Below, one piece after another: positions 1 to 64,000 of a stretch of DNA of 64,000 nucleotides. The notes below the pieces were generated by a model that was given only the letters and a program-made list of their open reading frames with translations, had not been told where the DNA came from and did no database searches. Numbering within the stretch: the first letter of the stretch is position 1; every line of letters starts with the position of its first letter. Both the position numbers and the translations under genes were made by a program. The stretch covers positions 1-64,000 of the forward strand of contig JALIBN010000003.1 of the NCBI GenBank assembly GCA_030576275.1. Direction: 5' to 3'. This stretch comes from Pseudomonadota bacterium (lineage in GTDB: Bacteria > Pseudomonadota > Gammaproteobacteria > Nitrosococcales > Methylophagaceae).

Positions 1-1
1 C

Positions 2-547
2 TACGACACCACGCAAGGTGCTAGCTTTGAGACCTATGCAGGCATTCGAATTCGTGGCGCAATGTTAGATGAGATTCGTCGAAATGACTGGGCCCCTCGT
101 TCGGTTCATCGCAAGGCCCGTGAAATTGCTGCTGTTATGCAAAATTTAGAACAACAACATGGTCGCCATGCCAGTGATAACGAAATTGCCAAGGCTTTAG
201 GACTCAACATCGAAGAATATCACCAGCAATTACATGATGCTGCTGGACATCAAGTATTTAGTCTCGATGAGTTTTCTGACAATGATGAAACACATGCGCA
301 ACCCATAACCACTGTACTATCAGGCCCCATCGATACATTACAATCAGAAGAATTTCAATCAGCATTGACTGAAGCAATAAAAACACTGCCCGAACGTGAA
401 TGTTTATTGATGGGCTTATATTATAGTGAAGAGTTAAATTTGAAAGAAATTGGTGAGGTATTAGGTGTAAGTGAATCACGTGTAAGCCAGATCCACAGCC
501 AAACGGTCATTCGACTTCGCTCTAAATTAAGTGATTGGTTAAATTAA
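2..547 (+). CDS. fliA: RNA polymerase sigma factor for flagellar operon FliA (sigma-28), 5' partial
   Basis: Frame is open from base 2 ([42 protein letters not shown]...), typical FliA region 2/3; region 4 HTH at the C-terminus; followed by cheY-cheZ-cheA. Confidence 0.93.
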
Positions 548-564
548 AAACTGGAGGTAGCCCC

Positions 565-954
565 TTGGATAAAAACATGAAAATCCTTATCGTAGATGAC
601 TTTTCAACGATGCGACGAATTATAAAAAATTTACTACGTGAATTGGGTTTTAATAACACCGTAGAAGCGGATGATGGTTTAACAGCCTTACCCATTTTAC
701 AAGCGGGTGGCATTGATTTTTTAGTAACCGATTGGAATATGCCCGGCATGCAAGGCATTGACCTTCTGAAAGCAGTTCGTGCCGATGCCAAATTGGCATC
801 ACTTCCGGTTTTAATGGTAACTGCTGAAACTAAACGTGAACAAATCATGGTTGCTGCACAAGCAGGTGTTAATGGGTATGTCGTCAAGCCATTTACTGCT
901 GGGACATTAAAGGACAAAATTGATAAGATATTTGAACGTCTCGATGCAAAATAA
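565..954 (+). CDS. cheY: Chemotaxis response regulator CheY
   Basis: [24 protein letters not shown]...[11 protein letters not shown]...[18 protein letters not shown] at about 552 suggests a TTG start at 565 (ORF track starts at 535). Confidence 0.93.
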
Positions 955-970
955 ATCATAAGGCGACACC

Positions 971-1705
971 ATGGAATCTAGCACGAAAACAGCACAGCTT
1001 AAAGCTGCTCACGCCTTAGTTAGCGCTTTAGAAGCAGATAATGAGGAACTGATTCAACAACAAATATCCCTCCTCTCTCAAGCCCAAGAAAGTGAACTGT
1101 TCCATGAAGTAGGCAAGTTGACGAGGGAACTACACGAATCACTCAACAGTTTTAATCTAGATTCACGCTTAGTTGATTTAACTGAAAACGCAATGCCTAA
1201 TACACGTGAACGCTTAAATTACGTAATTACTACCACTGAAGACGCAGCACACAAAACTTTAGGCTATATCGACGAAACACTCCCCCTTGCTAGTAGTCTG
1301 AAAGAAACCGCTGAAAAAATTGATGAGAGTTGGCACCGTTTTCGCATGAGAGAAATGAATGCAACTGAGTTTCGGGAGTTAAGTAAAGACATCGAAGCTT
1401 ATTTGCCACTAGTGAAACAACATTCAGACCAGATTCATATTAATTTAACTGACATGATGATGGCGCAAGGTTTTCAAGATTTGACCGGACAAGTTATCCG
1501 CCAAGTGATCACTTTGGTAGAAGAAGTAGAAAACAATTTGGTGCGGTTAGTGAAAGTTTCTGGCAAGCATCTCGAACATAAAAAAGAAGACAAGATTGTT
1601 GATCCTATCAAGGCTGAGGGACCGCAAATTAATGCGGAAAACAATCCAAATGTAGTCAATAATCAAGATGAGGTCGATGATTTGTTATCAAGTCTAGGCT
1701 TCTAA
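971..1705 (+). CDS. cheZ: Protein phosphatase CheZ
   Basis: DMMMAQGFQDLTGQVIRQVITLVEEVE motif and C-terminal DDLLSSLGF; between cheY and cheA. Confidence 0.93.
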   Translation: MESSTKTAQLKAAHALVSALEADNEELIQQQISLLSQAQESELFHEVGKLTRELHESLNSFNLDSRLVDLTENAMPNTRERLNYVITTTEDAAHKTLGYIDETLPLASSLKETAEKIDESWHRFRMREMNATEFRELSKDIEAYLPLVKQHSDQIHINLTDMMMAQGFQDLTGQVIRQVITLVEEVENNLVRLVKVSGKHLEHKKEDKIVDPIKAEGPQINAENNPNVVNNQDEVDDLLSSLGF

Positions 1706-1717
1706 AGGATAAGCAAG

Positions 1718-3676
1718 ATGGCATTAGACCGTGAAGATGAGATCCTCCAAGATTTTTTAGTTGAAGCAGATGAGATTTTAGAAGGCCTAAATGAACAACT
1801 GGTTGCACTAGAAACACAACCACAAAATAGTGATCTATTAAATTCTATTTTCCGTGGTTTTCACACGATCAAAGGTGGCGCAGGATTTTTAAGTCTAGAT
1901 GCCATGGTTGCCCTATGCCACGAGGGTGAAGACGTATTTAACATCCTACGCCAAGGCGATCGCGTTGTCGATGCTGAAATGATGGATACCTTCCTCAAAG
2001 TACTCGACATTCTTCATGTTATGTTCGAAGAAACTAAATCAGGTGAATACCCTAGCCCTGCAGATCCCGCTATCTTAAATCATCTTGCCACATACCTGGC
2101 TCCAGCGGCCGCTGTGGCAAAAGTAGTCATTGCAGAACCAGAACCTGTGGTAGCTGTGGCGACGACTAATGATGCCGATGATAATGACGACATTACAGAT
2201 GAAGAATTTGAAGCTTTATTAAATCAATTACATGGTGATTCAGCCCCTGGTGCAGTAGCTCCTAGCCCTACGCCAACACATGTTGTAGCTAAGAGTGATG
2301 ACGATATTACTGAAGAAGAATTCGAAGCTTTACTCGATGAATTACAAGGTAAAAAGAAGGCAACAGTACCTCCGACGCAACAACCTATAATAGAACCAAC
2401 GCCAGAACATTTAATAGAAAAAAATACGCCACCCCAGCCACTTGCAACCACAGCTATTGCCAATGTTGATGTAGCGGCAAAACCTGCCGCTACAGCTAAA
2501 CAAGGGGAAACTAGTGTCCGTGTTGATACCGCTCGTTTAGATGACATTATGAATATGGTGGGTGAATTAGTTCTTGTACGTAATCGCATAAGTACCTTGG
2601 AAGCAACCTTCGACAATGAAGAAATGGCAAAAGCGGTTAATAATCTTGCCGTCGTTACCGCCGATTTACAAAATGCCGTAATGAAAACACGTATGCAACC
2701 GATCAAAAAGGTGTTTGGTCGTTTTCCACGAGTTGTCCGTGATTTAGCAAGAAGTTTGAAAAAAGACATTAACCTAGAGCTTCGTGGTGAAGAAACTGAT
2801 TTAGACAAAAACTTAGTTGAGGCACTCGCCGATCCCTTAGTGCATTTGGTCAGGAACGCAGTTGACCATGGTGTGGAAATGCCCGATGTACGCGAAAAAG
2901 CAGGAAAATCACGTCAGGGTTTAATCGTACTTGGTGCGGCACAAGAAGGTGATCATATCTTGCTCACTATTTCTGATGATGGCGCGGGTATGGATGCAAA
3001 CGTTTTGCGTCAAAAAGCTGTAGAAAAAGGCATGATGGATGAAGAAACTGCCTCACGCCTAACTGATTCTGAATGTTATGCACTCATTTTTGCGCCCGGC
3101 TTTTCGATGAAAGCAGAGATCTCAGATATCTCTGGTCGAGGCGTGGGAATGGACGTCGTCAAAACTAGCATTTCTAAACTTAATGGTGTGATTGACATCA
3201 AATCTGAAGTCGGTGTTGGTACGACCTTATCGATTAAAGTTCCATTAACACTCGCCATAATGCCGACCTTAATGGTCATGTTAGGCGACCAGATTTTTGC
3301 TTTCCCATTAGTCAGTGTTAATGAAATATTCCATTTAGACTTAACTAAGACCCATGTGGTTGATGGTCAAAAAACCATTATGGTTCGTAAAAAAACATTG
3401 CCCTTATTCTATTTAAGAAAATGGCTTACAAGCTCATTTAATCCCTCCGGTAAATCTGAAATAGAGCATGTAGTTATTGTCAACGTAGGGACACAACGTG
3501 TAGGCTTTGTGGTGGATCAATTAATTGGTCAAGAAGAGGTAGTAATAAAACCATTAGGTGCGTTACTACAAGGGACAAAAGGACTTGCAGGTGCAACGAT
3601 CACAGGTGATGGGCGTATCGCTCTTATTCTTGATTTCCCTGAATTAATGAATACCTATGCCAATCGAGGCTATTAA
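1718..3676 (+). CDS. cheA: Chemotaxis sensor kinase CheA
   Basis: HPt (FHTIKGGAGFL), dimerisation/HATPase (NAVDHG, DDGAGMD, GRGVGMDVV) and CheW-like domains; two DDIT(D/E)EEFEALL motifs in the linker. Confidence 0.95.
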   Translation: MALDREDEILQDFLVEADEILEGLNEQLVALETQPQNSDLLNSIFRGFHTIKGGAGFLSLDAMVALCHEGEDVFNILRQGDRVVDAEMMDTFLKVLDILHVMFEETKSGEYPSPADPAILNHLATYLAPAAAVAKVVIAEPEPVVAVATTNDADDNDDITDEEFEALLNQLHGDSAPGAVAPSPTPTHVVAKSDDDITEEEFEALLDELQGKKKATVPPTQQPIIEPTPEHLIEKNTPPQPLATTAIANVDVAAKPAATAKQGETSVRVDTARLDDIMNMVGELVLVRNRISTLEATFDNEEMAKAVNNLAVVTADLQNAVMKTRMQPIKKVFGRFPRVVRDLARSLKKDINLELRGEETDLDKNLVEALADPLVHLVRNAVDHGVEMPDVREKAGKSRQGLIVLGAAQEGDHILLTISDDGAGMDANVLRQKAVEKGMMDEETASRLTDSECYALIFAPGFSMKAEISDISGRGVGMDVVKTSISKLNGVIDIKSEVGVGTTLSIKVPLTLAIMPTLMVMLGDQIFAFPLVSVNEIFHLDLTKTHVVDGQKTIMVRKKTLPLFYLRKWLTSSFNPSGKSEIEHVVIVNVGTQRVGFVVDQLIGQEEVVIKPLGALLQGTKGLAGATITGDGRIALILDFPELMNTYANRGY

Positions 3677-3685
3677 GAGGATGCT

Positions 3686-4753
3686 ATGCCGCCAGTTCGC
3701 GTACTGATTGTTGATGATTCAGGTTTCTTTCGCAGACGGCTATCTGAAATAATTGCCCGTGATCCTCGTTTTGAGGTCGTGGGTATGGCTAGTAATGGCC
3801 TAGAAGCCGTTGCTCAAGTCACCCTTTTGAAACCAGATGTCATTAGCATGGATATTGAGATGCCAGTGATGGATGGCATTAGCGCTGTTCGCAAAATAAT
3901 GGCTCAACAACCTACTCCCATACTCATGCTATCCACATGGACAACGGAAGGTGCAAAATCAACGCTTGAAGCATTAGATGCTGGGGCTGTTGATTATCTG
4001 CCTAAGCGTTTTCAGGATATTTCCGACAATTCAAACATTGCACATCAGCAACTATGTCAACGGCTACACGACTTAGCTACAAACTCGCATACAAAAAACT
4101 TACCAGTAGCTAAAGTTTCATCAATTTCGCTCAATGTTCGCCAGCACCAACCCTATTCAATAACCGCTAATAACTCTTCTAATGGACTGGTTCGCTTAGT
4201 TGCAATTGGCACATCAACAGGTGGGCCCGTTGCCTTACAAGTAATATTATGCCAATTACCGTCTGATTTTCCGCATCCAATTTTGTTGATACAACATATG
4301 CCTGCCGCATTCACACCTTCGTTTGCACAACGGCTCAATGTACAATGCAAGATTACTGTTAAACAGGCAATAGACGGTGAAAAACTATTGCCAGGTACAG
4401 CTTATCTCGCACCAGGCGGCATGCAAATGTTTATCAAAGGCACAAAGAGAAATTCTAGCATCGAAATTCGGGCCGCTAAATCAGATCAAACTTATAAACC
4501 TTCTATCGATATAACCTTGGAATCACTTATACCGATTTGTCCTGCTGAAACGCTTGTTATCATATTGACTGGAATGGGCGCTGATGGACGTGAAGCGTGT
4601 AAAAAACTACGACCATTAGGGGCGACAATATGGGCTCAAGATCAACAAAGTAGTACGATATATGGCATGCCTATGGCAATTGCTAAAGCGGGTTTGGCTG
4701 ATAAAATACTCAGTCTGAATGATATCGGTCAGCATTTAGCGGAATTAAAATAG
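3686..4753 (+). CDS. cheB: Protein-glutamate methylesterase CheB
   Basis: Receiver domain (VLIVDDSGFFRR...MDIEMPVMDG) plus CheB domain (AIGTSTGGP, QHMPAAFTPSFAQRL, LTGMGADG). Confidence 0.94.
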   Translation: MPPVRVLIVDDSGFFRRRLSEIIARDPRFEVVGMASNGLEAVAQVTLLKPDVISMDIEMPVMDGISAVRKIMAQQPTPILMLSTWTTEGAKSTLEALDAGAVDYLPKRFQDISDNSNIAHQQLCQRLHDLATNSHTKNLPVAKVSSISLNVRQHQPYSITANNSSNGLVRLVAIGTSTGGPVALQVILCQLPSDFPHPILLIQHMPAAFTPSFAQRLNVQCKITVKQAIDGEKLLPGTAYLAPGGMQMFIKGTKRNSSIEIRAAKSDQTYKPSIDITLESLIPICPAETLVIILTGMGADGREACKKLRPLGATIWAQDQQSSTIYGMPMAIAKAGLADKILSLNDIGQHLAELK

Positions 4754-4754
4754 T

Positions 4755-5495
4755 ATGGATATACTAAGTGTTCTTGGACTTTTAGTAGGTTTTGGCGCCA
4801 TTCTCGGTGGGCAATACCTCGAGGGCGGTCATATAGATAGCATCATGAATGCTGTTGCCCTGTTAATTGTTTTAGGTGGGACACTGGGGGCTGTAATGTT
4901 ACAAACCCCATTGAATACCTTCATTCGCGCACTAAAAATGCTACGTTGGATTTTTTTTCCACTAAAATATTCGCCTGAGGAAGAACTCAATAAAATACTT
5001 GAATGGAATCATATCGCACGAAAAGAAGGCCTTTTCAAGTTGGAATCAGCAGCTGAATTTGAAGACAACCTCTTTACGCAAAAAGGTTTGCAACTGATTG
5101 CTGATGGGGGCACAGCCGAAATGATACGTGATGTTTTAGAAAATGATTTAGACATACAAGAACATAATGATCTGCAAGCCGCAAAAGTCTTTGAAGCTAT
5201 GGGTGGTTACTCACCTACGATTGGTATTATAGGAGCGGTTTTGGGCTTAATTCATGTCATGGGTAATCTTGCCGATCCTTCTTCATTAGGCGCGGGCATT
5301 GCCGTCGCATTCATTGCCACTATTTATGGTGTAGCACTAGCTAATCTATTATTTCTTCCTATTGCTGGCAAACTCAAAACACTGGTTCAACGCCGTAGTA
5401 GTTTGCAGATGATGATGATTGAAGGTTTGATATGCGTGGCTGATGGCGATAATCCACGTAATATTGAATCTCGTTTACAAGCCTACCTTAGTTAA
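4755..5495 (+). CDS. motC: Flagellar motor protein, MotA/MotC family
   Basis: MotA-type stator (ILGGQYLEGG, AAKVFEAMGGYSPTIGIIGAVLGLIHVM, GVALANLLFLPIAGKL); adjacent MotB/MotD homolog. Confidence 0.88.
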   Translation: MDILSVLGLLVGFGAILGGQYLEGGHIDSIMNAVALLIVLGGTLGAVMLQTPLNTFIRALKMLRWIFFPLKYSPEEELNKILEWNHIARKEGLFKLESAAEFEDNLFTQKGLQLIADGGTAEMIRDVLENDLDIQEHNDLQAAKVFEAMGGYSPTIGIIGAVLGLIHVMGNLADPSSLGAGIAVAFIATIYGVALANLLFLPIAGKLKTLVQRRSSLQMMMIEGLICVADGDNPRNIESRLQAYLS

Positions 5496-5504
5496 TTACT
5501 GGCG

Positions 5505-6434
5505 ATGGCAAGCAAAAAAAGAGTTGAAGAACACGTAAACCATGAACGTTGGTTAGTCTCTTATGCTGATTTTATAACCTTATTATTTGCATTTTTTGTT
5601 GTTATGTATTCAATTTCTTCGGTCAATGAAGGTAAATATCGAGTGCTATCCGACACCTTAGAGGCCGTATTTAAAGATCCGGCAAGAAGTAAAGACCCTA
5701 TTCAAGTAGGTGACTTACTCCGAGGAGAAGGCAAGCAAACCGCCGAACCAAAAGCAATAGAAAATCCAATCAACGTCTTAGAATTAGCGCCAATTGAAAT
5801 GCCCATAGCAATGCCTCCCGATATATTGCCGCCTGAACAAATAGATAGTCATACTCCACCACCAGTAGATGACGAGATCATTCGTAATATCAAAGACATT
5901 TCAATACAATTAAATAAAGCCTTAGCCGATCTCATTGCTAATGATGATGTCATTATCAAACAAGGTGATGATTGGCTAGAATTAGAAATGAAATCCAATG
6001 TCTTGTTTTACAGTGGTGAGGCTCGCTTAGAAACTACAGCAGTGCCGATCATTGGTAAAGTGGCCACCATATTGAGCACATCAGCCAATCCAATACAGGT
6101 CGAAGGTTTCACCGATAACAATCCTATAAATACATCCAAGTTTCCGTCAAATTGGGAATTGTCAGCAGCACGTGCTGCAAGTGTGGTGCATTTATTAGAT
6201 CGTTATGGACTTGATCCCAGCCGCATGTCGGCTATAGGTTACGGTGAATTCCAACCTATTGCTGACAATTCTACAGAAGAAGGCCGTCAAAAAAATCGTC
6301 GTGTTGTATTAGTCGTTCTTGGTAGTAAAGATAGTCGCCGAGATATAAATGTCTTCACGCCAAATACCTTAAAAGAAGCCATAGTACCAACCTTACCCAT
6401 TCCGATACAACCTATGAGTACAAATACACCATGA
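5505..6434 (+). CDS. motD: Flagellar motor protein MotD (MotB family, OmpA-like domain)
   Basis: WLVSYADFITLLFAFFVVMYSISSVNEGKYR plug/TM; OmpA-like EGFTDNNPI...NWELSAARAASVV...GYGEFQPI...NRRVVLVV. Confidence 0.88.
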   Translation: MASKKRVEEHVNHERWLVSYADFITLLFAFFVVMYSISSVNEGKYRVLSDTLEAVFKDPARSKDPIQVGDLLRGEGKQTAEPKAIENPINVLELAPIEMPIAMPPDILPPEQIDSHTPPPVDDEIIRNIKDISIQLNKALADLIANDDVIIKQGDDWLELEMKSNVLFYSGEARLETTAVPIIGKVATILSTSANPIQVEGFTDNNPINTSKFPSNWELSAARAASVVHLLDRYGLDPSRMSAIGYGEFQPIADNSTEEGRQKNRRVVLVVLGSKDSRRDINVFTPNTLKEAIVPTLPIPIQPMSTNTP

Positions 6435-7228
6435 CAATTTGGGCTGTTGCCAACCAAAAAGGTGGTGTGGGAAAAACGACTACTGTTGTTAGCTTAGCGA
6501 GCTTATTAGCTACTCAAGGTAACCCCACTCTTATTCTTGATATGGATCCACATGGTTCACTGACCACGTATTTTGGCCATGATCCTGATACCATAAAAGC
6601 CAGTATTTATACCGTTTTCCAGAAAATTGATCATAGTCCTAATTCGGCTATTTTTAATGCACTCAAGAAAACAGATTACGATAATCTCTACATACTGCCT
6701 GCTTCTACGGCTATGGCAACCTTAGATCGCCAACTAGGCGCGCAAGGTGGCAAGGGACTCATCATCAAAAAAACCTTGAAACACCTTGGTGAGCGCTTTC
6801 CCAATATCATCATTGATTGTCCTCCCATGCTGGGTATTTTAATGATCAATGCTCTCGCGGCTTGCGATCAACTTTTAATCCCTGTCCAAACTGAATTTCT
6901 TGCACTTAAAGGTTTGGAGCATATGTTACATACTCTGGGAATGATTAATCATTCTCGCAAACAAGGACTCCCTTTTTTGATTATTCCCACACTGTTTGAT
7001 CAAAATATCCGTTCATCGGTTGAAAGCCTGAGAATGTTACATGACAAATATAACAGCGGTGTTTGGGATGATGTTATTCCAGTGGATAATCAATTCCGAG
7101 ATGTCAGTAAATTAGGGCTCCCACTGCCCATTACTAATCAGTATGCACCAGGGGCTCTAGCCTATTCCGCACTATTACAACATCTACAACGCACTGCCAA
7201 TGATCTGAACAAGCTTCCTCATGTCTGA
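6431..7228 (+). CDS. ParA-family ATPase, chemotaxis polar-localisation type (ParC-like)
   Basis: Deviant Walker A (NQKGGVGKTTT), DCPPMLGILMINAL; located between motD and CheW-domain genes. Confidence 0.85.
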   Translation: MTIWAVANQKGGVGKTTTVVSLASLLATQGNPTLILDMDPHGSLTTYFGHDPDTIKASIYTVFQKIDHSPNSAIFNALKKTDYDNLYILPASTAMATLDRQLGAQGGKGLIIKKTLKHLGERFPNIIIDCPPMLGILMINALAACDQLLIPVQTEFLALKGLEHMLHTLGMINHSRKQGLPFLIIPTLFDQNIRSSVESLRMLHDKYNSGVWDDVIPVDNQFRDVSKLGLPLPITNQYAPGALAYSALLQHLQRTANDLNKLPHV

Positions 7229-7808
7229 ATCAAAACAAATTGCCGACCATGAAGATGCCCTCGATCTCTATTTCAACGAGATGCTAGTCGATTCCACTGC
7301 CGATATAGTGACCGGGGAAACCACAGTTCGACTAGACAAAGCTAAACTGACTTCTGAATATGATCTAACTAAACCTTTTCAAGCACTTTTATTTGATATA
7401 AATGGGTTACAACTGGCCATTCGTACCGAAGATATTAAAGCAATATTTCCATGGCCTGAAACATTATTAGAACAAAGCCACGGGTCGTCTAATAACGAAG
7501 CAATTATCGGCTCTTATAATCTAGCGGCCAATCAAATAAAGATTATTAATACTGCTAATATTGTTCTCCCTATTCAACACCGACGTAATATAGCGATACC
7601 TAGCTTTATGATTGTGGTTGGCGAAGGCAACTGGGCCTTAAGCTGCCATAAAATAAATTCGGTCATCATCCTAGCACCTGAAGATATACGATGGCGTAAA
7701 AATAAGGGGACTCGACCATGGTTAGCAGGTACCTCAATTGAAAAAAGCTGTAGTATCGTTAATCTTATTGGGTTGGTAAATTTGCTAACTCCTAAAAATT
7801 TGGCATGA
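7221..7808 (+). CDS. CheW-like domain protein (ParP-like)
   Basis: CheW-like fold segment (FQALLFDINGLQLAIRTEDIKAIFPWPE...) with N-terminal extension; 8-bp overlap with the ParA-like gene, next to cheW. Confidence 0.72.
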   Translation: MSESKQIADHEDALDLYFNEMLVDSTADIVTGETTVRLDKAKLTSEYDLTKPFQALLFDINGLQLAIRTEDIKAIFPWPETLLEQSHGSSNNEAIIGSYNLAANQIKIINTANIVLPIQHRRNIAIPSFMIVVGEGNWALSCHKINSVIILAPEDIRWRKNKGTRPWLAGTSIEKSCSIVNLIGLVNLLTPKNLA

Positions 7809-7904
7809 ACAATGCTTTTAATTTATCAGTTCATCGGCTGCCGGTAATTTGTCAGCCACTACTTTTACAGGCAGTGAAGTCACGATGTTTAAGGTTGGAA
7901 AATA

Positions 7905-8384
7905 ATGAGTCAAAAAGACAGTGAAGTAAACGATCCTATTTTGCAGTGGGTGACCTACCAGCTGGAAGATGAAACTTATGGCATTAATGTAATGCAGGTA
8001 CAAGAAGTACTGCGTATTACAGAAATCACACCTGTACCGGGAGCACCCAGTTATGTTTTAGGCATTATTAATTTACGCGGTAACGTAGTGACTGTTATTA
8101 ATACTCGCAGTCGATTCGGTTTAATGCCTAAAGAGAGTAATGATGATCAATCTAGAATTATTATCGTCGAAGTAAATGGCAATGTTATCGGTATGCTAGT
8201 TGATAGCGTCGCCGAAGTAGTTTACTTGCATCAATCGGAAATTGATTCTGTACCCATGGTCAATAATGACGACAGTTCACGCTTTATCCAAGGCGTATGT
8301 AGCAGAGAAGAACAGTTATTAATTTTAGTAGATGCCAATAAATTTTTAACTGAAGAAGAAGTCTCAGATTTCTCTGGGTTTTAG
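7905..8384 (+). CDS. cheW: Chemotaxis coupling protein CheW
   Basis: WVTYQLEDETYGINVMQVQEVLRITEITPVPGAPSYVLGIINLRGNVVTVINTRSRFGL. Confidence 0.95.
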   Translation: MSQKDSEVNDPILQWVTYQLEDETYGINVMQVQEVLRITEITPVPGAPSYVLGIINLRGNVVTVINTRSRFGLMPKESNDDQSRIIIVEVNGNVIGMLVDSVAEVVYLHQSEIDSVPMVNNDDSSRFIQGVCSREEQLLILVDANKFLTEEEVSDFSGF

Positions 8385-8395
8385 CACAATACGTA

Positions 8396-8581
8396 ATGGC
8401 TGACACGATTACACCCACTCAGCCACTGGCACCGACTTTACCAGTGACCGTACCACCAGAAGATAAACGTCGCGAGAAACAAAAAAAAACGCCAAATGAG
8501 AATGAGAGTGAGCAAGAACAAACAGACAGTAAAAACAACACAGAAAAGCCACGTAAAGGCCTATTTGATGAATATGTATAA
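8396..8581 (+). CDS. Small hypothetical chemotaxis-operon protein
   Basis: 61-aa ORF 12 bp after cheW, charged, ending KGLFDEYV; same strand and tight spacing. Confidence 0.5.
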   Translation: MADTITPTQPLAPTLPVTVPPEDKRREKQKKTPNENESEQEQTDSKNNTEKPRKGLFDEYV

Positions 8582-8599
8582 CATTAAGGAGACAGAAAA

Positions 8600-8977
8600 A
8601 TGACTACACTTATTATTGTCATGGCAATCACTATCATCACACTGCTGGTCACTAATGCCTGCTACCGCTTATATAAACTAAACCAACAACAAACTGCAAA
8701 AATTGCCAGTTTACAAAATCAACTAGCGGTATTATGTGCTGGCGCCGTAGGTACAGATCAACGTATCATTCGGTTTGAACAAACCCTTCACCAAATAAAA
8801 GAACAACAACATACACTCGATCTTGGTATAAATAATCAGCAGGGTTATGACCATGCCATTCGTTTGGCCCGAAAAGGTGCTAGCATTAATCAACTGATTG
8901 ATAACTGTAATCTAAGTGATGAAGAAGCCCATCTCATTAGCCGTCTTCATAGTAGTGATCATCAGTCAATGCATTAA
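8600..8977 (+). CDS. DUF2802-type membrane-anchored protein
   Basis: N-terminal TM, coiled coil, C-terminal HTH-like GYDHAIRLARKGASINQLIDNCNLSDEEAHLISRLH; position after cheW. Confidence 0.75.
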   Translation: MTTLIIVMAITIITLLVTNACYRLYKLNQQQTAKIASLQNQLAVLCAGAVGTDQRIIRFEQTLHQIKEQQHTLDLGINNQQGYDHAIRLARKGASINQLIDNCNLSDEEAHLISRLHSSDHQSMH

Positions 8978-9010
8978 AATTGATTGTCTTCTGTGAGATA
9001 GGGCTATGCC

Positions 9011-9292
9011 TTACTTTCTCTGTTTAATAACGGGTACTTTTCCTGAAATAATATAGGCATAAGCAATAACTTCAGCGACAACCCGATACAATAAGGGTGG
9101 AATTTCTTCACCTAGTTCTAATTCACTCAGCAATGCTGCCAACATCATATCTTCTTGTAACGGTACTCCGTGTTCTTTGGCGATACGAATAATTTCTTCT
9201 GCAATATCCCCCTCTCCTGATGCGGTGACTATAGGTGCATTTTCGCCATCATATTGCAGTGCAATAGCCTTTAATGGCTTATTTAAGCTCAT
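9011..9292 (-). CDS. FlhB C-terminal-like protein (EscU/YscU/HrcU family)
   Basis: KAIALQYDGENAPIVTASGEGDIAEEIIRIAKEHGVPLQED resembles the FlhB cytoplasmic domain; overlaps the fliK-like gene. Confidence 0.82.
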   Translation of the reverse strand: MSLNKPLKAIALQYDGENAPIVTASGEGDIAEEIIRIAKEHGVPLQEDMMLAALLSELELGEEIPPLLYRVVAEVIAYAYIISGKVPVIKQRK

Positions 9293-10905
9293 ACTGAAAT
9301 ATCCACGAATGAAGTTGCTTCTGCCTGATCTTGATTCTTTGCAAAGTTGTGCTTTACTTCATCACAGGTACAACTTATATGGCTAATCGACACATTTAGT
9401 TTTGCCAGCGTTGCATTTAACAATGGTATATTTTCTTCTAATAATTGTGCACTTTCAGCTCTTTCAGCTCTAATCACAACTTTGACATCTTGGCCATGCA
9501 AAGTAACATTGGCTTGTACTGCTCCTAAATTTTGAGTATCGAGGCAAAGTTTAACCTGCCAACTTTCATCATCATGTTCTGCCTGTTTTTTTTGCTGATC
9601 GATCTGCACCTGAAGGAAATCAACATTGTGCTTATCTTTAATAGGCAAATCAAATAACCAGCTGGCAGCCACATTACTTGCTTCAGGTTCTTTAAGCATG
9701 GATAGTTGATTGAATTGTAATTTTTTATGAACACTATCGACTTCTTTAAATAATGCCATCAACTCGGATAACTGCAAAGGTGCTTGCCGGCTAGCAGTCA
9801 CCATAGCTTGTTGCTGTTGAGAAAGTGATTTAGTCAATAATTGTATTAATGCCGTGGCTTGTTCTTGATTTGTGATAGCTGATAATACCGTTTGAGCCAC
9901 ACTATTTGGTGCAGGATTTTTCCCATACAATAAAACATTTAGTAACTGAGCAGGCGATTTACCCTGACTCAACAATGCCGATAGTACTTGTGCCGGCAGT
10001 TTATTGATAGGCTTGCCGTCTGACTGATTTTGTACCTGTGTAATAACCGCTTCTAAACTATTTAAGACTCTTGTGATATTTATCTTAAAATCCTGATTAA
10101 TTGCATTAGGCATTTTAAGTAACTTATTTTCTGTAAACACACCTGACGAAGATAATGCTTGTTTCAAGGCGTTCGTTTCCGTAACCGCAGATTTGTCTAA
10201 AGTATGTGCCACTAGTTGTTCAACGGCGGCTTGCACTGGAGTAGGTAATTGCTGTTTATTGACCGCAGTAAGCACTTTAGCTAAACGAGCCGGAGAAAGT
10301 GCTTGCGGTAGCATTCGTCGTAAGCTTTCAATAATAAGTTGTTCGCGTGATAGTGGTTGTTCTGGTCGTAATTGAATAGATAATGGCTTGATATTAACAA
10401 TATCCATCGTCAATTTATCACCGAGTTTGTAGGATTTTGAAAGTTGTGTGATATCGACATCAAACTGTTGAACTGCTGGCTTTATTTGTGACGAACTATT
10501 TGGCATAGCAGCTTGTACGAGTAGTCGGTTCTCAGCCAAAATCTTCACGACTTGTACCGCGATTTGTTGGCCCGCTTTTAAGTTTAATATTTCCGGTAAA
10601 CTTTTAGCCAAATTATCAAGTGCCATAGAGGCTTTTAGGCCCGGTGTTAAGGGAATGATTTTTAAGGCCAGTTTTCCTTGCTCAAGTACCACTTCAAGTT
10701 GTAACTTTTGGCCCGCCTGCAGATCAACCGGCGTGCGAATAGTCACTGAACTATCGGCTACTTTAATGGTGATAACTTCGCCAGCTACTGCTGGTTTAAC
10801 AACGGTTGATTCCAATCGCTGTCCGATCGCAATATCTGCTAATAATTTCTTAGGGATATCTTGAGTTAAACCGACAGAGCTTTGTACTGCTTGCTGAATA
10901 AACAC
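9289..10905 (-). CDS. fliK: Flagellar hook-length control protein FliK-like
   Basis: Gln/Ala-rich N-terminus; C-terminal domain LGAVQANVTLHGQDVKVVIRAERAESAQLLEENIPLLNATLAKLNVSISHISC; paired with FlhB-like gene. Confidence 0.78.
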   Translation of the reverse strand: MFIQQAVQSSVGLTQDIPKKLLADIAIGQRLESTVVKPAVAGEVITIKVADSSVTIRTPVDLQAGQKLQLEVVLEQGKLALKIIPLTPGLKASMALDNLAKSLPEILNLKAGQQIAVQVVKILAENRLLVQAAMPNSSSQIKPAVQQFDVDITQLSKSYKLGDKLTMDIVNIKPLSIQLRPEQPLSREQLIIESLRRMLPQALSPARLAKVLTAVNKQQLPTPVQAAVEQLVAHTLDKSAVTETNALKQALSSSGVFTENKLLKMPNAINQDFKINITRVLNSLEAVITQVQNQSDGKPINKLPAQVLSALLSQGKSPAQLLNVLLYGKNPAPNSVAQTVLSAITNQEQATALIQLLTKSLSQQQQAMVTASRQAPLQLSELMALFKEVDSVHKKLQFNQLSMLKEPEASNVAASWLFDLPIKDKHNVDFLQVQIDQQKKQAEHDDESWQVKLCLDTQNLGAVQANVTLHGQDVKVVIRAERAESAQLLEENIPLLNATLAKLNVSISHISCTCDEVKHNFAKNQDQAEATSFVDISV

Positions 10906-10962
10906 AATAACAACAGCCCACTTTTATTGAACACAATGCTAGTATAGCAAGATGACGAACCT

Positions 10963-11874
10963 ATGAATCAACACATCATGAAGCATCAAACAACATTATG
11001 GTATACACGAAGACATGGTCGCTCTGTCCGTGGACCTTTTGCTGAATCAGTGATCATTAATCATCTACTAATAGGACGTCTTAATGCCAATGATGAAGTC
11101 AGTTCAGATCAAATAAATTGGCAACTTATTTACGATAAATCTCACTTGCAGTCGAAGCATAATTTTTTAACCGAAGAGCAAGCTAAAAAATACCTCGATG
11201 AACGTGATGGTTTTGACCGCAGATACCCGCCCGAGGATGAAGATTCACTTATACCGGAACTTCGCCACAATACCCGTCGTACGGATGAAGATGACAGCGA
11301 CATTCAACGTCGAAGAATACGTAGCCTTATCATGCAAAAATTTCGGCAAGCAAAACAACCTGTTTTTTGGCCTCTTGTGATCACCTTTTCCATCATGACG
11401 GTGATTTTTGTTTTGACAATTATTTATGCTAAACCACTTCCTTCGCCACTAGGAAATTGTGATGATCCTGCTACTACAAACGTGAACTGGGCTAATTGCA
11501 TCAAGCCTCAATCAAATCTTCACGACAAAATACTCAGTAACGCACAATTGAGAAATAGTCAGTTAGTGGGTTCAAATATGATGAATACCACGCTCAGTAA
11601 TGCCGATATGGCTTATGCTGATTTACGCTTTACCAACCTAAGTTACAGTCAATTGCAAAATAGTCTATTACTGGGTGCTAATCTGAAAAATGCTGATTTG
11701 AGTTATGCCGATTTAAGTAATGCCAATTTATCGTATGCTGATCTTACTGGCGCCAATCTTGGTGGAAGCAAATTAGACAATACACGTTTTGATCATGCAA
11801 TTTGGATTGACGGCCTGATATGCGCACCGCAATCTATAGGACAATGTATTAATGCTGGGCGTGCAAAGCCCTAA
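10963..11874 (+). CDS. Pentapeptide-repeat membrane protein with GYF-2-like N-terminal domain
   Basis: N-terminal WYTRRHGRSVRGPFAESVIINHLLIGRLN; one TM; repeats ANLKNADLSYADLSNANLSYADLTGANLGGS. Confidence 0.82.
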   Translation: MNQHIMKHQTTLWYTRRHGRSVRGPFAESVIINHLLIGRLNANDEVSSDQINWQLIYDKSHLQSKHNFLTEEQAKKYLDERDGFDRRYPPEDEDSLIPELRHNTRRTDEDDSDIQRRRIRSLIMQKFRQAKQPVFWPLVITFSIMTVIFVLTIIYAKPLPSPLGNCDDPATTNVNWANCIKPQSNLHDKILSNAQLRNSQLVGSNMMNTTLSNADMAYADLRFTNLSYSQLQNSLLLGANLKNADLSYADLSNANLSYADLTGANLGGSKLDNTRFDHAIWIDGLICAPQSIGQCINAGRAKP

Positions 11875-12472
11875 GCTGACGATCATGGGTTCGACTTAAC
11901 ACTAACTGGGCAACAACACTGCCACAGAGAGCTAAAAACATATCCCATTGTGCATCCCAATTATCACCCTGAGTACCTAGAAAAGCTTCTGCGGCTTGCT
12001 CGTTAATAATCGCCGTCCACCACTCGATTAATTCATAACTAGCGCTAATTGCTAAGCTAATGGCACATGCTATTGCAAAGAGCCACTTACCTCGCTGTAA
12101 TGGTGATGTTCTTAAGAGTAATTCACGGCCGACAATCGCAGGTACCACCCCCTGCATAAAATGACCTAATCGGTCATAGTGATTGCGCGCCAAATCAAAT
12201 TCAATTTGAATCCAATCAAATAATGGGTTTTCCGCGTAGCTATAATAACCACCAATAATTAGAATCAAACCAAATATGGCTAATAATCTATAACTTAATA
12301 CGGTCAAAGGAAAGCGAAAAAAAGTACGCCATAACACTAGTAAACCAATCATCACCGGAAAGGTTTCTAATGTCCATGTCAAACGATCGGCAACGGGATC
12401 TATACCTGAAAATAACAAACTGACAAACAAAAAATAAAACCAGAATTGGGGTTCTCTAAATTGCGGAGTCAT
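11849..12472 (-). CDS. DUF2238 (YjdF-like) inner-membrane protein
   Basis: Multi-TM protein with RLGHFMQGVVPAI and EAFLGTQGDNWDAQWDMFLALCGS motifs. Confidence 0.82.
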   Translation of the reverse strand: MTPQFREPQFWFYFLFVSLLFSGIDPVADRLTWTLETFPVMIGLLVLWRTFFRFPLTVLSYRLLAIFGLILIIGGYYSYAENPLFDWIQIEFDLARNHYDRLGHFMQGVVPAIVGRELLLRTSPLQRGKWLFAIACAISLAISASYELIEWWTAIINEQAAEAFLGTQGDNWDAQWDMFLALCGSVVAQLVLSRTHDRQLRALHAQH

Positions 12473-12477
12473 ATTAT

Positions 12478-12873
12478 TTAATGCAAAGTCTGTGGTGCTG
12501 CTAAAGTAAATGGGGGAATATCGACTTCAAAACGTTCTCCAGTATCATTAACCATTTTATAATGACCTTGCATCATCCCAACTGGCGTGTCCAACATGGC
12601 AGCGCTGGTATAGGTGAATTCTTCTTCTGGTGCGAGATAAGGATGAAGCCCCACGACACCATCTCCCTCCACTTCTTGCTCAATGCCATCACCACCGGTT
12701 ATTTTCCAGTAACGAGATATCAAACGTGCAGAATTAGATCCGGCATTTTTAATCGTAACCTTATAAGCAAATAAATAGCGTGCTTTTTCTGGATCTGATT
12801 CCTGAACCAGATAAGTAGCTTCGACATTTATCGCGATATTATTGTTCATTGTTTTTGTATTCTCATGCGTCAT
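12478..12873 (-). CDS. apaG: Co2+/Mg2+ efflux protein ApaG
   Basis: ApaG domain: NNIAINVEATYLVQESDPEKARYLFAYKVTIKNAG...SRYWKITGGDG...VGLHPYLAPEEEFTYTSAAML. Confidence 0.93.
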   Translation of the reverse strand: MTHENTKTMNNNIAINVEATYLVQESDPEKARYLFAYKVTIKNAGSNSARLISRYWKITGGDGIEQEVEGDGVVGLHPYLAPEEEFTYTSAAMLDTPVGMMQGHYKMVNDTGERFEVDIPPFTLAAPQTLH

Positions 12874-13859
12874 TATACAATTATTTTGCGTGCCAGTAAC
12901 CGCGCACCAAGTAGGCCTACTTTAGGCTGAATAATTAAATGAACAGGGATAATTTCCATTAATCGTTGCATACGACCTTTGTCGACAAAAGCATTAATAA
13001 ATTGCCCTTGTTTAAATCGTTCAATATTTTTTGCCGCGATGCCACCAGCAAGATATAAACCGCCACGTGGCGTGACAGTCAGCGCCAAATTACCCGCTTG
13101 AGCACCATAGATCTGAATAAATAAATCTAATGATTCTGATGCCAAGGAATCTTTTCGGTCATTGGCAAACTGACTGATCGCGGCGGCGGGATCTCCGGCC
13201 ATCATAGCTTGGCGAAGTAGAGGATTTTCATTTTTCTGTTGATAAGCGCGCAAAAACTCATAAATAGTGACTAACCCCATGCCCGACAAAACACGTTCAT
13301 AAGAAACATGACCAAAACGTTCAATGAGATGTTCGAGTAACAAAATCTGCTTGTTATCTGTCGGTGCGAAATCTGTGTGACCGCCTTCAGTCGACACAAT
13401 CTGCCAGCCATTAGCAACGGGGAATAACAGCGCTTGCCCTAATCCTGTTCCAGCGCCGATTACAGCCCGAGGCATCGTCCCATCGAATTGACCACGCTGT
13501 AGGGTAACTATTTCATCTTCAGCAAGACAGGCAATGCCATGAGCAACCGCTTCAAAATCATTACACAAATGTACATGTTCAATATTAAAGCTTTTAGCTA
13601 TATCATCGGCATTCAATTGCCAAGGCAAATTAGTAACATTGGCATCACGACCAGATACCGGGCCCGCCACAGCAAAACAGGCCCGTTCCACAACATAATC
13701 TTTAATCTGAGTTTGACCTAAAAACGCAGCCAAAATAAAATCAAAACTTTCAAACTGCTGGCTGACGTATTCTCGTTCCAACAATACGTCATCGTTTTCC
13801 ATCGTTAACTGCAATAACGTTTTAGTGCCACCGATATCTGCTGCCAGCACAGTTTTCAT
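12873..13859 (-). CDS. glk: Glucokinase
   Basis: ADIGGTKT, LCNDFEAVAHGIACL, IGAGTGLGQALL, STEGGHTDFAP, GGLYLAGGIAAK. Confidence 0.94.
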   Translation of the reverse strand: MKTVLAADIGGTKTLLQLTMENDDVLLEREYVSQQFESFDFILAAFLGQTQIKDYVVERACFAVAGPVSGRDANVTNLPWQLNADDIAKSFNIEHVHLCNDFEAVAHGIACLAEDEIVTLQRGQFDGTMPRAVIGAGTGLGQALLFPVANGWQIVSTEGGHTDFAPTDNKQILLLEHLIERFGHVSYERVLSGMGLVTIYEFLRAYQQKNENPLLRQAMMAGDPAAAISQFANDRKDSLASESLDLFIQIYGAQAGNLALTVTPRGGLYLAGGIAAKNIERFKQGQFINAFVDKGRMQRLMEIIPVHLIIQPKVGLLGARLLARKIIV

Positions 13860-13862
13860 AAC

Positions 13863-14576
13863 TTATTGTTGACCTGCTGCCGCTTTATCCATGAACCAAT
13901 AATACTCGCCTTGCGGCGCTAAGCGTTGAACAGGAAGACCTTGTACGGCATCTGTTGTTATATCGCGAACAATCTCAGCTTTTGCCTCACCCGCAATAAA
14001 CACAATCACTTGCCTAGCAGCATTAATAGTTGGATAAGTGATCGTTACTCGCCATGACTCAAATTTTTCAACATATAAACTTGTTGTTTTCGTCGTAGCA
14101 TCTAATGCTGCGGTATCAGGAAACAAAGAAGCAATATGTCCATCAGGACCTAAACCCAGTAATACTAGATCTAAAGGTTGTTCTTGCAATATTTTTTTCA
14201 TTATTCGGCAATAGCGAATAGCTACTTCAGGTGCCACACCTTCTTCGGTCGGCATACGATGGACGTTTTCTTGTGGAATCGGCACATGATCAATCATGGC
14301 TTCGCGTACCATTTTAAAATTACTCTCATCATGACTGGGTAATACACAGCGCTCATCACCAAAAAACAAATGGACACGAGTCCAATCTATTTGTTCAACG
14401 TAGGGAGAAGTTGCTAATTTTTGATACAAACCTTTTGGAGTCGAACCACCAGCAAGTGCAACATAAAATACACCTCGTTTAGCAATCGCTGATCTTGCAG
14501 CACTAACAAACTGTTCTGCAGCTGCCTCAATAAGACTAGCCGCGTCGGCCAATATTTTTTGTTCCGCTTTCATCAT
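13863..14576 (-). CDS. pgl: 6-phosphogluconolactonase
   Basis: ALAGGSTPKGLYQKL, VHLFFGDERCVLPSHDESNFKM, LVLLGLGPDGHIASLFPDT. Confidence 0.94.
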   Translation of the reverse strand: MMKAEQKILADAASLIEAAAEQFVSAARSAIAKRGVFYVALAGGSTPKGLYQKLATSPYVEQIDWTRVHLFFGDERCVLPSHDESNFKMVREAMIDHVPIPQENVHRMPTEEGVAPEVAIRYCRIMKKILQEQPLDLVLLGLGPDGHIASLFPDTAALDATTKTTSLYVEKFESWRVTITYPTINAARQVIVFIAGEAKAEIVRDITTDAVQGLPVQRLAPQGEYYWFMDKAAAGQQ

Positions 14577-14850
14577 TACCCTCTATTTCTTACCAAACCG
14601 TTCATAATGCTGATATTTTTAATTATTCATATCGCTAACTCAAGCCAATCTAGGCATTAGAGAGGCTGGATGATAAACCTTCGTGACTCAAAATTACTAA
14701 TCCTATTTTCAAAAAAAACCGTGGAGCAATCCATCACCCTATAAAAAACGGGTCAAATAATGCCATCTAAAATGCTAGAAAGTGTAACTATTCTGTAACA
14801 ATTGAGTCTCATTTAATCGTTAAAAATAAGCACAATAAAATCAACCACAA

Positions 14851-16390
14851 CTAATCGCGATGCGCATACTCAGTCATCGTCTCAGGTTCAGGATAAAGTT
14901 CATCCATGCCTTTGGTATTTCCATCTCCCATGACAATACGAGCATGACTGCGGGTTAAGGCTCGCGGGTTTTTAACACCACAGGAATGGGCAATAATCCC
15001 CACTTCCTGGACCATATTTCCAACATAGCTGGCAACACGTATGGCTTTAGTTTGTGGATGCAAACCTCGTTGTAACTTCGGATTATGAGTAGTAATTCCA
15101 GTAGGACAGGTGTTCTTATTACACTGTAAAGCTTGAAAGCACCCTAAAGAAAACATAAAACCACGCGCGGTGGTAATAAAGTCAGCACCGAGACACAATA
15201 CCCAAGCAACGGCAGCAGGTGTAATCAACTTGCCTGCCGAAATAACAATAATCCTATCTCGCAAGCCATACTGTTTAAGTTTGTCGACCACCAACGGTAA
15301 GCTTTCGCGAATTGACATCCCTAAAGAATCGATGAGTGCCATCGGTGCCGAGCCAGTTCCGCCTTCTGCACCATCAAGGGTAATAAAATCTGGCGCGGAA
15401 TCTAAGCCACGTTTGCGAATGACACTAAACAACTGATCCGGCTGAATCGGTGCACCAACAACCATTTTAAAACCTGTCGATTTTCCGGTAACTTTGCGGA
15501 TATGATTAACCATATCTACTAGGTCATCAAAACTAGTAATGTCTACATGTCGATTGGAACTACGTGCATCTTTGCCAACTTGAGCTCCCCTAATCATAGC
15601 AATTTCTGCTGTAACTTTTTCACCAGGAAGAATACCGCCTTTACCAGGTTTGGCACCTTGACTCATCTTAATTTCAAACATTTTTACTTGCGGATGTGCC
15701 TCTATCTCAGTTAATTTAGTATCATCCAACTTACCATCGATATCACGTACACCATTTTTAGAGGTTCCAATCTAAAATATAATATCCGCATCACCTTCAA
15801 GATGATAAGGAAATAAGCCTCCCTCGCCGGTATTCATCCAACCACCCTGCGGCTTTCGCCCCAGCGGACAAACCCAATACCGCAGGCTTTGATATAGCCC
15901 CATAACTCATTCCCAAAATATTAATAAGCGAATCTGTCGTGTATGGCTCTAGACAATCAGCACCAATAGTCACAGGCGTAGGCGGCACAGCGTCTTGCCA
16001 CAAGGTTGGAAAAGCACAATTCACAAACAACAACATCCCCCGCCCATTAATATTATCAGTGGAGCCAAAAGTCACAGTACTATCAACATTTTTTGATGCC
16101 CGATACACCCATGATCGCTGCGCCCGATTAAAGGGTAATTCTTCACGATCCATGGCAAAGAAATACTGGCGAAAAAACTCGCCGACGTGCTCAAAGAAAT
16201 AACGAAAACGGCCAATAATAGGATAATTTCGACGAATCGTTTGCTGGGTCTGGCTAACGTCAATGATATATATAACAATAAGCCACAACACACCAAACCC
16301 TACAAGTAATATAAATAGAGCGGCTAACAACTCCATCGTCGTCGTCAAAAAACTAACTAGCCCTACCAGCAAACTATTCATGCTTTGCAT
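14851..16390 (-). pseudogene. FMN-binding glutamate synthase family protein, disrupted
   Basis: Two ORFs (15797-16390 N-terminal part; 14851-15729 C-terminal part) are one protein. At about 15838-15845 the frame shifts (AAGW[LDEYRR] should read WMNTGEGGLFPYHLEGDADIIF), then an in-frame TAG at 15772-15774 interrupts IIF*IGTSKNGVRDIDGKLDDTKL. Confidence 0.88.
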
Positions 16391-16583
16391 TCCCTATTGA
16401 GTTATGAGGGATAATTCATGACTAACAATATAACAAGTACCTCAACAACTACTATAGTTTATTGATAAAGCTGAGTCCCGTTTATGAAATTCTGGGATTA
16501 TGCTCACCCATTCTAATCTTTATACATCTATTTCTATGCAGTGCTACAAAGGCATGTTGTTTTATAAAGAAGTTGAAGGCAAT

Positions 16584-16621
16584 AAAAAGCCCCAGTGACC
16601 TAAAAGACATTGGGGCTTTTT
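16584..16621. terminator. Rho-independent-type hairpin (bidirectional)
   Basis: AAAAAGCCCCAGTG ... CATTGGGGCTTTTT stem-loop. Confidence 0.7.
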
Positions 16622-16693
16622 ATTCATGGATAGCTAGATCTGAAATAAACATATTTGATATGTTTTATTGCCAGCTTTCATTAGTTTTAAAAC

Positions 16694-16723
16694 AACCAAG
16701 TCTCTTGAAAAAGAGGCTTGGTT
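16694..16723 (-). terminator. Putative terminator of tRNA-Ser
   Basis: AACCAAGTCTCTT/AAGAGGCTTGGTT hairpin immediately 3' of the minus-strand tRNA, with a T-rich tail on the minus strand. Confidence 0.65.
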
Positions 16724-16731
16724 GTAATATT

Positions 16732-16821
16732 TGGCGGAGAGCGAGGGATTCGAACCCTCGATAGGGATAAACCTATACACGCTTTCCAGGCGTGCGCCTT
16801 CAGCCACTCGGCCAGCTCTCC
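16732..16821 (-). tRNA. tRNA-Ser (anticodon GGA), CCA encoded
   Basis: Reverse complement GGAGAGCTGGCCGAGTGGCTGAAGGCGCACGCCTGGAAAGCGTGTATAGGTTTATCCCTATCGAGGGTTCGAATCCCTCGCTCTCCGCCA; class II with long variable arm. Confidence 0.97.
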
Positions 16822-16877
16822 ATAACGGTGAAAAAGGTTACATTAGATTGGCCATTCTGACAAACATCATTACATGG

Positions 16878-18044
16878 CTACTTTTGTAGTTTAACGTATT
16901 TTGGATCTTCGACTGTTTCAGTAACTTCAACTGCTTCGGTAACTTCAACTGCTTTTGGAGCTTTAGTTACTTTTCGAGCTTTAGCTACTTTTCTAGCCTT
17001 AGCTACTTCTGGAACTTTAGGTATTTCGATAACTTCAATTGCTTCTGAAGCTTTAGCCGTTTCGGTGACTTCAACTGTTTCTGGAACTTTAGCTGTTTCT
17101 GGAACTTTAGCTGTTTCGGTAACTTCAATTGCTACTGGAGCTTTAGACGTTTCGGTGACTTCAACTGTTTCTGGAACTTTAGCTGTTTCGGTAACGTCAA
17201 TTGCTACTCGAGCTTTAGTCGTTTCAGTGACATTAATTTCTGAGGGAGCTTCAACTGCTTTTGGAGCTCTATTAGCCTCTGGACGGACCCTAGGTTGTCT
17301 ATCCCCTTGACGAGCGTAATAACCTAAGCCTTTTAAAACGATATCAGGATAGTGGGCAATAAAGGAGGGCAGTAACGGCATCACAAGAACGGCATCACCA
17401 CCCGTAATAATGAAACGTATACGATTATTAAATTGTTCATTCAAATCGTCAACTATGCGTTCCAAGCTTGCGGTGACCATATACAAGGTACCCGCTTGGA
17501 TTGCACTTTGAGTGTTAACGGCAAGTGTTTTAAATTCGCTCTCTTCCACCACATCATTAATGTTACTGGTATTGCTTGTCAGCGCTTCGCGCATCAACGT
17601 TATGCCAGGTAAAATCATTCCACCTTGGTGCGCACCATATTTAGTAACAACATCAATTGTTATAGCGGTACCACAATCTATAATACATGTGGCCTGTCTG
17701 GCATGTTGTCTGGCGGCGATTAAAGCTAACCAGCGGTCAACGCCTAGCTTATCGGCTTGCTGATAGGCATTAGTCACACCGAAACGCTTTTGTTCACTTG
17801 AAATAAACTTAGGCGTGAGTTGCCACTTTTTTTCTGACCAATCAGTGAGGTGTTCAGCGACTTTGTCACCACCAACATTAGAAACAAAAATCGCATCAAT
17901 ATCGGCGAGTTCTTTCCATTCATTAGTAAATGACGTTTTAATGCCGGTTTTTTTGCGATCAAAGCTATGGGACTCTGTGAATCGACCCGAATCTAGCGTC
18001 GTCCATTTAATACGGGAATTACCAATATCAATTAATAATTTCAT
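16878..18044 (-). CDS. coaX: Type III pantothenate kinase with repetitive C-terminal extension
   Basis: LLIDIGNSRIKWT, LGVDRWLALIAARQ, CIIDCGTAITIDVV, HQGGMILPGITLM, ITGGDA; catalytic domain ends near LKGLGYYARQ, then about 135 aa of VEVTETAKVPET-type repeats. Confidence 0.92.
   Translation of the reverse strand: MKLLIDIGNSRIKWTTLDSGRFTESHSFDRKKTGIKTSFTNEWKELADIDAIFVSNVGGDKVAEHLTDWSEKKWQLTPKFISSEQKRFGVTNAYQQADKLGVDRWLALIAARQHARQATCIIDCGTAITIDVVTKYGAHQGGMILPGITLMREALTSNTSNINDVVEESEFKTLAVNTQSAIQAGTLYMVTASLERIVDDLNEQFNNRIRFIITGGDAVLVMPLLPSFIAHYPDIVLKGLGYYARQGDRQPRVRPEANRAPKAVEAPSEINVTETTKARVAIDVTETAKVPETVEVTETSKAPVAIEVTETAKVPETAKVPETVEVTETAKASEAIEVIEIPKVPEVAKARKVAKARKVTKAPKAVEVTEAVEVTETVEDPKYVKLQK
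16890..17275 (-). repeat. Degenerate tandem repeats within the coaX 3' end
   Basis: Recurring TTCGGTGACTTCAACTGTTTCTGGAACTTTAGC(T)GTTTC units (plus strand), encoding (A/V)xVTET(A/S)K(V/A)PE. Confidence 0.85.
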
Positions 18045-18844
18045 GAGGCAAACCTAATGCTGACGTGACTGTTGGACAATGTGTGCAATGTATTTTCATG
18101 CTCATAACGTAGCTCACCTCGCTCATTAATGCCTCGAGCAATGACGTTGAGGGAATCTTTATCGCTGATTAAGGTAACGGGATGATTAGCTAGTGCATCA
18201 TACTGCGGCCACTGCGGTATAAAGTCGATTAAGCCACGGTGTTGAAAGTGTTCTAATGTTGTGATCATATTTTGAATTATTTTTCCTGCCAGTCCATTTC
18301 TACAGGGTATCTCAGTACAAAGCTGTTTAAGACTGGTGGTAGGTTGATGAATTTTATTTTGCGTGGCAGTTGGAAGCTTAAAGTTAAGGCCAATGCCAAC
18401 GACGGTATTTTGATTTTTTCCGAAACGTGATTCTACTAGAATTCCGGCCAACTTTTGTCTTTTATATAAAATATCATTCGGCCATTTCAACTGTAAGTCT
18501 TTGATTCCTTCAGTTTTGAGGGTTTCAATCAAACTTATTCCCACAGCAATACTAAGCCCTTCACTCACAGTTTCTGCGGGAAATGGCCAGAAAATCGATA
18601 GATACAAGTTACCAACTGAAGGCGAGTGCCAAAGGTCACCTCTCCTTCCTCGACCCGCAGTTTGAGTTTCACTAAGACATATTGCCGGAGAAATTTGCCC
18701 CTCACTAAAGCGCTGCCAAAGCACGTCATTTGTTGAGGGGACAGACTGATGAATTAAAATATCGCCCACTTTTACGCGAGTATTTGGCTCGATAGCCGCC
18801 TCGATAGCGGTCAATGATAAGGGCTGAAAATCGTGTGTCGTCAA
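18041..18844 (-). CDS. birA: Biotin-[acetyl-CoA-carboxylase] ligase (no N-terminal HTH)
   Basis: SVPSTNDVL, ETQTAGRGRRGDLWHSP.GNLYLS, LKWPNDILYKRQKLAGILVES, VVGIGLNFKL; overlaps coaX. Confidence 0.92.
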   Translation of the reverse strand: MTTHDFQPLSLTAIEAAIEPNTRVKVGDILIHQSVPSTNDVLWQRFSEGQISPAICLSETQTAGRGRRGDLWHSPSVGNLYLSIFWPFPAETVSEGLSIAVGISLIETLKTEGIKDLQLKWPNDILYKRQKLAGILVESRFGKNQNTVVGIGLNFKLPTATQNKIHQPTTSLKQLCTEIPCRNGLAGKIIQNMITTLEHFQHRGLIDFIPQWPQYDALANHPVTLISDKDSLNVIARGINERGELRYEHENTLHTLSNSHVSIRFAS

Positions 18845-18919
18845 AATATAATTGGTTGTTGTGAAGTTATCCGCTTAGTTTACCAATTACACATGAATCA
18901 TGTGTGAATAATACGGATA

Positions 18920-19366
18920 TTATTTTGACAACAGCCCATGTTTAGCCAGTGTTAAAGAAGTGGTTTCCATCACAAACAAGGCTAAAACCTTAAAGACTAT
19001 CGCCACAGGGGCAATTCGACTAAAGACAACCAGTAAAATGGTGACCATGTTGTGATCAGTTTGTAAGGATGCCTTACATCCCTCCTAAAAGCATAATTAC
19101 TATAGAAACAGCATAAACAACAATTGGTACCTTTTCCATGCAAGTTTCCAATGTGCCTGTAGAAATAGGACATCATCCATGTTGCTTACTCTATAGGCAG
19201 CCCAAAAGATAATTACCGCCCAATCTATTAATGCTAAGCTAAGCTAAGCAATATAATGATATAGCCACTACTTAAATGCGACGACTGATAACAACAAATG
19301 AAATATAGCCAGATTCATCATCATCATTTCATGAGCGTATCCTGCCCGATGTTTTTCATCCTTCAT
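18920..19366 (-). pseudogene. Decayed small integral membrane protein gene
   Basis: Reading minus strand across frames gives MKDEKHRAGYAHEMMMMNLAIFHLLLSVVAFK / SSGYIIILLSLA / LIDWAVIIFWAAYRVSNMDDVLFLQAHWKLAWKRYQ / IVVYAVSIVIMLLGG / CKASLQTDHNMVTILLVVFSRIAPVAIVFKVLALFVMETTSLTLAKHGLLSK*. About four frameshifts, one at a triplicated TTAGC. Confidence 0.7.
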
Positions 19367-19395
19367 TATTTTAACTAATAGAATATTAGAATTTA

Positions 19396-20163
19396 ATGAT
19401 AAACCTTATTGATAGCCATTGCCACCTTGATTTTCAATTGTTTGATATCGACCGTGCTGACATTTTGGCCCATTGCCAGCAATTAGGAGTGAACCATATT
19501 GTGATACCTGGTGTTACCGCTGATAAGTGGGAACGATTACTTAAAATCTGTGACCAGTCTGAGTTATTGCATCCGGCATTAGGGTTACATCCATTATTTA
19601 TGGAGCACCATACAGCTGAACATCTAGTGGACTTAAAAAAATTGATTGCCGCTGTTGAGCCCATAGCCATCGGTGAAATTGGTTTAGATTTTTATTTACC
19701 TAGTCATGATAAACAAGCACAAATTGATTTATTCACGGCACAACTGAAACTCGCCCAATCAGCCCAATTACCTGTATTACTGCATGTTCGTAAAGCACAT
19801 GATCAAACCATAAACTTACTTAAAAGTCATCGTGTGGTTGGAGGGATAGTTCATGCTTTTAATGGTAGCCTGCAACAAGCAGAACAATATACTAAGCTAG
19901 GATTTTTATTGGGAGTCGGTGGCGTCATTACCCATGCCAAGGCAACACGTTTGAGAACAATATTCAGCCAGCTTCCTATAGCCAGCATAGTATTAGAAAC
20001 CGACGCACCTGATATGCCACTGGCAGAGATGCAAGATCAAAAAAATACGCCAGAAAATATTCCCATAATACTCGCGTCGCTGGCAAACATTCGTTCTGAA
20101 AGCGAACAAGATCTTGCTAAAATAACCACTGACAACGCTAAACGAATTTTAAATATAAAATGA
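19396..20163 (+). CDS. TatD family metal-dependent hydrolase
   Basis: IDSHCHLDF, IGEIGLDFY, PVLLHVRKAH, GIVHAFNGS, VLETDAPDMPL. Confidence 0.93.
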   Translation: MINLIDSHCHLDFQLFDIDRADILAHCQQLGVNHIVIPGVTADKWERLLKICDQSELLHPALGLHPLFMEHHTAEHLVDLKKLIAAVEPIAIGEIGLDFYLPSHDKQAQIDLFTAQLKLAQSAQLPVLLHVRKAHDQTINLLKSHRVVGGIVHAFNGSLQQAEQYTKLGFLLGVGGVITHAKATRLRTIFSQLPIASIVLETDAPDMPLAEMQDQKNTPENIPIILASLANIRSESEQDLAKITTDNAKRILNIK

Positions 20164-20663
20164 CACACTTAAAATACTTATCTGCCTACCCTGAGACGGT
20201 ACAAGATCAAGTTCGAGCCTTAATAAGCAACAACACACTCGGTGACTTATTGTTAAAAAAATATCCTGAAGTCCATGATATTAAAACAAATAAAGCCCTC
20301 TATTCGTATGTGATTGACTTAAAGAATCAATTTATTCGTCAATCTAGTCCGCTGAGTAAAGTAGTTTATGATGATAAACTTGATGTGTTGCATCAAGCAT
20401 TAGGTCTACATACCTTCGTTTCCAGAGTTCAAGGCAATAAATTAAAAGCCAAAAATGAGATGCGTATTGGCTCAGTATTTAAAACGGCACCCAGTGCGTT
20501 TTTAAATATGATCGTGGTACATGAATTAGCCCATTTAAAAGAGAAAGATCACAACAAAGCATTCTATAAATTATGTACTTACATGGAACCGAACTATCAT
20601 CAGTTGGAATTTGATATGCGTCTTTATCTGACTTACTTAGATCGTGTTGGGAAATTGTATTAA
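20160..20663 (+). CDS. YgjP-like (DUF45-type) metallopeptidase domain protein
   Basis: Zinc motif VVHELAHLKEKDHNKAFYKLCTYMEPNY; 4-bp overlap with tatD. Confidence 0.82.
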   Translation: MTHLKYLSAYPETVQDQVRALISNNTLGDLLLKKYPEVHDIKTNKALYSYVIDLKNQFIRQSSPLSKVVYDDKLDVLHQALGLHTFVSRVQGNKLKAKNEMRIGSVFKTAPSAFLNMIVVHELAHLKEKDHNKAFYKLCTYMEPNYHQLEFDMRLYLTYLDRVGKLY

Positions 20664-20676
20664 TAACATTAAAAAA

Positions 20677-20702
20677 GAGACAGTTACAGCACTCGCTGTC
20701 TC
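20677..20702. terminator. Possible hairpin between metallopeptidase and RNA methyltransferase genes
   Basis: GAGACAG...CTGTCTC 7-bp inverted repeat; no strong T tract. Confidence 0.3.
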
Positions 20703-20714
20703 ACTAGGGAATAA

Positions 20715-21233
20715 ATGAAACAATCTCAAGTAATCCTCGGTTTAGTCAACCCTAAAAGCCCCGATAATGTCGGTTCGGTATTACGTGCAGCCGCTAATTA
20801 TCGTGTCGACAAGGTTTTTTATACGGGTGATCGTTACCCGCGAGCCATTGAGCGTAAAGCAAGATCTGTCGATATGAGCCGTAAAATCAGCAAAGACGTG
20901 CTTATATCTCGAGCGGAATGCCTCATCGAGGTCGTCAGCAAAGATATGAAAATTGTCTGTGTCGAATTTGCCGTCAATGCCATACCTTTACCTGAGTATC
21001 AACACCCAGAAAATGCACTTTATATTTTTGGTCCTGAAGATGGCTCTATTGACCAAGATATTATCGACCAAGCCGACGCCGTTGTTTATGTGCCGACGGT
21101 GGGGTGTATGAACTTATCCGCCTCAGTGAACGTACTGCTTTATGATCGATTGGTGAAAGCGGCTAATTATCATGCCAACAATGAACTCATCCGAAAAAAT
21201 AGAGATACCAATAATCGCTTAAAAGTAGTTTAA
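20715..21233 (+). CDS. RNA methyltransferase, TrmH/SpoU family
   Basis: LVNPKSPDNVGSVLRAAANY, YIFGPEDGSI, VYVPTVGCMNLSASVNVLLYDRL. Confidence 0.9.
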   Translation: MKQSQVILGLVNPKSPDNVGSVLRAAANYRVDKVFYTGDRYPRAIERKARSVDMSRKISKDVLISRAECLIEVVSKDMKIVCVEFAVNAIPLPEYQHPENALYIFGPEDGSIDQDIIDQADAVVYVPTVGCMNLSASVNVLLYDRLVKAANYHANNELIRKNRDTNNRLKVV

Positions 21234-21450
21234 TTTTAGCTTAGCACTACTTCTGTCTAGTTAACGCGTTGTTCCATGTCTTGCTGTGACTAGGTTGTTA
21301 GAACTGCCAGTGGACTAGTCATTACTGTAGTAACGTCATCATTATAGATTTATTGTAAATAGACAAAATCACGCTTTAAACATCAATATTCTATTAAATC
21401 GCACTATAAATTAGTCAACTATGACAAAATGGCACTGATGATTTTTTGTT

Positions 21451-22374
21451 TTGGGATTTATGATGCCGCACACTGATATCACTGCTATTTTGCAGTCAAT
21501 TAACACCATTATCCTGGGTAAACATCAGGTCACCAAGCTTGCATTAACCTGTTTACTAGCAAAGGGGCATTTACTGATCGAAGATGTTCCTGGCGTAGCT
21601 AAAACAACGCTAGCCCATACGATTGCCAATACCTTAGGTTTAAAATTTCAGCGCATCCAATTTACCAGCGATATGTTACCGGCAGATATTTTGGGCGTAT
21701 CGATTTTTGATCGTCAAACGAATACCTTTAACTTTCATCAAGGCCCTATATTTACTCAATTAGTGCTTGCAGATGAAGTTAATCGAGCGACGCCACGTAC
21801 CCAAAGTGCATTACTGGAAGCCATGGAAGAACGTCAAGTGAGTATTGAAGGTCAAACTTATCGATTGCCTGCTCCTTTTTTTGTCATTGCCACCCAGAAT
21901 CCATCTACTCAAATTGGCACCTTTCCCCTGCCTGAATCTCAACTTGACCGCTTTTTAATGCGACTTAAAATTGGCTATCCTGATGCTGAAGCAGAACGCG
22001 CCCTTTTATTGGGCCAAGATCGCCGTCAACTATTAGAACAACTGCAGGCAGTGATTAGTAGCGATACTTTAATCGAGTTACAAAAAGCCGCGAGCAACAT
22101 TCATATTGCGCCTGCTTTGGTCGATTATGTGCAGAAACTATTAGCCCACACCCGTGAATCGGGTATTTTCCATTTTGGCTTATCACCTCGAGCTGGCCTC
22201 GCTTTATTACATGCCGCACAATCATGGGCACTAATTTCAGGGCGACAACAAGTCCTGCCCGAAGATGTACAAGCAGTGTTCCCTAGCGTAGTCAACCATC
22301 GATTAAATGTTCGCGATGAACATTCACAAAGTAACGCTATAGAAGAACTACTTTCCGAAGTAGCCATCCCTTAG
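21451..22374 (+). CDS. MoxR family AAA+ ATPase
   Basis: LLIEDVPGVAKTTLAH, IQFTSDMLPADILG, LADEVNRATPRTQSALLEAMEERQVS, FFVIATQNP. Confidence 0.94.
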   Translation: MGFMMPHTDITAILQSINTIILGKHQVTKLALTCLLAKGHLLIEDVPGVAKTTLAHTIANTLGLKFQRIQFTSDMLPADILGVSIFDRQTNTFNFHQGPIFTQLVLADEVNRATPRTQSALLEAMEERQVSIEGQTYRLPAPFFVIATQNPSTQIGTFPLPESQLDRFLMRLKIGYPDAEAERALLLGQDRRQLLEQLQAVISSDTLIELQKAASNIHIAPALVDYVQKLLAHTRESGIFHFGLSPRAGLALLHAAQSWALISGRQQVLPEDVQAVFPSVVNHRLNVRDEHSQSNAIEELLSEVAIP

Positions 22375-22380
22375 TTATTA

Positions 22381-23349
22381 ATGATGCCCCATACTCTTAG
22401 CCAGCTTTATCATCGTTTTAATCAACTGCGTGGTCGACGAATATTTATCGTGCCGACTCGTTTTGGGTTTGCCTATGCCGGCTTTCTAATCTTAATCTTG
22501 CTAGGTGCGATAAATTACAGTAGTAGTCTAGGGCATGTTTTGTGCTTTTTGCTGGGAAGTTTAGGTTTAGTCGCCATGTTACATACCTACCGAAACCTAG
22601 CTAAAATTGAACTTCACCATGCCTTTTCCGAACATGTATTTTGTGGGGAAAAAATTCATTTCACCGTGTTATTTGATAATCAATCTCACCATGATAGCTA
22701 TCAATTAAACGTCGCCAGCAAACAAGTGCTGACACCAACATTTAATCCTTTTCGTCTATTCAAAGGCTATAGACATCATTACCTAATACCTATGCTAAAA
22801 GCACAGCTGACGACCACTGTGTCGATAACCTTAGCCAGTGAACGGCGTGGTCGTCAGCCTTTAGGTCGTATTCGCATTGCCAGTCAGTTTCCGCTTGGCT
22901 TATACACTACGTGGAGCTATTTTAATACCAGTGCTTACGCCTTAGTTTACCCCAAACCTCTTGGAGGTTTACCTTTACCATCGGCTAATGATAATGGTCA
23001 ACAGTCTAATCATCACAAACAAACGGGCGTCGATGACTTTTCTGGTTTCGATATCTATCGCTCAGGTGATCCTATTCATGCAATCGCATGGAAAGCCATG
23101 GCGCGTGATGATGTCATGAGAACTAAACAATTCACCAGCTATCAGGGTGGAAACGTGATGTTGTCATGGCAAGATGTCGCCCAACTTCGTGATACTGAAG
23201 CACGTTTATCACAACTCTGCCGCTGGATTTTACACGCTGAAGCGGCAGGCATGAATTACGGTTTAAGCTTAGCTACTACCGCCATCAATTATGGTCAAGG
23301 AGAACAGCATCGCCATCGATGTTTAAGTGCCTTAGCCCTTTATGAATAG
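22381..23349 (+). CDS. DUF58 domain-containing protein
   Basis: N-terminal TMs and FSGFDIYRSGDPIHAIAWKAMARDDVMRTKQF; between MoxR and TgpA. Confidence 0.87.
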   Translation: MMPHTLSQLYHRFNQLRGRRIFIVPTRFGFAYAGFLILILLGAINYSSSLGHVLCFLLGSLGLVAMLHTYRNLAKIELHHAFSEHVFCGEKIHFTVLFDNQSHHDSYQLNVASKQVLTPTFNPFRLFKGYRHHYLIPMLKAQLTTTVSITLASERRGRQPLGRIRIASQFPLGLYTTWSYFNTSAYALVYPKPLGGLPLPSANDNGQQSNHHKQTGVDDFSGFDIYRSGDPIHAIAWKAMARDDVMRTKQFTSYQGGNVMLSWQDVAQLRDTEARLSQLCRWILHAEAAGMNYGLSLATTAINYGQGEQHRHRCLSALALYE

Positions 23350-25318
23350 CACTGTACCTACTAAGAACGCTCTATTATGGCTAATGTTAGGCTTAAGTCT
23401 TGCCGCTTTGCCTCATTTTAGTTATCAACCAATGTGGGTCTTCGTCATTTTTGCCAGTATGCTCGGTTGGCGTTGCATGGCGATCTGGCATGCCTGGCAT
23501 TTGCCTTCAAAACAACATCGCCGGATGCAATGGCTACATCATAGTATTGCTGTCCTCGCCACAGTATTATTACTGACTAGCTATGGCAACCTAATTGGCC
23601 GTGATGCTGGAGTCGCACTGCTCACTGTAATGTTAGGACTCAAAGTAGTTGAGATACGATCGTCACGAGATTACTATCTCAGTTGCTTTTTAGGTTATTT
23701 TTTAGTTGTCACCAACTTCTTTTATTCACAAAGCATCCCTAACGCCACGTTGATGTTTATCGTTGTCACTATTCTGACAACCTGTCTCATCAGCTTAAAT
23801 GATGCCAAACAAGCACTTAACAGTCGCTCACAATTTAAGTTAGCAAGCCAAATGTTATTGCAAGCCATCCCTCTGATGTTATTGCTCTTTGTGCTTTTCC
23901 CACGTATTTCCGGCCCATTATGGGGCTTACCTACTGATGCTCATAGTGCCACAACGGGCATTGATAACAACATGACACTGGGTAAAATAAGTCAGCTTAT
24001 TCAGTCTAATGAAATTGCTTTTAGGGTTAAATTTAATGGTCAACAACCGGCCCAATCAGAATTATATTGGCGTGGCCCTGTTTTATGGCACAGCGATGGC
24101 GTGACATGGACAGAACTAGATAATGAAACAAAATCGGCAACCCTGCCAAACATTCTGAACCTAGGTACTACGTATAACTATACTGCAACATTAGAAGCGC
24201 ATAATGCACGTTGGCTATTTGCACTTGATTTCCCCAACGCCTTACCCTTAGGCATCAAGGCTCATTTTACTCAAGATGGTCAATTACTCAGCGATGACCC
24301 ACTCCGCCAACGTCAACAATATGAGCTGAGTGCCCACACGCAATATCGCTTTAATGAGGACAATAATAGTTATCTTGCTGACGCCTTACAACTACCCAAT
24401 AATCAACACCCACGGACACAGCAACTGGCTCAAAAATGGTTGCAACAAACACAACTGCCACTTGAGTTGGTGCAATTGGCATTAACACATTTTAATCAGC
24501 AGGACTTTTATTACACCCTGTCGCCGCCCCAATTATCTGGCGATACTATTGATACTTTTTTATTCGAAAGTCGCCGTGGATTTTGTGAACATTATGCGGC
24601 CAGTTTTACTATTTTAATGCGTGCTGCCGGCGTGCCAACAAGGATTGTAACTGGGTATCAAGGTGGAGAAATCAATCCAGTCGATGATTTTTTAGTTATT
24701 CGCCAGCGTGATGCCCATGCTTGGACTGAAGTGTGGGTAAAGGGTCAGGGCTGGATTCGAATTGACCCAACGGCGGCCGTTGCTAAACACAGAATAGACC
24801 AAGGTATGAATACCATTATGCCGCTCAATATGCGATCACCGCTGATGCTATCAAATAGCCGTCAACTCGCAGAACTCTGGCAAACACTGCGCAATAATTG
24901 GGATGCGCTGGATAATTCATGGAACCAATGGATTTTAGCCTATGGTCCTGAACTACAGAAAGAATTTTTGTCCAAACTGGGTATGCCCAGTCCTAATTGG
25001 CAACAAATGGTAATTTGGCTAAGTGTTTCGCTCAGTATCATCTTACTACTTATTAGCTCACTTATTTTCTACCAACGTAAACGGCTTGCTCCAGTAATAT
25101 TTCTATATCAAAAATTCTGCAACAAATTTGCTGTTAATCGTAAGGCTAGTGAAGGCCCTATCGATTTTGCTGATAGAGTAAAACAGCTTTACCCTAATAA
25201 TTCAGCTGAAATAGATCGTATAAATAAGCTCTATATTAATTTGCATTATGGCAATAAATCAGTCTCAATAGATGATTTAAAACAAGCCATAAAGACGTTT
25301 AAGCCTCCTCGAATATGA
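23342..25318 (+). CDS. Transglutaminase-like membrane protein (TgpA family)
   Basis: Multi-TM N-terminus; transglutaminase core RRGFCEHYAASFTILMRAAGVPTRIVTGYQGGE...VIRQRDAHAWTEVWV...WIRIDPTAAV. Confidence 0.93.
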   Translation: MNSTVPTKNALLWLMLGLSLAALPHFSYQPMWVFVIFASMLGWRCMAIWHAWHLPSKQHRRMQWLHHSIAVLATVLLLTSYGNLIGRDAGVALLTVMLGLKVVEIRSSRDYYLSCFLGYFLVVTNFFYSQSIPNATLMFIVVTILTTCLISLNDAKQALNSRSQFKLASQMLLQAIPLMLLLFVLFPRISGPLWGLPTDAHSATTGIDNNMTLGKISQLIQSNEIAFRVKFNGQQPAQSELYWRGPVLWHSDGVTWTELDNETKSATLPNILNLGTTYNYTATLEAHNARWLFALDFPNALPLGIKAHFTQDGQLLSDDPLRQRQQYELSAHTQYRFNEDNNSYLADALQLPNNQHPRTQQLAQKWLQQTQLPLELVQLALTHFNQQDFYYTLSPPQLSGDTIDTFLFESRRGFCEHYAASFTILMRAAGVPTRIVTGYQGGEINPVDDFLVIRQRDAHAWTEVWVKGQGWIRIDPTAAVAKHRIDQGMNTIMPLNMRSPLMLSNSRQLAELWQTLRNNWDALDNSWNQWILAYGPELQKEFLSKLGMPSPNWQQMVIWLSVSLSIILLLISSLIFYQRKRLAPVIFLYQKFCNKFAVNRKASEGPIDFADRVKQLYPNNSAEIDRINKLYINLHYGNKSVSIDDLKQAIKTFKPPRI

Positions 25319-25659
25319 ATAACAATGACCTTCAAAAATTCAAACAGTTGCTCGAAACTCAGCGCGGTGAGTTAATGAATTCTCAACAAATGGCGCAGAG
25401 TTCAACTGGAACGGTTGAACTTGATCAGGCGAGTGTGGGTCGTGTTTCAAGGATGGATGCTATGCAATCACAAGCAATGGCCATTGAAACATCGCGACTA
25501 CGACAGCAACAACTCAGAAAGGTATCAACGGCACTAGCTCTAATAGCATCGGGGGATTATGGTTATTGCAGCGTCTGTGATGAAGACATCAACCTTAAAC
25601 GCTTGGCAATTGATCCTGCATCAACGATGTGTGTACCCTGCGCTTCAAAACAAGAATAG
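25315..25659 (+). CDS. TraR/DksA family zinc-finger protein
   Basis: C-terminal YGYCSVCDEDINLKRLAIDPASTMCVPCASKQE four-Cys finger. Confidence 0.9.
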   Translation: MNNNDLQKFKQLLETQRGELMNSQQMAQSSTGTVELDQASVGRVSRMDAMQSQAMAIETSRLRQQQLRKVSTALALIASGDYGYCSVCDEDINLKRLAIDPASTMCVPCASKQE

Positions 25660-25669
25660 TAAACCGTCC

Positions 25670-25692
25670 TTCCCGAATTCATTTATCGGGAA
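25670..25692. terminator. Possible hairpin terminator
   Basis: TTCCCGA...TCGGGAA inverted repeat after the DksA-like gene; weak T tract. Confidence 0.35.
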
Positions 25693-25732
25693 TCTTATAG
25701 TGAAGTCAGCCTAGTTTAGGTTAAAATAAGCC

Positions 25733-26470
25733 ATGACAAATACTAATCCTCTTTTCGAACGTACCCATATTTTAATCGGTGATGCCGGCATCGAACGCCT
25801 ACAACAAAGCCATGTCTTTCTGGCAGGCATGGGTGGCGTTGGCTCTTTCACTGCCGAAGCATTAGCACGAATGGGCGTCGGTCAAATTACAATCGTTGAT
25901 CACGATGTGGTATCGGCATCAAATATTAATCGCCAATTGGTTGCATTAAACTCCACTGTCGGCGAACTTAAAGTCGAGGTCATGGCAAAACGGATTTATG
26001 ATATAAATCCAGCGTGTAAAGTGAATATTATTACCGAATTTTTATCGCCGACTACTATCCCAGATGTTATTACATTGGAATATGATGTCATCATTGACGC
26101 CATCGATAGCATGAGTAGCAAAACTCAATTAATGGCCACAGCATGGCGCAAAAACTTACCCATTTTTGCCAGCATGGGCGCGGGAGGAAAACTCGATCCA
26201 ACGCTAATCCGCACAGGTGACATCATGGATACATCAATGTGCAAACTTGCAAAACAATTGCGAGGTCACCTACGACGAAATGGTGTAGGTCGTGGCATTC
26301 AAACAGTGTATTCCATCGAGTCACCACAACCCGCATTACCACCAGAAGCCGTGGCACATGGCCGACCACGAGCAGTCAATGGCACCATGAGTTATATGCC
26401 TTCCATCTTTGGCTTAACCCTCGCAGGTATGGTGAGTAATCATATTATTGGTAATGCACGGCGTGTCTGA
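25733..26470 (+). CDS. tcdA: tRNA threonylcarbamoyladenosine dehydratase
   Basis: ThiF/E1-like: VFLAGMGGVGSFTAEALARMGVG, DHDVVSASNINRQLVAL, IIDAIDSMSSKTQLM, GAGGKLDPT. Confidence 0.92.
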   Translation: MTNTNPLFERTHILIGDAGIERLQQSHVFLAGMGGVGSFTAEALARMGVGQITIVDHDVVSASNINRQLVALNSTVGELKVEVMAKRIYDINPACKVNIITEFLSPTTIPDVITLEYDVIIDAIDSMSSKTQLMATAWRKNLPIFASMGAGGKLDPTLIRTGDIMDTSMCKLAKQLRGHLRRNGVGRGIQTVYSIESPQPALPPEAVAHGRPRAVNGTMSYMPSIFGLTLAGMVSNHIIGNARRV

Positions 26471-26987
26471 TCAGATTTCAGCTCCTGCCGCTGATTCTGT
26501 TAACGTTTTAAATTGTAACCAATATCGTCAGCAACAACTCACCGAGTTACTTAAACCTTATGGCATTGAAATTGAACTCGTTGAAGAGCATGAAGCTATT
26601 CAAGGCAGTTTTTTTGGTGAACGAGAAGCAGGCTTAATTGGTAATAAACTTTACCTTCGTCACGATACGCCAATACATTCAGCCTTACATGAAGCTGGTC
26701 ACTACATTTGCATGGATCCTGCAAGACGAGAGAAACTCGATACCAATGCTGAAGGTGATTATGATGAAGAAAATGGCGTGTGTTTTTTGCAAATACTGCT
26801 GGCTGAGCACTTAACCGATGTCGGCAGAGAACGCATGATGATCGACATGGATAGCTGGGGTTATACCTTCAGATTAGGCTCAGCTAAAGCATGGTTTGAA
26901 CACGATGCAGAAGATGCCCAACAATGGCTAATCGAACACCAAATAATTACTGCTAATCAAAAGCCCACTTGGCAATTTAGACAATAA
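26448..26987 (+). CDS. Conserved hypothetical protein with HExxH-like motif
   Basis: ALHEAGHYICMDPARREKLDTNAEGDYDEENGVCFLQILLAEHL; overlaps the tcdA end, so the true start may be downstream. Confidence 0.75.
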   Translation: MVMHGVSDQISAPAADSVNVLNCNQYRQQQLTELLKPYGIEIELVEEHEAIQGSFFGEREAGLIGNKLYLRHDTPIHSALHEAGHYICMDPARREKLDTNAEGDYDEENGVCFLQILLAEHLTDVGRERMMIDMDSWGYTFRLGSAKAWFEHDAEDAQQWLIEHQIITANQKPTWQFRQ

Positions 26988-27333
26988 TAACACCTTGAAA
27001 ATATCAGTCATTTTCATAATCAGTGCTTAATCCGACCGACTATTGATAACGTTTTTTATCTAAATAAAAGTCATCTTTACATGCTTTATTCATAATATAG
27101 GTAATAACGACTTGCCCCCAGCGAGGCATAAAACGACAGTCTGTTGTACATAACCGCAATAGTGAATATTCATATAATGCTATATGAATCAGCATATTTT
27201 AAAAGTTGCTTAATCATTTTCAGAAGCATAGAGTCGAGATATCTATATGCATGACAAGGGATTTATATCGTCGTTAATAACAAAGTTAATCATCCAAAAA
27301 AATAAGCAACATTCATTCAATCTTTAAGGAATT

Positions 27334-27810
27334 ATGATGCGTAAACGAATTATCAATCCCGTTGAACAAGACAATTTTCATCCCGAACGTGACTGGCTAG
27401 ATATTGAAAATATCGCAATAGTAGAGGTGACCTCGGAAGATACCGATTATCCAGTTGAATCGGCACTTCTGTCTGCTAAAGTTTCGGGATGGCGGGCATC
27501 GGACTCAGGAAAACAGACCATTCGTTTGATCTTTGATCATCCTCAACAGCTTGAGTGGATTAAGCTAGGGTTTGAAGAGTTGGCAGTGGAACGTACCCAA
27601 GAATATCTTTTACGTTGGTCGTCTGATAAGGGCGAGTCATACCAAGAAATCGTTCGACAACAATGGAACTTCAGCCCTGAAGGTTCTACAAGTCAAATTG
27701 AGGAATATCACCTACAGCTTTCTTCTGTGACCACGCTTGAACTGATCATTACGCCTGATATCGGTGAAAGAAATCGTGTGGCATCTTTAAAACAATTACG
27801 GCTGGCATAA
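27334..27810 (+). CDS. Hypothetical protein, beta-rich, carbohydrate-binding-like
   Basis: 158-aa ORF with upstream AAGGA and clear start; no recognised catalytic motif. Confidence 0.6.
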   Translation: MMRKRIINPVEQDNFHPERDWLDIENIAIVEVTSEDTDYPVESALLSAKVSGWRASDSGKQTIRLIFDHPQQLEWIKLGFEELAVERTQEYLLRWSSDKGESYQEIVRQQWNFSPEGSTSQIEEYHLQLSSVTTLELIITPDIGERNRVASLKQLRLA

Positions 27811-28006
27811 CAGATAATTTATATTTTTTTCCGTGAGCATGATTATAACGAGTGGTTATCGCCTGTAATTTTTGTAATTCAAACACTCGCCATCTAGCCA
27901 ATATTATTATAATATCAAACTTATAATGTGTAATTTTTTATACACTTATCGTTATGAACCCTAGTTTATTTGATATTAAAATTAATCATCTTAAAGGAAA
28001 AACGTT

Positions 28007-28405
28007 ATGAGTTTTGTAAGTGAATTTAAAAGCTTTGCTATGAAAGGTAACGTCGTTGATATGGCGGTTGGTATTATCATCGGCGTTGCATTTGGTAAAA
28101 TAGTGGCTTCCTTAGTTAGAGATGTCATCATGCCGCCAATCGGTGTCTTAGTAGGTGGTGTTGATTTTTCAGAGCTCGCATATATTATTCAAGAGGCACA
28201 AGGTGAAGCCGTTGCTGTTGCAATAAACTACGGTTTATTCATTCAATCAATCGTTGATTTTCTTATTGTGGCTTTTGCGATTTTCATGGCTATTAAGGTA
28301 ATGAACTCGCTTAAAAAGAAAGAAGAAGCTGCTCCGGCGGCACCAGCTAAACCATCAACTGAAGTGGTTTTGCTAACAGAAATAAGAGATCTACTTAAAC
28401 GCTAA
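28007..28405 (+). CDS. mscL: Large-conductance mechanosensitive channel
   Basis: [49 protein letters not shown]...[11 protein letters not shown]. Confidence 0.96.
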
Positions 28406-28434
28406 ACTACTTAATATTTAGTAAGAAAAAGCTC

Positions 28435-28837
28435 ATGATAAACTATCTGAAATTGGAGGTGTAGGCGAAGCGTACTCGCAAAATTGACAGATGCGTGTAC
28501 TACATATCAATTGAGAACTTATTAGAAAGTTGCTGTGAAAAAAAGGCCGTAAAGAATTAGCTGAAAAAACAGGCATCAGTGAAAATCTTGTGCTAAATTG
28601 GGTTAGCCGTGCAGACCTAGCAAGAATTAAGGGGGTAAGCACCCAATATGCAGATGTTCTTAAATGTGCTTGCCTCGATACTGTGCCTGAGTTGGCTCAA
28701 CGGAATGCCGAAAATCTAAACGCTAAGATGCTTGAAGTAAATGAAGAAAAAACCTTGTTCGTCAGGTGCCATCGACATCTCAAGTAGAAGCTTGGATAAC
28801 ACAAGCAAAACTGTCACCTCGTGTGATTAATCATTAA
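28435..28837 (+). pseudogene. DUF4332-like helix-hairpin-helix protein, frameshifted
   Basis: Reading across frames: KLSEIGGVGEAYSQ / KIDRCVYYISIENLLESCCEKKGRKELAEKTGISENLVLNWVSRADLARIKGVSTQYADVLKCACLDTVPELAQRNAENLNAKMLEVNEEKTL / RQVPSTSQVEAWITQAKLSPRVINH*. At least two frameshifts (about 28482 and 28757). Confidence 0.8.
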
Positions 28838-28863
28838 ACTATATTGAATCGGCTTAAATCATG

Positions 28864-28897
28864 AACTCTCGCTTCTATTTATAGGGGCGAGAGCTCT
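28864..28897. terminator. Hairpin, possible terminator
   Basis: CTCTCGC...GGCGAGAG inverted repeat between the DUF4332 remnant and the convergent lipoprotein gene. Confidence 0.4.
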
Positions 28898-28969
28898 TTA
28901 AGTTGATTTTTCGATAAAGACTTACAGCCTTTAATTCATCAAGACAGTGTGTTCCATTGCTAGCTAAGC

Positions 28970-29614
28970 TTATTTTTCAGGTAAGTTTGTAATCTGTTGC
29001 TCTAACCACGCTTGTAAAGCTACCGCCACTAATTGACTAGCCTGATTAATGGCAATGGTCGCATGCTTGGCATTGTTTTGATCCGCGGTCACTTCTTTTG
29101 TAAATTGCGTTGTGGATAAAAGTGTTTTGTCATTCTGATTAATCAAATAAAATATAATAGATACGACGCCTGTTGAACTGGCATCATTAGCGTGAATATG
29201 ATGACTAAAATCGACTAATGTCGCTTCTAGTAATAGGTTGGCATCTGCTCTTGAACCGACAGGAATAACAGCAGAAATGTGCTGACTTTGAGCAAGAGAT
29301 TGTTGTAGATAGTTAGCTATTAATTTACTCGGGTTATCACTCCAGCGACTATAGGCATAACTATTAAAACCATAGTCAGAATCTCTGTAAATAATGGCTG
29401 TATTTAATAAACCTTGTGGACTACGTATCGGCGATAAAGCAAGTATCACCGCCTTAGAACCTTTTAGTTCCGAAGGTGTTGTAGTCAGATCCATCTGTTG
29501 CGAAAGTGTATAGACATCAATTTCTGGACTTGGCGTTGGTGAAATCACACTACACCCTGACAGCCAAACTGAAGTGAGAATTACCCATAAAAGAAACGGT
29601 TTATTTTTCACCAT
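28970..29614 (-). CDS. ABC-type transport auxiliary lipoprotein
   Basis: Lipobox (LSGCSVIS); YTLSQQMDL...; downstream of MCE protein gene. Confidence 0.83.
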   Translation of the reverse strand: MVKNKPFLLWVILTSVWLSGCSVISPTPSPEIDVYTLSQQMDLTTTPSELKGSKAVILALSPIRSPQGLLNTAIIYRDSDYGFNSYAYSRWSDNPSKLIANYLQQSLAQSQHISAVIPVGSRADANLLLEATLVDFSHHIHANDASSTGVVSIIFYLINQNDKTLLSTTQFTKEVTADQNNAKHATIAINQASQLVAVALQAWLEQQITNLPEK

Positions 29615-30596
29615 GAACTCCCTCGCCCGGTCCTAATTTTGTTTTGTTACTTTTCAGAAATAAATCACTCGGACTAGTTTCAACTTTTCTGGCAGTACGT
29701 TGTAAATCAACGACTAAAATTTCCATCTCGGAAAGAAGTTGCTGAAATGAAGTTAAACTTTGTGAAACTTCTTCGGTTATTGCTTGGCCTGAATCGGCAT
29801 AATTGTGTTGAAAACTATCTGACATATTTTTTACACTTTGCGATGCCGAGTCAATTTCTGACAGGGTATTACTGAAATCTTCCTGCATCACCCGAACATT
29901 GCCAGCTAAGCTAGCTGAGATAGTTACTACAGCTTCTGCCGCTTTACTGATTTTTTTAAAAGCATCATCAATACTTTTTTCAGCAACAACGCCCTGTTCA
30001 ATCAAGCTGGCAATATCCGGTTGAAATTGATGAAAATCACTCAAAATCAACTTCGTCTCCGCCAAAATATCATCGACATTATTTAGATTATCGTCACTGA
30101 GTAGCAGATCAATTTTTTGTAAAACGGTTGCCGAGTTGGCCGCTAAGTCATTTAAGGTTTTCTCAATATTTGAGAACGTCGATGCTGACTCGGCTATCTC
30201 GGGAATATCACCCACCTGTTTAGGCGCCAGTAATGGCGAATCCCTTCCACCGCCCATCAATTCGATAAAGGCTAGTCCTGTTACCCCGTAGAATCTAAGC
30301 GATGCTTTAGTATCAACTTTGACAGGTATGCCTTGACGGATTTGTAATAATAATATTACTTGCTCTGAGTTAGTAGGGTTAATATCAACTTCCGTCACTC
30401 TGCCCACATCAACCCCCAGATATTTTACGGAGGCATCTGCGCTCAGACCTGATACCGATTCGGTCATATAGACATGGTAATAGTCATATTGTTGATTACC
30501 AGTACTTTTACTCAACCAATAGAGAAATATTAGCGAGCCTGCCAGTAATATCGCGACAAATAGACCTACAATGGTATAGTTAAGTTTACTTTCCAT
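29601..30596 (-). CDS. MCE/MlaD family lipid transporter protein
   Basis: N-terminal TM plus MCE domain: GLSADASVKYLGVDVGRVTEVDI...LRFYGVTGLAFIELMGG. Confidence 0.92.
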   Translation of the reverse strand: MESKLNYTIVGLFVAILLAGSLIFLYWLSKSTGNQQYDYYHVYMTESVSGLSADASVKYLGVDVGRVTEVDINPTNSEQVILLLQIRQGIPVKVDTKASLRFYGVTGLAFIELMGGGRDSPLLAPKQVGDIPEIAESASTFSNIEKTLNDLAANSATVLQKIDLLLSDDNLNNVDDILAETKLILSDFHQFQPDIASLIEQGVVAEKSIDDAFKKISKAAEAVVTISASLAGNVRVMQEDFSNTLSEIDSASQSVKNMSDSFQHNYADSGQAITEEVSQSLTSFQQLLSEMEILVVDLQRTARKVETSPSDLFLKSNKTKLGPGEGVHGEK

Positions 30597-31353
30597 TTTG
30601 CATACGAGTTAGCCCTCGTTTCCCTCTAAAAAATGCCTTTATGTCAGGGTGATCTGAACGATTAACATCATCAAGCGTACCTTCGACTATCACTATCTTT
30701 TCACCTAAAACAGCTAGGCGATCCACTGTAGTCCAAATTGAATCTAAATCATGCGTCACCATGACTATCGTTAATTCGAGCATATCACGCAAACGTAGGA
30801 TCAGTTGATCAAAAGCTGCCGCACCAACGGGGTCAAGACCTGAAGTAGGCTCATCTAGAAATAACAATTTAGGATCCATAGCCAATGCCCTAGCTAATGA
30901 TGCTCGCTTAATCATGCCGCCACTTAATTCGGCTGGATACAATGATCCAACATGAGGTGGTAACCCAACCATACTGATTTTCATACTAACTATATCACTA
31001 ACCAAATAAGCAGGAATATCTGTATATTCTTTTAAACTGATAGCGACATTTTCGGCGACGGTTAACGATGAAAATAAGGCCCCATTTTGAAATAACACGC
31101 CCCACTGTCGTCTTAAGTAATCTTTGTCCTTGTTACTACTCGTTAATATATTCTGTCCAAGAATAGTAATTTCTCCGGCCTTAGGCTCTAACAACATGAT
31201 CATTTCTTTCAATAAGGTTGTTTTACCTGAACCACTGCCGCCTAATAAACCATAAATTTCACCTTGTTGAACATGCAAACTGACACCATCATGGACACGA
31301 TTGAGGCCAAACTGGGTGACAACATTTTTCACGGTAATGATGGGACTGATCAA
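30586..31353 (-). CDS. MlaF-like ABC transporter ATPase
   Basis: GLLGGSGSGKTTLLKEM, ELSGGMIKRASLARALAMDPKLLFLDEPTSGLDP. Confidence 0.94.
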   Translation of the reverse strand: MISPIITVKNVVTQFGLNRVHDGVSLHVQQGEIYGLLGGSGSGKTTLLKEMIMLLEPKAGEITILGQNILTSSNKDKDYLRRQWGVLFQNGALFSSLTVAENVAISLKEYTDIPAYLVSDIVSMKISMVGLPPHVGSLYPAELSGGMIKRASLARALAMDPKLLFLDEPTSGLDPVGAAAFDQLILRLRDMLELTIVMVTHDLDSIWTTVDRLAVLGEKIVIVEGTLDDVNRSDHPDIKAFFRGKRGLTRMQNGK

Positions 31354-32504
31354 ATGCCCATTTCCGTTAAAATAACCGAGAATATTGCATCACAAGCAAT
31401 AACTAGGAAAATGGCATTAACGACACTTATGGTAGTGTATCGTCCAATACTTTCAGTATTCTTTTCAACTTGAAAGCCTCGAAAACAACTGATTATGCCA
31501 ATTAAGAATGCAAAAAAAGGTGCTTTGATAAGGCCAATCCAAACATGTTTTACCGCCAGTACATTTTGCAGGCGATGAAAGAATTCTGAAAATGATAATT
31601 GTAAATGTACTTCAGAAATAATCATGCCAGCAAAAATACCTACAATGTCAGCAAGAAAGACTAATAATGGTAAGGCAATCATCAAAGCCAAAATACGAGG
31701 TATCACTAAAAAATGATGTGGATTAAAGCCCATAGTCCGCATCGCATCGATTTCTTCAGTGATTTTCATCACGCCCAATTGTGCGGTATAAGCTGAACCT
31801 GTTCGACCTGCCACAACAATTGCAGTAATCAAAGGCGCTAATTCTCTGGTAAGAGAAATACCAATCATTTCAACAATGAAAATATTGGCACCGAATTTTT
31901 CTAACTGAACAGCACCTTGATAAGTAATGACTACGCCAATCAAAAAACTGGTTAATATAATAATCGGTATGGCACGAACACCCGATTCTTCAATATTTTT
32001 GATGATTGCACCATAGCGGATACTCGAAGGATGCCAGAGTGACTTTATAAAAACAGTAGTAGTTTCACCAAAAAACGAAAAAAATAACATAAGCTCGTGG
32101 AAAAACTCACTCGTTAATTTTCCTAATTTGTAGAGTGGATCGAATAAACGGGGACGTTCTTTTTTTGTATCGACAGCCAGTTTTTTATCGATGTGCTCAC
32201 GTAATAACTGACTGAGCCTTAAATTATTTGCTGTAGCACCAATGATGGTAACGTTACATTTATTCGCAATTAATAGATCATGATAGTGTAAAAACAGCAT
32301 CATTCCTGCTGAATCTATTTCGCCAATATTAGCGATATCCCATTGAACAGTTTGGTTATTATAATGATCTAAAAGGCTAAGTAATTTACTGGCTAGATCA
32401 TGAAGGCTAGCAACAGTCCAATCACCCGTACTGGTCAATGTGATGCTACCTTCAGCATCCTGACTGGCGTTTATATCAGCATTAGGCGTTAGCAATGACG
32501 GCAT
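31350..32504 (-). CDS. MlaE-like ABC transporter permease with N-terminal STAS domain
   Basis: STAS (GEIDSAGMMLFLHY) then MlaE permease (TSFLIGVVITYQGAVQLEKFGANIF, ELAPLITAIVVAGRTGSAYTAQLG). Confidence 0.92.
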   Translation of the reverse strand: MPSLLTPNADINASQDAEGSITLTSTGDWTVASLHDLASKLLSLLDHYNNQTVQWDIANIGEIDSAGMMLFLHYHDLLIANKCNVTIIGATANNLRLSQLLREHIDKKLAVDTKKERPRLFDPLYKLGKLTSEFFHELMLFFSFFGETTTVFIKSLWHPSSIRYGAIIKNIEESGVRAIPIIILTSFLIGVVITYQGAVQLEKFGANIFIVEMIGISLTRELAPLITAIVVAGRTGSAYTAQLGVMKITEEIDAMRTMGFNPHHFLVIPRILALMIALPLLVFLADIVGIFAGMIISEVHLQLSFSEFFHRLQNVLAVKHVWIGLIKAPFFAFLIGIISCFRGFQVEKNTESIGRYTTISVVNAIFLVIACDAIFSVILTEMGI

Positions 32505-32754
32505 TGATTCAACTTCCTATATTTCGCTAAAACGTAAGCAAAAAGCTGCAAATTCACATGGGATAAATGTCAACCGGAAGTGAATATAACTACACTCTCA
32601 TGAACAAAAAAACCTTAATAGCTTAGAGTACACCAGATTTTCCCGATATGCTCTGCTGTCAATATCACTAACTAATCTGTGACCCTTAAAATGTAAAAAA
32701 CAATTTTTAAGGGTCAGCATTAACTAGTAACTTTATAGATTAAGGTGCAATTTT

Positions 32755-35526
32755 CTAATGGAGTTTATTATTGGCTTGACCACCACCATAGGAATGGAAT
32801 TCTAATGGTTTACCACCTGGCGTGACTTTAACGGCACAATATTTGAATTCAGGAATCTTAGCATCAGGATCTAGGGCCGCATTAGATAATTTATTAACGG
32901 CTGCCTCGTAAAAACAGAATGCCATAAATACCGCACCAGTAGGCACTGATTCATCAGATCGAGCAATCATTGAAATTTCACCACGTCGTGTTGATAACGT
33001 AATCATTTCACCTGGACTCACACCCATTTCATCTAAGCTGATCGGGTTAATGGTTGCTACAGCTTCAGGCTCCAATGCATCTAACACGTTTGAGCGCCGA
33101 GTCATAGAACCTGTATGCCAATGCTCTAACATCCGTCCAGTAATTAAAACAAACGGATATTCTGCATCAGGGCGTTCTGCAGGCGGTACAATATCTGCCG
33201 GCACAAATTTACCCAAACCATTTTTACTTTCAAAGGTCTCCGTGAAAATGACTGCTTCACCAGGGTCTCCTTCCTTAAGGCATGGATAAACAATGGAGCC
33301 TTCCGTTTCAAGACGGGCCCAAGTCATTCCAGCCATTGTGGGTACAGCTTTACGCACCTCTTCAAACACTTCGCCAGAATCTTTGTAGTTCCAATCTAGG
33401 CCTAAGCGTTTAGCCATTTCTTGGATGATCCATAGATCTTGTTTGGCCTCTCCAGGTGGATCAATCGCTTTACGACCTAATTGTACTAATCTGTCGGTAT
33501 TAGTAAATGTTCCTGTTTTCTCAGAAAATGAAGAAGCTGGCAATATCACGTCAGCTAAATAAGCCGTTTCCGTCAAGAAAATATCTTGCACCACTAAATG
33601 TTCGAGCTCAGCTAATGAACGACGAGCATGATTGGCATCAGGATCTGACATTGCAGGATTTTCACCTTGGACATATAGGCCGGTTAAATCTCCAGCATGG
33701 ATAGCATGCATAATTTCGACAACCGTCAACCCTGGACGGTTATCTAATTCACACCCCCAGAGTTTTTCAAAATAAGCATGTGCTTTTTCATCATTAACAG
33801 GCTGATAATCTGGGAATACCATTGGTATCAAGCCCATATCAGATGCTCCTTGCACATTATTTTGGCCACGTAATGGGTGCAAACCTGTACCTGGACGGCC
33901 AATCTGTCCCGTCATTAATGCCAATGAAATCAAACAACGTGCGTTATCAGTTCCATGAACATGCTGAGAAACCCCCATACCCCAAAAGATCATCGATCCT
34001 TTAGATAGCGCATATAATCGTGCAGCTTGTCTTAACTGTTCAGCAGGAATACCGCAAATAGGCGACATCAATTCAGGCGTATAAGATTTCAAGTGCACCT
34101 TCATGGCCTCAAAACCTTCAGTACGCTCGGCAATAAACTCAGGTGCAGTAAGACCTTCTTCAATAATCGTATGCATCATCGCATTTAACATCGGAACGTC
34201 GCTACCCGGTTTAAACGCTAGATGGTTAGTTGCTAGACGTGACAATTCTGTTGAACGTGGATCCATCAAAATCAACTTAGTACCTTTACGCATGGCATTT
34301 TTCATCCATGTCGCGCCGACAGGATGATTAACCGTTGGATTGGCACCAATAATAACGATGACTTCAGCTTTATCAACATCAGATACTGGGTTTGAAACAG
34401 ACCCCGAGCCCAAACATTCTAGCAAGGCAACAACTGACGATGCGTGACAAAGTCGAGTACAGTGATCCACATTATTTGTTTTGAAGCCTGTTCTAACCAA
34501 TTTCTGGAATAAATAAGCTTCTTCATTACTGCCCTTAGCACTACCAAAACCTGCTAATGCATTAGGGCCTTGCTGATCGCGAATAGTATTAAAACCACCG
34601 GCAGCAAATTCAAGGGCTTCATCCCAAGTAGCTTCACGGAATATTTTATCAACATCGTTCGGATCCATAGAGAAATCAGCTGATTTCGGTGCACCTTCTC
34701 GGCGAATTAATGGTTTAGTTAAACGATGTGGATGATGAACATAGTCAAAACCATAACGACCTTTCACACATAAACGACCTTTATTAGCAGGGCCATCACG
34801 TCCTTCCACATAAATAATCTTTTCGTCTTTAATGTTGTAGGTCAACTGGCAACCGACACCACAATATGGACAAACTGAATCAACTTTACGATCGGGAACG
34901 GCCATACCTACATCATTGGCAGGCATCAATGCACCGGTAGGACACGCCTCAACACATTCACCACAACCGACACAGGTACTTTCACCCATTGGGTCATCAA
35001 GATCGAATACAATTTGAGTATGAGTACCGCGCATTGCTAGACCGATTACATCATGGTTTTGCTCATCACGACATGCTCGTACACATCGAGTACACTGAAT
35101 ACAGGCATCCATATTCACGGCGATACCAGGATGCGAAATGTCTGATTTAGGTTGATTCCTTGCATCAAATCGAGGTAAACCAATTTCTAATTTGCCAGCC
35201 CAGTAGTCTAATTCTGAGTTTAGGGTATGAGGCTTTTCTGACACGTCAGACTTTAGCAACTCCAACACCATTTTTTGGGATTTTAATGCACGTTCACTAT
35301 TAGATTGAACATTCATGCCTTCAGATGGCTGGCGACAACAAGATGGTGCTAGTACACGCTCCCCATCGACCTCCACCATACAGGCGCGGCAGTTACCGTC
35401 AGAACCTTGTCGTTCTGAGTAACATAAATGTGGAATTTCAATACCCTGTTGTTTTGCAACATCAAGTAATGTTTGGCCCTGCTCGGCAATAACCGCTGTA
35501 CCATTCAATGTGAAATTAATAGACAT
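32755..35526 (-). CDS. NAD-dependent formate dehydrogenase, molybdopterin alpha subunit
   Basis: 2Fe-2S and 4Fe-4S N-terminal domains, VCPYCGVGCQL, VDHCTRLCHASSV (Cys form), molydopterin C-terminal domain. Start at MSINFTLNG preferred over the track's 35613. Confidence 0.93.
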   Translation of the reverse strand: MSINFTLNGTAVIAEQGQTLLDVAKQQGIEIPHLCYSERQGSDGNCRACMVEVDGERVLAPSCCRQPSEGMNVQSNSERALKSQKMVLELLKSDVSEKPHTLNSELDYWAGKLEIGLPRFDARNQPKSDISHPGIAVNMDACIQCTRCVRACRDEQNHDVIGLAMRGTHTQIVFDLDDPMGESTCVGCGECVEACPTGALMPANDVGMAVPDRKVDSVCPYCGVGCQLTYNIKDEKIIYVEGRDGPANKGRLCVKGRYGFDYVHHPHRLTKPLIRREGAPKSADFSMDPNDVDKIFREATWDEALEFAAGGFNTIRDQQGPNALAGFGSAKGSNEEAYLFQKLVRTGFKTNNVDHCTRLCHASSVVALLECLGSGSVSNPVSDVDKAEVIVIIGANPTVNHPVGATWMKNAMRKGTKLILMDPRSTELSRLATNHLAFKPGSDVPMLNAMMHTIIEEGLTAPEFIAERTEGFEAMKVHLKSYTPELMSPICGIPAEQLRQAARLYALSKGSMIFWGMGVSQHVHGTDNARCLISLALMTGQIGRPGTGLHPLRGQNNVQGASDMGLIPMVFPDYQPVNDEKAHAYFEKLWGCELDNRPGLTVVEIMHAIHAGDLTGLYVQGENPAMSDPDANHARRSLAELEHLVVQDIFLTETAYLADVILPASSFSEKTGTFTNTDRLVQLGRKAIDPPGEAKQDLWIIQEMAKRLGLDWNYKDSGEVFEEVRKAVPTMAGMTWARLETEGSIVYPCLKEGDPGEAVIFTETFESKNGLGKFVPADIVPPAERPDAEYPFVLITGRMLEHWHTGSMTRRSNVLDALEPEAVATINPISLDEMGVSPGEMITLSTRRGEISMIARSDESVPTGAVFMAFCFYEAAVNKLSNAALDPDAKIPEFKYCAVKVTPGGKPLEFHSYGGGQANNKLH

Positions 35527-37238
35527 TATTTCACTCCCCTTGTTTCTAGCTCTTCGGCGAAGTACTTGACTACACTGCGAACGGGGTTGGGAGCTGCTTG
35601 TCCCAAACCACAAATAGACGCATCAATCATTACTTCAGAAAGTTCTTCTAATAGCGTTGTATCCCAGGTTTCTTGTTTCATTAAGGTAACCGCTTTAGCA
35701 GTACCAACGCGACATGGCGTGCATTGACCACACGACTCGTCTTCAAAGAACTTCATCGCATTAACGGCTAAGTTACGTGCTTTATCCTGATTTGAAAACA
35801 CGATGATAGCAGCCGAACCAATAAAACAGCCATGAGGTTGTAATGTATCAAAATCTAACGGTACATCACCTAATGATGCAGGCAAAATCCCACCTGATGC
35901 CCCACCAGGGAAATAGCCATAAAACTCGTGACCTTGTTGCATACCATCACAATATTCTGCAATCAGTTCACGCATGGTAATACCTGCAGGCGCTAAATGA
36001 ACACCAGGATTATTAACGCGACCACTGACAGAAAATGAACGTAAACCAACACGATCATGACGACCATGATCAGTTAGACAAGACGGGCCTTTTTCCAATA
36101 TATCGCGCACCCAGTAAAGTGTTTCCATATTATGCTCTAAGGTCGGACGACCAAACAAGCCAACTTGGGCCACAAAAGGTGGACGAAGCCTTGGCATGCC
36201 TCGCTTACCTTCTATAGACTCAATCATTGCTGATTCTTCACCACAGATATACGCACCTGCACCACGACGAAGATGGATCATCGGCAGATTGTTGACTGGA
36301 GGGTTGGCAATTAATTTGGATATTTCTTTTTCTAATAATTGGCGAATAGCGGCATATTCATCACGCAGATAAATATAAACTTCATTAATACCTGTCGCCC
36401 AAGCGGCAATCAACATTCCTTCTAAAAAACAATGTGGATCACGTTCTAGATAATATTTATCCTTGAATGTGCCAGGTTCACCTTCATCAATATTAACTGC
36501 CATCAATTTAGGTTCAGGCTGTTCACGCACAATTCGCCACTTACGGCCAGCAGGGAAACCTGCACCCCCCAAACCTCGCAGGCCAGAATCACTCATGGCA
36601 TCCAGCACTTTATCTACGTTATAGGTTTCATTAATGCATAGTTGATAAGTTCTGTAACCACCTTGATCAATATATTTTTCATAATCGATGGCTTCAAGTT
36701 TTTCAGGCTCGATCGCATTGTTATTTACGGCGTCAGTAACAGTAGCTACATCAGCATGTTCAATAGGGTTCATACCCACGACAGCAACTGGGGCTTTATC
36801 ACAACGGCCAATACAAGGAACGCGTTGTACACGTACACCATCAGCTAAGCCACTTTCTAATGAATTGATTAAGCCTTCTGCTCCCATCATTTCACAAGTA
36901 AGTGATTCACACACACGAACGGTTAATGCTGGAGGTGGAGTACCATCTTCTTTAATGACGTCAAAATGATGATAGAAAGTAGCTACCTCGTAAACTTCAG
37001 CTTTCGATAATTTCATTTCTCGAGCTAAGGCAACTAAATGTTTAGCTGAAATATGTTGGTATTTATCCTGAATTTTATGGAGATGTTCGATTAATAAATC
37101 TTTTTGGCGTGACTCATCACGTAACAAAGCCTGCACATCAGCCATCGCTTCAGGGTCAACTTGTCGACCTTTACCTACAGATCTCGGCAATTTCAGCTTA
37201 CGCCCATCCTTCAGAGCACTGATTTGTTGCTTACTCAT
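35526..37238 (-). CDS. NAD-dependent formate dehydrogenase beta subunit (fused NuoE-NuoF-like)
   Basis: NuoE-like 2Fe-2S (VRVCESLTCEMMGA...CIGRCDKAPV) fused to NuoF-like FMN/NAD domain (GLGGAGFPAGRKW, NIDEGEPGTFKDKYYLERDPH, CGQCTPCRVGT). Confidence 0.93.
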   Translation of the reverse strand: MSKQQISALKDGRKLKLPRSVGKGRQVDPEAMADVQALLRDESRQKDLLIEHLHKIQDKYQHISAKHLVALAREMKLSKAEVYEVATFYHHFDVIKEDGTPPPALTVRVCESLTCEMMGAEGLINSLESGLADGVRVQRVPCIGRCDKAPVAVVGMNPIEHADVATVTDAVNNNAIEPEKLEAIDYEKYIDQGGYRTYQLCINETYNVDKVLDAMSDSGLRGLGGAGFPAGRKWRIVREQPEPKLMAVNIDEGEPGTFKDKYYLERDPHCFLEGMLIAAWATGINEVYIYLRDEYAAIRQLLEKEISKLIANPPVNNLPMIHLRRGAGAYICGEESAMIESIEGKRGMPRLRPPFVAQVGLFGRPTLEHNMETLYWVRDILEKGPSCLTDHGRHDRVGLRSFSVSGRVNNPGVHLAPAGITMRELIAEYCDGMQQGHEFYGYFPGGASGGILPASLGDVPLDFDTLQPHGCFIGSAAIIVFSNQDKARNLAVNAMKFFEDESCGQCTPCRVGTAKAVTLMKQETWDTTLLEELSEVMIDASICGLGQAAPNPVRSVVKYFAEELETRGVK

Positions 37239-37381
37239 TTATACGCCTCTCACACTTCAATTAATGTTCCCATTATGGGGTTTTTTATTATAATTAACCA
37301 TGAAAGTACCATGCTCAGGCTTTATTGTGAAGTAAGAATTTCTACTTAAGGAGGTTTATTTTTAAATTGTACTCTAGACAC

Positions 37382-37421
37382 AAAAACGCCATTAATTACA
37401 TGGCATTTAATGGCGTTTTTG
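37382..37421. terminator. Rho-independent-type terminator
   Basis: AAAAACGCCATTAA...TTAATGGCGTTTTT hairpin downstream of the minus-strand YdcH-like gene. Confidence 0.75.
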
Positions 37422-37458
37422 TATTTTTTATCGTTTCATTTTAATGTATGGAGTGCAT

Positions 37459-37704
37459 TTATTCAGCGCTGGTTTTAATTATCTGATAGAGCTCATCTTT
37501 TAATTGTAAACGTTCTTTACCTAATCTATTTACATATTCATCACTAGTCGGTTCTTCGCCACTTTCAATTCGAAAAATCTGCTTATCAATCGCTTCATAA
37601 CGATCCATCAGATGATGAAAGTAGTTATTACTCGCTTTTAGACTATGGATTTGATCTTTATATTCTGGAAACTCTTTCACTAGTGGGTGATGTGTTAATG
37701 GCAT
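37459..37704 (-). CDS. YdcH/DUF465 family protein
   Basis: 81 aa: HHPLVKEFPEYKDQIHSLKASNNYFHHLMDRYEAIDKQIFRIESG...LGKERLQLKDELYQII. Confidence 0.85.
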   Translation of the reverse strand: MPLTHHPLVKEFPEYKDQIHSLKASNNYFHHLMDRYEAIDKQIFRIESGEEPTSDEYVNRLGKERLQLKDELYQIIKTSAE

Positions 37705-38027
37705 CTTTCATTCCTTAATTTCAAAAAGTAAAGCATATCACTGAATAAATTAACCATTTTCGCGATCCATTAGTATCTTGATCTAGATCATTACATTTAT
37801 ATAATCAGCTTTTGAGGGTTGCTGTTCTTTCTGCACTTATTTTAAACATATCATGATGTTGTTAAACCTAATCTGTATCAACTTAGTCAGTTTAAGTTTT
37901 TCCAATGTAGCTTAAATACTGGCAATACCAAGGAGAATAAGTAGTGAGCCAATAACACTATAAAATCATAATGCTATTGGTTACCTTATATACGATACAT
38001 ACCAGCGTAACACTTAATAGTCTAAAT

Positions 38028-40379
38028 TTAGTTTGCTAAATCTTGCCATGTAGAAACAACTGTATCAGGATTCAATGAAATACTTGTAATTCCTCTCGCT
38101 AATAACCATTTCGCCAAGTCAGGATGATCTGATGGGCCTTGGCCACAAATACCAACATATTTACCCGCATTTTTACAGGCTGTAATCGCCATATCCAACA
38201 TAGCTAAAACGGCAGGATCGCGTTCATCAAATGAACTCGCAACCAGTGATGAGTCACGATCTAATCCTAAAGTCAGCTGAGTCATGTCATTTGATCCAAT
38301 CGAGAAACCATCAAAATATTCTAAGAACGCAGATGCCAATACTGCATTAGAAGGTAACTCGCACATCATAATGATACGGAGTCCATTCTTACCACGCTCA
38401 AGACCATTTTCTTTCATGATCTCAATAACAGCGGCCGCTTCTGCCGTTGTCCGTACGAACGGAATCATTAGTTCAACATTGGTAAAGCCCATGTCATCAC
38501 GAACCCGTTTCATTGCTTTACATTCAAGTTCAAAACATTCTCTAAAATCATCTGAGATGTAACGAGCAGCGCCCCTAAAACCAATCATTGGATTTTCTTC
38601 ATGAGGTTCAAAATCAGCGCCACCGATTAGATTGGCATATTCATTTGATTTAAAGTCAGATAGACGAACAATTACTTTTTTAGGACTAAAAGAAGCGGCA
38701 ATTGTTGACACACCTTCCACGATTCGGCTGACATAAAACTCTACGGGATCACCATAAGCAGTGGTTCTTTCATAAATAACTTTTTTTACATCATCAGCCA
38801 TTTTATCCGCATTGATTAACGCTTTAGGATGAATACCAACCATGTTATTAATGATGAACTCTAAACGAGCTAAACCAACACCATCATTGGGTAACTGAGC
38901 AAATGAAAATGCGCGATCTGGATTACCAACATTCATCATGATTTTCACAGGAATTTCTGGCATTTTATTCAGTTGACGTATGTTATAGTCAAAGTCTAAT
39001 AAGCCTTCGTAGATATGACCTTCATCGCCTTCTGAACATGAAACGGTGACTTCAGAGCCATCAACGACTAACTCTGTAGCATCGCCACAACCCACAACTG
39101 CTGGCACACCAAGTTCGCGTGCAATAATTGCAGCATGACAAGTACGGCCACCACGGTTAGTGATAATAGCTGACGCTTTTTTCATGATTGGTTCCCAATC
39201 AGGATCGGTCATATCCGTGAGCAAAACATCGCCCTCTTCAAATTGATCCATTTGATCGAGGCTATTAAATAATCTAACACGACCTTTACCAATTTTTTTA
39301 CCTATAGAACGCCCAACAGCTAATATTTTGCTACGTTCTTTTAGAGTATATTCTTCAATGACATTTTCTTGTTGGCTTTGCACAGTCTCAGGGCGTGCTT
39401 GAACGATGTAGATTCGGTTATCAATACCATCTTTTGCCCACTCAACATCCATAGGTCGCTTGTAATGTTCTTCAATGGTGACAACCATTTTTGCCAACGA
39501 TTCAACTTCATCATCAGTCAAACAAAATAACACTCTTTGTTCTGGGTCAACATCAACCGTTTTGACTGGATTCGCTTCGCCAGAATAAATCATCTGGATT
39601 GCTTTCTGCCCTAACGTACGTCGTAATACAGATGGACGATCTGCAGTCAAAGTTTGTTTATGCACATAGAATTCATCTGGATTAACAGCACCTTGAACCA
39701 CCATTTCACCAAGACCATAACTACCAGTGATAAATACAACATCTCGGAAACCACTTTCGGTATCAAGACTAAACGCGACACCTGCGCTGGCAATATCAGA
39801 GCGCACCATTTTTTGGATGCCAGCAGATAATGCGACTTCATTATGATCAAAACCTTGATGTTCACGATACGAAATTGCTCGATCATTGAATAAAGAGGCA
39901 AATACTTCGCGAATCGATTGTTTGATATTGGCCAAGCCAGAGACATTCAAAAATGTTTCTTGTTGTCCAGCAAAAGAAGCATCAGGTAAATCTTCGGCTG
40001 TTGCAGATGAACGTACCGCCCAGGTTGCCTCGTGACCATATTCTTTTTCTAATTGACCGTAAGCTTCGTCGATTGCTTTTTCCATTTTGGCAGGGAATGG
40101 CACCTCGTTAATCCAGCGACGAATATCACTACCTGTAGCTTGCAATGCAGCGATATCTGTAATATCTAACTGATGTAAACGTTCAGCAATTCTATCTTTC
40201 AATCCGTCTTGAACCAGAAACTCTCGATATGCGTCAGCAGTCGTTGCAAAACCACCAGGAACTGACACACCTAACGGCGCCAGATTCTGTAGCATTTCAC
40301 CTAAAGAAGCATTTTTGCCACCAACTCTGGAGACATCATCCATGCTCAATTGGTCTAACTCAACTACATACTCAATCAT
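38028..40379 (-). CDS. ppsA: Phosphoenolpyruvate synthase
   Basis: [76 protein letters not shown]. Confidence 0.96.
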
Positions 40380-40429
40380 TATTTAAGTCCTCGTTCATCA
40401 ATTTATTAATATATTTAATTCTAAACTAG

Positions 40430-41293
40430 TTAGTCATCATTTTCTGTTAGCCCAAACCGCATTGCCTGAACCACATCACTAGCAATTTCTTCAATAGATG
40501 TATCGGTAGTTTCAAATACCGGAATTTTAGCATGCTCAAACATGGCTTCTGAAATTTTAATTTCGCGTTCACAAACTTTAAGTGAGGAGTATTCACTATT
40601 AGGTCGACGAGCTCTACGTATTTTACTTAAAGGTACAACTTTTATCGTCAGCGCCACAAGTTTATGTTTATGTTTAAGTAAGAAATCAGGCAACACATTT
40701 TTGTCTAAGTCCTCTTCAGTCAATGGATAATTACTCACTTTGAGTGAAAAGTTCATAGCCAAATATAGGCTGGTAGGTGTTTTACCACTTCGTGACACAC
40801 CCACTAAAATCACATCAGCTTCGTCATATTGATCATAACGTACACCATCATCATGCGATAAGGAATAATCAATAGCATCAAGCCGTTTCTGATAACTTAG
40901 ATTGCCAGAAATGCCACTATTTGCTTGAAATTTTCCTGGGACATGTGAGGAGGCTTCACCAAAAGTTTGCTCTAATGGTTCTAAAAAGGCATTAAATAGA
41001 TTAATGATACAAGCATCGGTACTTTTAAGTATACGTTGTCCATTTTCATCAACCAATGTGCTAAAAACAATGGGTTGCTTTCCTGACGTTCTATATGCGC
41101 TCTTAATCTTATTGCTAGCAATAGTCGCCTTTTCCCTAGTATCGATAAAAGATAAGGTTAAAATTTGATAACGTTGATTAGGAAATTGAGCTAATAAAGT
41201 TTTGCCGTAATGTGCAGCACTGAGGCCTGTACGGTCAGATACAAAAAATATAGTACGTAATATTTCGTCTTCATTCAAATCTGAATTAGTCAC
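40430..41293 (-). CDS. ppsR: PEP synthase regulatory protein (bifunctional kinase/pyrophosphorylase, PSRP)
   Basis: FFVSDRTGLSAAHYGKTLLAQFP, DVILVGVSRSGKTPTSLYLA; adjacent to ppsA. Confidence 0.94.
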   Translation of the reverse strand: MTNSDLNEDEILRTIFFVSDRTGLSAAHYGKTLLAQFPNQRYQILTLSFIDTREKATIASNKIKSAYRTSGKQPIVFSTLVDENGQRILKSTDACIINLFNAFLEPLEQTFGEASSHVPGKFQANSGISGNLSYQKRLDAIDYSLSHDDGVRYDQYDEADVILVGVSRSGKTPTSLYLAMNFSLKVSNYPLTEEDLDKNVLPDFLLKHKHKLVALTIKVVPLSKIRRARRPNSEYSSLKVCEREIKISEAMFEHAKIPVFETTDTSIEEIASDVVQAMRFGLTENDD

Positions 41294-41401
41294 TTCTGCA
41301 CCTACTTTACTTAGTGAGGTAGCTCATTATTTAATGAGCTACCTCCGACTGAATATGATAAATAAAGGTAGCATCATATCCAATCTGAGATAATGATGCT
41401 A

Positions 41402-43039
41402 TCAGGATATTCCAGATCGTACGGTTGCGATATCGGGACTGACTTCTCGCCTTAATATTTTGCCATTTTTTGTTCTTGGAAAATCCTTAGTTAAATAGAC
41501 AACTTTTGGCGCTTTATAAACTGCAAGGTGCCTCTTACCAAAGGCCAATAACTCATCGGGTGTGACATTCATTCCGTCTTGAAGTACCACATATGCAACG
41601 ACTAAGTTTTTATCTTTTTCGATCTCTTCGCCTATTGCGGCACAATCTGCAATTGCTGGGTGAGATTTAAAGACACGCTCAATTTCATAGGGTGACACGC
41701 GGAATCCAAAACTTTTAATAATGTCGTCTTTTCTACCTAAAAACCAAATATAACCATCTTCATCGTACCTTGCAAAATCACCGGTAAGAAACCATCCGTC
41801 ATGTTTTAACTTTGCTGTTTCTTCAGGCATATTCCAATATTCAATAAACAAACCTGGGTCAGTATCAGGGACACAAATCATACCTTCTTGGCCAACTTCA
41901 ACTGATAGCAAGGAGTCTGGATCTAATAATTGAATATCGTGGCCAGGCTGAGGAAAGCCTGCTGATCCGGGACGAATAGGACGTGATTTTGTTTCACAAA
42001 GATAATATGAAAACTCCGACATACCAACAGCTTCATAAATACTGATATCAAAACGCTCTTGCCACAATTGTAAAACTTCATCGGATAGATGTTCACCAGC
42101 ACTCATACAATGCCTTAAGCTAGACACATCATTTTTTCTGTAAGCTGTTTTTTGAATAATTTGTCGGTAAATAGTGGGCACACCCACAAATATTGTTGCT
42201 TTATGTTTAGCGATTAAACGTGGCCAAGTATTAGCATCATTTTTACCCTCATGAACAATGACTGTTTTACCTAAATATAAGGGATCCATTAATCCAGAAC
42301 CTAATACGTAGGTCCAGTTAAACTTGCCAGAATGCATGATGCGGTCTTGGCTATCTTCAGCAAAATCGAACCAATACTGTGAGGCTGGAGTTCGCCCAAT
42401 CAATGCTCGGTGGGCATGTAAAACCCCTTTCGGATAACCTGTTGTACCCGAGGTATAGACTAAATATGCAGGATCATCAGCCTGTGTATTAGTGGCGGGT
42501 TGCCAGTCGGTTATTGATGCTAGACACTTGCTAAAATCTTTCACTATGACGTCATCATCAGCCTCGACTACATCGCCTGGACCTGATAACAAAACCAGTT
42601 TTAAATCAGGACAATGAGAAATATTCGGCAATAATTTTACCCACATTTCCTTGTCTATAACTAACACCTTAGCTTGTGAATCTTTAGCTAAGTAAAGTAC
42701 CTCTTCTACTGTTAATAAAGTAGAAGTTGGAACCGAAATAGCACCTAATTTCATTGCACCAAGAAAGGCAATTGGGTAGTCTAAACAATTAGGTAAACGT
42801 ATTAAAACGCGTTCACCAAATACAACATCAAGGTCACGTAACAATTGTGCAAATTGACTGGTTCGCTTTGATAATTCAGAAAAACTAATTTGATCTGTAC
42901 CTAACAGATCATCTTCAACAATCATTGCAGTTGTGTTTTCGATTTTTGTTCCAATATGGCGATCAGAACAGGCGACGCCGATATTAAAGTGACTTGGTAC
43001 GTCCCAAACCCAAGGGGTAAACGGTATTAAATTACTCAT
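41402..43039 (-). CDS. AMP-forming acyl-CoA synthetase/ligase (substrate unknown)
   Basis: LVYTSGTTGYPKGVLHAHRA, EAVGMSEFSYY, GWFLTGDFARYDEDGYIWFLGRKDDIIKSFGFRVSPYEIE, RTKNGKILRR. Confidence 0.92.
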   Translation of the reverse strand: MSNLIPFTPWVWDVPSHFNIGVACSDRHIGTKIENTTAMIVEDDLLGTDQISFSELSKRTSQFAQLLRDLDVVFGERVLIRLPNCLDYPIAFLGAMKLGAISVPTSTLLTVEEVLYLAKDSQAKVLVIDKEMWVKLLPNISHCPDLKLVLLSGPGDVVEADDDVIVKDFSKCLASITDWQPATNTQADDPAYLVYTSGTTGYPKGVLHAHRALIGRTPASQYWFDFAEDSQDRIMHSGKFNWTYVLGSGLMDPLYLGKTVIVHEGKNDANTWPRLIAKHKATIFVGVPTIYRQIIQKTAYRKNDVSSLRHCMSAGEHLSDEVLQLWQERFDISIYEAVGMSEFSYYLCETKSRPIRPGSAGFPQPGHDIQLLDPDSLLSVEVGQEGMICVPDTDPGLFIEYWNMPEETAKLKHDGWFLTGDFARYDEDGYIWFLGRKDDIIKSFGFRVSPYEIERVFKSHPAIADCAAIGEEIEKDKNLVVAYVVLQDGMNVTPDELLAFGKRHLAVYKAPKVVYLTKDFPRTKNGKILRREVSPDIATVRSGIS

Positions 43040-44193
43040 AATATTGCTCCATATGGCCAGTTCTCACGAACTACTTGGGCCGGCATTAACTGCATAACCT
43101 CCATAGCAAAACTTCGATCGTCATCATTTAAAGATTGTAAAGCATTGGCACGAAGTAACGTTTGTAATGCCTTACCGAACATGGGCGGGTCAAGCATTTC
43201 ACCGTCAAACTTTATCGCCCCACCCAATAGGGCATCTGCATCAATGGCAGCTTTCAGAATACTAATCTTTTGAGCAATTTCTGTTGGTGACGGTGTATAG
43301 GCAACTTTACATAAATGTATATGGCTAGGATGAATAACTTGCTTGCCGGTGAGTCCCATTGCGGTCTCTTCACAGGCATGCTTATAAACAACACGTGACT
43401 CCTCTTCTCCATGAAGATCTAACCATCGTCTAACATCATTGGGTTCTATAAATTTTTCTGGCATGCTTGATGAACCTATTAAGGTTTCAACACCGCCGAT
43501 AACTCCCTTACCAGCAATTCGCGCTTCAAACATGATTTGGTATAAGAAGTATTTAAGCTCTTCTGTCCAATGTTCAGGGGTAATGTGAATACCCATAGCT
43601 TTAGAAAAGTCGTGGATCCCAAATACAACATGTTTAACGGTGGAATATTGCATCAAGTCAGGGGCGATTTTGAGCGATTTAGGGTGCTCAATAATCGGTT
43701 GAATGGTTATTTTATTGTTCATACCGACAAGCAAATTTGAGAGATCTCTTACCTCTGCCGCACCATAAGCTTCACCCGCTTTCGATAACATTACAACATC
43801 AATACAGTCAGCCATATCACTAACCAATTGCATATCAAGTTCATATTCACGAGTACGAAATGGATTAACTCTTATTGCAATCGTCACTTTTTTATTATAT
43901 TGACGAAGTTCAGCTAATTCTTGACGCAATAAAGTTCGACTCATTTCTTTTTGACGACAACCATCTTCTAAATCAAAAATTAAAGTATGAGCTTGTGTCT
44001 CATAGGCATGTCTTTTCAGACGTAAAGCTGCGGCCTCTATGTCTTCATATATACCTTGTTGAGGTGAATATTTGACCGGAGGATAATAGAGCTGAATCCC
44101 AGGCCAATGGTCGCCTAATACACTTGAGTTAAACACTCGGCAAAAATCGACATCGGCATATGGTTCAGCGTAGGAATTGTTTCTATTTTCCAT
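43036..44193 (-). CDS. HpcH/HpaI aldolase/citrate lyase family protein (CitE-like A)
   Basis: HTLIFDLEDGCRQKEMSR, VAIRVNPFRT, QPIIEHPKSL, GKQVIHPSHI. Start at MENRNNS (good RBS). Confidence 0.87.
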   Translation of the reverse strand: MENRNNSYAEPYADVDFCRVFNSSVLGDHWPGIQLYYPPVKYSPQQGIYEDIEAAALRLKRHAYETQAHTLIFDLEDGCRQKEMSRTLLRQELAELRQYNKKVTIAIRVNPFRTREYELDMQLVSDMADCIDVVMLSKAGEAYGAAEVRDLSNLLVGMNNKITIQPIIEHPKSLKIAPDLMQYSTVKHVVFGIHDFSKAMGIHITPEHWTEELKYFLYQIMFEARIAGKGVIGGVETLIGSSSMPEKFIEPNDVRRWLDLHGEEESRVVYKHACEETAMGLTGKQVIHPSHIHLCKVAYTPSPTEIAQKISILKAAIDADALLGGAIKFDGEMLDPPMFGKALQTLLRANALQSLNDDDRSFAMEVMQLMPAQVVRENWPYGAIL

Positions 44194-44282
44194 ATTTTTA
44201 CCCTCTTTATCTCTATGTTGGTCATAGCTATTTTTCAATCTGCAGAACCTGAATAATTACGAAACCTTGTTACTACAGTTGT

Positions 44283-45497
44283 CTAGTCGTCACGCGCGGC
44301 TTGTTCAACAGCGCTCGATACTCTGTTCAATAATCTTGGATCAAAAGGTTTAGGAATAATGTATGATTTCCCAAAACTCAATTCATCAAGATTGTAAGCG
44401 GCCAAAACATCTTCAGGGATAGGCTCACGCGCCAACTTAGCTAAAGCATGAACCGCCGCAATTTGCATTTTTTGAGTAATTTGAGTTGCCTGCGCATCCA
44501 AAGCACCACGAAATAGATAAGGAAAACATAATGCATTATTCACTTGGTTTGGAAAGTCAGAACGTCCTGTTGCCATAATTAAATCGTCACGAATAGCATG
44601 TGCAAGCTCTGGGAGTATTTCTGGATCTGGATTTGCCAAAGCGAAAACTACAGGATTTGTAGCCATAGACTTTAATAATTCAGCATCTAAGGTATTAGCA
44701 GCAGAAACCCCAATAAATACATCAGCACCTATCATCGCATCGGCAAGCGTTCGCTTCGGGGTATCTCTTACTAGGTCTTCCACCTCTTGATGAATATCAG
44801 TTCGTTCATCATGTATTACACCTTTGCGATTAACCATAGTGATATTGGTTGCCCCCATGGCACGTAACATTCTTGCCGTTGCCACACCCGCGGCACCAGC
44901 GCCAAGAAAGACGATCTCTACGACTGTAAGATCTTTATTTTGTAATTCAAGTGCATTTAGCAAGGCCGCACAAATAATTACTGCGGTGCCATGTTGATCA
45001 TCGTGAAATACAGGAATATTTAATCGTTCACGCAGTTCGCGTTCTATTCTAAAGCAATGAGGCGCAGCAATATCTTCTAGGTTTATTCCGCCAAATGTCG
45101 GTGAAATATTAACCACGGTTTCAATAAAGCTTTCAATTGAAGGTGCGGTCACTTCAATATCAAATACATCAATATTGGCAAACTGTTTAAATAATACTGC
45201 TTTACCTTCCATCACCGGTTTGCTAGCCAATGACCCCACATTACCTAAACCTAACACGGCCGTTCCATCGGTTATAACAGCCACTAAATTACCTTTATTG
45301 GTATATTTATACGCATTACGAGGATCAGCTTCGATCTCTTTAACTGGCACAGCGACACCTGGTGTATATGCAAGAGAAAGGTCATCCGCGGTAACACAAG
45401 GTTTTGTGGATTCAACCGACAATTTTCCAGGTCGGGGAAACTGATGATAATTGAGTGCCCTTGTTTTCAAATCTTGATACTGTTCTGGACTATTCAC
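44283..45497 (-). CDS. NAD(P)-dependent malic enzyme (short, no PTA domain)
   Basis: LSLAYTPGVAVPVKEI, TDGTAVLGLGNVG, FHDDQHGTAVI, VFLGAGAAGVATARML, ATGRSDFPNQVNN. Confidence 0.93.
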   Translation of the reverse strand: MNSPEQYQDLKTRALNYHQFPRPGKLSVESTKPCVTADDLSLAYTPGVAVPVKEIEADPRNAYKYTNKGNLVAVITDGTAVLGLGNVGSLASKPVMEGKAVLFKQFANIDVFDIEVTAPSIESFIETVVNISPTFGGINLEDIAAPHCFRIERELRERLNIPVFHDDQHGTAVIICAALLNALELQNKDLTVVEIVFLGAGAAGVATARMLRAMGATNITMVNRKGVIHDERTDIHQEVEDLVRDTPKRTLADAMIGADVFIGVSAANTLDAELLKSMATNPVVFALANPDPEILPELAHAIRDDLIMATGRSDFPNQVNNALCFPYLFRGALDAQATQITQKMQIAAVHALAKLAREPIPEDVLAAYNLDELSFGKSYIIPKPFDPRLLNRVSSAVEQAARDD

Positions 45498-45500
45498 AAT

Positions 45501-46235
45501 TTACTCCAAAGAATTCATATAATGTTGTTCATCAGTAACACACAAGCCTAAACGCCATTCCATTGGTTTATCTCCATAGGTATAAGCAACTCGTTCGATA
45601 CTAAGCAAAGGAAATCCAGGCTCTATATTAAGAAGCTCTGCTTGTTGTTTTGTGGCCATAACTGCGGATAATTTTTCTTCTGCCCTTACCATTGGTACGC
45701 CATACAAAGTTTCATACATACTATAAAGTGAACCGTTATTCTCTTTGATTTTGGTCGCATTCAGTCCCTTGAATGATTTGGCTTGGACGATGATGTAGTC
45801 AAGAATGACTGGCCGTTGCGAAAAGGTAAGTAATCGTTTGATCTCAATAATAGCTGTGCCAATTTTCAAACCAGTTAACTTTGCAATTTCTGCATTTACT
45901 TTTATACGGTTACATTCAAGTAATTCGTTTTCGAGTAGTTCTTTACTGCCATCGGCAGACGTTAATCTTAAAAAACGTAACTTGCTGTTTTGTTCTTTAT
46001 GGGTTGATACAAAGGTACCTTTGCCTTGGCGACGTACAACAATATTTTCTTTCGCCAACGCGTCAATCGCTTTTCTCACCGTACCTTGACTAACCCCATA
46101 GCGTGCGGCTAAGTCCATTTCACTAGGAATACTTTCTCCAGGTTTCCACTCACCAGCAATAAGACTATCGGTCAGCACAGACTTAATTTGTTCATAAAGA
46201 GGTCTAAACACCAACGTGCTATTCATGTTGCTCAT
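45501..46235 (-). CDS. GntR/HutC-type transcriptional regulator
   Basis: N-terminal wHTH (WKPGESIPSEMDLAARYGVSQGTVRKAIDALAKENIVVRRQGKGTFVS) plus UTRA-like effector domain; divergent from the CitE-MaoC-prp genes. Confidence 0.92.
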   Translation of the reverse strand: MSNMNSTLVFRPLYEQIKSVLTDSLIAGEWKPGESIPSEMDLAARYGVSQGTVRKAIDALAKENIVVRRQGKGTFVSTHKEQNSKLRFLRLTSADGSKELLENELLECNRIKVNAEIAKLTGLKIGTAIIEIKRLLTFSQRPVILDYIIVQAKSFKGLNATKIKENNGSLYSMYETLYGVPMVRAEEKLSAVMATKQQAELLNIEPGFPLLSIERVAYTYGDKPMEWRLGLCVTDEQHYMNSLE

Positions 46236-46285
46236 ACTCTTTCCTTGGTTTTTTACTTTAGTAACCATCTTATCTCATCACCACA

Positions 46286-46299
46286 GTCTTATATAAGAC
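46286..46299. promoter_or_regulatory. Putative GntR operator 1 (GTCTTATATAAGAC)
   Basis: Perfect 14-bp palindrome upstream of gntR; overlaps a possible gntR -10 region on the minus strand. Confidence 0.7.
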
Positions 46300-46438
46300 A
46301 CTATAAAAACACATCTTCAAAAGAAACACTAAAACACCTGGTATATGGTGATAGCTTCTAAATATCACTTATCTCTCTCTACAAAATGACTTCAATAGTA
46401 ATTTATACCAGTTCAATTGACATGTCTAGTGTTTTATA

Positions 46439-46450
46439 TCTTATATAAGA
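46439..46450. promoter_or_regulatory. Putative GntR operator 2 (TCTTATATAAGA)
   Basis: Second exact copy of the 12-bp palindrome core, about 13 bp upstream of the plus-strand -35 box. Confidence 0.7.
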
Positions 46451-46463
46451 CATAAGATAAAGA

Positions 46464-46493
46464 TTGACACAATAAATCAGACTGGCATAGAAT
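46464..46493 (+). promoter_or_regulatory. Putative sigma-70 promoter for the CitE-MaoC-CitE-prpBCD genes
   Basis: TTGACA - 18 bp - TAGAAT, about 50 bp upstream of the ATG at 46544. Confidence 0.6.
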
Positions 46494-46543
46494 GAATTCA
46501 TCAATCAATTGCCTAATAGATCATCGTTATAGAAAGGTGCCTT

Positions 46544-47425
46544 ATGAACGACTATTTTCGACCACGCCGCTCCATGCTTTATATACCTGGCTGCAATCAA
46601 CACTATCTTGAAAAAGCGCTGACTATGAATGTTGATTCAGTTATTTTAGATTTAGGAGCCCCAATCTTGCTCTCTGCAAAGGAGACTTCTCGTAAAAATG
46701 TGGTTGAAGCACTAAAAAAAGGAGGGCTAGCTCCTCGCGAGGTAGTGGTAAGAGTCAACGACCTTGATTCAAAATGGGGATATGACGATGTAAATGCCAT
46801 AGCAAATCTTAGTGCCGATGCCATTCTATTTTCAAATATCGAAAATCACGACGATGTAATGAAAGCACTCAAAGCATTGGATGATGCCGGTAATTCTGAT
46901 ATCCCGATTATGGTAATGATCGAGAGCCCACTGGCTGTACTTCACGCCGAAGAAATTGCAAAATCTTCCGATCGTATTGCTTGTATGATTATGGCGACAT
47001 CGGACCTTATTTCAGATTTGCATGCACGTCCGACCTATGAACGTACTGCAATCTTAGCTAGCTTATCACTTGTTGTGCTTGCTGCTCGTGCTTATGGTAG
47101 AGCTGTTGTTGATGGCATTCACAGTGATCTTAAAGATATGCAAGCGTTTGAATACGCGTGTCGTATTGGTCGAGACATGGGCTTTGATGGAAAGTCACTC
47201 GTTCATCCCTTCCAATTACCTTATGCAAATGAAGCATACACACCAAAACCAGCAGAAGTTGAATCTGCTAAAGAAATTATTGCGGCATTGAGCGCAGCAA
47301 ACGCAGCAGGAAGAGGCACGGTGTTAGTGAACGGACGATTGGTAGAGCATCACCATGTTACGGCAGCAAAACGCTTCTTAGAACTCAGTGAGATGATTAA
47401 TAAAATGGGTATCGATAATGACTAA
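46544..47425 (+). CDS. CitE-like lyase family protein, motif-degenerate (CitE-like B)
   Basis: RPRRSMLYIPGCNQHYLEKAL...VILDLGAPILLSAKETSR...MIESPLAVLHAEEIA...FDGKSLVHPFQ; CitE fold with altered signature positions. Confidence 0.85.
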   Translation: MNDYFRPRRSMLYIPGCNQHYLEKALTMNVDSVILDLGAPILLSAKETSRKNVVEALKKGGLAPREVVVRVNDLDSKWGYDDVNAIANLSADAILFSNIENHDDVMKALKALDDAGNSDIPIMVMIESPLAVLHAEEIAKSSDRIACMIMATSDLISDLHARPTYERTAILASLSLVVLAARAYGRAVVDGIHSDLKDMQAFEYACRIGRDMGFDGKSLVHPFQLPYANEAYTPKPAEVESAKEIIAALSAANAAGRGTVLVNGRLVEHHHVTAAKRFLELSEMINKMGIDND

Positions 47426-48512
47426 ATTAACTACTAACCACAACCGATATTTCGAAGATTTCGAACTCGGCGAAACAATATTACATGCAACTCCTCGCAC
47501 CATTACTGAAGGAGATGCATCGCTCTATATTGGCTTAACGGGTTCTAGGCATATTCTTCATTGTGCACAGCCTGTTGCTCATTCACTTGGTTACGAAGAC
47601 AAAACCATTGATGACCTGTTGGCCTTTCATATTGCCTTTGGCAAAACGGTACCTGACATATCGGTGAATGCAGTCGCCAATCTTGGTTATGCTGAAATCA
47701 CATTCGATCATCCAATTTATGCTGGCGATACGCTTACAACAAGCTCAACCGTTATTGGCGTTAAAGAAAACTCCACTAAACGTAATGGTATAGTCTATGT
47801 CCGATCAACTGCGTTAAATCAAAATCATAAACAAGTCTTATCTTGGGTACGTTGGGTAATGATACATAAACGCGATTTTGATGCGCCAGCACCTAAAACG
47901 GTTATTCCAGAATTATCACAATTTGTAACGGCTGAAAATTTGCCTGTATTTAGTCATTTAGATGCCAAATATTTTGATATCACAACCACAGGTTCAGCCA
48001 AGTTGTGGGACGACTATGTAGCAGGTGAACGTATTAATCATCCTGCAGGTATGACAGTTGATGATAGCGACCACACACTGGCCACTAAACTTTACCAGAA
48101 CAATGCCAAACTTCATTTCGATGACTTAATGATGAAATCGACCAGCTTTGGTCGAAGATTGATGTATGGCGGACATGTTATTTCAATTTGTCGTGCACTC
48201 AGTTACGAAGGTCTTGAAAATGCGATCTCAATTGCCGCTATCAATTCCGGTACACACAGCAATCCAAGTTTTGGTGGCGACACCTTCTATTGTTGGACTG
48301 AAGTCCTAGAAAAGTGGACATTACCAAAACGTAACGATATAGGTGCATTGCGCCTACGTATGGTTGGCATAAAAAATCAAACTGCTGACAGTCTAGCGAG
48401 CACCAAAATCATTGTAGATAACAAAAAACAATGTCATCCCAATGTAGTGCTCGACCTTGACTACACGGTACTGATACCTCGCAGATCAAATCAAGATAAG
48501 GAATTACTATGA
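47418..48512 (+). CDS. MaoC family dehydratase, mesaconyl-CoA hydratase-like
   Basis: RYFEDFELGETILHATPRTITEGDASLYIGLTGSRHILHCAQPVAHSLGY; double-hotdog length; flanked by CitE-like genes; 8-bp overlap with the previous gene. Confidence 0.85.
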   Translation: MTKLTTNHNRYFEDFELGETILHATPRTITEGDASLYIGLTGSRHILHCAQPVAHSLGYEDKTIDDLLAFHIAFGKTVPDISVNAVANLGYAEITFDHPIYAGDTLTTSSTVIGVKENSTKRNGIVYVRSTALNQNHKQVLSWVRWVMIHKRDFDAPAPKTVIPELSQFVTAENLPVFSHLDAKYFDITTTGSAKLWDDYVAGERINHPAGMTVDDSDHTLATKLYQNNAKLHFDDLMMKSTSFGRRLMYGGHVISICRALSYEGLENAISIAAINSGTHSNPSFGGDTFYCWTEVLEKWTLPKRNDIGALRLRMVGIKNQTADSLASTKIIVDNKKQCHPNVVLDLDYTVLIPRRSNQDKELL

Positions 48513-49513
48513 CAAATTTAACTCATCCTAGCGATGCACTATTTGATGGCGAACGCTCATTTCCGATAATTCCTAGTTGTGAACACTTTGCGGGAAGCGA
48601 AAAACTGATCCTGAAGGCACTTTCATTACAAGATTCACTGGGTCCTATTTTCGATATCACCTGTGATTGTGAAGATGGTGCTGCCGCAGGCACGGAACGT
48701 GAACATGCCGCAATGATTGTACGGATCCTGACCTCAGAAGCCAATAAGCACAAAATGGCAGGAACCCGGATCCATGACTTTAGTCACAGTGCTTGGAGAC
48801 AAGATGTCGATATATTGGTCGGTGGCGCCGGTAATATACTCAGCTATATCACCATACCTAAAGCGACTAAAGTAGCACAAGTTTCCGAAATGATTGGCTA
48901 TATTCAATATGTTGCTAAACAAAATGGCATCACTAGAACAATCCCAATACATGTCCTTATAGAAACACATGGTGCCTTACATGATGCCTATGAGATCGCG
49001 GGATTACCTTGGATGCAGGTACTAGACTTTGGTTTAATGGATTTCGTTAGTGCACATAATGGAGCTATTCCAGCGAGTGCCATGCGAAGTCCAGGACAAT
49101 TTGAACATAAGTTATTAGCAAGAGCTAAAGCCGAAGTGGTCTCTGCGGCTCTTGCCAATGGCGTAGTGCCAGCACATAACGTAACCTTGGACTTAAAAAA
49201 TACCGAGGTTACTTATGCAGATGCCGCACAGGCTCGCAATGACTTTGGGTTTTTAAGAATGTGGAGCATTTACCCAACCCAAATTTCTGCAATTGTCGAT
49301 GCTATGAAACCGAATTACAGCGAAGTGATTGATGCTTGTAATATCCTATTGGCCGCACAACAAGCGGATTGGGGACCACTACAATATGAAGGTGAGCTCC
49401 ATGACCGAGCAACCTATCGTTATTTCTGGCAATTATTACAACAAGCTCAGAAAACAGGTATTGAATTACCAGAACAAGCTCAAAAAGCTTTTTTCTCTGG
49501 GGATCAATCATGA
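48509..49513 (+). CDS. HpcH/HpaI aldolase/citrate lyase family protein (CitE-like C)
   Basis: [59 protein letters not shown] overlaps on both sides. Confidence 0.86.
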
Positions 49514-50397
49514 GCAAGATACTATCTGCTGGAGCAAAATTTAGACTAGCTGTATTAGATGAACAACCTTTGCAAGTCATGGGCGCGATCAATGCCTATC
49601 ATGCTCGCCTTGCCACTCAGGTTGGTTACAAAGCCTTATATATTTCTGGCGGTGGTGTCGCCGCTGGTTCATTAGGCATACCTGACCTAGGAATCACCAC
49701 ACTTGATGATGTGTTAACGGATGTGCAGCGGATAACTAATGTTACCGATCTGCCCGTATTAGTTGATATTGACACTGGATTTGGCGGTGCTTTTAATATT
49801 GCCCGAACTATCAAATCAATGATTAAAGCAGGTGCCGCAGCCGTTCATATCGAAGACCAAGTTCAAGAAAAACGTTGTGGCCACAGACCGAATAAAGCCA
49901 TCGTCAGCCAATCTGAAATGGTGGATCGCATTAAAGCCGCCGTAGATGCTAGAACCGATGATGATTTTGTCATTATGGCTCGAACTGATGCACTTGCAGT
50001 AGAAGGTTTACAGTCAGCAATTGATCGCGCCAGTGCTTGTGTAGAAGCTGGTGCTGACATGATATTTCCTGAAGCAATAACTGATTTAGCTATGTATCGT
50101 CAGTTTGCACAGGCAGTTAAGGTTCCCGTGCTTGCCAATATCACTGAATTTGGCACTACTCCGCTCTTTACGGTTGAACAATTAGCGCAATATGAGGTGG
50201 GCTTAGTGCTATATCCCTTAACGGCTTTCCGGGCGATGAATCAGGCCGCGTTAAAAGTTTATCAATCCGTTCGTGAACATGGCACACAACAACATGTCAT
50301 CGAACTGATGCAATCGCGTAACGAGCTCTATGACTATCTCGATTACCACAGCTATGAACAAAAATTAGATCAATTATTTTCTGCTGAAAAAAAGTAA
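49510..50397 (+). CDS. prpB: 2-methylisocitrate lyase
   Basis: [79 protein letters not shown]. Confidence 0.95.
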
Positions 50398-50445
50398 CGG
50401 GGCAAGGACGTATTGCCTAATTGATTTGCAAGAGAGGATAAGACA

Positions 50446-51585
50446 ATGACTGAAGTTAAAAAGAAAAAAGGCGTGACCCTCGCCGGTATTGCTGCCGGCA
50501 CAACAGCGGTTTGTACCGTTGGTCATAGCGGTAATGACTTACATTACCGTGGTTATGACATATTAGAACTAGCATCCAAAGCCACGTTTGAAGAAGTAGC
50601 TCATTTACTAATTTATGGTGAGCTTCCTACTCAGGATCAATTGACTAATTATCATAAAAAATTAAAACAGCTTCGTAGTCTGCCTGTTGCTCTAAAAACC
50701 ATCCTCGAAAATTTACCATCAAATGCACATCCTATGGATGTAATGCGCACAGCCTGTTCAGCACTGGGTACGATTGAACTAGAGGATCAAAGCCATTCAA
50801 TTGAAGGTGCTCAACATATTGCAGATCGTTTGATTGCTTGTTTTGGTTCTGTTTTATTGTATTGGTATCACTTTAGTCAAAATGGCAAACGCATTGAATT
50901 AGAAACTGATGATGATTCAATCGCAGCCCATTTCTTACATCTACTTCATGGTGAGGCACCTTCAGCGTTACATATTGAGGCGATGAATGAATCACTAGTG
51001 TTATATGCCGAACATGAATTCAACGCTTCTACATTTTCAGCGCGTGTCATCGCCGGCACCTTATCTGATATTTACTCTGCCATCACCGGCGCAATCGGTG
51101 CTTTAAGTGGACCAAAACATGGTGGTGCAAATGAAGCTGCCATGGAAATAATTCAACGCTACGCATCACCAGATGATGCAGAAAAAGACATTATGCAGCG
51201 CATCGCCAACAAAGAAATAATTATTGGTTTTGGTCATCCTGTTTATACTATTTCTGATCCTCGTAATGTTGCTATTAAAGAGGTTTCTCGCCGCTTATGT
51301 GAAGCGGGTGGCAATATTAACTTATTCAATATTTCAGAAAGAATTGAACAAGTTATGTGGCGCGAGAAAAAGATGTTTCCTAATCTTGATTGGTACAGCG
51401 CTTCCAGTTACCACATGATGGGAATACCGACTAGTTTCTTCACGCCAATCTTTGTTATTTCGCGCATTACTGGATGGGCGGCTCACATCATTGAACAGCG
51501 TATTGATAATAAGATTATTAGGCCTAATGCAGATTATATAGGCCCTGAAGAAAGACCATTTATTCATTTAAAAGCACGTTCTTAA
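50446..51585 (+). CDS. prpC: 2-methylcitrate synthase
   Basis: [67 protein letters not shown]. Confidence 0.94.
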
Positions 51586-51622
51586 GCTTTATTAGTCACT
51601 CATTTAGTTACAAGGATTCACT

Positions 51623-53083
51623 ATGTCATCCCATATTCCTAAGGTTTCTCATGCGCCTGATCAAGTACTCGTAGACATTGCAGATTATGTTCACGATTAC
51701 TTAATTACCAGCCCTGAAGCTTTAGATACTGCTCGCTATTGTTTGATGGATACACTTGGTTGCGGTCTAGAAGCACTCTCTTATCCTGCCTGTACAAAGT
51801 TACTGGGACCCGTTGTTACTGGTACTATTGTTCCTAACGGCAGTAAAGTACCTGGCACATCATTTCAGCTTGATCCAATTCTTGCAGCTTTTAATATTGG
51901 CGCAATGGTTCGTTGGCTAGATTTTAATGATACTTGGCTAGCTGCTGAATGGGGCCATCCATCAGATAATCTAGGCGGAATTCTTGCTGTCAGTGATTGG
52001 ATTTCTCGTACTCGCGAACAAGCCGGTAAAAAACCAATTTCAATGCGCGAAGTACTTGTTGCCATGATTAAAGCGCATGAAATTCAAGGCGTTTTAGCAT
52101 TAGAAAATAGCTTTAATCGTGTTGGCTTAGATCATGTTGTGTTGGTGAAAGTTGCCTCAACAGCCGTCGTAACGGGCCTACTTGGTGGTACTAAAGAAGA
52201 TATCATCAATGCAGTATCAAATGCTTGGATAGATGGACAAAGTTTGCGTACTTATCGCCATAGCCCAAATACTGGTTCTCGTAAATCATGGGCTGCCGGT
52301 GATGCTACAAGTCGTGCGGTACGCATTGCATTAATGACCATGAAAGGTGAGATGGGCTACCCATCAGCACTGACTGCAAAAACATGGGGATTTTATGACG
52401 TGCTATTTAAGGGCCAGCCGTTTAAATTTCAACGTGACTACGGGAGTTATGTAATGGAAAATGTACTTTTTAAAATTTCGTTTCCGGCCGAATTTCATGC
52501 TCAAACGGCTGTTGAAAGTGCAATTTTGCTTCACAATGAAATTGGTTCGCGTATCCAGACATTAGATGATATTGCTCTAATCGACAAAATAGAAATTACG
52601 ACTCATGAATCTGCTCTGCGAATTATCGATAAACAAGGACCATTAACAAATCCTGCTGATCGAGATCACTGTATCCAATACATGGCTGCCATCGGGCTTT
52701 TAAAAGGACAACTTACTGCCGCGGATTATGAAGATGATATTGCTGCCGATCCTAGGATTGATGCATTAAGAGATAAAATACACTGCGTTGAAAATGAATC
52801 ATATACTGCAGATTATTTAAACCCTGATAAACGATCGATTGCCAATGCATTACAAGTCATTTTTACTGATGGAACGAGTTCTGAAAACATTGCTGTTGAA
52901 TATCCAATTGGTCACAGACGTCGCCGTAAAGAAGGTATTCCTGAACTCGTTAAAAAATTCAAAATCAATTTAGCACGTCGTTTTCCAGCGAAGCAACAAC
53001 AACAAATTTTGGATGTATGTATGAATGAAGCACAGCTGTGTGCAATGCCTGCTCATGAGTTTGTAGATCAATTTGTGATTTAG
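51623..53083 (+). CDS. prpD: 2-methylcitrate dehydratase (MmgE/PrpD family)
   Basis: [74 protein letters not shown]. Confidence 0.94.
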
Positions 53084-53105
53084 TTATAACGCTTATTTAA
53101 GTTAT

Positions 53106-53140
53106 AAAAAAAGCCCGTATTATTATGATACGGGCTTTTT
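53106..53140. terminator. Rho-independent terminator downstream of prpD
   Basis: AAAAAGCCCGTAT...ATACGGGCTTTTT hairpin with T tract, between convergent prpD and fdh genes. Confidence 0.85.
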
Positions 53141-53166
53141 ATTGATTGTTTGAAAATTAATGTTAA

Positions 53167-54180
53167 TTAATGCGAGTCAGATTCTTTTTTTATAACTGAT
53201 TTAGCCCACAAGTCATGATGTTGTTCAGCCCAAGCTGTATCCACATGCCCTGTCACCATGCCTTCCAAGGCACCTTCTGTACCGATAGTACCTATATAGA
53301 TATGACCAAATGCAAAGGCAATTAAAATGAGCGCTGTAACAACATGGATTAGATGTGAAACTTGAATAATTTCACGCTCTTGATCAAAATTAGGGAAGTC
53401 TAACACTAAGCCAGTTAAGCATAGTGCCACACCCATCGTAGCGAGTGCCCAATACCACATTTTTTCACCACCATTAAGTTTTTCAGCTGAAGGATGTTTA
53501 TCGCCAATCATTCCTCCAAAAGCTTTAAACCACTCCATATCAACTTTATTAAGAAGATTACTCTTAAACCAAGTGACAATCATCGACAATAAAGCAACCA
53601 TAAAGGCTGGGCCAAGAATATTGTGTGTCCATTTTGCTATCTCAGCATAGGCAGAAAAGCCATTATGCCCAAAGATAGGAATCAATACCAAACGACCATA
53701 AAAAAGGCTTAGACCTGTAATGCCAAGGATAACAAACAACCCAGCAGTCAGCCAATGCATACGACGCTCATTTAATGTCCAGCGTTCGATAGTTTGGCCT
53801 GTTCGAGGATGAGTCATTTTAATATTGCCATGCCACATATAAAATACAGCTAATACAGCCAATGTAAAACCGATTAGCCAACTACCATAAGTGGCAATCG
53901 GGCCATTGCGTAATTGTCGCCAAACTTGACCTGAGCCTTGAATTAATTCGTTCGCTTCAAGACCTGTTACCGCTGAATAGCCTTCAGTATTATTGCGGAC
54001 TAAACGCCAATAATCAGATCGTGGATTAGTCTGTTGCTCTCGTACTTGTTCTTCTGCAGCGGTAACAAAACCAGTAGATATATAACCTGTCATCGGTAAT
54101 AGGAATATAGCCATCAACATGACAAGACCAGTCCAAGCCATCATTTTCTTTCGTCTGCTTAATGTGCTTGTTGTCGACAT
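53167..54180 (-). CDS. Formate dehydrogenase cytochrome b (gamma) subunit
   Basis: ERWTLNERRMHWLTAGLFVILGITGLSLFYGR, AEIAKWTHNILGPAFM, LIHVVTALILIAFAFGHIYIGTIGTEGALEGM. Confidence 0.93.
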   Translation of the reverse strand: MSTTSTLSRRKKMMAWTGLVMLMAIFLLPMTGYISTGFVTAAEEQVREQQTNPRSDYWRLVRNNTEGYSAVTGLEANELIQGSGQVWRQLRNGPIATYGSWLIGFTLAVLAVFYMWHGNIKMTHPRTGQTIERWTLNERRMHWLTAGLFVILGITGLSLFYGRLVLIPIFGHNGFSAYAEIAKWTHNILGPAFMVALLSMIVTWFKSNLLNKVDMEWFKAFGGMIGDKHPSAEKLNGGEKMWYWALATMGVALCLTGLVLDFPNFDQEREIIQVSHLIHVVTALILIAFAFGHIYIGTIGTEGALEGMVTGHVDTAWAEQHHDLWAKSVIKKESDSH

Positions 54181-54181
54181 A

Positions 54182-54361
54182 TCAGCGATCCGTTTGAACC
54201 TGAGATAAACGCTTTTGCAATATTGCTTGGCGTTCTTCGTTAGTTTGCGTATGAGTATCTACTTTACCTTTGTAAACTCCAGGTTGATGCAAAGTCACAT
54301 CAGTGTCTTCATAACAAGCCGTTAAACCCAGTAATGTGATAAGCAGTAGACAATATTTCAT
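54182..54361 (-). CDS. Small lipoprotein within the formate dehydrogenase operon
   Basis: Below the ORF track cutoff; reads MKYCLLLITLLGLTACYEDTDVTLHQPGVYKGKVDTHTQTNEERQAILQKRLSQVQTDR*; lipobox LTAC; fits exactly between the fdh beta and gamma genes. Confidence 0.78.
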   Translation of the reverse strand: MKYCLLLITLLGLTACYEDTDVTLHQPGVYKGKVDTHTQTNEERQAILQKRLSQVQTDR

Positions 54362-54362
54362 C

Positions 54363-54947
54363 TTAATCTTTATAAGCTGTATTCCAGCCCCAAGTATTTG
54401 CTACGCCTTCACGACGTATGACACGGTTACGGAATATATCCGATACCATATCGCCATCACCGGCCAATAATGATTTAGTCGAACACATTTCAGCACATAA
54501 AGGTAACTTGCCTTCTGCCAAACGATTTCGACCATATTTTTCTAACTCTTCATGAGAGTGATCTTCTTCTGGGCCACCTGCACAAAATGTACATTTATCC
54601 ATCTTACCGCGAGCACCAAAAGCACCTTCTTGTGGATATTGTGGAGCACCAAACGGACAAGCATAGAGGCAATAACCACAGCCGATACACAAATCTTTAT
54701 CATGTAAGACTACGCCATCATCAGTGGTATAGAAACAATCAACTGGGCACACAGCCTGACACGGCGCATCAGTACAATGCATACACGCTACTGAAATTGA
54801 CTTTTCTCCTGGCAGACCATCATCCATAGTCACCACGCGACGACGGTTAACACCCCAAGGTACTTCATGCTCATTTTTACAAGCCGTGACACAGGCGTTG
54901 CATTCAATGCAGCGTTCCTCATCACACAAAAATTTCATACGAGCCAT
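54363..54947 (-). CDS. Formate dehydrogenase iron-sulfur (beta) subunit
   Basis: Ferredoxin-like 4Fe-4S clusters: DEERCIECNACVTACKNEHEVPWGVNRRRV, CMHCTDAPCQAVCPVDC, CIGCGYCLYACPFGAPQ. Confidence 0.94.
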   Translation of the reverse strand: MARMKFLCDEERCIECNACVTACKNEHEVPWGVNRRRVVTMDDGLPGEKSISVACMHCTDAPCQAVCPVDCFYTTDDGVVLHDKDLCIGCGYCLYACPFGAPQYPQEGAFGARGKMDKCTFCAGGPEEDHSHEELEKYGRNRLAEGKLPLCAEMCSTKSLLAGDGDMVSDIFRNRVIRREGVANTWGWNTAYKD

Positions 54948-54960
54948 TTACATAAACCCC

Positions 54961-57831
54961 TTATACGGCACGAAGACGACAAAGAGACACTTTGGTCTCT
55001 TGCATTTGAGTTACCGAGTCATAGCCATAGGTAAACACGGTGTTACAAGACTCACCCAGAACAAATGGTACCGTTCCTGCAGGATATTTGTCCGTTAAAT
55101 CTTTACCTTGGTAATGACCACCAAAGTGGAATGGCATAAACACAACACCACGTTCAACGCGAGGCGTAACAAATGCCATTACTTTGATTGAGCCACCTTC
55201 TGGCCCATCAACCCAAATTTGCTCACCATGTGTCACGCCAACATCGTTCGCATCACCGGGATTAATTTCAACAAACATATCTTGTTGTAATTCAGCAAGC
55301 CATGGATTTGAACGTGTCTCCTCACCACCACCTTCATATTCGACCAATCGTCCACTGGTCATAATAAGTGGGTAATCTTTGCTAAAATCTTGCGCTTGTA
55401 TCGAGCCATATCGCGTCGGTAAACGATAAAAACTACGACGATCTTCATACGTTGGATATTTTTCAACTAAATCTCGGCGGTTAGTATACAAGGCTTCACG
55501 ATGAATTGGCACCGGATCAGGAAACTCCCAAACAATAGCACGAGCTTTAGCATTACCAAATGGGGCACAACCATGTTTTATTGCTACACGTTGAATACCG
55601 CCTGATAAATCTGTTTTCCAGTTTTTACCTTCTGCGGCCTCTTTTTCTTGTGCTGTCAGATCATTCCACCAGCCCAATTTTTTCAGCATATCAGCTGTAA
55701 ATTCAGGATAACCATCTTCAATTTCAGAACCTAAAGTGAATGAGCCTTCTGCAAGCAGATTATCACCATCACGCTCCACACCAAAACGAGCACGGAAAGG
55801 TAAACCACCTTCTGCAACTGATTTGCTGGTGTCATACAATAATGGCGTACCCGGATGCTTCATTTCTGGAGTACCCCAACAAGGCCAAGGCAAACCATAA
55901 TACTCACCATCACAGGGTCCACCTTCAGCCTTCAAGGTCGTTTTATTGAAGGTATGTAGATTTTCAGACTGCAGTTTCATTCGTTCTGGGGTTTGACCTG
56001 TATAACCAATAGTCCACATTCCCCGGTTAAATTCACGCGTAATATCTTCAATTAATGGTTCTTCTCCATTCACTTTAATGTGTTTGAACAATTGTTCTGC
56101 GAAACCTAATTTGACCGCAAATTTATGCATAATCACATGATCAGGTTTTGATTCAAATAAAGGTTCAATAATCTTATGTCGCCACTGCATAGAGCGATTA
56201 GATGAACTTAATGAACCAGAGGTTTCAAATTGCGTTGAAGCAGGCAATAAATAAAGCCCATCTTGGCGATCACTCATGACAGCTGAAACTGAAGGATACG
56301 GGTCAACAACGACCATTAAGTCGAGTTTTTCCATCGCGGTTTTCATTTCTGGTCCACGCGTCTGACTATTTGGCGCATGTCCCCACAACACCATTGCCCG
56401 TAAATTATCGTTTTGGGCAATATTCTCTTTATCTTCTAACACACCATCAATCCAGCGAGAGACAGGGATACCTTTGGTAAACATGGTACTGACGGCTTTA
56501 CCCTCTTCTTCTTCGTAACTTGATTGATCAAAGCGATTTTGAATCCACTCATAGTCAAGATCCCATACTTTCGCCCAATGTTTCCAAGCACCTTCTGACA
56601 AACCGTAATAACCAGGTAAAGTGTGTGACAGAACACCTAAATCGGTTGCACCTTGTACATTGTCATGGCCACGAAAGATATTCGTTCCACCACCTGGGAC
56701 CCCCATATTACCCAGCACTAACTGGAATATGCAGTAAGCACGCGTATTATTGTTACCCGTGGTGTGTTGCGTTCCACCCATGCACCAAATAAACGTGCCA
56801 GGTCGATGATCAGCCATCGTTTTAGCGGCCTTTAAAACATCTGCTTCTTTAGCGCCGGTTACCCGCTCTACTTCATCAGGTGCCCATTTGGCGACTTCTT
56901 CACGAATGTCATCAAGGCCATAAACACGTTGGTTGATAAATTCTTTGTCTTCCCAACCATTTTTAAAGACGTGCCATAACATACCCCAGACAAACGCTAC
57001 GTCTGTACCTGGTCGAATACTAATAAATTGATCGGCATGCGCTGCTGTACGAGTAAAACGTGGATCAACCACAATAATCGGCGCGCCTTTTTCTTTAGCA
57101 CGGAAAATATGTTGGAGAGACACTGGGTGCGCTTCAGCAGGGTTAGCACCAATGATAAATATCGCTTTAGAATTATGAATATCATTGTATGAATTAGTCA
57201 TGGCACCATAGCCCCATGTATTCGCAACGCCGGCTACCGTTGTTGAGTGACAGATTCGCGCTTGGTGATCGACGTTATTAGTACCCCATAATGAAGCAAA
57301 CTTACGGAATAGATAAGCCTGTTCGTTACTGTGTTTGGCAGAGCCTAGCCAGTAAACAGAGTCGGGGCCTGATTGTTCACGAATCGACAACATTTTATCG
57401 CCGATCTCATTGATGGCTTGTTCCCATGAAATACGTTGCCATTTACCAGCCACTTTTTTCATTGGGTATTTTAGTCGTTTGTCGCCGTGACCATGTTCAC
57501 GTAAAGATGCGCCCTTAGCGCAATGTGAACCTAAGTTAAATGGATGTTCAAAGCTTGGTTCTTGACCAATCCAAACACCATTTTGCACTTCTGCCACTAC
57601 ACCACAACCCACACTACAATGACTACACACACTGCGTACTTTAGTTATTCCGCCTTCGTCATAAGCATAACGTTTACCTTCTAATGCTTCGGCTTTTTGA
57701 ATCATTGCTGGCGGCAGAAGGCTCAAAAAAGCGGCGCCACCTGCGGCGATACCAGAACCTTTCAAAAAGACTCGGCGATTAACGCCGGATGATTGTTCCT
57801 GTGAAGCGGGATTGCGTTTAGTAAGTTTCAT
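54961..57831 (-). CDS. Formate dehydrogenase molybdopterin alpha subunit (Tat-exported, Cys form)
   Basis: Twin-arginine signal (NRRVFLKGSGIAAGGAAFLSLL), SVCSHCSVGCGVVAEV, VDHQARICHSTTVAGVANTWGYGAMTNSYNDI. Confidence 0.94.
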   Translation of the reverse strand: MKLTKRNPASQEQSSGVNRRVFLKGSGIAAGGAAFLSLLPPAMIQKAEALEGKRYAYDEGGITKVRSVCSHCSVGCGVVAEVQNGVWIGQEPSFEHPFNLGSHCAKGASLREHGHGDKRLKYPMKKVAGKWQRISWEQAINEIGDKMLSIREQSGPDSVYWLGSAKHSNEQAYLFRKFASLWGTNNVDHQARICHSTTVAGVANTWGYGAMTNSYNDIHNSKAIFIIGANPAEAHPVSLQHIFRAKEKGAPIIVVDPRFTRTAAHADQFISIRPGTDVAFVWGMLWHVFKNGWEDKEFINQRVYGLDDIREEVAKWAPDEVERVTGAKEADVLKAAKTMADHRPGTFIWCMGGTQHTTGNNNTRAYCIFQLVLGNMGVPGGGTNIFRGHDNVQGATDLGVLSHTLPGYYGLSEGAWKHWAKVWDLDYEWIQNRFDQSSYEEEEGKAVSTMFTKGIPVSRWIDGVLEDKENIAQNDNLRAMVLWGHAPNSQTRGPEMKTAMEKLDLMVVVDPYPSVSAVMSDRQDGLYLLPASTQFETSGSLSSSNRSMQWRHKIIEPLFESKPDHVIMHKFAVKLGFAEQLFKHIKVNGEEPLIEDITREFNRGMWTIGYTGQTPERMKLQSENLHTFNKTTLKAEGGPCDGEYYGLPWPCWGTPEMKHPGTPLLYDTSKSVAEGGLPFRARFGVERDGDNLLAEGSFTLGSEIEDGYPEFTADMLKKLGWWNDLTAQEKEAAEGKNWKTDLSGGIQRVAIKHGCAPFGNAKARAIVWEFPDPVPIHREALYTNRRDLVEKYPTYEDRRSFYRLPTRYGSIQAQDFSKDYPLIMTSGRLVEYEGGGEETRSNPWLAELQQDMFVEINPGDANDVGVTHGEQIWVDGPEGGSIKVMAFVTPRVERGVVFMPFHFGGHYQGKDLTDKYPAGTVPFVLGESCNTVFTYGYDSVTQMQETKVSLCRLRAV

Positions 57832-57839
57832 AATATTTC

Positions 57840-58052
57840 TTAGAAGTCAGCAAGGTGATAGTAAGTATCAACATGTTCCGTACGTTGATAACCTTTAGCT
57901 TTGGGAGTATCAATTTTTGTTATCGGTTCTGCACGCGAAATCGGCGCAGCTTGCACTAGCGAAGGAACTATCGCTAATGTCGCGGTACCACTGACTGCCG
58001 TAGTCAGCTTAGTTAAAAATTCACGTCGGGCAAATATAGGGTTCTTATTCAT
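57840..58052 (-). CDS. Formate dehydrogenase region Tat-signal small protein
   Basis: 70 aa, FARREFLTKLTTAVSGTATLAIVPSL Tat-like signal, conserved-looking ending YQRTEHVDTYYHLADF, immediately upstream of fdh alpha. Confidence 0.82.
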   Translation of the reverse strand: MNKNPIFARREFLTKLTTAVSGTATLAIVPSLVQAAPISRAEPITKIDTPKAKGYQRTEHVDTYYHLADF

Positions 58053-58159
58053 ATCGTACTCCTGAATCCATACCTAAAATAACCACTAAAATAGGATGGA
58101 TTTATATTCAATAGTAATACGCAGATTGTCTCTCATATTGTGTTCTCGAGCAAGTGAAA

Positions 58160-58729
58160 TCAATGGAAGATGGCTGATTCTAACTTGATAAAGCCCATGC
58201 CAAACTCACCAATTGTTTGATAAAATACTGCCTGTTTAGCTTTGACCATATCAGCAAAAAACTGTTCCATCCACGGATTTAAATGATGCTTAAAAAAATC
58301 CTCCGCAGTTACTATTGGCGTACCTTCAGCCATCAATATCAAACGCATCACATCACACTGTGCGGCCGCGTGATCTTCTGGTTCAGCAGTATTACCTTGT
58401 TTTGCCAAACCTAATTTTGCGAGGTCGGTCCGTATTTCGGCCAACGGTTCTTCCATCAAAAAGCCAGTTTGATAATAGGAACCATAGGGAATAAGCTCGC
58501 CATGTGTCACACCAATAAATAAATTCTGATATTCATCGTAAACGGATGACACATCAACATTTTTTGCGGCGGTAATTAATTGCAACCATAATTTACCCAT
58601 TGGACTTTCCGGTTCAGTTACTTCAATAGCAGTCAAATTATCGAGTAATTCTTGATCCGGCGCGGCAGCTAACAGTGTTGCCAATAAAGCATAAGCTTGA
58701 GCTCGCCAAAGTGTATTTTCATCCGCCAT
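58160..58729 (-). CDS. TorD/DmsD family molecular chaperone
   Basis: AYALLATLLAAAPDQELLDNL...YDEYQNLFIGVTHGELIPYGSYYQTGFLMEEPLAEIRTDLAKLGL. Confidence 0.92.
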   Translation of the reverse strand: MADENTLWRAQAYALLATLLAAAPDQELLDNLTAIEVTEPESPMGKLWLQLITAAKNVDVSSVYDEYQNLFIGVTHGELIPYGSYYQTGFLMEEPLAEIRTDLAKLGLAKQGNTAEPEDHAAAQCDVMRLILMAEGTPIVTAEDFFKHHLNPWMEQFFADMVKAKQAVFYQTIGEFGMGFIKLESAIFH

Positions 58730-60261
58730 TAGATTGGGCTCCGTTCAGCTTTAAACATTGCCTTCACACGACAATCCTCACACATTTTCAATCGCTCTAG
58801 TGCCGCGCCTTGAAACATCGAGTGACCTTTTAATTTTTCAGTCATCGTATCAATCATCTTTTTGGTAGCAAAAGGTTTATCGCAACTAATGCAGTTAAAT
58901 ATCGGCTCTTCGTGTAATAGTCTGACTTTACGAGCTTGCTCGCGATTAAACAGATATTGCGGGATTAATGTAATGGCATCTTCAGGACAGGCAGTTTCGC
59001 ACAGACCGCATTGCACACAGAGATCTTCAATAAAATTAAGTTGCGGCTTGTCATTACCATCCAATACAGCACCTACAGGACAGACCGAAACACATGAATG
59101 ACATAAGGTACAGGCTTGGGTATCAATTTTTAGCTCACCAAATGCGGCATTATCTGCCAAAGCTAAGATTTCAACTGCTTTAGGAGCTTGTTTATGTAAA
59201 TGATCCAAGGCTAAACTAATCATCCGCCGTTTATCATCGACACCAGCAAAAGTAGCGCGCTTAATCACTGGCATCTGGTTTGCTGATATTAGTTGCGTTT
59301 TTAATGATGGGAAATCATATTTACCACACCAATTAACGACATTCTCTTTATAGCCTATTCCGATTAGCATATCATTCGTTTTGATGATTTCTTGCTGTAA
59401 TTCCAACCAGTCATGGTCAGTGTGACTGCCCGCATCCCAAACTGTTACGCCACCGGCACCTAACGCCAATGCACTCATCCAAAAAGGCATGCCTAAGCCG
59501 CCAATTTCTTCAATCGAAAAAGCAATAATATTGGCAGGTAACTGTTTAGCCATGGCCTCAATCTGAATCTCAGCGTTATTGAGATCATGAATCAAAAGTT
59601 GTGGTAAAGGTGAAGCCGCGTCAGTTTCTATATCAAAATAAGTCTGAAGCATTGTTCTTAAGCGATTCACACTCACATCGAGTGTCGGCAAGGCATAGCT
59701 CATGGCACCAGATGGACATACTGTCGTACAGCTACCACAGCCCTGACATAATGATGGATTCACCGAAACCGTATCGCCAGTGCTTATTATTGCATCAGCT
59801 GGGCAAGCATCAAGACATTGCGAACAGCCGGCTAGTTGACGTCGTGAATGAGCACAAATTGATGGTTTATAGTTGAAATAGCGGGGTTTATCGAAAGTGC
59901 CGATCAGCTCAGGCAGTTGTTGCAAAGCTTCGGCCAATGCTTGGGCATCCTCACGCGGTGCAAAATAACCCAAAGGTAATACTTTAGATTTGACTACCGC
60001 TTGGTCAAATAGATCCAATACTAAATCGACTGTGAAATTTTTTGCATCTACTTCTACAGAAAATTTCCCCAGCCATCCCTCAATCTTCGTTGGTCTTTGA
60101 GGGCTGGTAATTAATTCTAAATTGGTAAGTTCAAGATGAGAGGAAACAGCGGCGATTTGTTGTACTGTTCCCATCACCAACAATCGTCCAGTCGAATTAA
60201 ATTCCACCAGATCGACTGGCATAATATCTATATGACCAGCGCTTTGTACTAAATTATGCAA
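58729..60261 (-). CDS. 4Fe-4S ferredoxin-type protein of the fdh accessory cluster
   Basis: Four 4Fe-4S motifs (CSQCLDACPADAI, CQGCGSCTTVCPSGAM, CTLCHSCVSVCPVGA, CVQCGLCETACPEDAI). Confidence 0.9.
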   Translation of the reverse strand: MHNLVQSAGHIDIMPVDLVEFNSTGRLLVMGTVQQIAAVSSHLELTNLELITSPQRPTKIEGWLGKFSVEVDAKNFTVDLVLDLFDQAVVKSKVLPLGYFAPREDAQALAEALQQLPELIGTFDKPRYFNYKPSICAHSRRQLAGCSQCLDACPADAIISTGDTVSVNPSLCQGCGSCTTVCPSGAMSYALPTLDVSVNRLRTMLQTYFDIETDAASPLPQLLIHDLNNAEIQIEAMAKQLPANIIAFSIEEIGGLGMPFWMSALALGAGGVTVWDAGSHTDHDWLELQQEIIKTNDMLIGIGYKENVVNWCGKYDFPSLKTQLISANQMPVIKRATFAGVDDKRRMISLALDHLHKQAPKAVEILALADNAAFGELKIDTQACTLCHSCVSVCPVGAVLDGNDKPQLNFIEDLCVQCGLCETACPEDAITLIPQYLFNREQARKVRLLHEEPIFNCISCDKPFATKKMIDTMTEKLKGHSMFQGAALERLKMCEDCRVKAMFKAERSPI

Positions 60262-60742
60262 TCTCGTTATCCTCGTTATCGTTTGGTGATTGGCTCACGT
60301 GCTTAGTCTGTTCATCCACTGATGTAGTTTCAGCATCAGCCATGTTATCCAACTCAGGCTTGTCAGGCTGTTTTTCACCAGGTCTTGTTTTTTGTTCAGC
60401 TAATTTGAGCATGTGTTTCATTTGATGGGTGACAATACTGCCTAAGCTAGCAAATGAAGTGAAGTCATCATCATATTCATTCATTCTATCAACCACATTA
60501 AACTCAGGCTGGCGAAACAAACGTGATAATGCTGCTCTTTTGACCTCAGGATCAACATCAGGCTGTTGCCAGATTGGTATCTCCTCTGTTTCATCTACTA
60601 TTTGTTTTTCAGGTGTCGGTGTAGTATCTGGCTGCACTTGTACAGGTAACACTGTCTCTTGCTCTGCAACGGCTGGTTTATCTAATTTCCGCCGTGACCA
60701 GCGTGATAAAACACTTTCATCATTTTCTGGCTTTTGAGTCAT
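60254..60742 (-). CDS. DUF3306 domain protein (fdh cluster)
   Basis: SVLSRWSRRKLD...IPIWQQPDVDPEVKRAALSRLFRQPEFNVVDRMNEYDDDFTSFASLGSIVTHQMKHML. Confidence 0.88.
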   Translation of the reverse strand: MTQKPENDESVLSRWSRRKLDKPAVAEQETVLPVQVQPDTTPTPEKQIVDETEEIPIWQQPDVDPEVKRAALSRLFRQPEFNVVDRMNEYDDDFTSFASLGSIVTHQMKHMLKLAEQKTRPGEKQPDKPELDNMADAETTSVDEQTKHVSQSPNDNEDNEIA

Positions 60743-61233
60743 TTTTTTTGTTCACCATTATGCCATTGTTTACGACGACGTTTTTTAGGCTCTTCTGGTT
60801 GATAATGCGTTAACACAAATCGTTCTAACCACTGACATAACTCGACTGATAAATTAGCACTTAATACCTGCTCATCGGTTTCCATATATGAGGCTGCTTC
60901 ATCAGAATCTACCGTTGTCAATAAAGGTTTAAAGGGTATGTTTTCCTCGTCACTTTGATTGCACACTATATAGATCTTAGGTTGTTCTGACATTAAATTG
61001 TGGTAATACGAATCACCGTGTAATGGAAATAGCTTTAAGCTTAGATCAGGCCAGATATAGACCTCACCTTGTACTTCAAGTTGTGACAGTTCAGTGGGAG
61101 ATAAACCGGGTATCACACCTGCTAACGACCAAATATCTTCACCCCAAGGATGTTTACTTATTTGTTTCAACATTACGGCAGCAACTGAGCAATGATCTGA
61201 CACTTTTTCCTGCATAACAGTTTCCATACCCAT
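60739..61233 (-). CDS. DUF3305 domain protein (fdh cluster)
   Basis: VMLKQISKHPWGEDIWSLAGVIPG...LKLFPLHGDSYYHNLMSEQPKIYIVCNQSDEE; overlaps the DUF3306 gene. Confidence 0.86.
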   Translation of the reverse strand: MGMETVMQEKVSDHCSVAAVMLKQISKHPWGEDIWSLAGVIPGLSPTELSQLEVQGEVYIWPDLSLKLFPLHGDSYYHNLMSEQPKIYIVCNQSDEENIPFKPLLTTVDSDEAASYMETDEQVLSANLSVELCQWLERFVLTHYQPEEPKKRRRKQWHNGEQKK

Positions 61234-63474
61234 TTATTCTGATAATTCGACGTCAGTCACTTTTTGCAAGCCACGAGGTAATTTACTACCACGCTTGCCT
61301 CTTTCGCCGTTGTAATGAGCTAAATCTGCTGGTTTTAGTGTTAGATGTCGTTTGCCTGCATGTATGGTTAGGCTCCGACCATCAGGTATTAAGGTTACAG
61401 AATATAGTGATTCTTGTTGTGCAACGAATCGAGCTTGCGGGATGTTAATTAAACGCACGCCTTTACCTTTATTCATTGTCGGCATTTCGCTGGCTGAAAA
61501 AACTAATAAACGACCATCGCTAGTCGTAACAGCAAGGCGATCAGTTTCGACATTATTCATCCACAATACGGGCAAAACCTCTGCACCGTTGGGCAAATTA
61601 AATAAGGTTTTACCGGCTTTATTTTTAGCTAATAGATTATCCAGGGTTGTGACAAAGCCATAACCTGCAGTATTTGATAACAATATTATGGCATCTAAGT
61701 CGCCCGCTATTACCGCTACAAATCGCGCTTCAGATGGCGTTTGGAATCGTCCACTTAACGGCTCACCTTGGCCTCGTGCTGAAGGTAAGGTATGAGCAAG
61801 TACTGAGTAACTTCGCCCCGTTGAATCTAAAAAGATGATTTGTTGATTACTGCGCGCTTTGACCGAAGACATATAACGATCACCAGTACGAAAATTTAAT
61901 GATGCCGGATCAACATCGTGACCTTTTGCCGCCCGTACCCAACCACTTTCTGATAACACAATAGTTAATGGTTCAGTTGGCATCAATTCACTTTCGCTCA
62001 AAGCTTTTGCCAGCGTCCGTTCTACAATGATAGAGCGACGGTCATCGCCAAACTTCTCCGCATCGGCAGTGAGTTCTTTACGAATTAAGTTTTTCAATTT
62101 GGTCTCTGAACCTAACAATAATTCTAATGCTTTTTGCTCTTTGGTGAGCTCATCGATCTCACCACGGATCTTCATTTCTTCCAGCTTAGCTAAATTGCGT
62201 AATTTCAACTCCAAAATAGCTTCTGCTTGGCGGTCACTAATGCCAAACCGCTCCATCAATACCGGCTTAGGTTCATCTTCGCTTCGAATAATGGCAATCA
62301 CTTCATCAATATTCAGATAGGCAGTGAGTAAACCTTCTAACACGTGCAATCGGGCAATGATTTTATCTAAACGATATTGCAGGCGACGACGTACTGTTTC
62401 GGTACGATAAGTGAGCCATTCCACCAGCAAATCTCGGAGGTTTTTAACTTGTGGTCGGCCATCTAAACCAATCATATTCATATTAACGCGATGGCTACGT
62501 TCAAGATCGGTAGTGGCAAATAAATGTAACATCAGGTCTTCAACATCAACCCGATTCGAGCGAGGCACTATCATTAATCTGACCGGATTTTCATGATCAG
62601 ACTCATCACGTAAATCAGCCACCATCGGTAATTTTTTATTATTCATTTGAGCGGCGATTTGCTCAATGACTTTGGCGCCCGATACCTGATAAGGCAAAGC
62701 ATTAATAATAATATTGCCGTCTTCTTTTACATAACAACCACGTTGTCGAACACTACCACGGCCAGTGATATATATTTTTGATAAGTCTTCGCGGGAAGTA
62801 ATAATCTCGCCACCAGTCGGGTAATCAGGGCCCTGAATGTTTTCCAATAAGTCGTCGAGAGTCGCATTAGGCTTTTTCAATAAGGTCAAACAGGCATTGA
62901 CCACTTCTCGTAGATTATGCGGTGGAATATCCGTCGCCATACCCACGGCGATACCACTGCCACCATTCATCAAAATATTAGGTAAACGTGCTGGCAGTAA
63001 TGTCGGTTCATTCATCGTGCCATCAAAATTAGGTTGCCATTCGACGGTACCTTGACCTAATTCACTTAATAAAGTCTGGGCATATGCAGTTAGTTTTGAT
63101 TCGGTATAACGCATGGCAGCAAACGATTTAGGATCATCCATCGACCCCCAGTTACCCTGTCCATCTACTAATGGATGGCGATAGGAGAATGGCTGAGCCA
63201 TCAATACCATTGCTTCATAACAAGCCGAGTCACCATGCGGATGATATTTACCTAATACATCACCCACGGTACGGGCTGATTTTTTATGCTTTGATGTCGA
63301 ACTTAAACCCAATTCTGACATGGCATAAATAATACGCCGTTGAACAGGTTTCAAGCCATCTCCGACATGCGGCAACGCGCGATCCAAAATGACGTACATG
63401 GAATAATCTAGGTAAGCCTTTTCGGTGAAGTCGCGTACCGGAAGTTGTTCTAAATCATCGATTAATGAAGTCAT
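61234..63474 (-). CDS. parC: DNA topoisomerase IV subunit A
   Basis: [70 protein letters not shown]; next to parE. Confidence 0.95.
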
Positions 63475-63496
63475 CGTGAGGGTCTCTTTATCATAT

Positions 63497-64000
63497 TCAT
63501 ACGGTCGCCAAATCGCCTTGTTCTTCTAACCAAACTTTTCGATCTGGCGCACGTTTTTTAGCTAATAATTTATCCATCAACTGCATGGTGTCATCACCGT
63601 CTTCAATGGTGAGTCTAATTAATCTTCTAGTATCTGGAGCCATTGTTGTTTCGCGTAGTTGCAAAGGATTCATCTCGCCCAAGCCTTTAAAACGCTGAAT
63701 GCTAACTTTACCTTTGAGTTTTTCTTTTTCGATTTTGTTAAGAATAATTTGCTGTTCTTCATTATCCAAGGCATAAAACACCTGTTTACCAACATCTATT
63801 CGATACAAGGGCGGCATAGCAACACAGATGTGGCCGGCCTCAACTAAAGGTCGGAAATGTTGTACAAATAAGGCACACAAAAGGGTCGCAATATGCGCGC
63901 CATCAGAATCAGCATCCGCTAAGATACACACTTTGCCATAACGTAATCCTGAAAGATCATCAGAACCGGGATCAACACCAATCGCAACAGCAATATCATG
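63497..64000 (-). CDS. parE: DNA topoisomerase IV subunit B, partial (5' end outside window)
   Basis: Frame open to base 64000 ([41 protein letters not shown]...[19 protein letters not shown]...[12 protein letters not shown]). Confidence 0.94.

Follow-up and report, generated by a model that had tools for sequence, protein, structure and literature searches.

The window is a 64,000-nucleotide stretch of contig JALIBN010000003.1 from a gammaproteobacterium of the Methylophaga family. It holds a gntR gene that is divided by a short intergenic region from a divergent operon beginning with a citE-like lyase. The genes around this region are as follows:

41402-45497, minus strand: genes downstream of gntR, namely a short malic enzyme (44283-45497), a third citE-like gene (43036-44238) and an acyl-CoA synthetase (41402-43039), in the same order in relatives
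45501-46268, minus strand: gntR, a GntR/HutC-subfamily regulator assigned to SdhR, with a GntR HTH (Pfam PF00392, 2.4e-21) and a UTRA domain (PF07702, 1.7e-30)
46544-47425, plus strand: citE-like lyase (cyl) at the head of the divergent operon (HpcH_HpaI, 4.8e-40; synteny)
47418-48512, plus strand: maoC, mesaconyl-CoA hydratase-like (PF19315, 1.1e-17; RipB/Ich, 1.5e-33, below its cut-off)
48509-49513, plus strand: second citE-like lyase (HpcH_HpaI, 2.4e-12)
49510-53083, plus strand: methylcitrate cycle genes prpB (49510-50397), prpC (50446-51585) and prpD (51623-53083), NCBIfam equivalogs above their cut-offs

The mechanical start of gntR, at 46268, probably lies too far upstream. Homologous proteins start at residues 7-21, and the ATG at 46235 (codon 12), which is preceded by a Shine-Dalgarno-like AAGGAA, is the probable start. 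The gntR/citE intergenic region spans about 280-310 bp and contains two exact copies of the palindrome TCTTATATAAGA, at 46287-46298 and 46439-46450, 152 bp apart. The left copy extends by 1 bp on each side to GTCTTATATAAGAC (46286-46299). The first-pass annotation had described these palindromes, their spacing and the left extension correctly in every detail except that the copies were said to flank the intergenic region, when both lie inside it. The regulatory features placed in this region are predicted as follows:

46286-46299, no strand: GTCTTATATAAGAC, the left and secondary operator, exact and core-only, within the leader of gntR
46400-46428, minus strand: likely main promoter of gntR, read as TAGACA-N17-TAAATT or as TGG-TATAAA and lying back to back with that of citE, from conserved columns
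46430-46459, no strand: right operator in its extended form, TGTTTTATA-TCTTATATAAGA-CATAAGATA, including further ATAARA boxes on either side, from column conservation in 70 distinct sequences
46439-46450, no strand: right (principal) operator core TCTTATATAAGA, an exact match
46464-46493, plus strand: citE operon promoter TTGACA-N18-TAGAAT (TTGACA 46464-46469, TAGAAT 46488-46493), from sequence and conserved geometry

Genome-wide scans were made with exact and mismatch patterns, not with a weight matrix. Across the whole genome (2,368,516 bases) TCTTATATAAGA occurs exactly twice, as the gntR/citE pair. Four more places differ from it by one mismatch, three of them within open reading frames and one upstream of a lipoprotein-like frame; these were considered as further operators and set aside, given their location in coding DNA or before an unrelated gene. 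At two mismatches no enrichment is seen in the whole genome (99 places for the motif against 177 for its reversed control). The 48 family genomes that do not carry the regulator, about 110 Mb together, contain six exact copies, or about 0.05 per Mb. Five of these can be placed, in or beside unrelated genes, and the sixth lies on a barely annotated contig. At this rate, two copies within one intergenic region would arise by chance with a probability of the order of 1e-10. Because exact copies are so rare in the regulator-less genomes, the pair in the gntR/citE region is not a product of chance.

A search of named genomes with the regulator returned 80 loci at 58-88% identity, mainly from Methylophaga, Methylotenera, Methylophilus and Gallionellaceae, with mostly the same synteny. 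The core stands beside gntR in exact form at 74 of these loci, with one mismatch at three and with two at one; the remaining two are cut by contig ends, so that 77 of the 78 readable loci lie within one mismatch. The motif is thus conserved at orthologous clusters, which the first-pass annotation had proposed to check. Core-bearing loci span Methylophaga, Methylophilaceae and Gallionellaceae, and thus both beta- and gammaproteobacteria. Conservation continues beyond the core as TGTTTTATA-TCTTATATAAGA-CATAAGATA, then 4 bp, then TTGACA. In the window the right site carries the full core and one full outer box, and the box on the other side is weaker. Four Methylotenera-type loci (L047, L056, L059 and L076) have a duplicated operator, in which two adjoining cores lie 16 bp apart in place of one.

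The right site adjoins both predicted promoters. The TTGACA-N18-TAGAAT boxes reported next to the right copy were recovered, and in 66 of 74 loci TTGACA starts 13 bp past the core. The citE -10 element is near-consensus in most loci and reads TATAAT in 47 of 71 scored. On the opposite side, the columns of the gntR promoter are kept across loci: TAGAC[A/T] lies at a distance of 10 bp from the core, and 17 bp farther on comes a -10 resembling TATAAA. The sequence thus places the predicted extended operator (46430-46459) between the -35 boxes of two back-to-back promoters, centred at about -55 for citE and about -52 for gntR, upstream of both -35 boxes. That a single AT-rich operator serves as a shared control element for the two promoters is half of a joint proposal, completed below by the transfer of the regulator between lineages, on which we are evenly divided.

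The two sites are not equivalent. The first-pass annotation placed one of two identical copies by each divergent promoter; the existence of two sites stands, and their equality does not, as the right site has ATAAGA boxes, is conserved across families and adjoins both -35 boxes, while the left is core-only and confined to the clusters of gammaproteobacteria. About 50 bp separate the left copy from the likely gntR start downstream of it at 46235, and the best reading of this copy is a secondary autoregulatory site, weaker than the right one. Among the nine Methylophagaceae genomes that bear SdhR, its equivalent is exact in seven (the window genome included), differs by one mismatch in G075 and is missing in G002. 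The proposed overlap of the left copy with a gntR -10 element is weak, since the conserved gntR promoter adjoins the right copy. A reading of TTGAAG-N18-TTATAT at the left copy can be made, yet it is absent from the promoter-scan output and a better conserved gntR promoter is found elsewhere.

The motif and its regulator match a known pair. Suvorova et al. 2015 (PMC4494728), citing Suvorova et al. 2012 (J Bacteriol), give the palindrome TCTTATGTCTTATATAAGACATAAGA for SdhR, a regulator of the HutC subfamily of GntR proteins, and TCTTATGTCTTATATAAGACATAAGA is the symmetrical form of the predicted extended right operator of the window. HutC regulators have the consensus NyGTMTAKACNy, in which 4 nt separate GT from AC, and SdhR is named as an exception to it; extra half-sites are described near GntR operators in general (PMC4494728). 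The window palindrome GTCTTATATAAGAC has the form GT-N10-AC and does not follow the canonical GT-N4-AC arrangement. The appeal of the first-pass annotation to a GT-N-TATA-N-AC consensus for HutC regulators accordingly falls away, as the real consensus differs and SdhR is the stated exception (PMC4494728). The window regulator has the GntR HTH and UTRA domains, its right site fits the operator TCTTATGTCTTATATAAGACATAAGA, and orthologous regulators stand at the homologous divergent clusters. Its designation as an ortholog of the SdhR of Suvorova 2012 rests on the motif and on cluster identity. The window shares with SdhR the common core, the additional boxes and the regulator subfamily; it differs in its gammaproteobacterial host, in having two operators instead of one, and in lacking both an sdh within the cluster and an operator at the unlinked sdh. 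DasR and YvoA (NagR), both repressors, are among the nearest full-length relatives of solved structure, with a similarity of E about 1e-20 to 1e-22 across most of the protein. They share the GntR wHTH plus UTRA fold, whereas their operators and ligands differ and SdhR departs from the GT-N4-AC rule. The regulator is thus one already predicted by comparative genomics, and the switch is of a known kind. A full-text literature search found no experimental study of SdhR.

The gene set itself has been described in Methylophilaceae, as a methylcitric acid cycle cluster comprising prpCBD, cyl1, maoC, cyl2, gntR, mdh, sdhABCD, cyl3, prpE, fum and can (PMC4109929). The Methylotenera counterpart is mmol_0748-0766, whose physiological role is described as unknown and whose gntR (mmol_0754) is among the most over-expressed genes of the cluster in situ, rising with it (PMC3728764). 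The window has the same genes in the same divergent layout around gntR, without sdhABCD. In the window (38028-41293) and in Methylophaga, unlike in the Methylophilaceae cluster, genes for a PEP synthase and its regulatory protein come after the cluster. In the Methylotenera locus examined, sdhCDAB sits between the malic enzyme and the third citE, and other Methylophilaceae show similar spacing; the name SdhR fits because the Methylophilaceae gntR operon holds sdhCDAB. Proteins of the cluster (window 41402-53083, L033-L112) are about 60-97% identical between gammaproteobacterial Methylophaga relatives and Methylophilaceae, and their occurrence in the former is patchy. Novimethylophilus has gntR and the citE operon on separate contigs, with one site each.

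The distribution of a further operator copy links SdhR to sdh in Methylophaga. SdhR is present in 9 of 57 family genomes, and all nine carry the motif at the cluster. An extra exact core occurs in all six SdhR-bearing Methylophaga genomes next to metG (L144-L149), just downstream of the sdh -10 element (TAGATT), at about +6 to +17 of the promoter. None of the 15 Methylophaga genomes without SdhR has this sdh-promoter operator (at least four mismatches), and the TTGAAA-N17-TAGATT promoter is still shared. The contrast of 6/6 with 0/15 gives a Fisher p of about 2e-5, uncorrected for kinship among genomes that are related and may reflect a single ancestral gain. G025 has SdhR and no sdh operator. 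The window genome's own sdh (L156, about 2440-2690) keeps the promoter boxes and lacks the operator, the best match having four mismatches; this unlinked sdh is of the b558 type (TIGR02046, TIGR01811) and is not orthologous to Methylophilaceae sdhCDAB. Control of sdh by SdhR is thus indicated in Methylophaga, and through the operon in Methylophilaceae, and no sign of it was found in the window genome, which bears on regulon content and not on the protein or operator family.

The Methylophaga-family regulators form one clade nested beside two Methylophilaceae sequences, in a tree with open forks that leaves direction and timing unsettled. Because of this nesting and the patchy presence in 9 of 57 genomes, transfer from betaproteobacterial methylotrophs followed by rewiring of sdh is suggested, and the protein identities together with the patchy occurrence likewise suggest horizontal transfer of the cluster. 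SdhR would then be a transferable regulatory module that, once the cluster had moved, lost its linked sdhCDAB and, in Methylophaga, captured the recipient's own unrelated-type sdhCAB by evolution of a 12-bp operator just past the -10 of that promoter; our even division covers this proposal and the shared control element together. The sdh operator that tracks the regulator in Methylophaga would be a natural case of a transferred regulator capturing the non-orthologous replacement of its former target. The specialist interest of the locus lies in this rewiring and in the shared divergent-promoter geometry, the operator pair itself being ordinary.

Both palindromes are very probably operators of SdhR, encoded by the adjoining gntR. 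The prediction that they serve the adjacent GntR/HutC regulator for gntR and the citE operon is supported by a motif that is rare, conserved at orthologous clusters and tracks the regulator. The explanation that best accounts for the locus as a whole, and which we consider highly plausible, is an autoregulated SdhR repressor with a strong operator between two promoters and a core-only second site in the gntR leader. An SdhR dimer would bind the central operator, perhaps with extra subunits at the outer ATAAGA boxes. Ligand-free SdhR would occlude the AT-rich upstream contact region and so block both promoters (citE-maoC-citE-prpBCD and gntR-malE-citE-acs), with the leader site tightening autorepression. 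In Methylophaga, SdhR would also control the unlinked sdh through the site just past its -10 element.

Readings that give the palindromes another origin or mode of action fare less well. The core contains TATATAA and its surroundings are AT-rich, as would be expected of chance sequence or promoter -10 debris. The lack of a third copy in 2.37 Mb, as the genome-wide motif scan proposed in the first-pass annotation showed, and the conservation in 70 distinct sequences leave that origin a negligible probability, and we count it as already refuted. Operators of another regulator, such as a separate propionate or TCA-cycle regulator, would not be expected to follow the gntR gene from genome to genome or to match the published motif of a HutC-subfamily SdhR, and are very improbable. 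The occurrence of two identical cores in a single divergent region invites the idea of a DNA loop, also raised in the first-pass annotation, by which dimers bound at 46287 and 46439 would work together. The distance between the copies is 152 bp in the window, 161-164 bp in Methylophaga and 271 bp in G025, equal to 14.5, 15.3-15.6 and 25.8 helical turns. A phased loop is unsupported because this distance varies with no constant helical phase; moreover, the close relative G002 and almost all Methylophilaceae lack the left site, and most clusters have a single site. Looping is accordingly improbable.

The sign of regulation is a closer question. SdhR could be an activator, or dual, recruiting RNA polymerase at citE from upstream of the -35 box and repressing from the leader and Methylophaga sdh sites. 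An operator centre near -55 and a fixed distance to the -35 box would suit this arrangement, as would the in situ co-expression of gntR and its cluster in Methylotenera (PMC3728764). A gntR that rises with its cluster is also what would be expected of a de-repressed autoregulated repressor. Against activation, the citE -35 and -10 boxes are already near-consensus in most loci, the sdh site lies downstream of the -10 element and the best-known solved relatives are repressors; we consider it rather unlikely. Repression by SdhR is likely, because the position past the sdh -10 is typical of repressors, a near-consensus citE promoter should need no activator, and the best-known full-length relatives DasR and YvoA repress.

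With SdhR as a repressor, a pathway metabolite, such as a C5- or propionyl-derived acid or CoA ester, or 2-methylcitrate, may release it from the DNA. Release would jointly induce acyl-CoA activation, the CitE/MaoC chemistry, the methylcitrate cycle and malic enzyme. The genes may form one route, in which an acid is converted to its CoA ester, MaoC and CitE carry out hydration and cleavage, propionyl-CoA passes through the methylcitrate cycle to pyruvate and succinate, and succinate is converted to malate and then pyruvate. Since the genes are chemically coherent as a single route, the effector is likely an intermediate of it, with low confidence as to which, and any particular candidate is doubtful. 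In methanol-eating bacteria the regulator almost certainly controls its own gene together with a block of genes for carbon metabolism. With the operators mapped precisely, the regulator, the promoters and the co-regulated genes can be named, and with them what to assay, namely the effector and the induction conditions.

One locus (L094, JALRDC010000154.1) has the methylotroph cluster on a contig labelled Flavobacteriaceae, which is probably mis-binned. Loci from Gallionellaceae and relatives (L053, L061, L068, L073, L087, L096, L107, L108, L110 and L111) have the regulator, the operator, three citE-like genes, maoC and the acyl-CoA synthetase. In the Gallionellaceae-type iron-oxidiser loci the fetched cluster has no prpBCD and mostly no malic enzyme. 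Because these loci do without prpBCD, the CitE/MaoC module, and not the methylcitrate cycle, appears to be the constant partner of SdhR.
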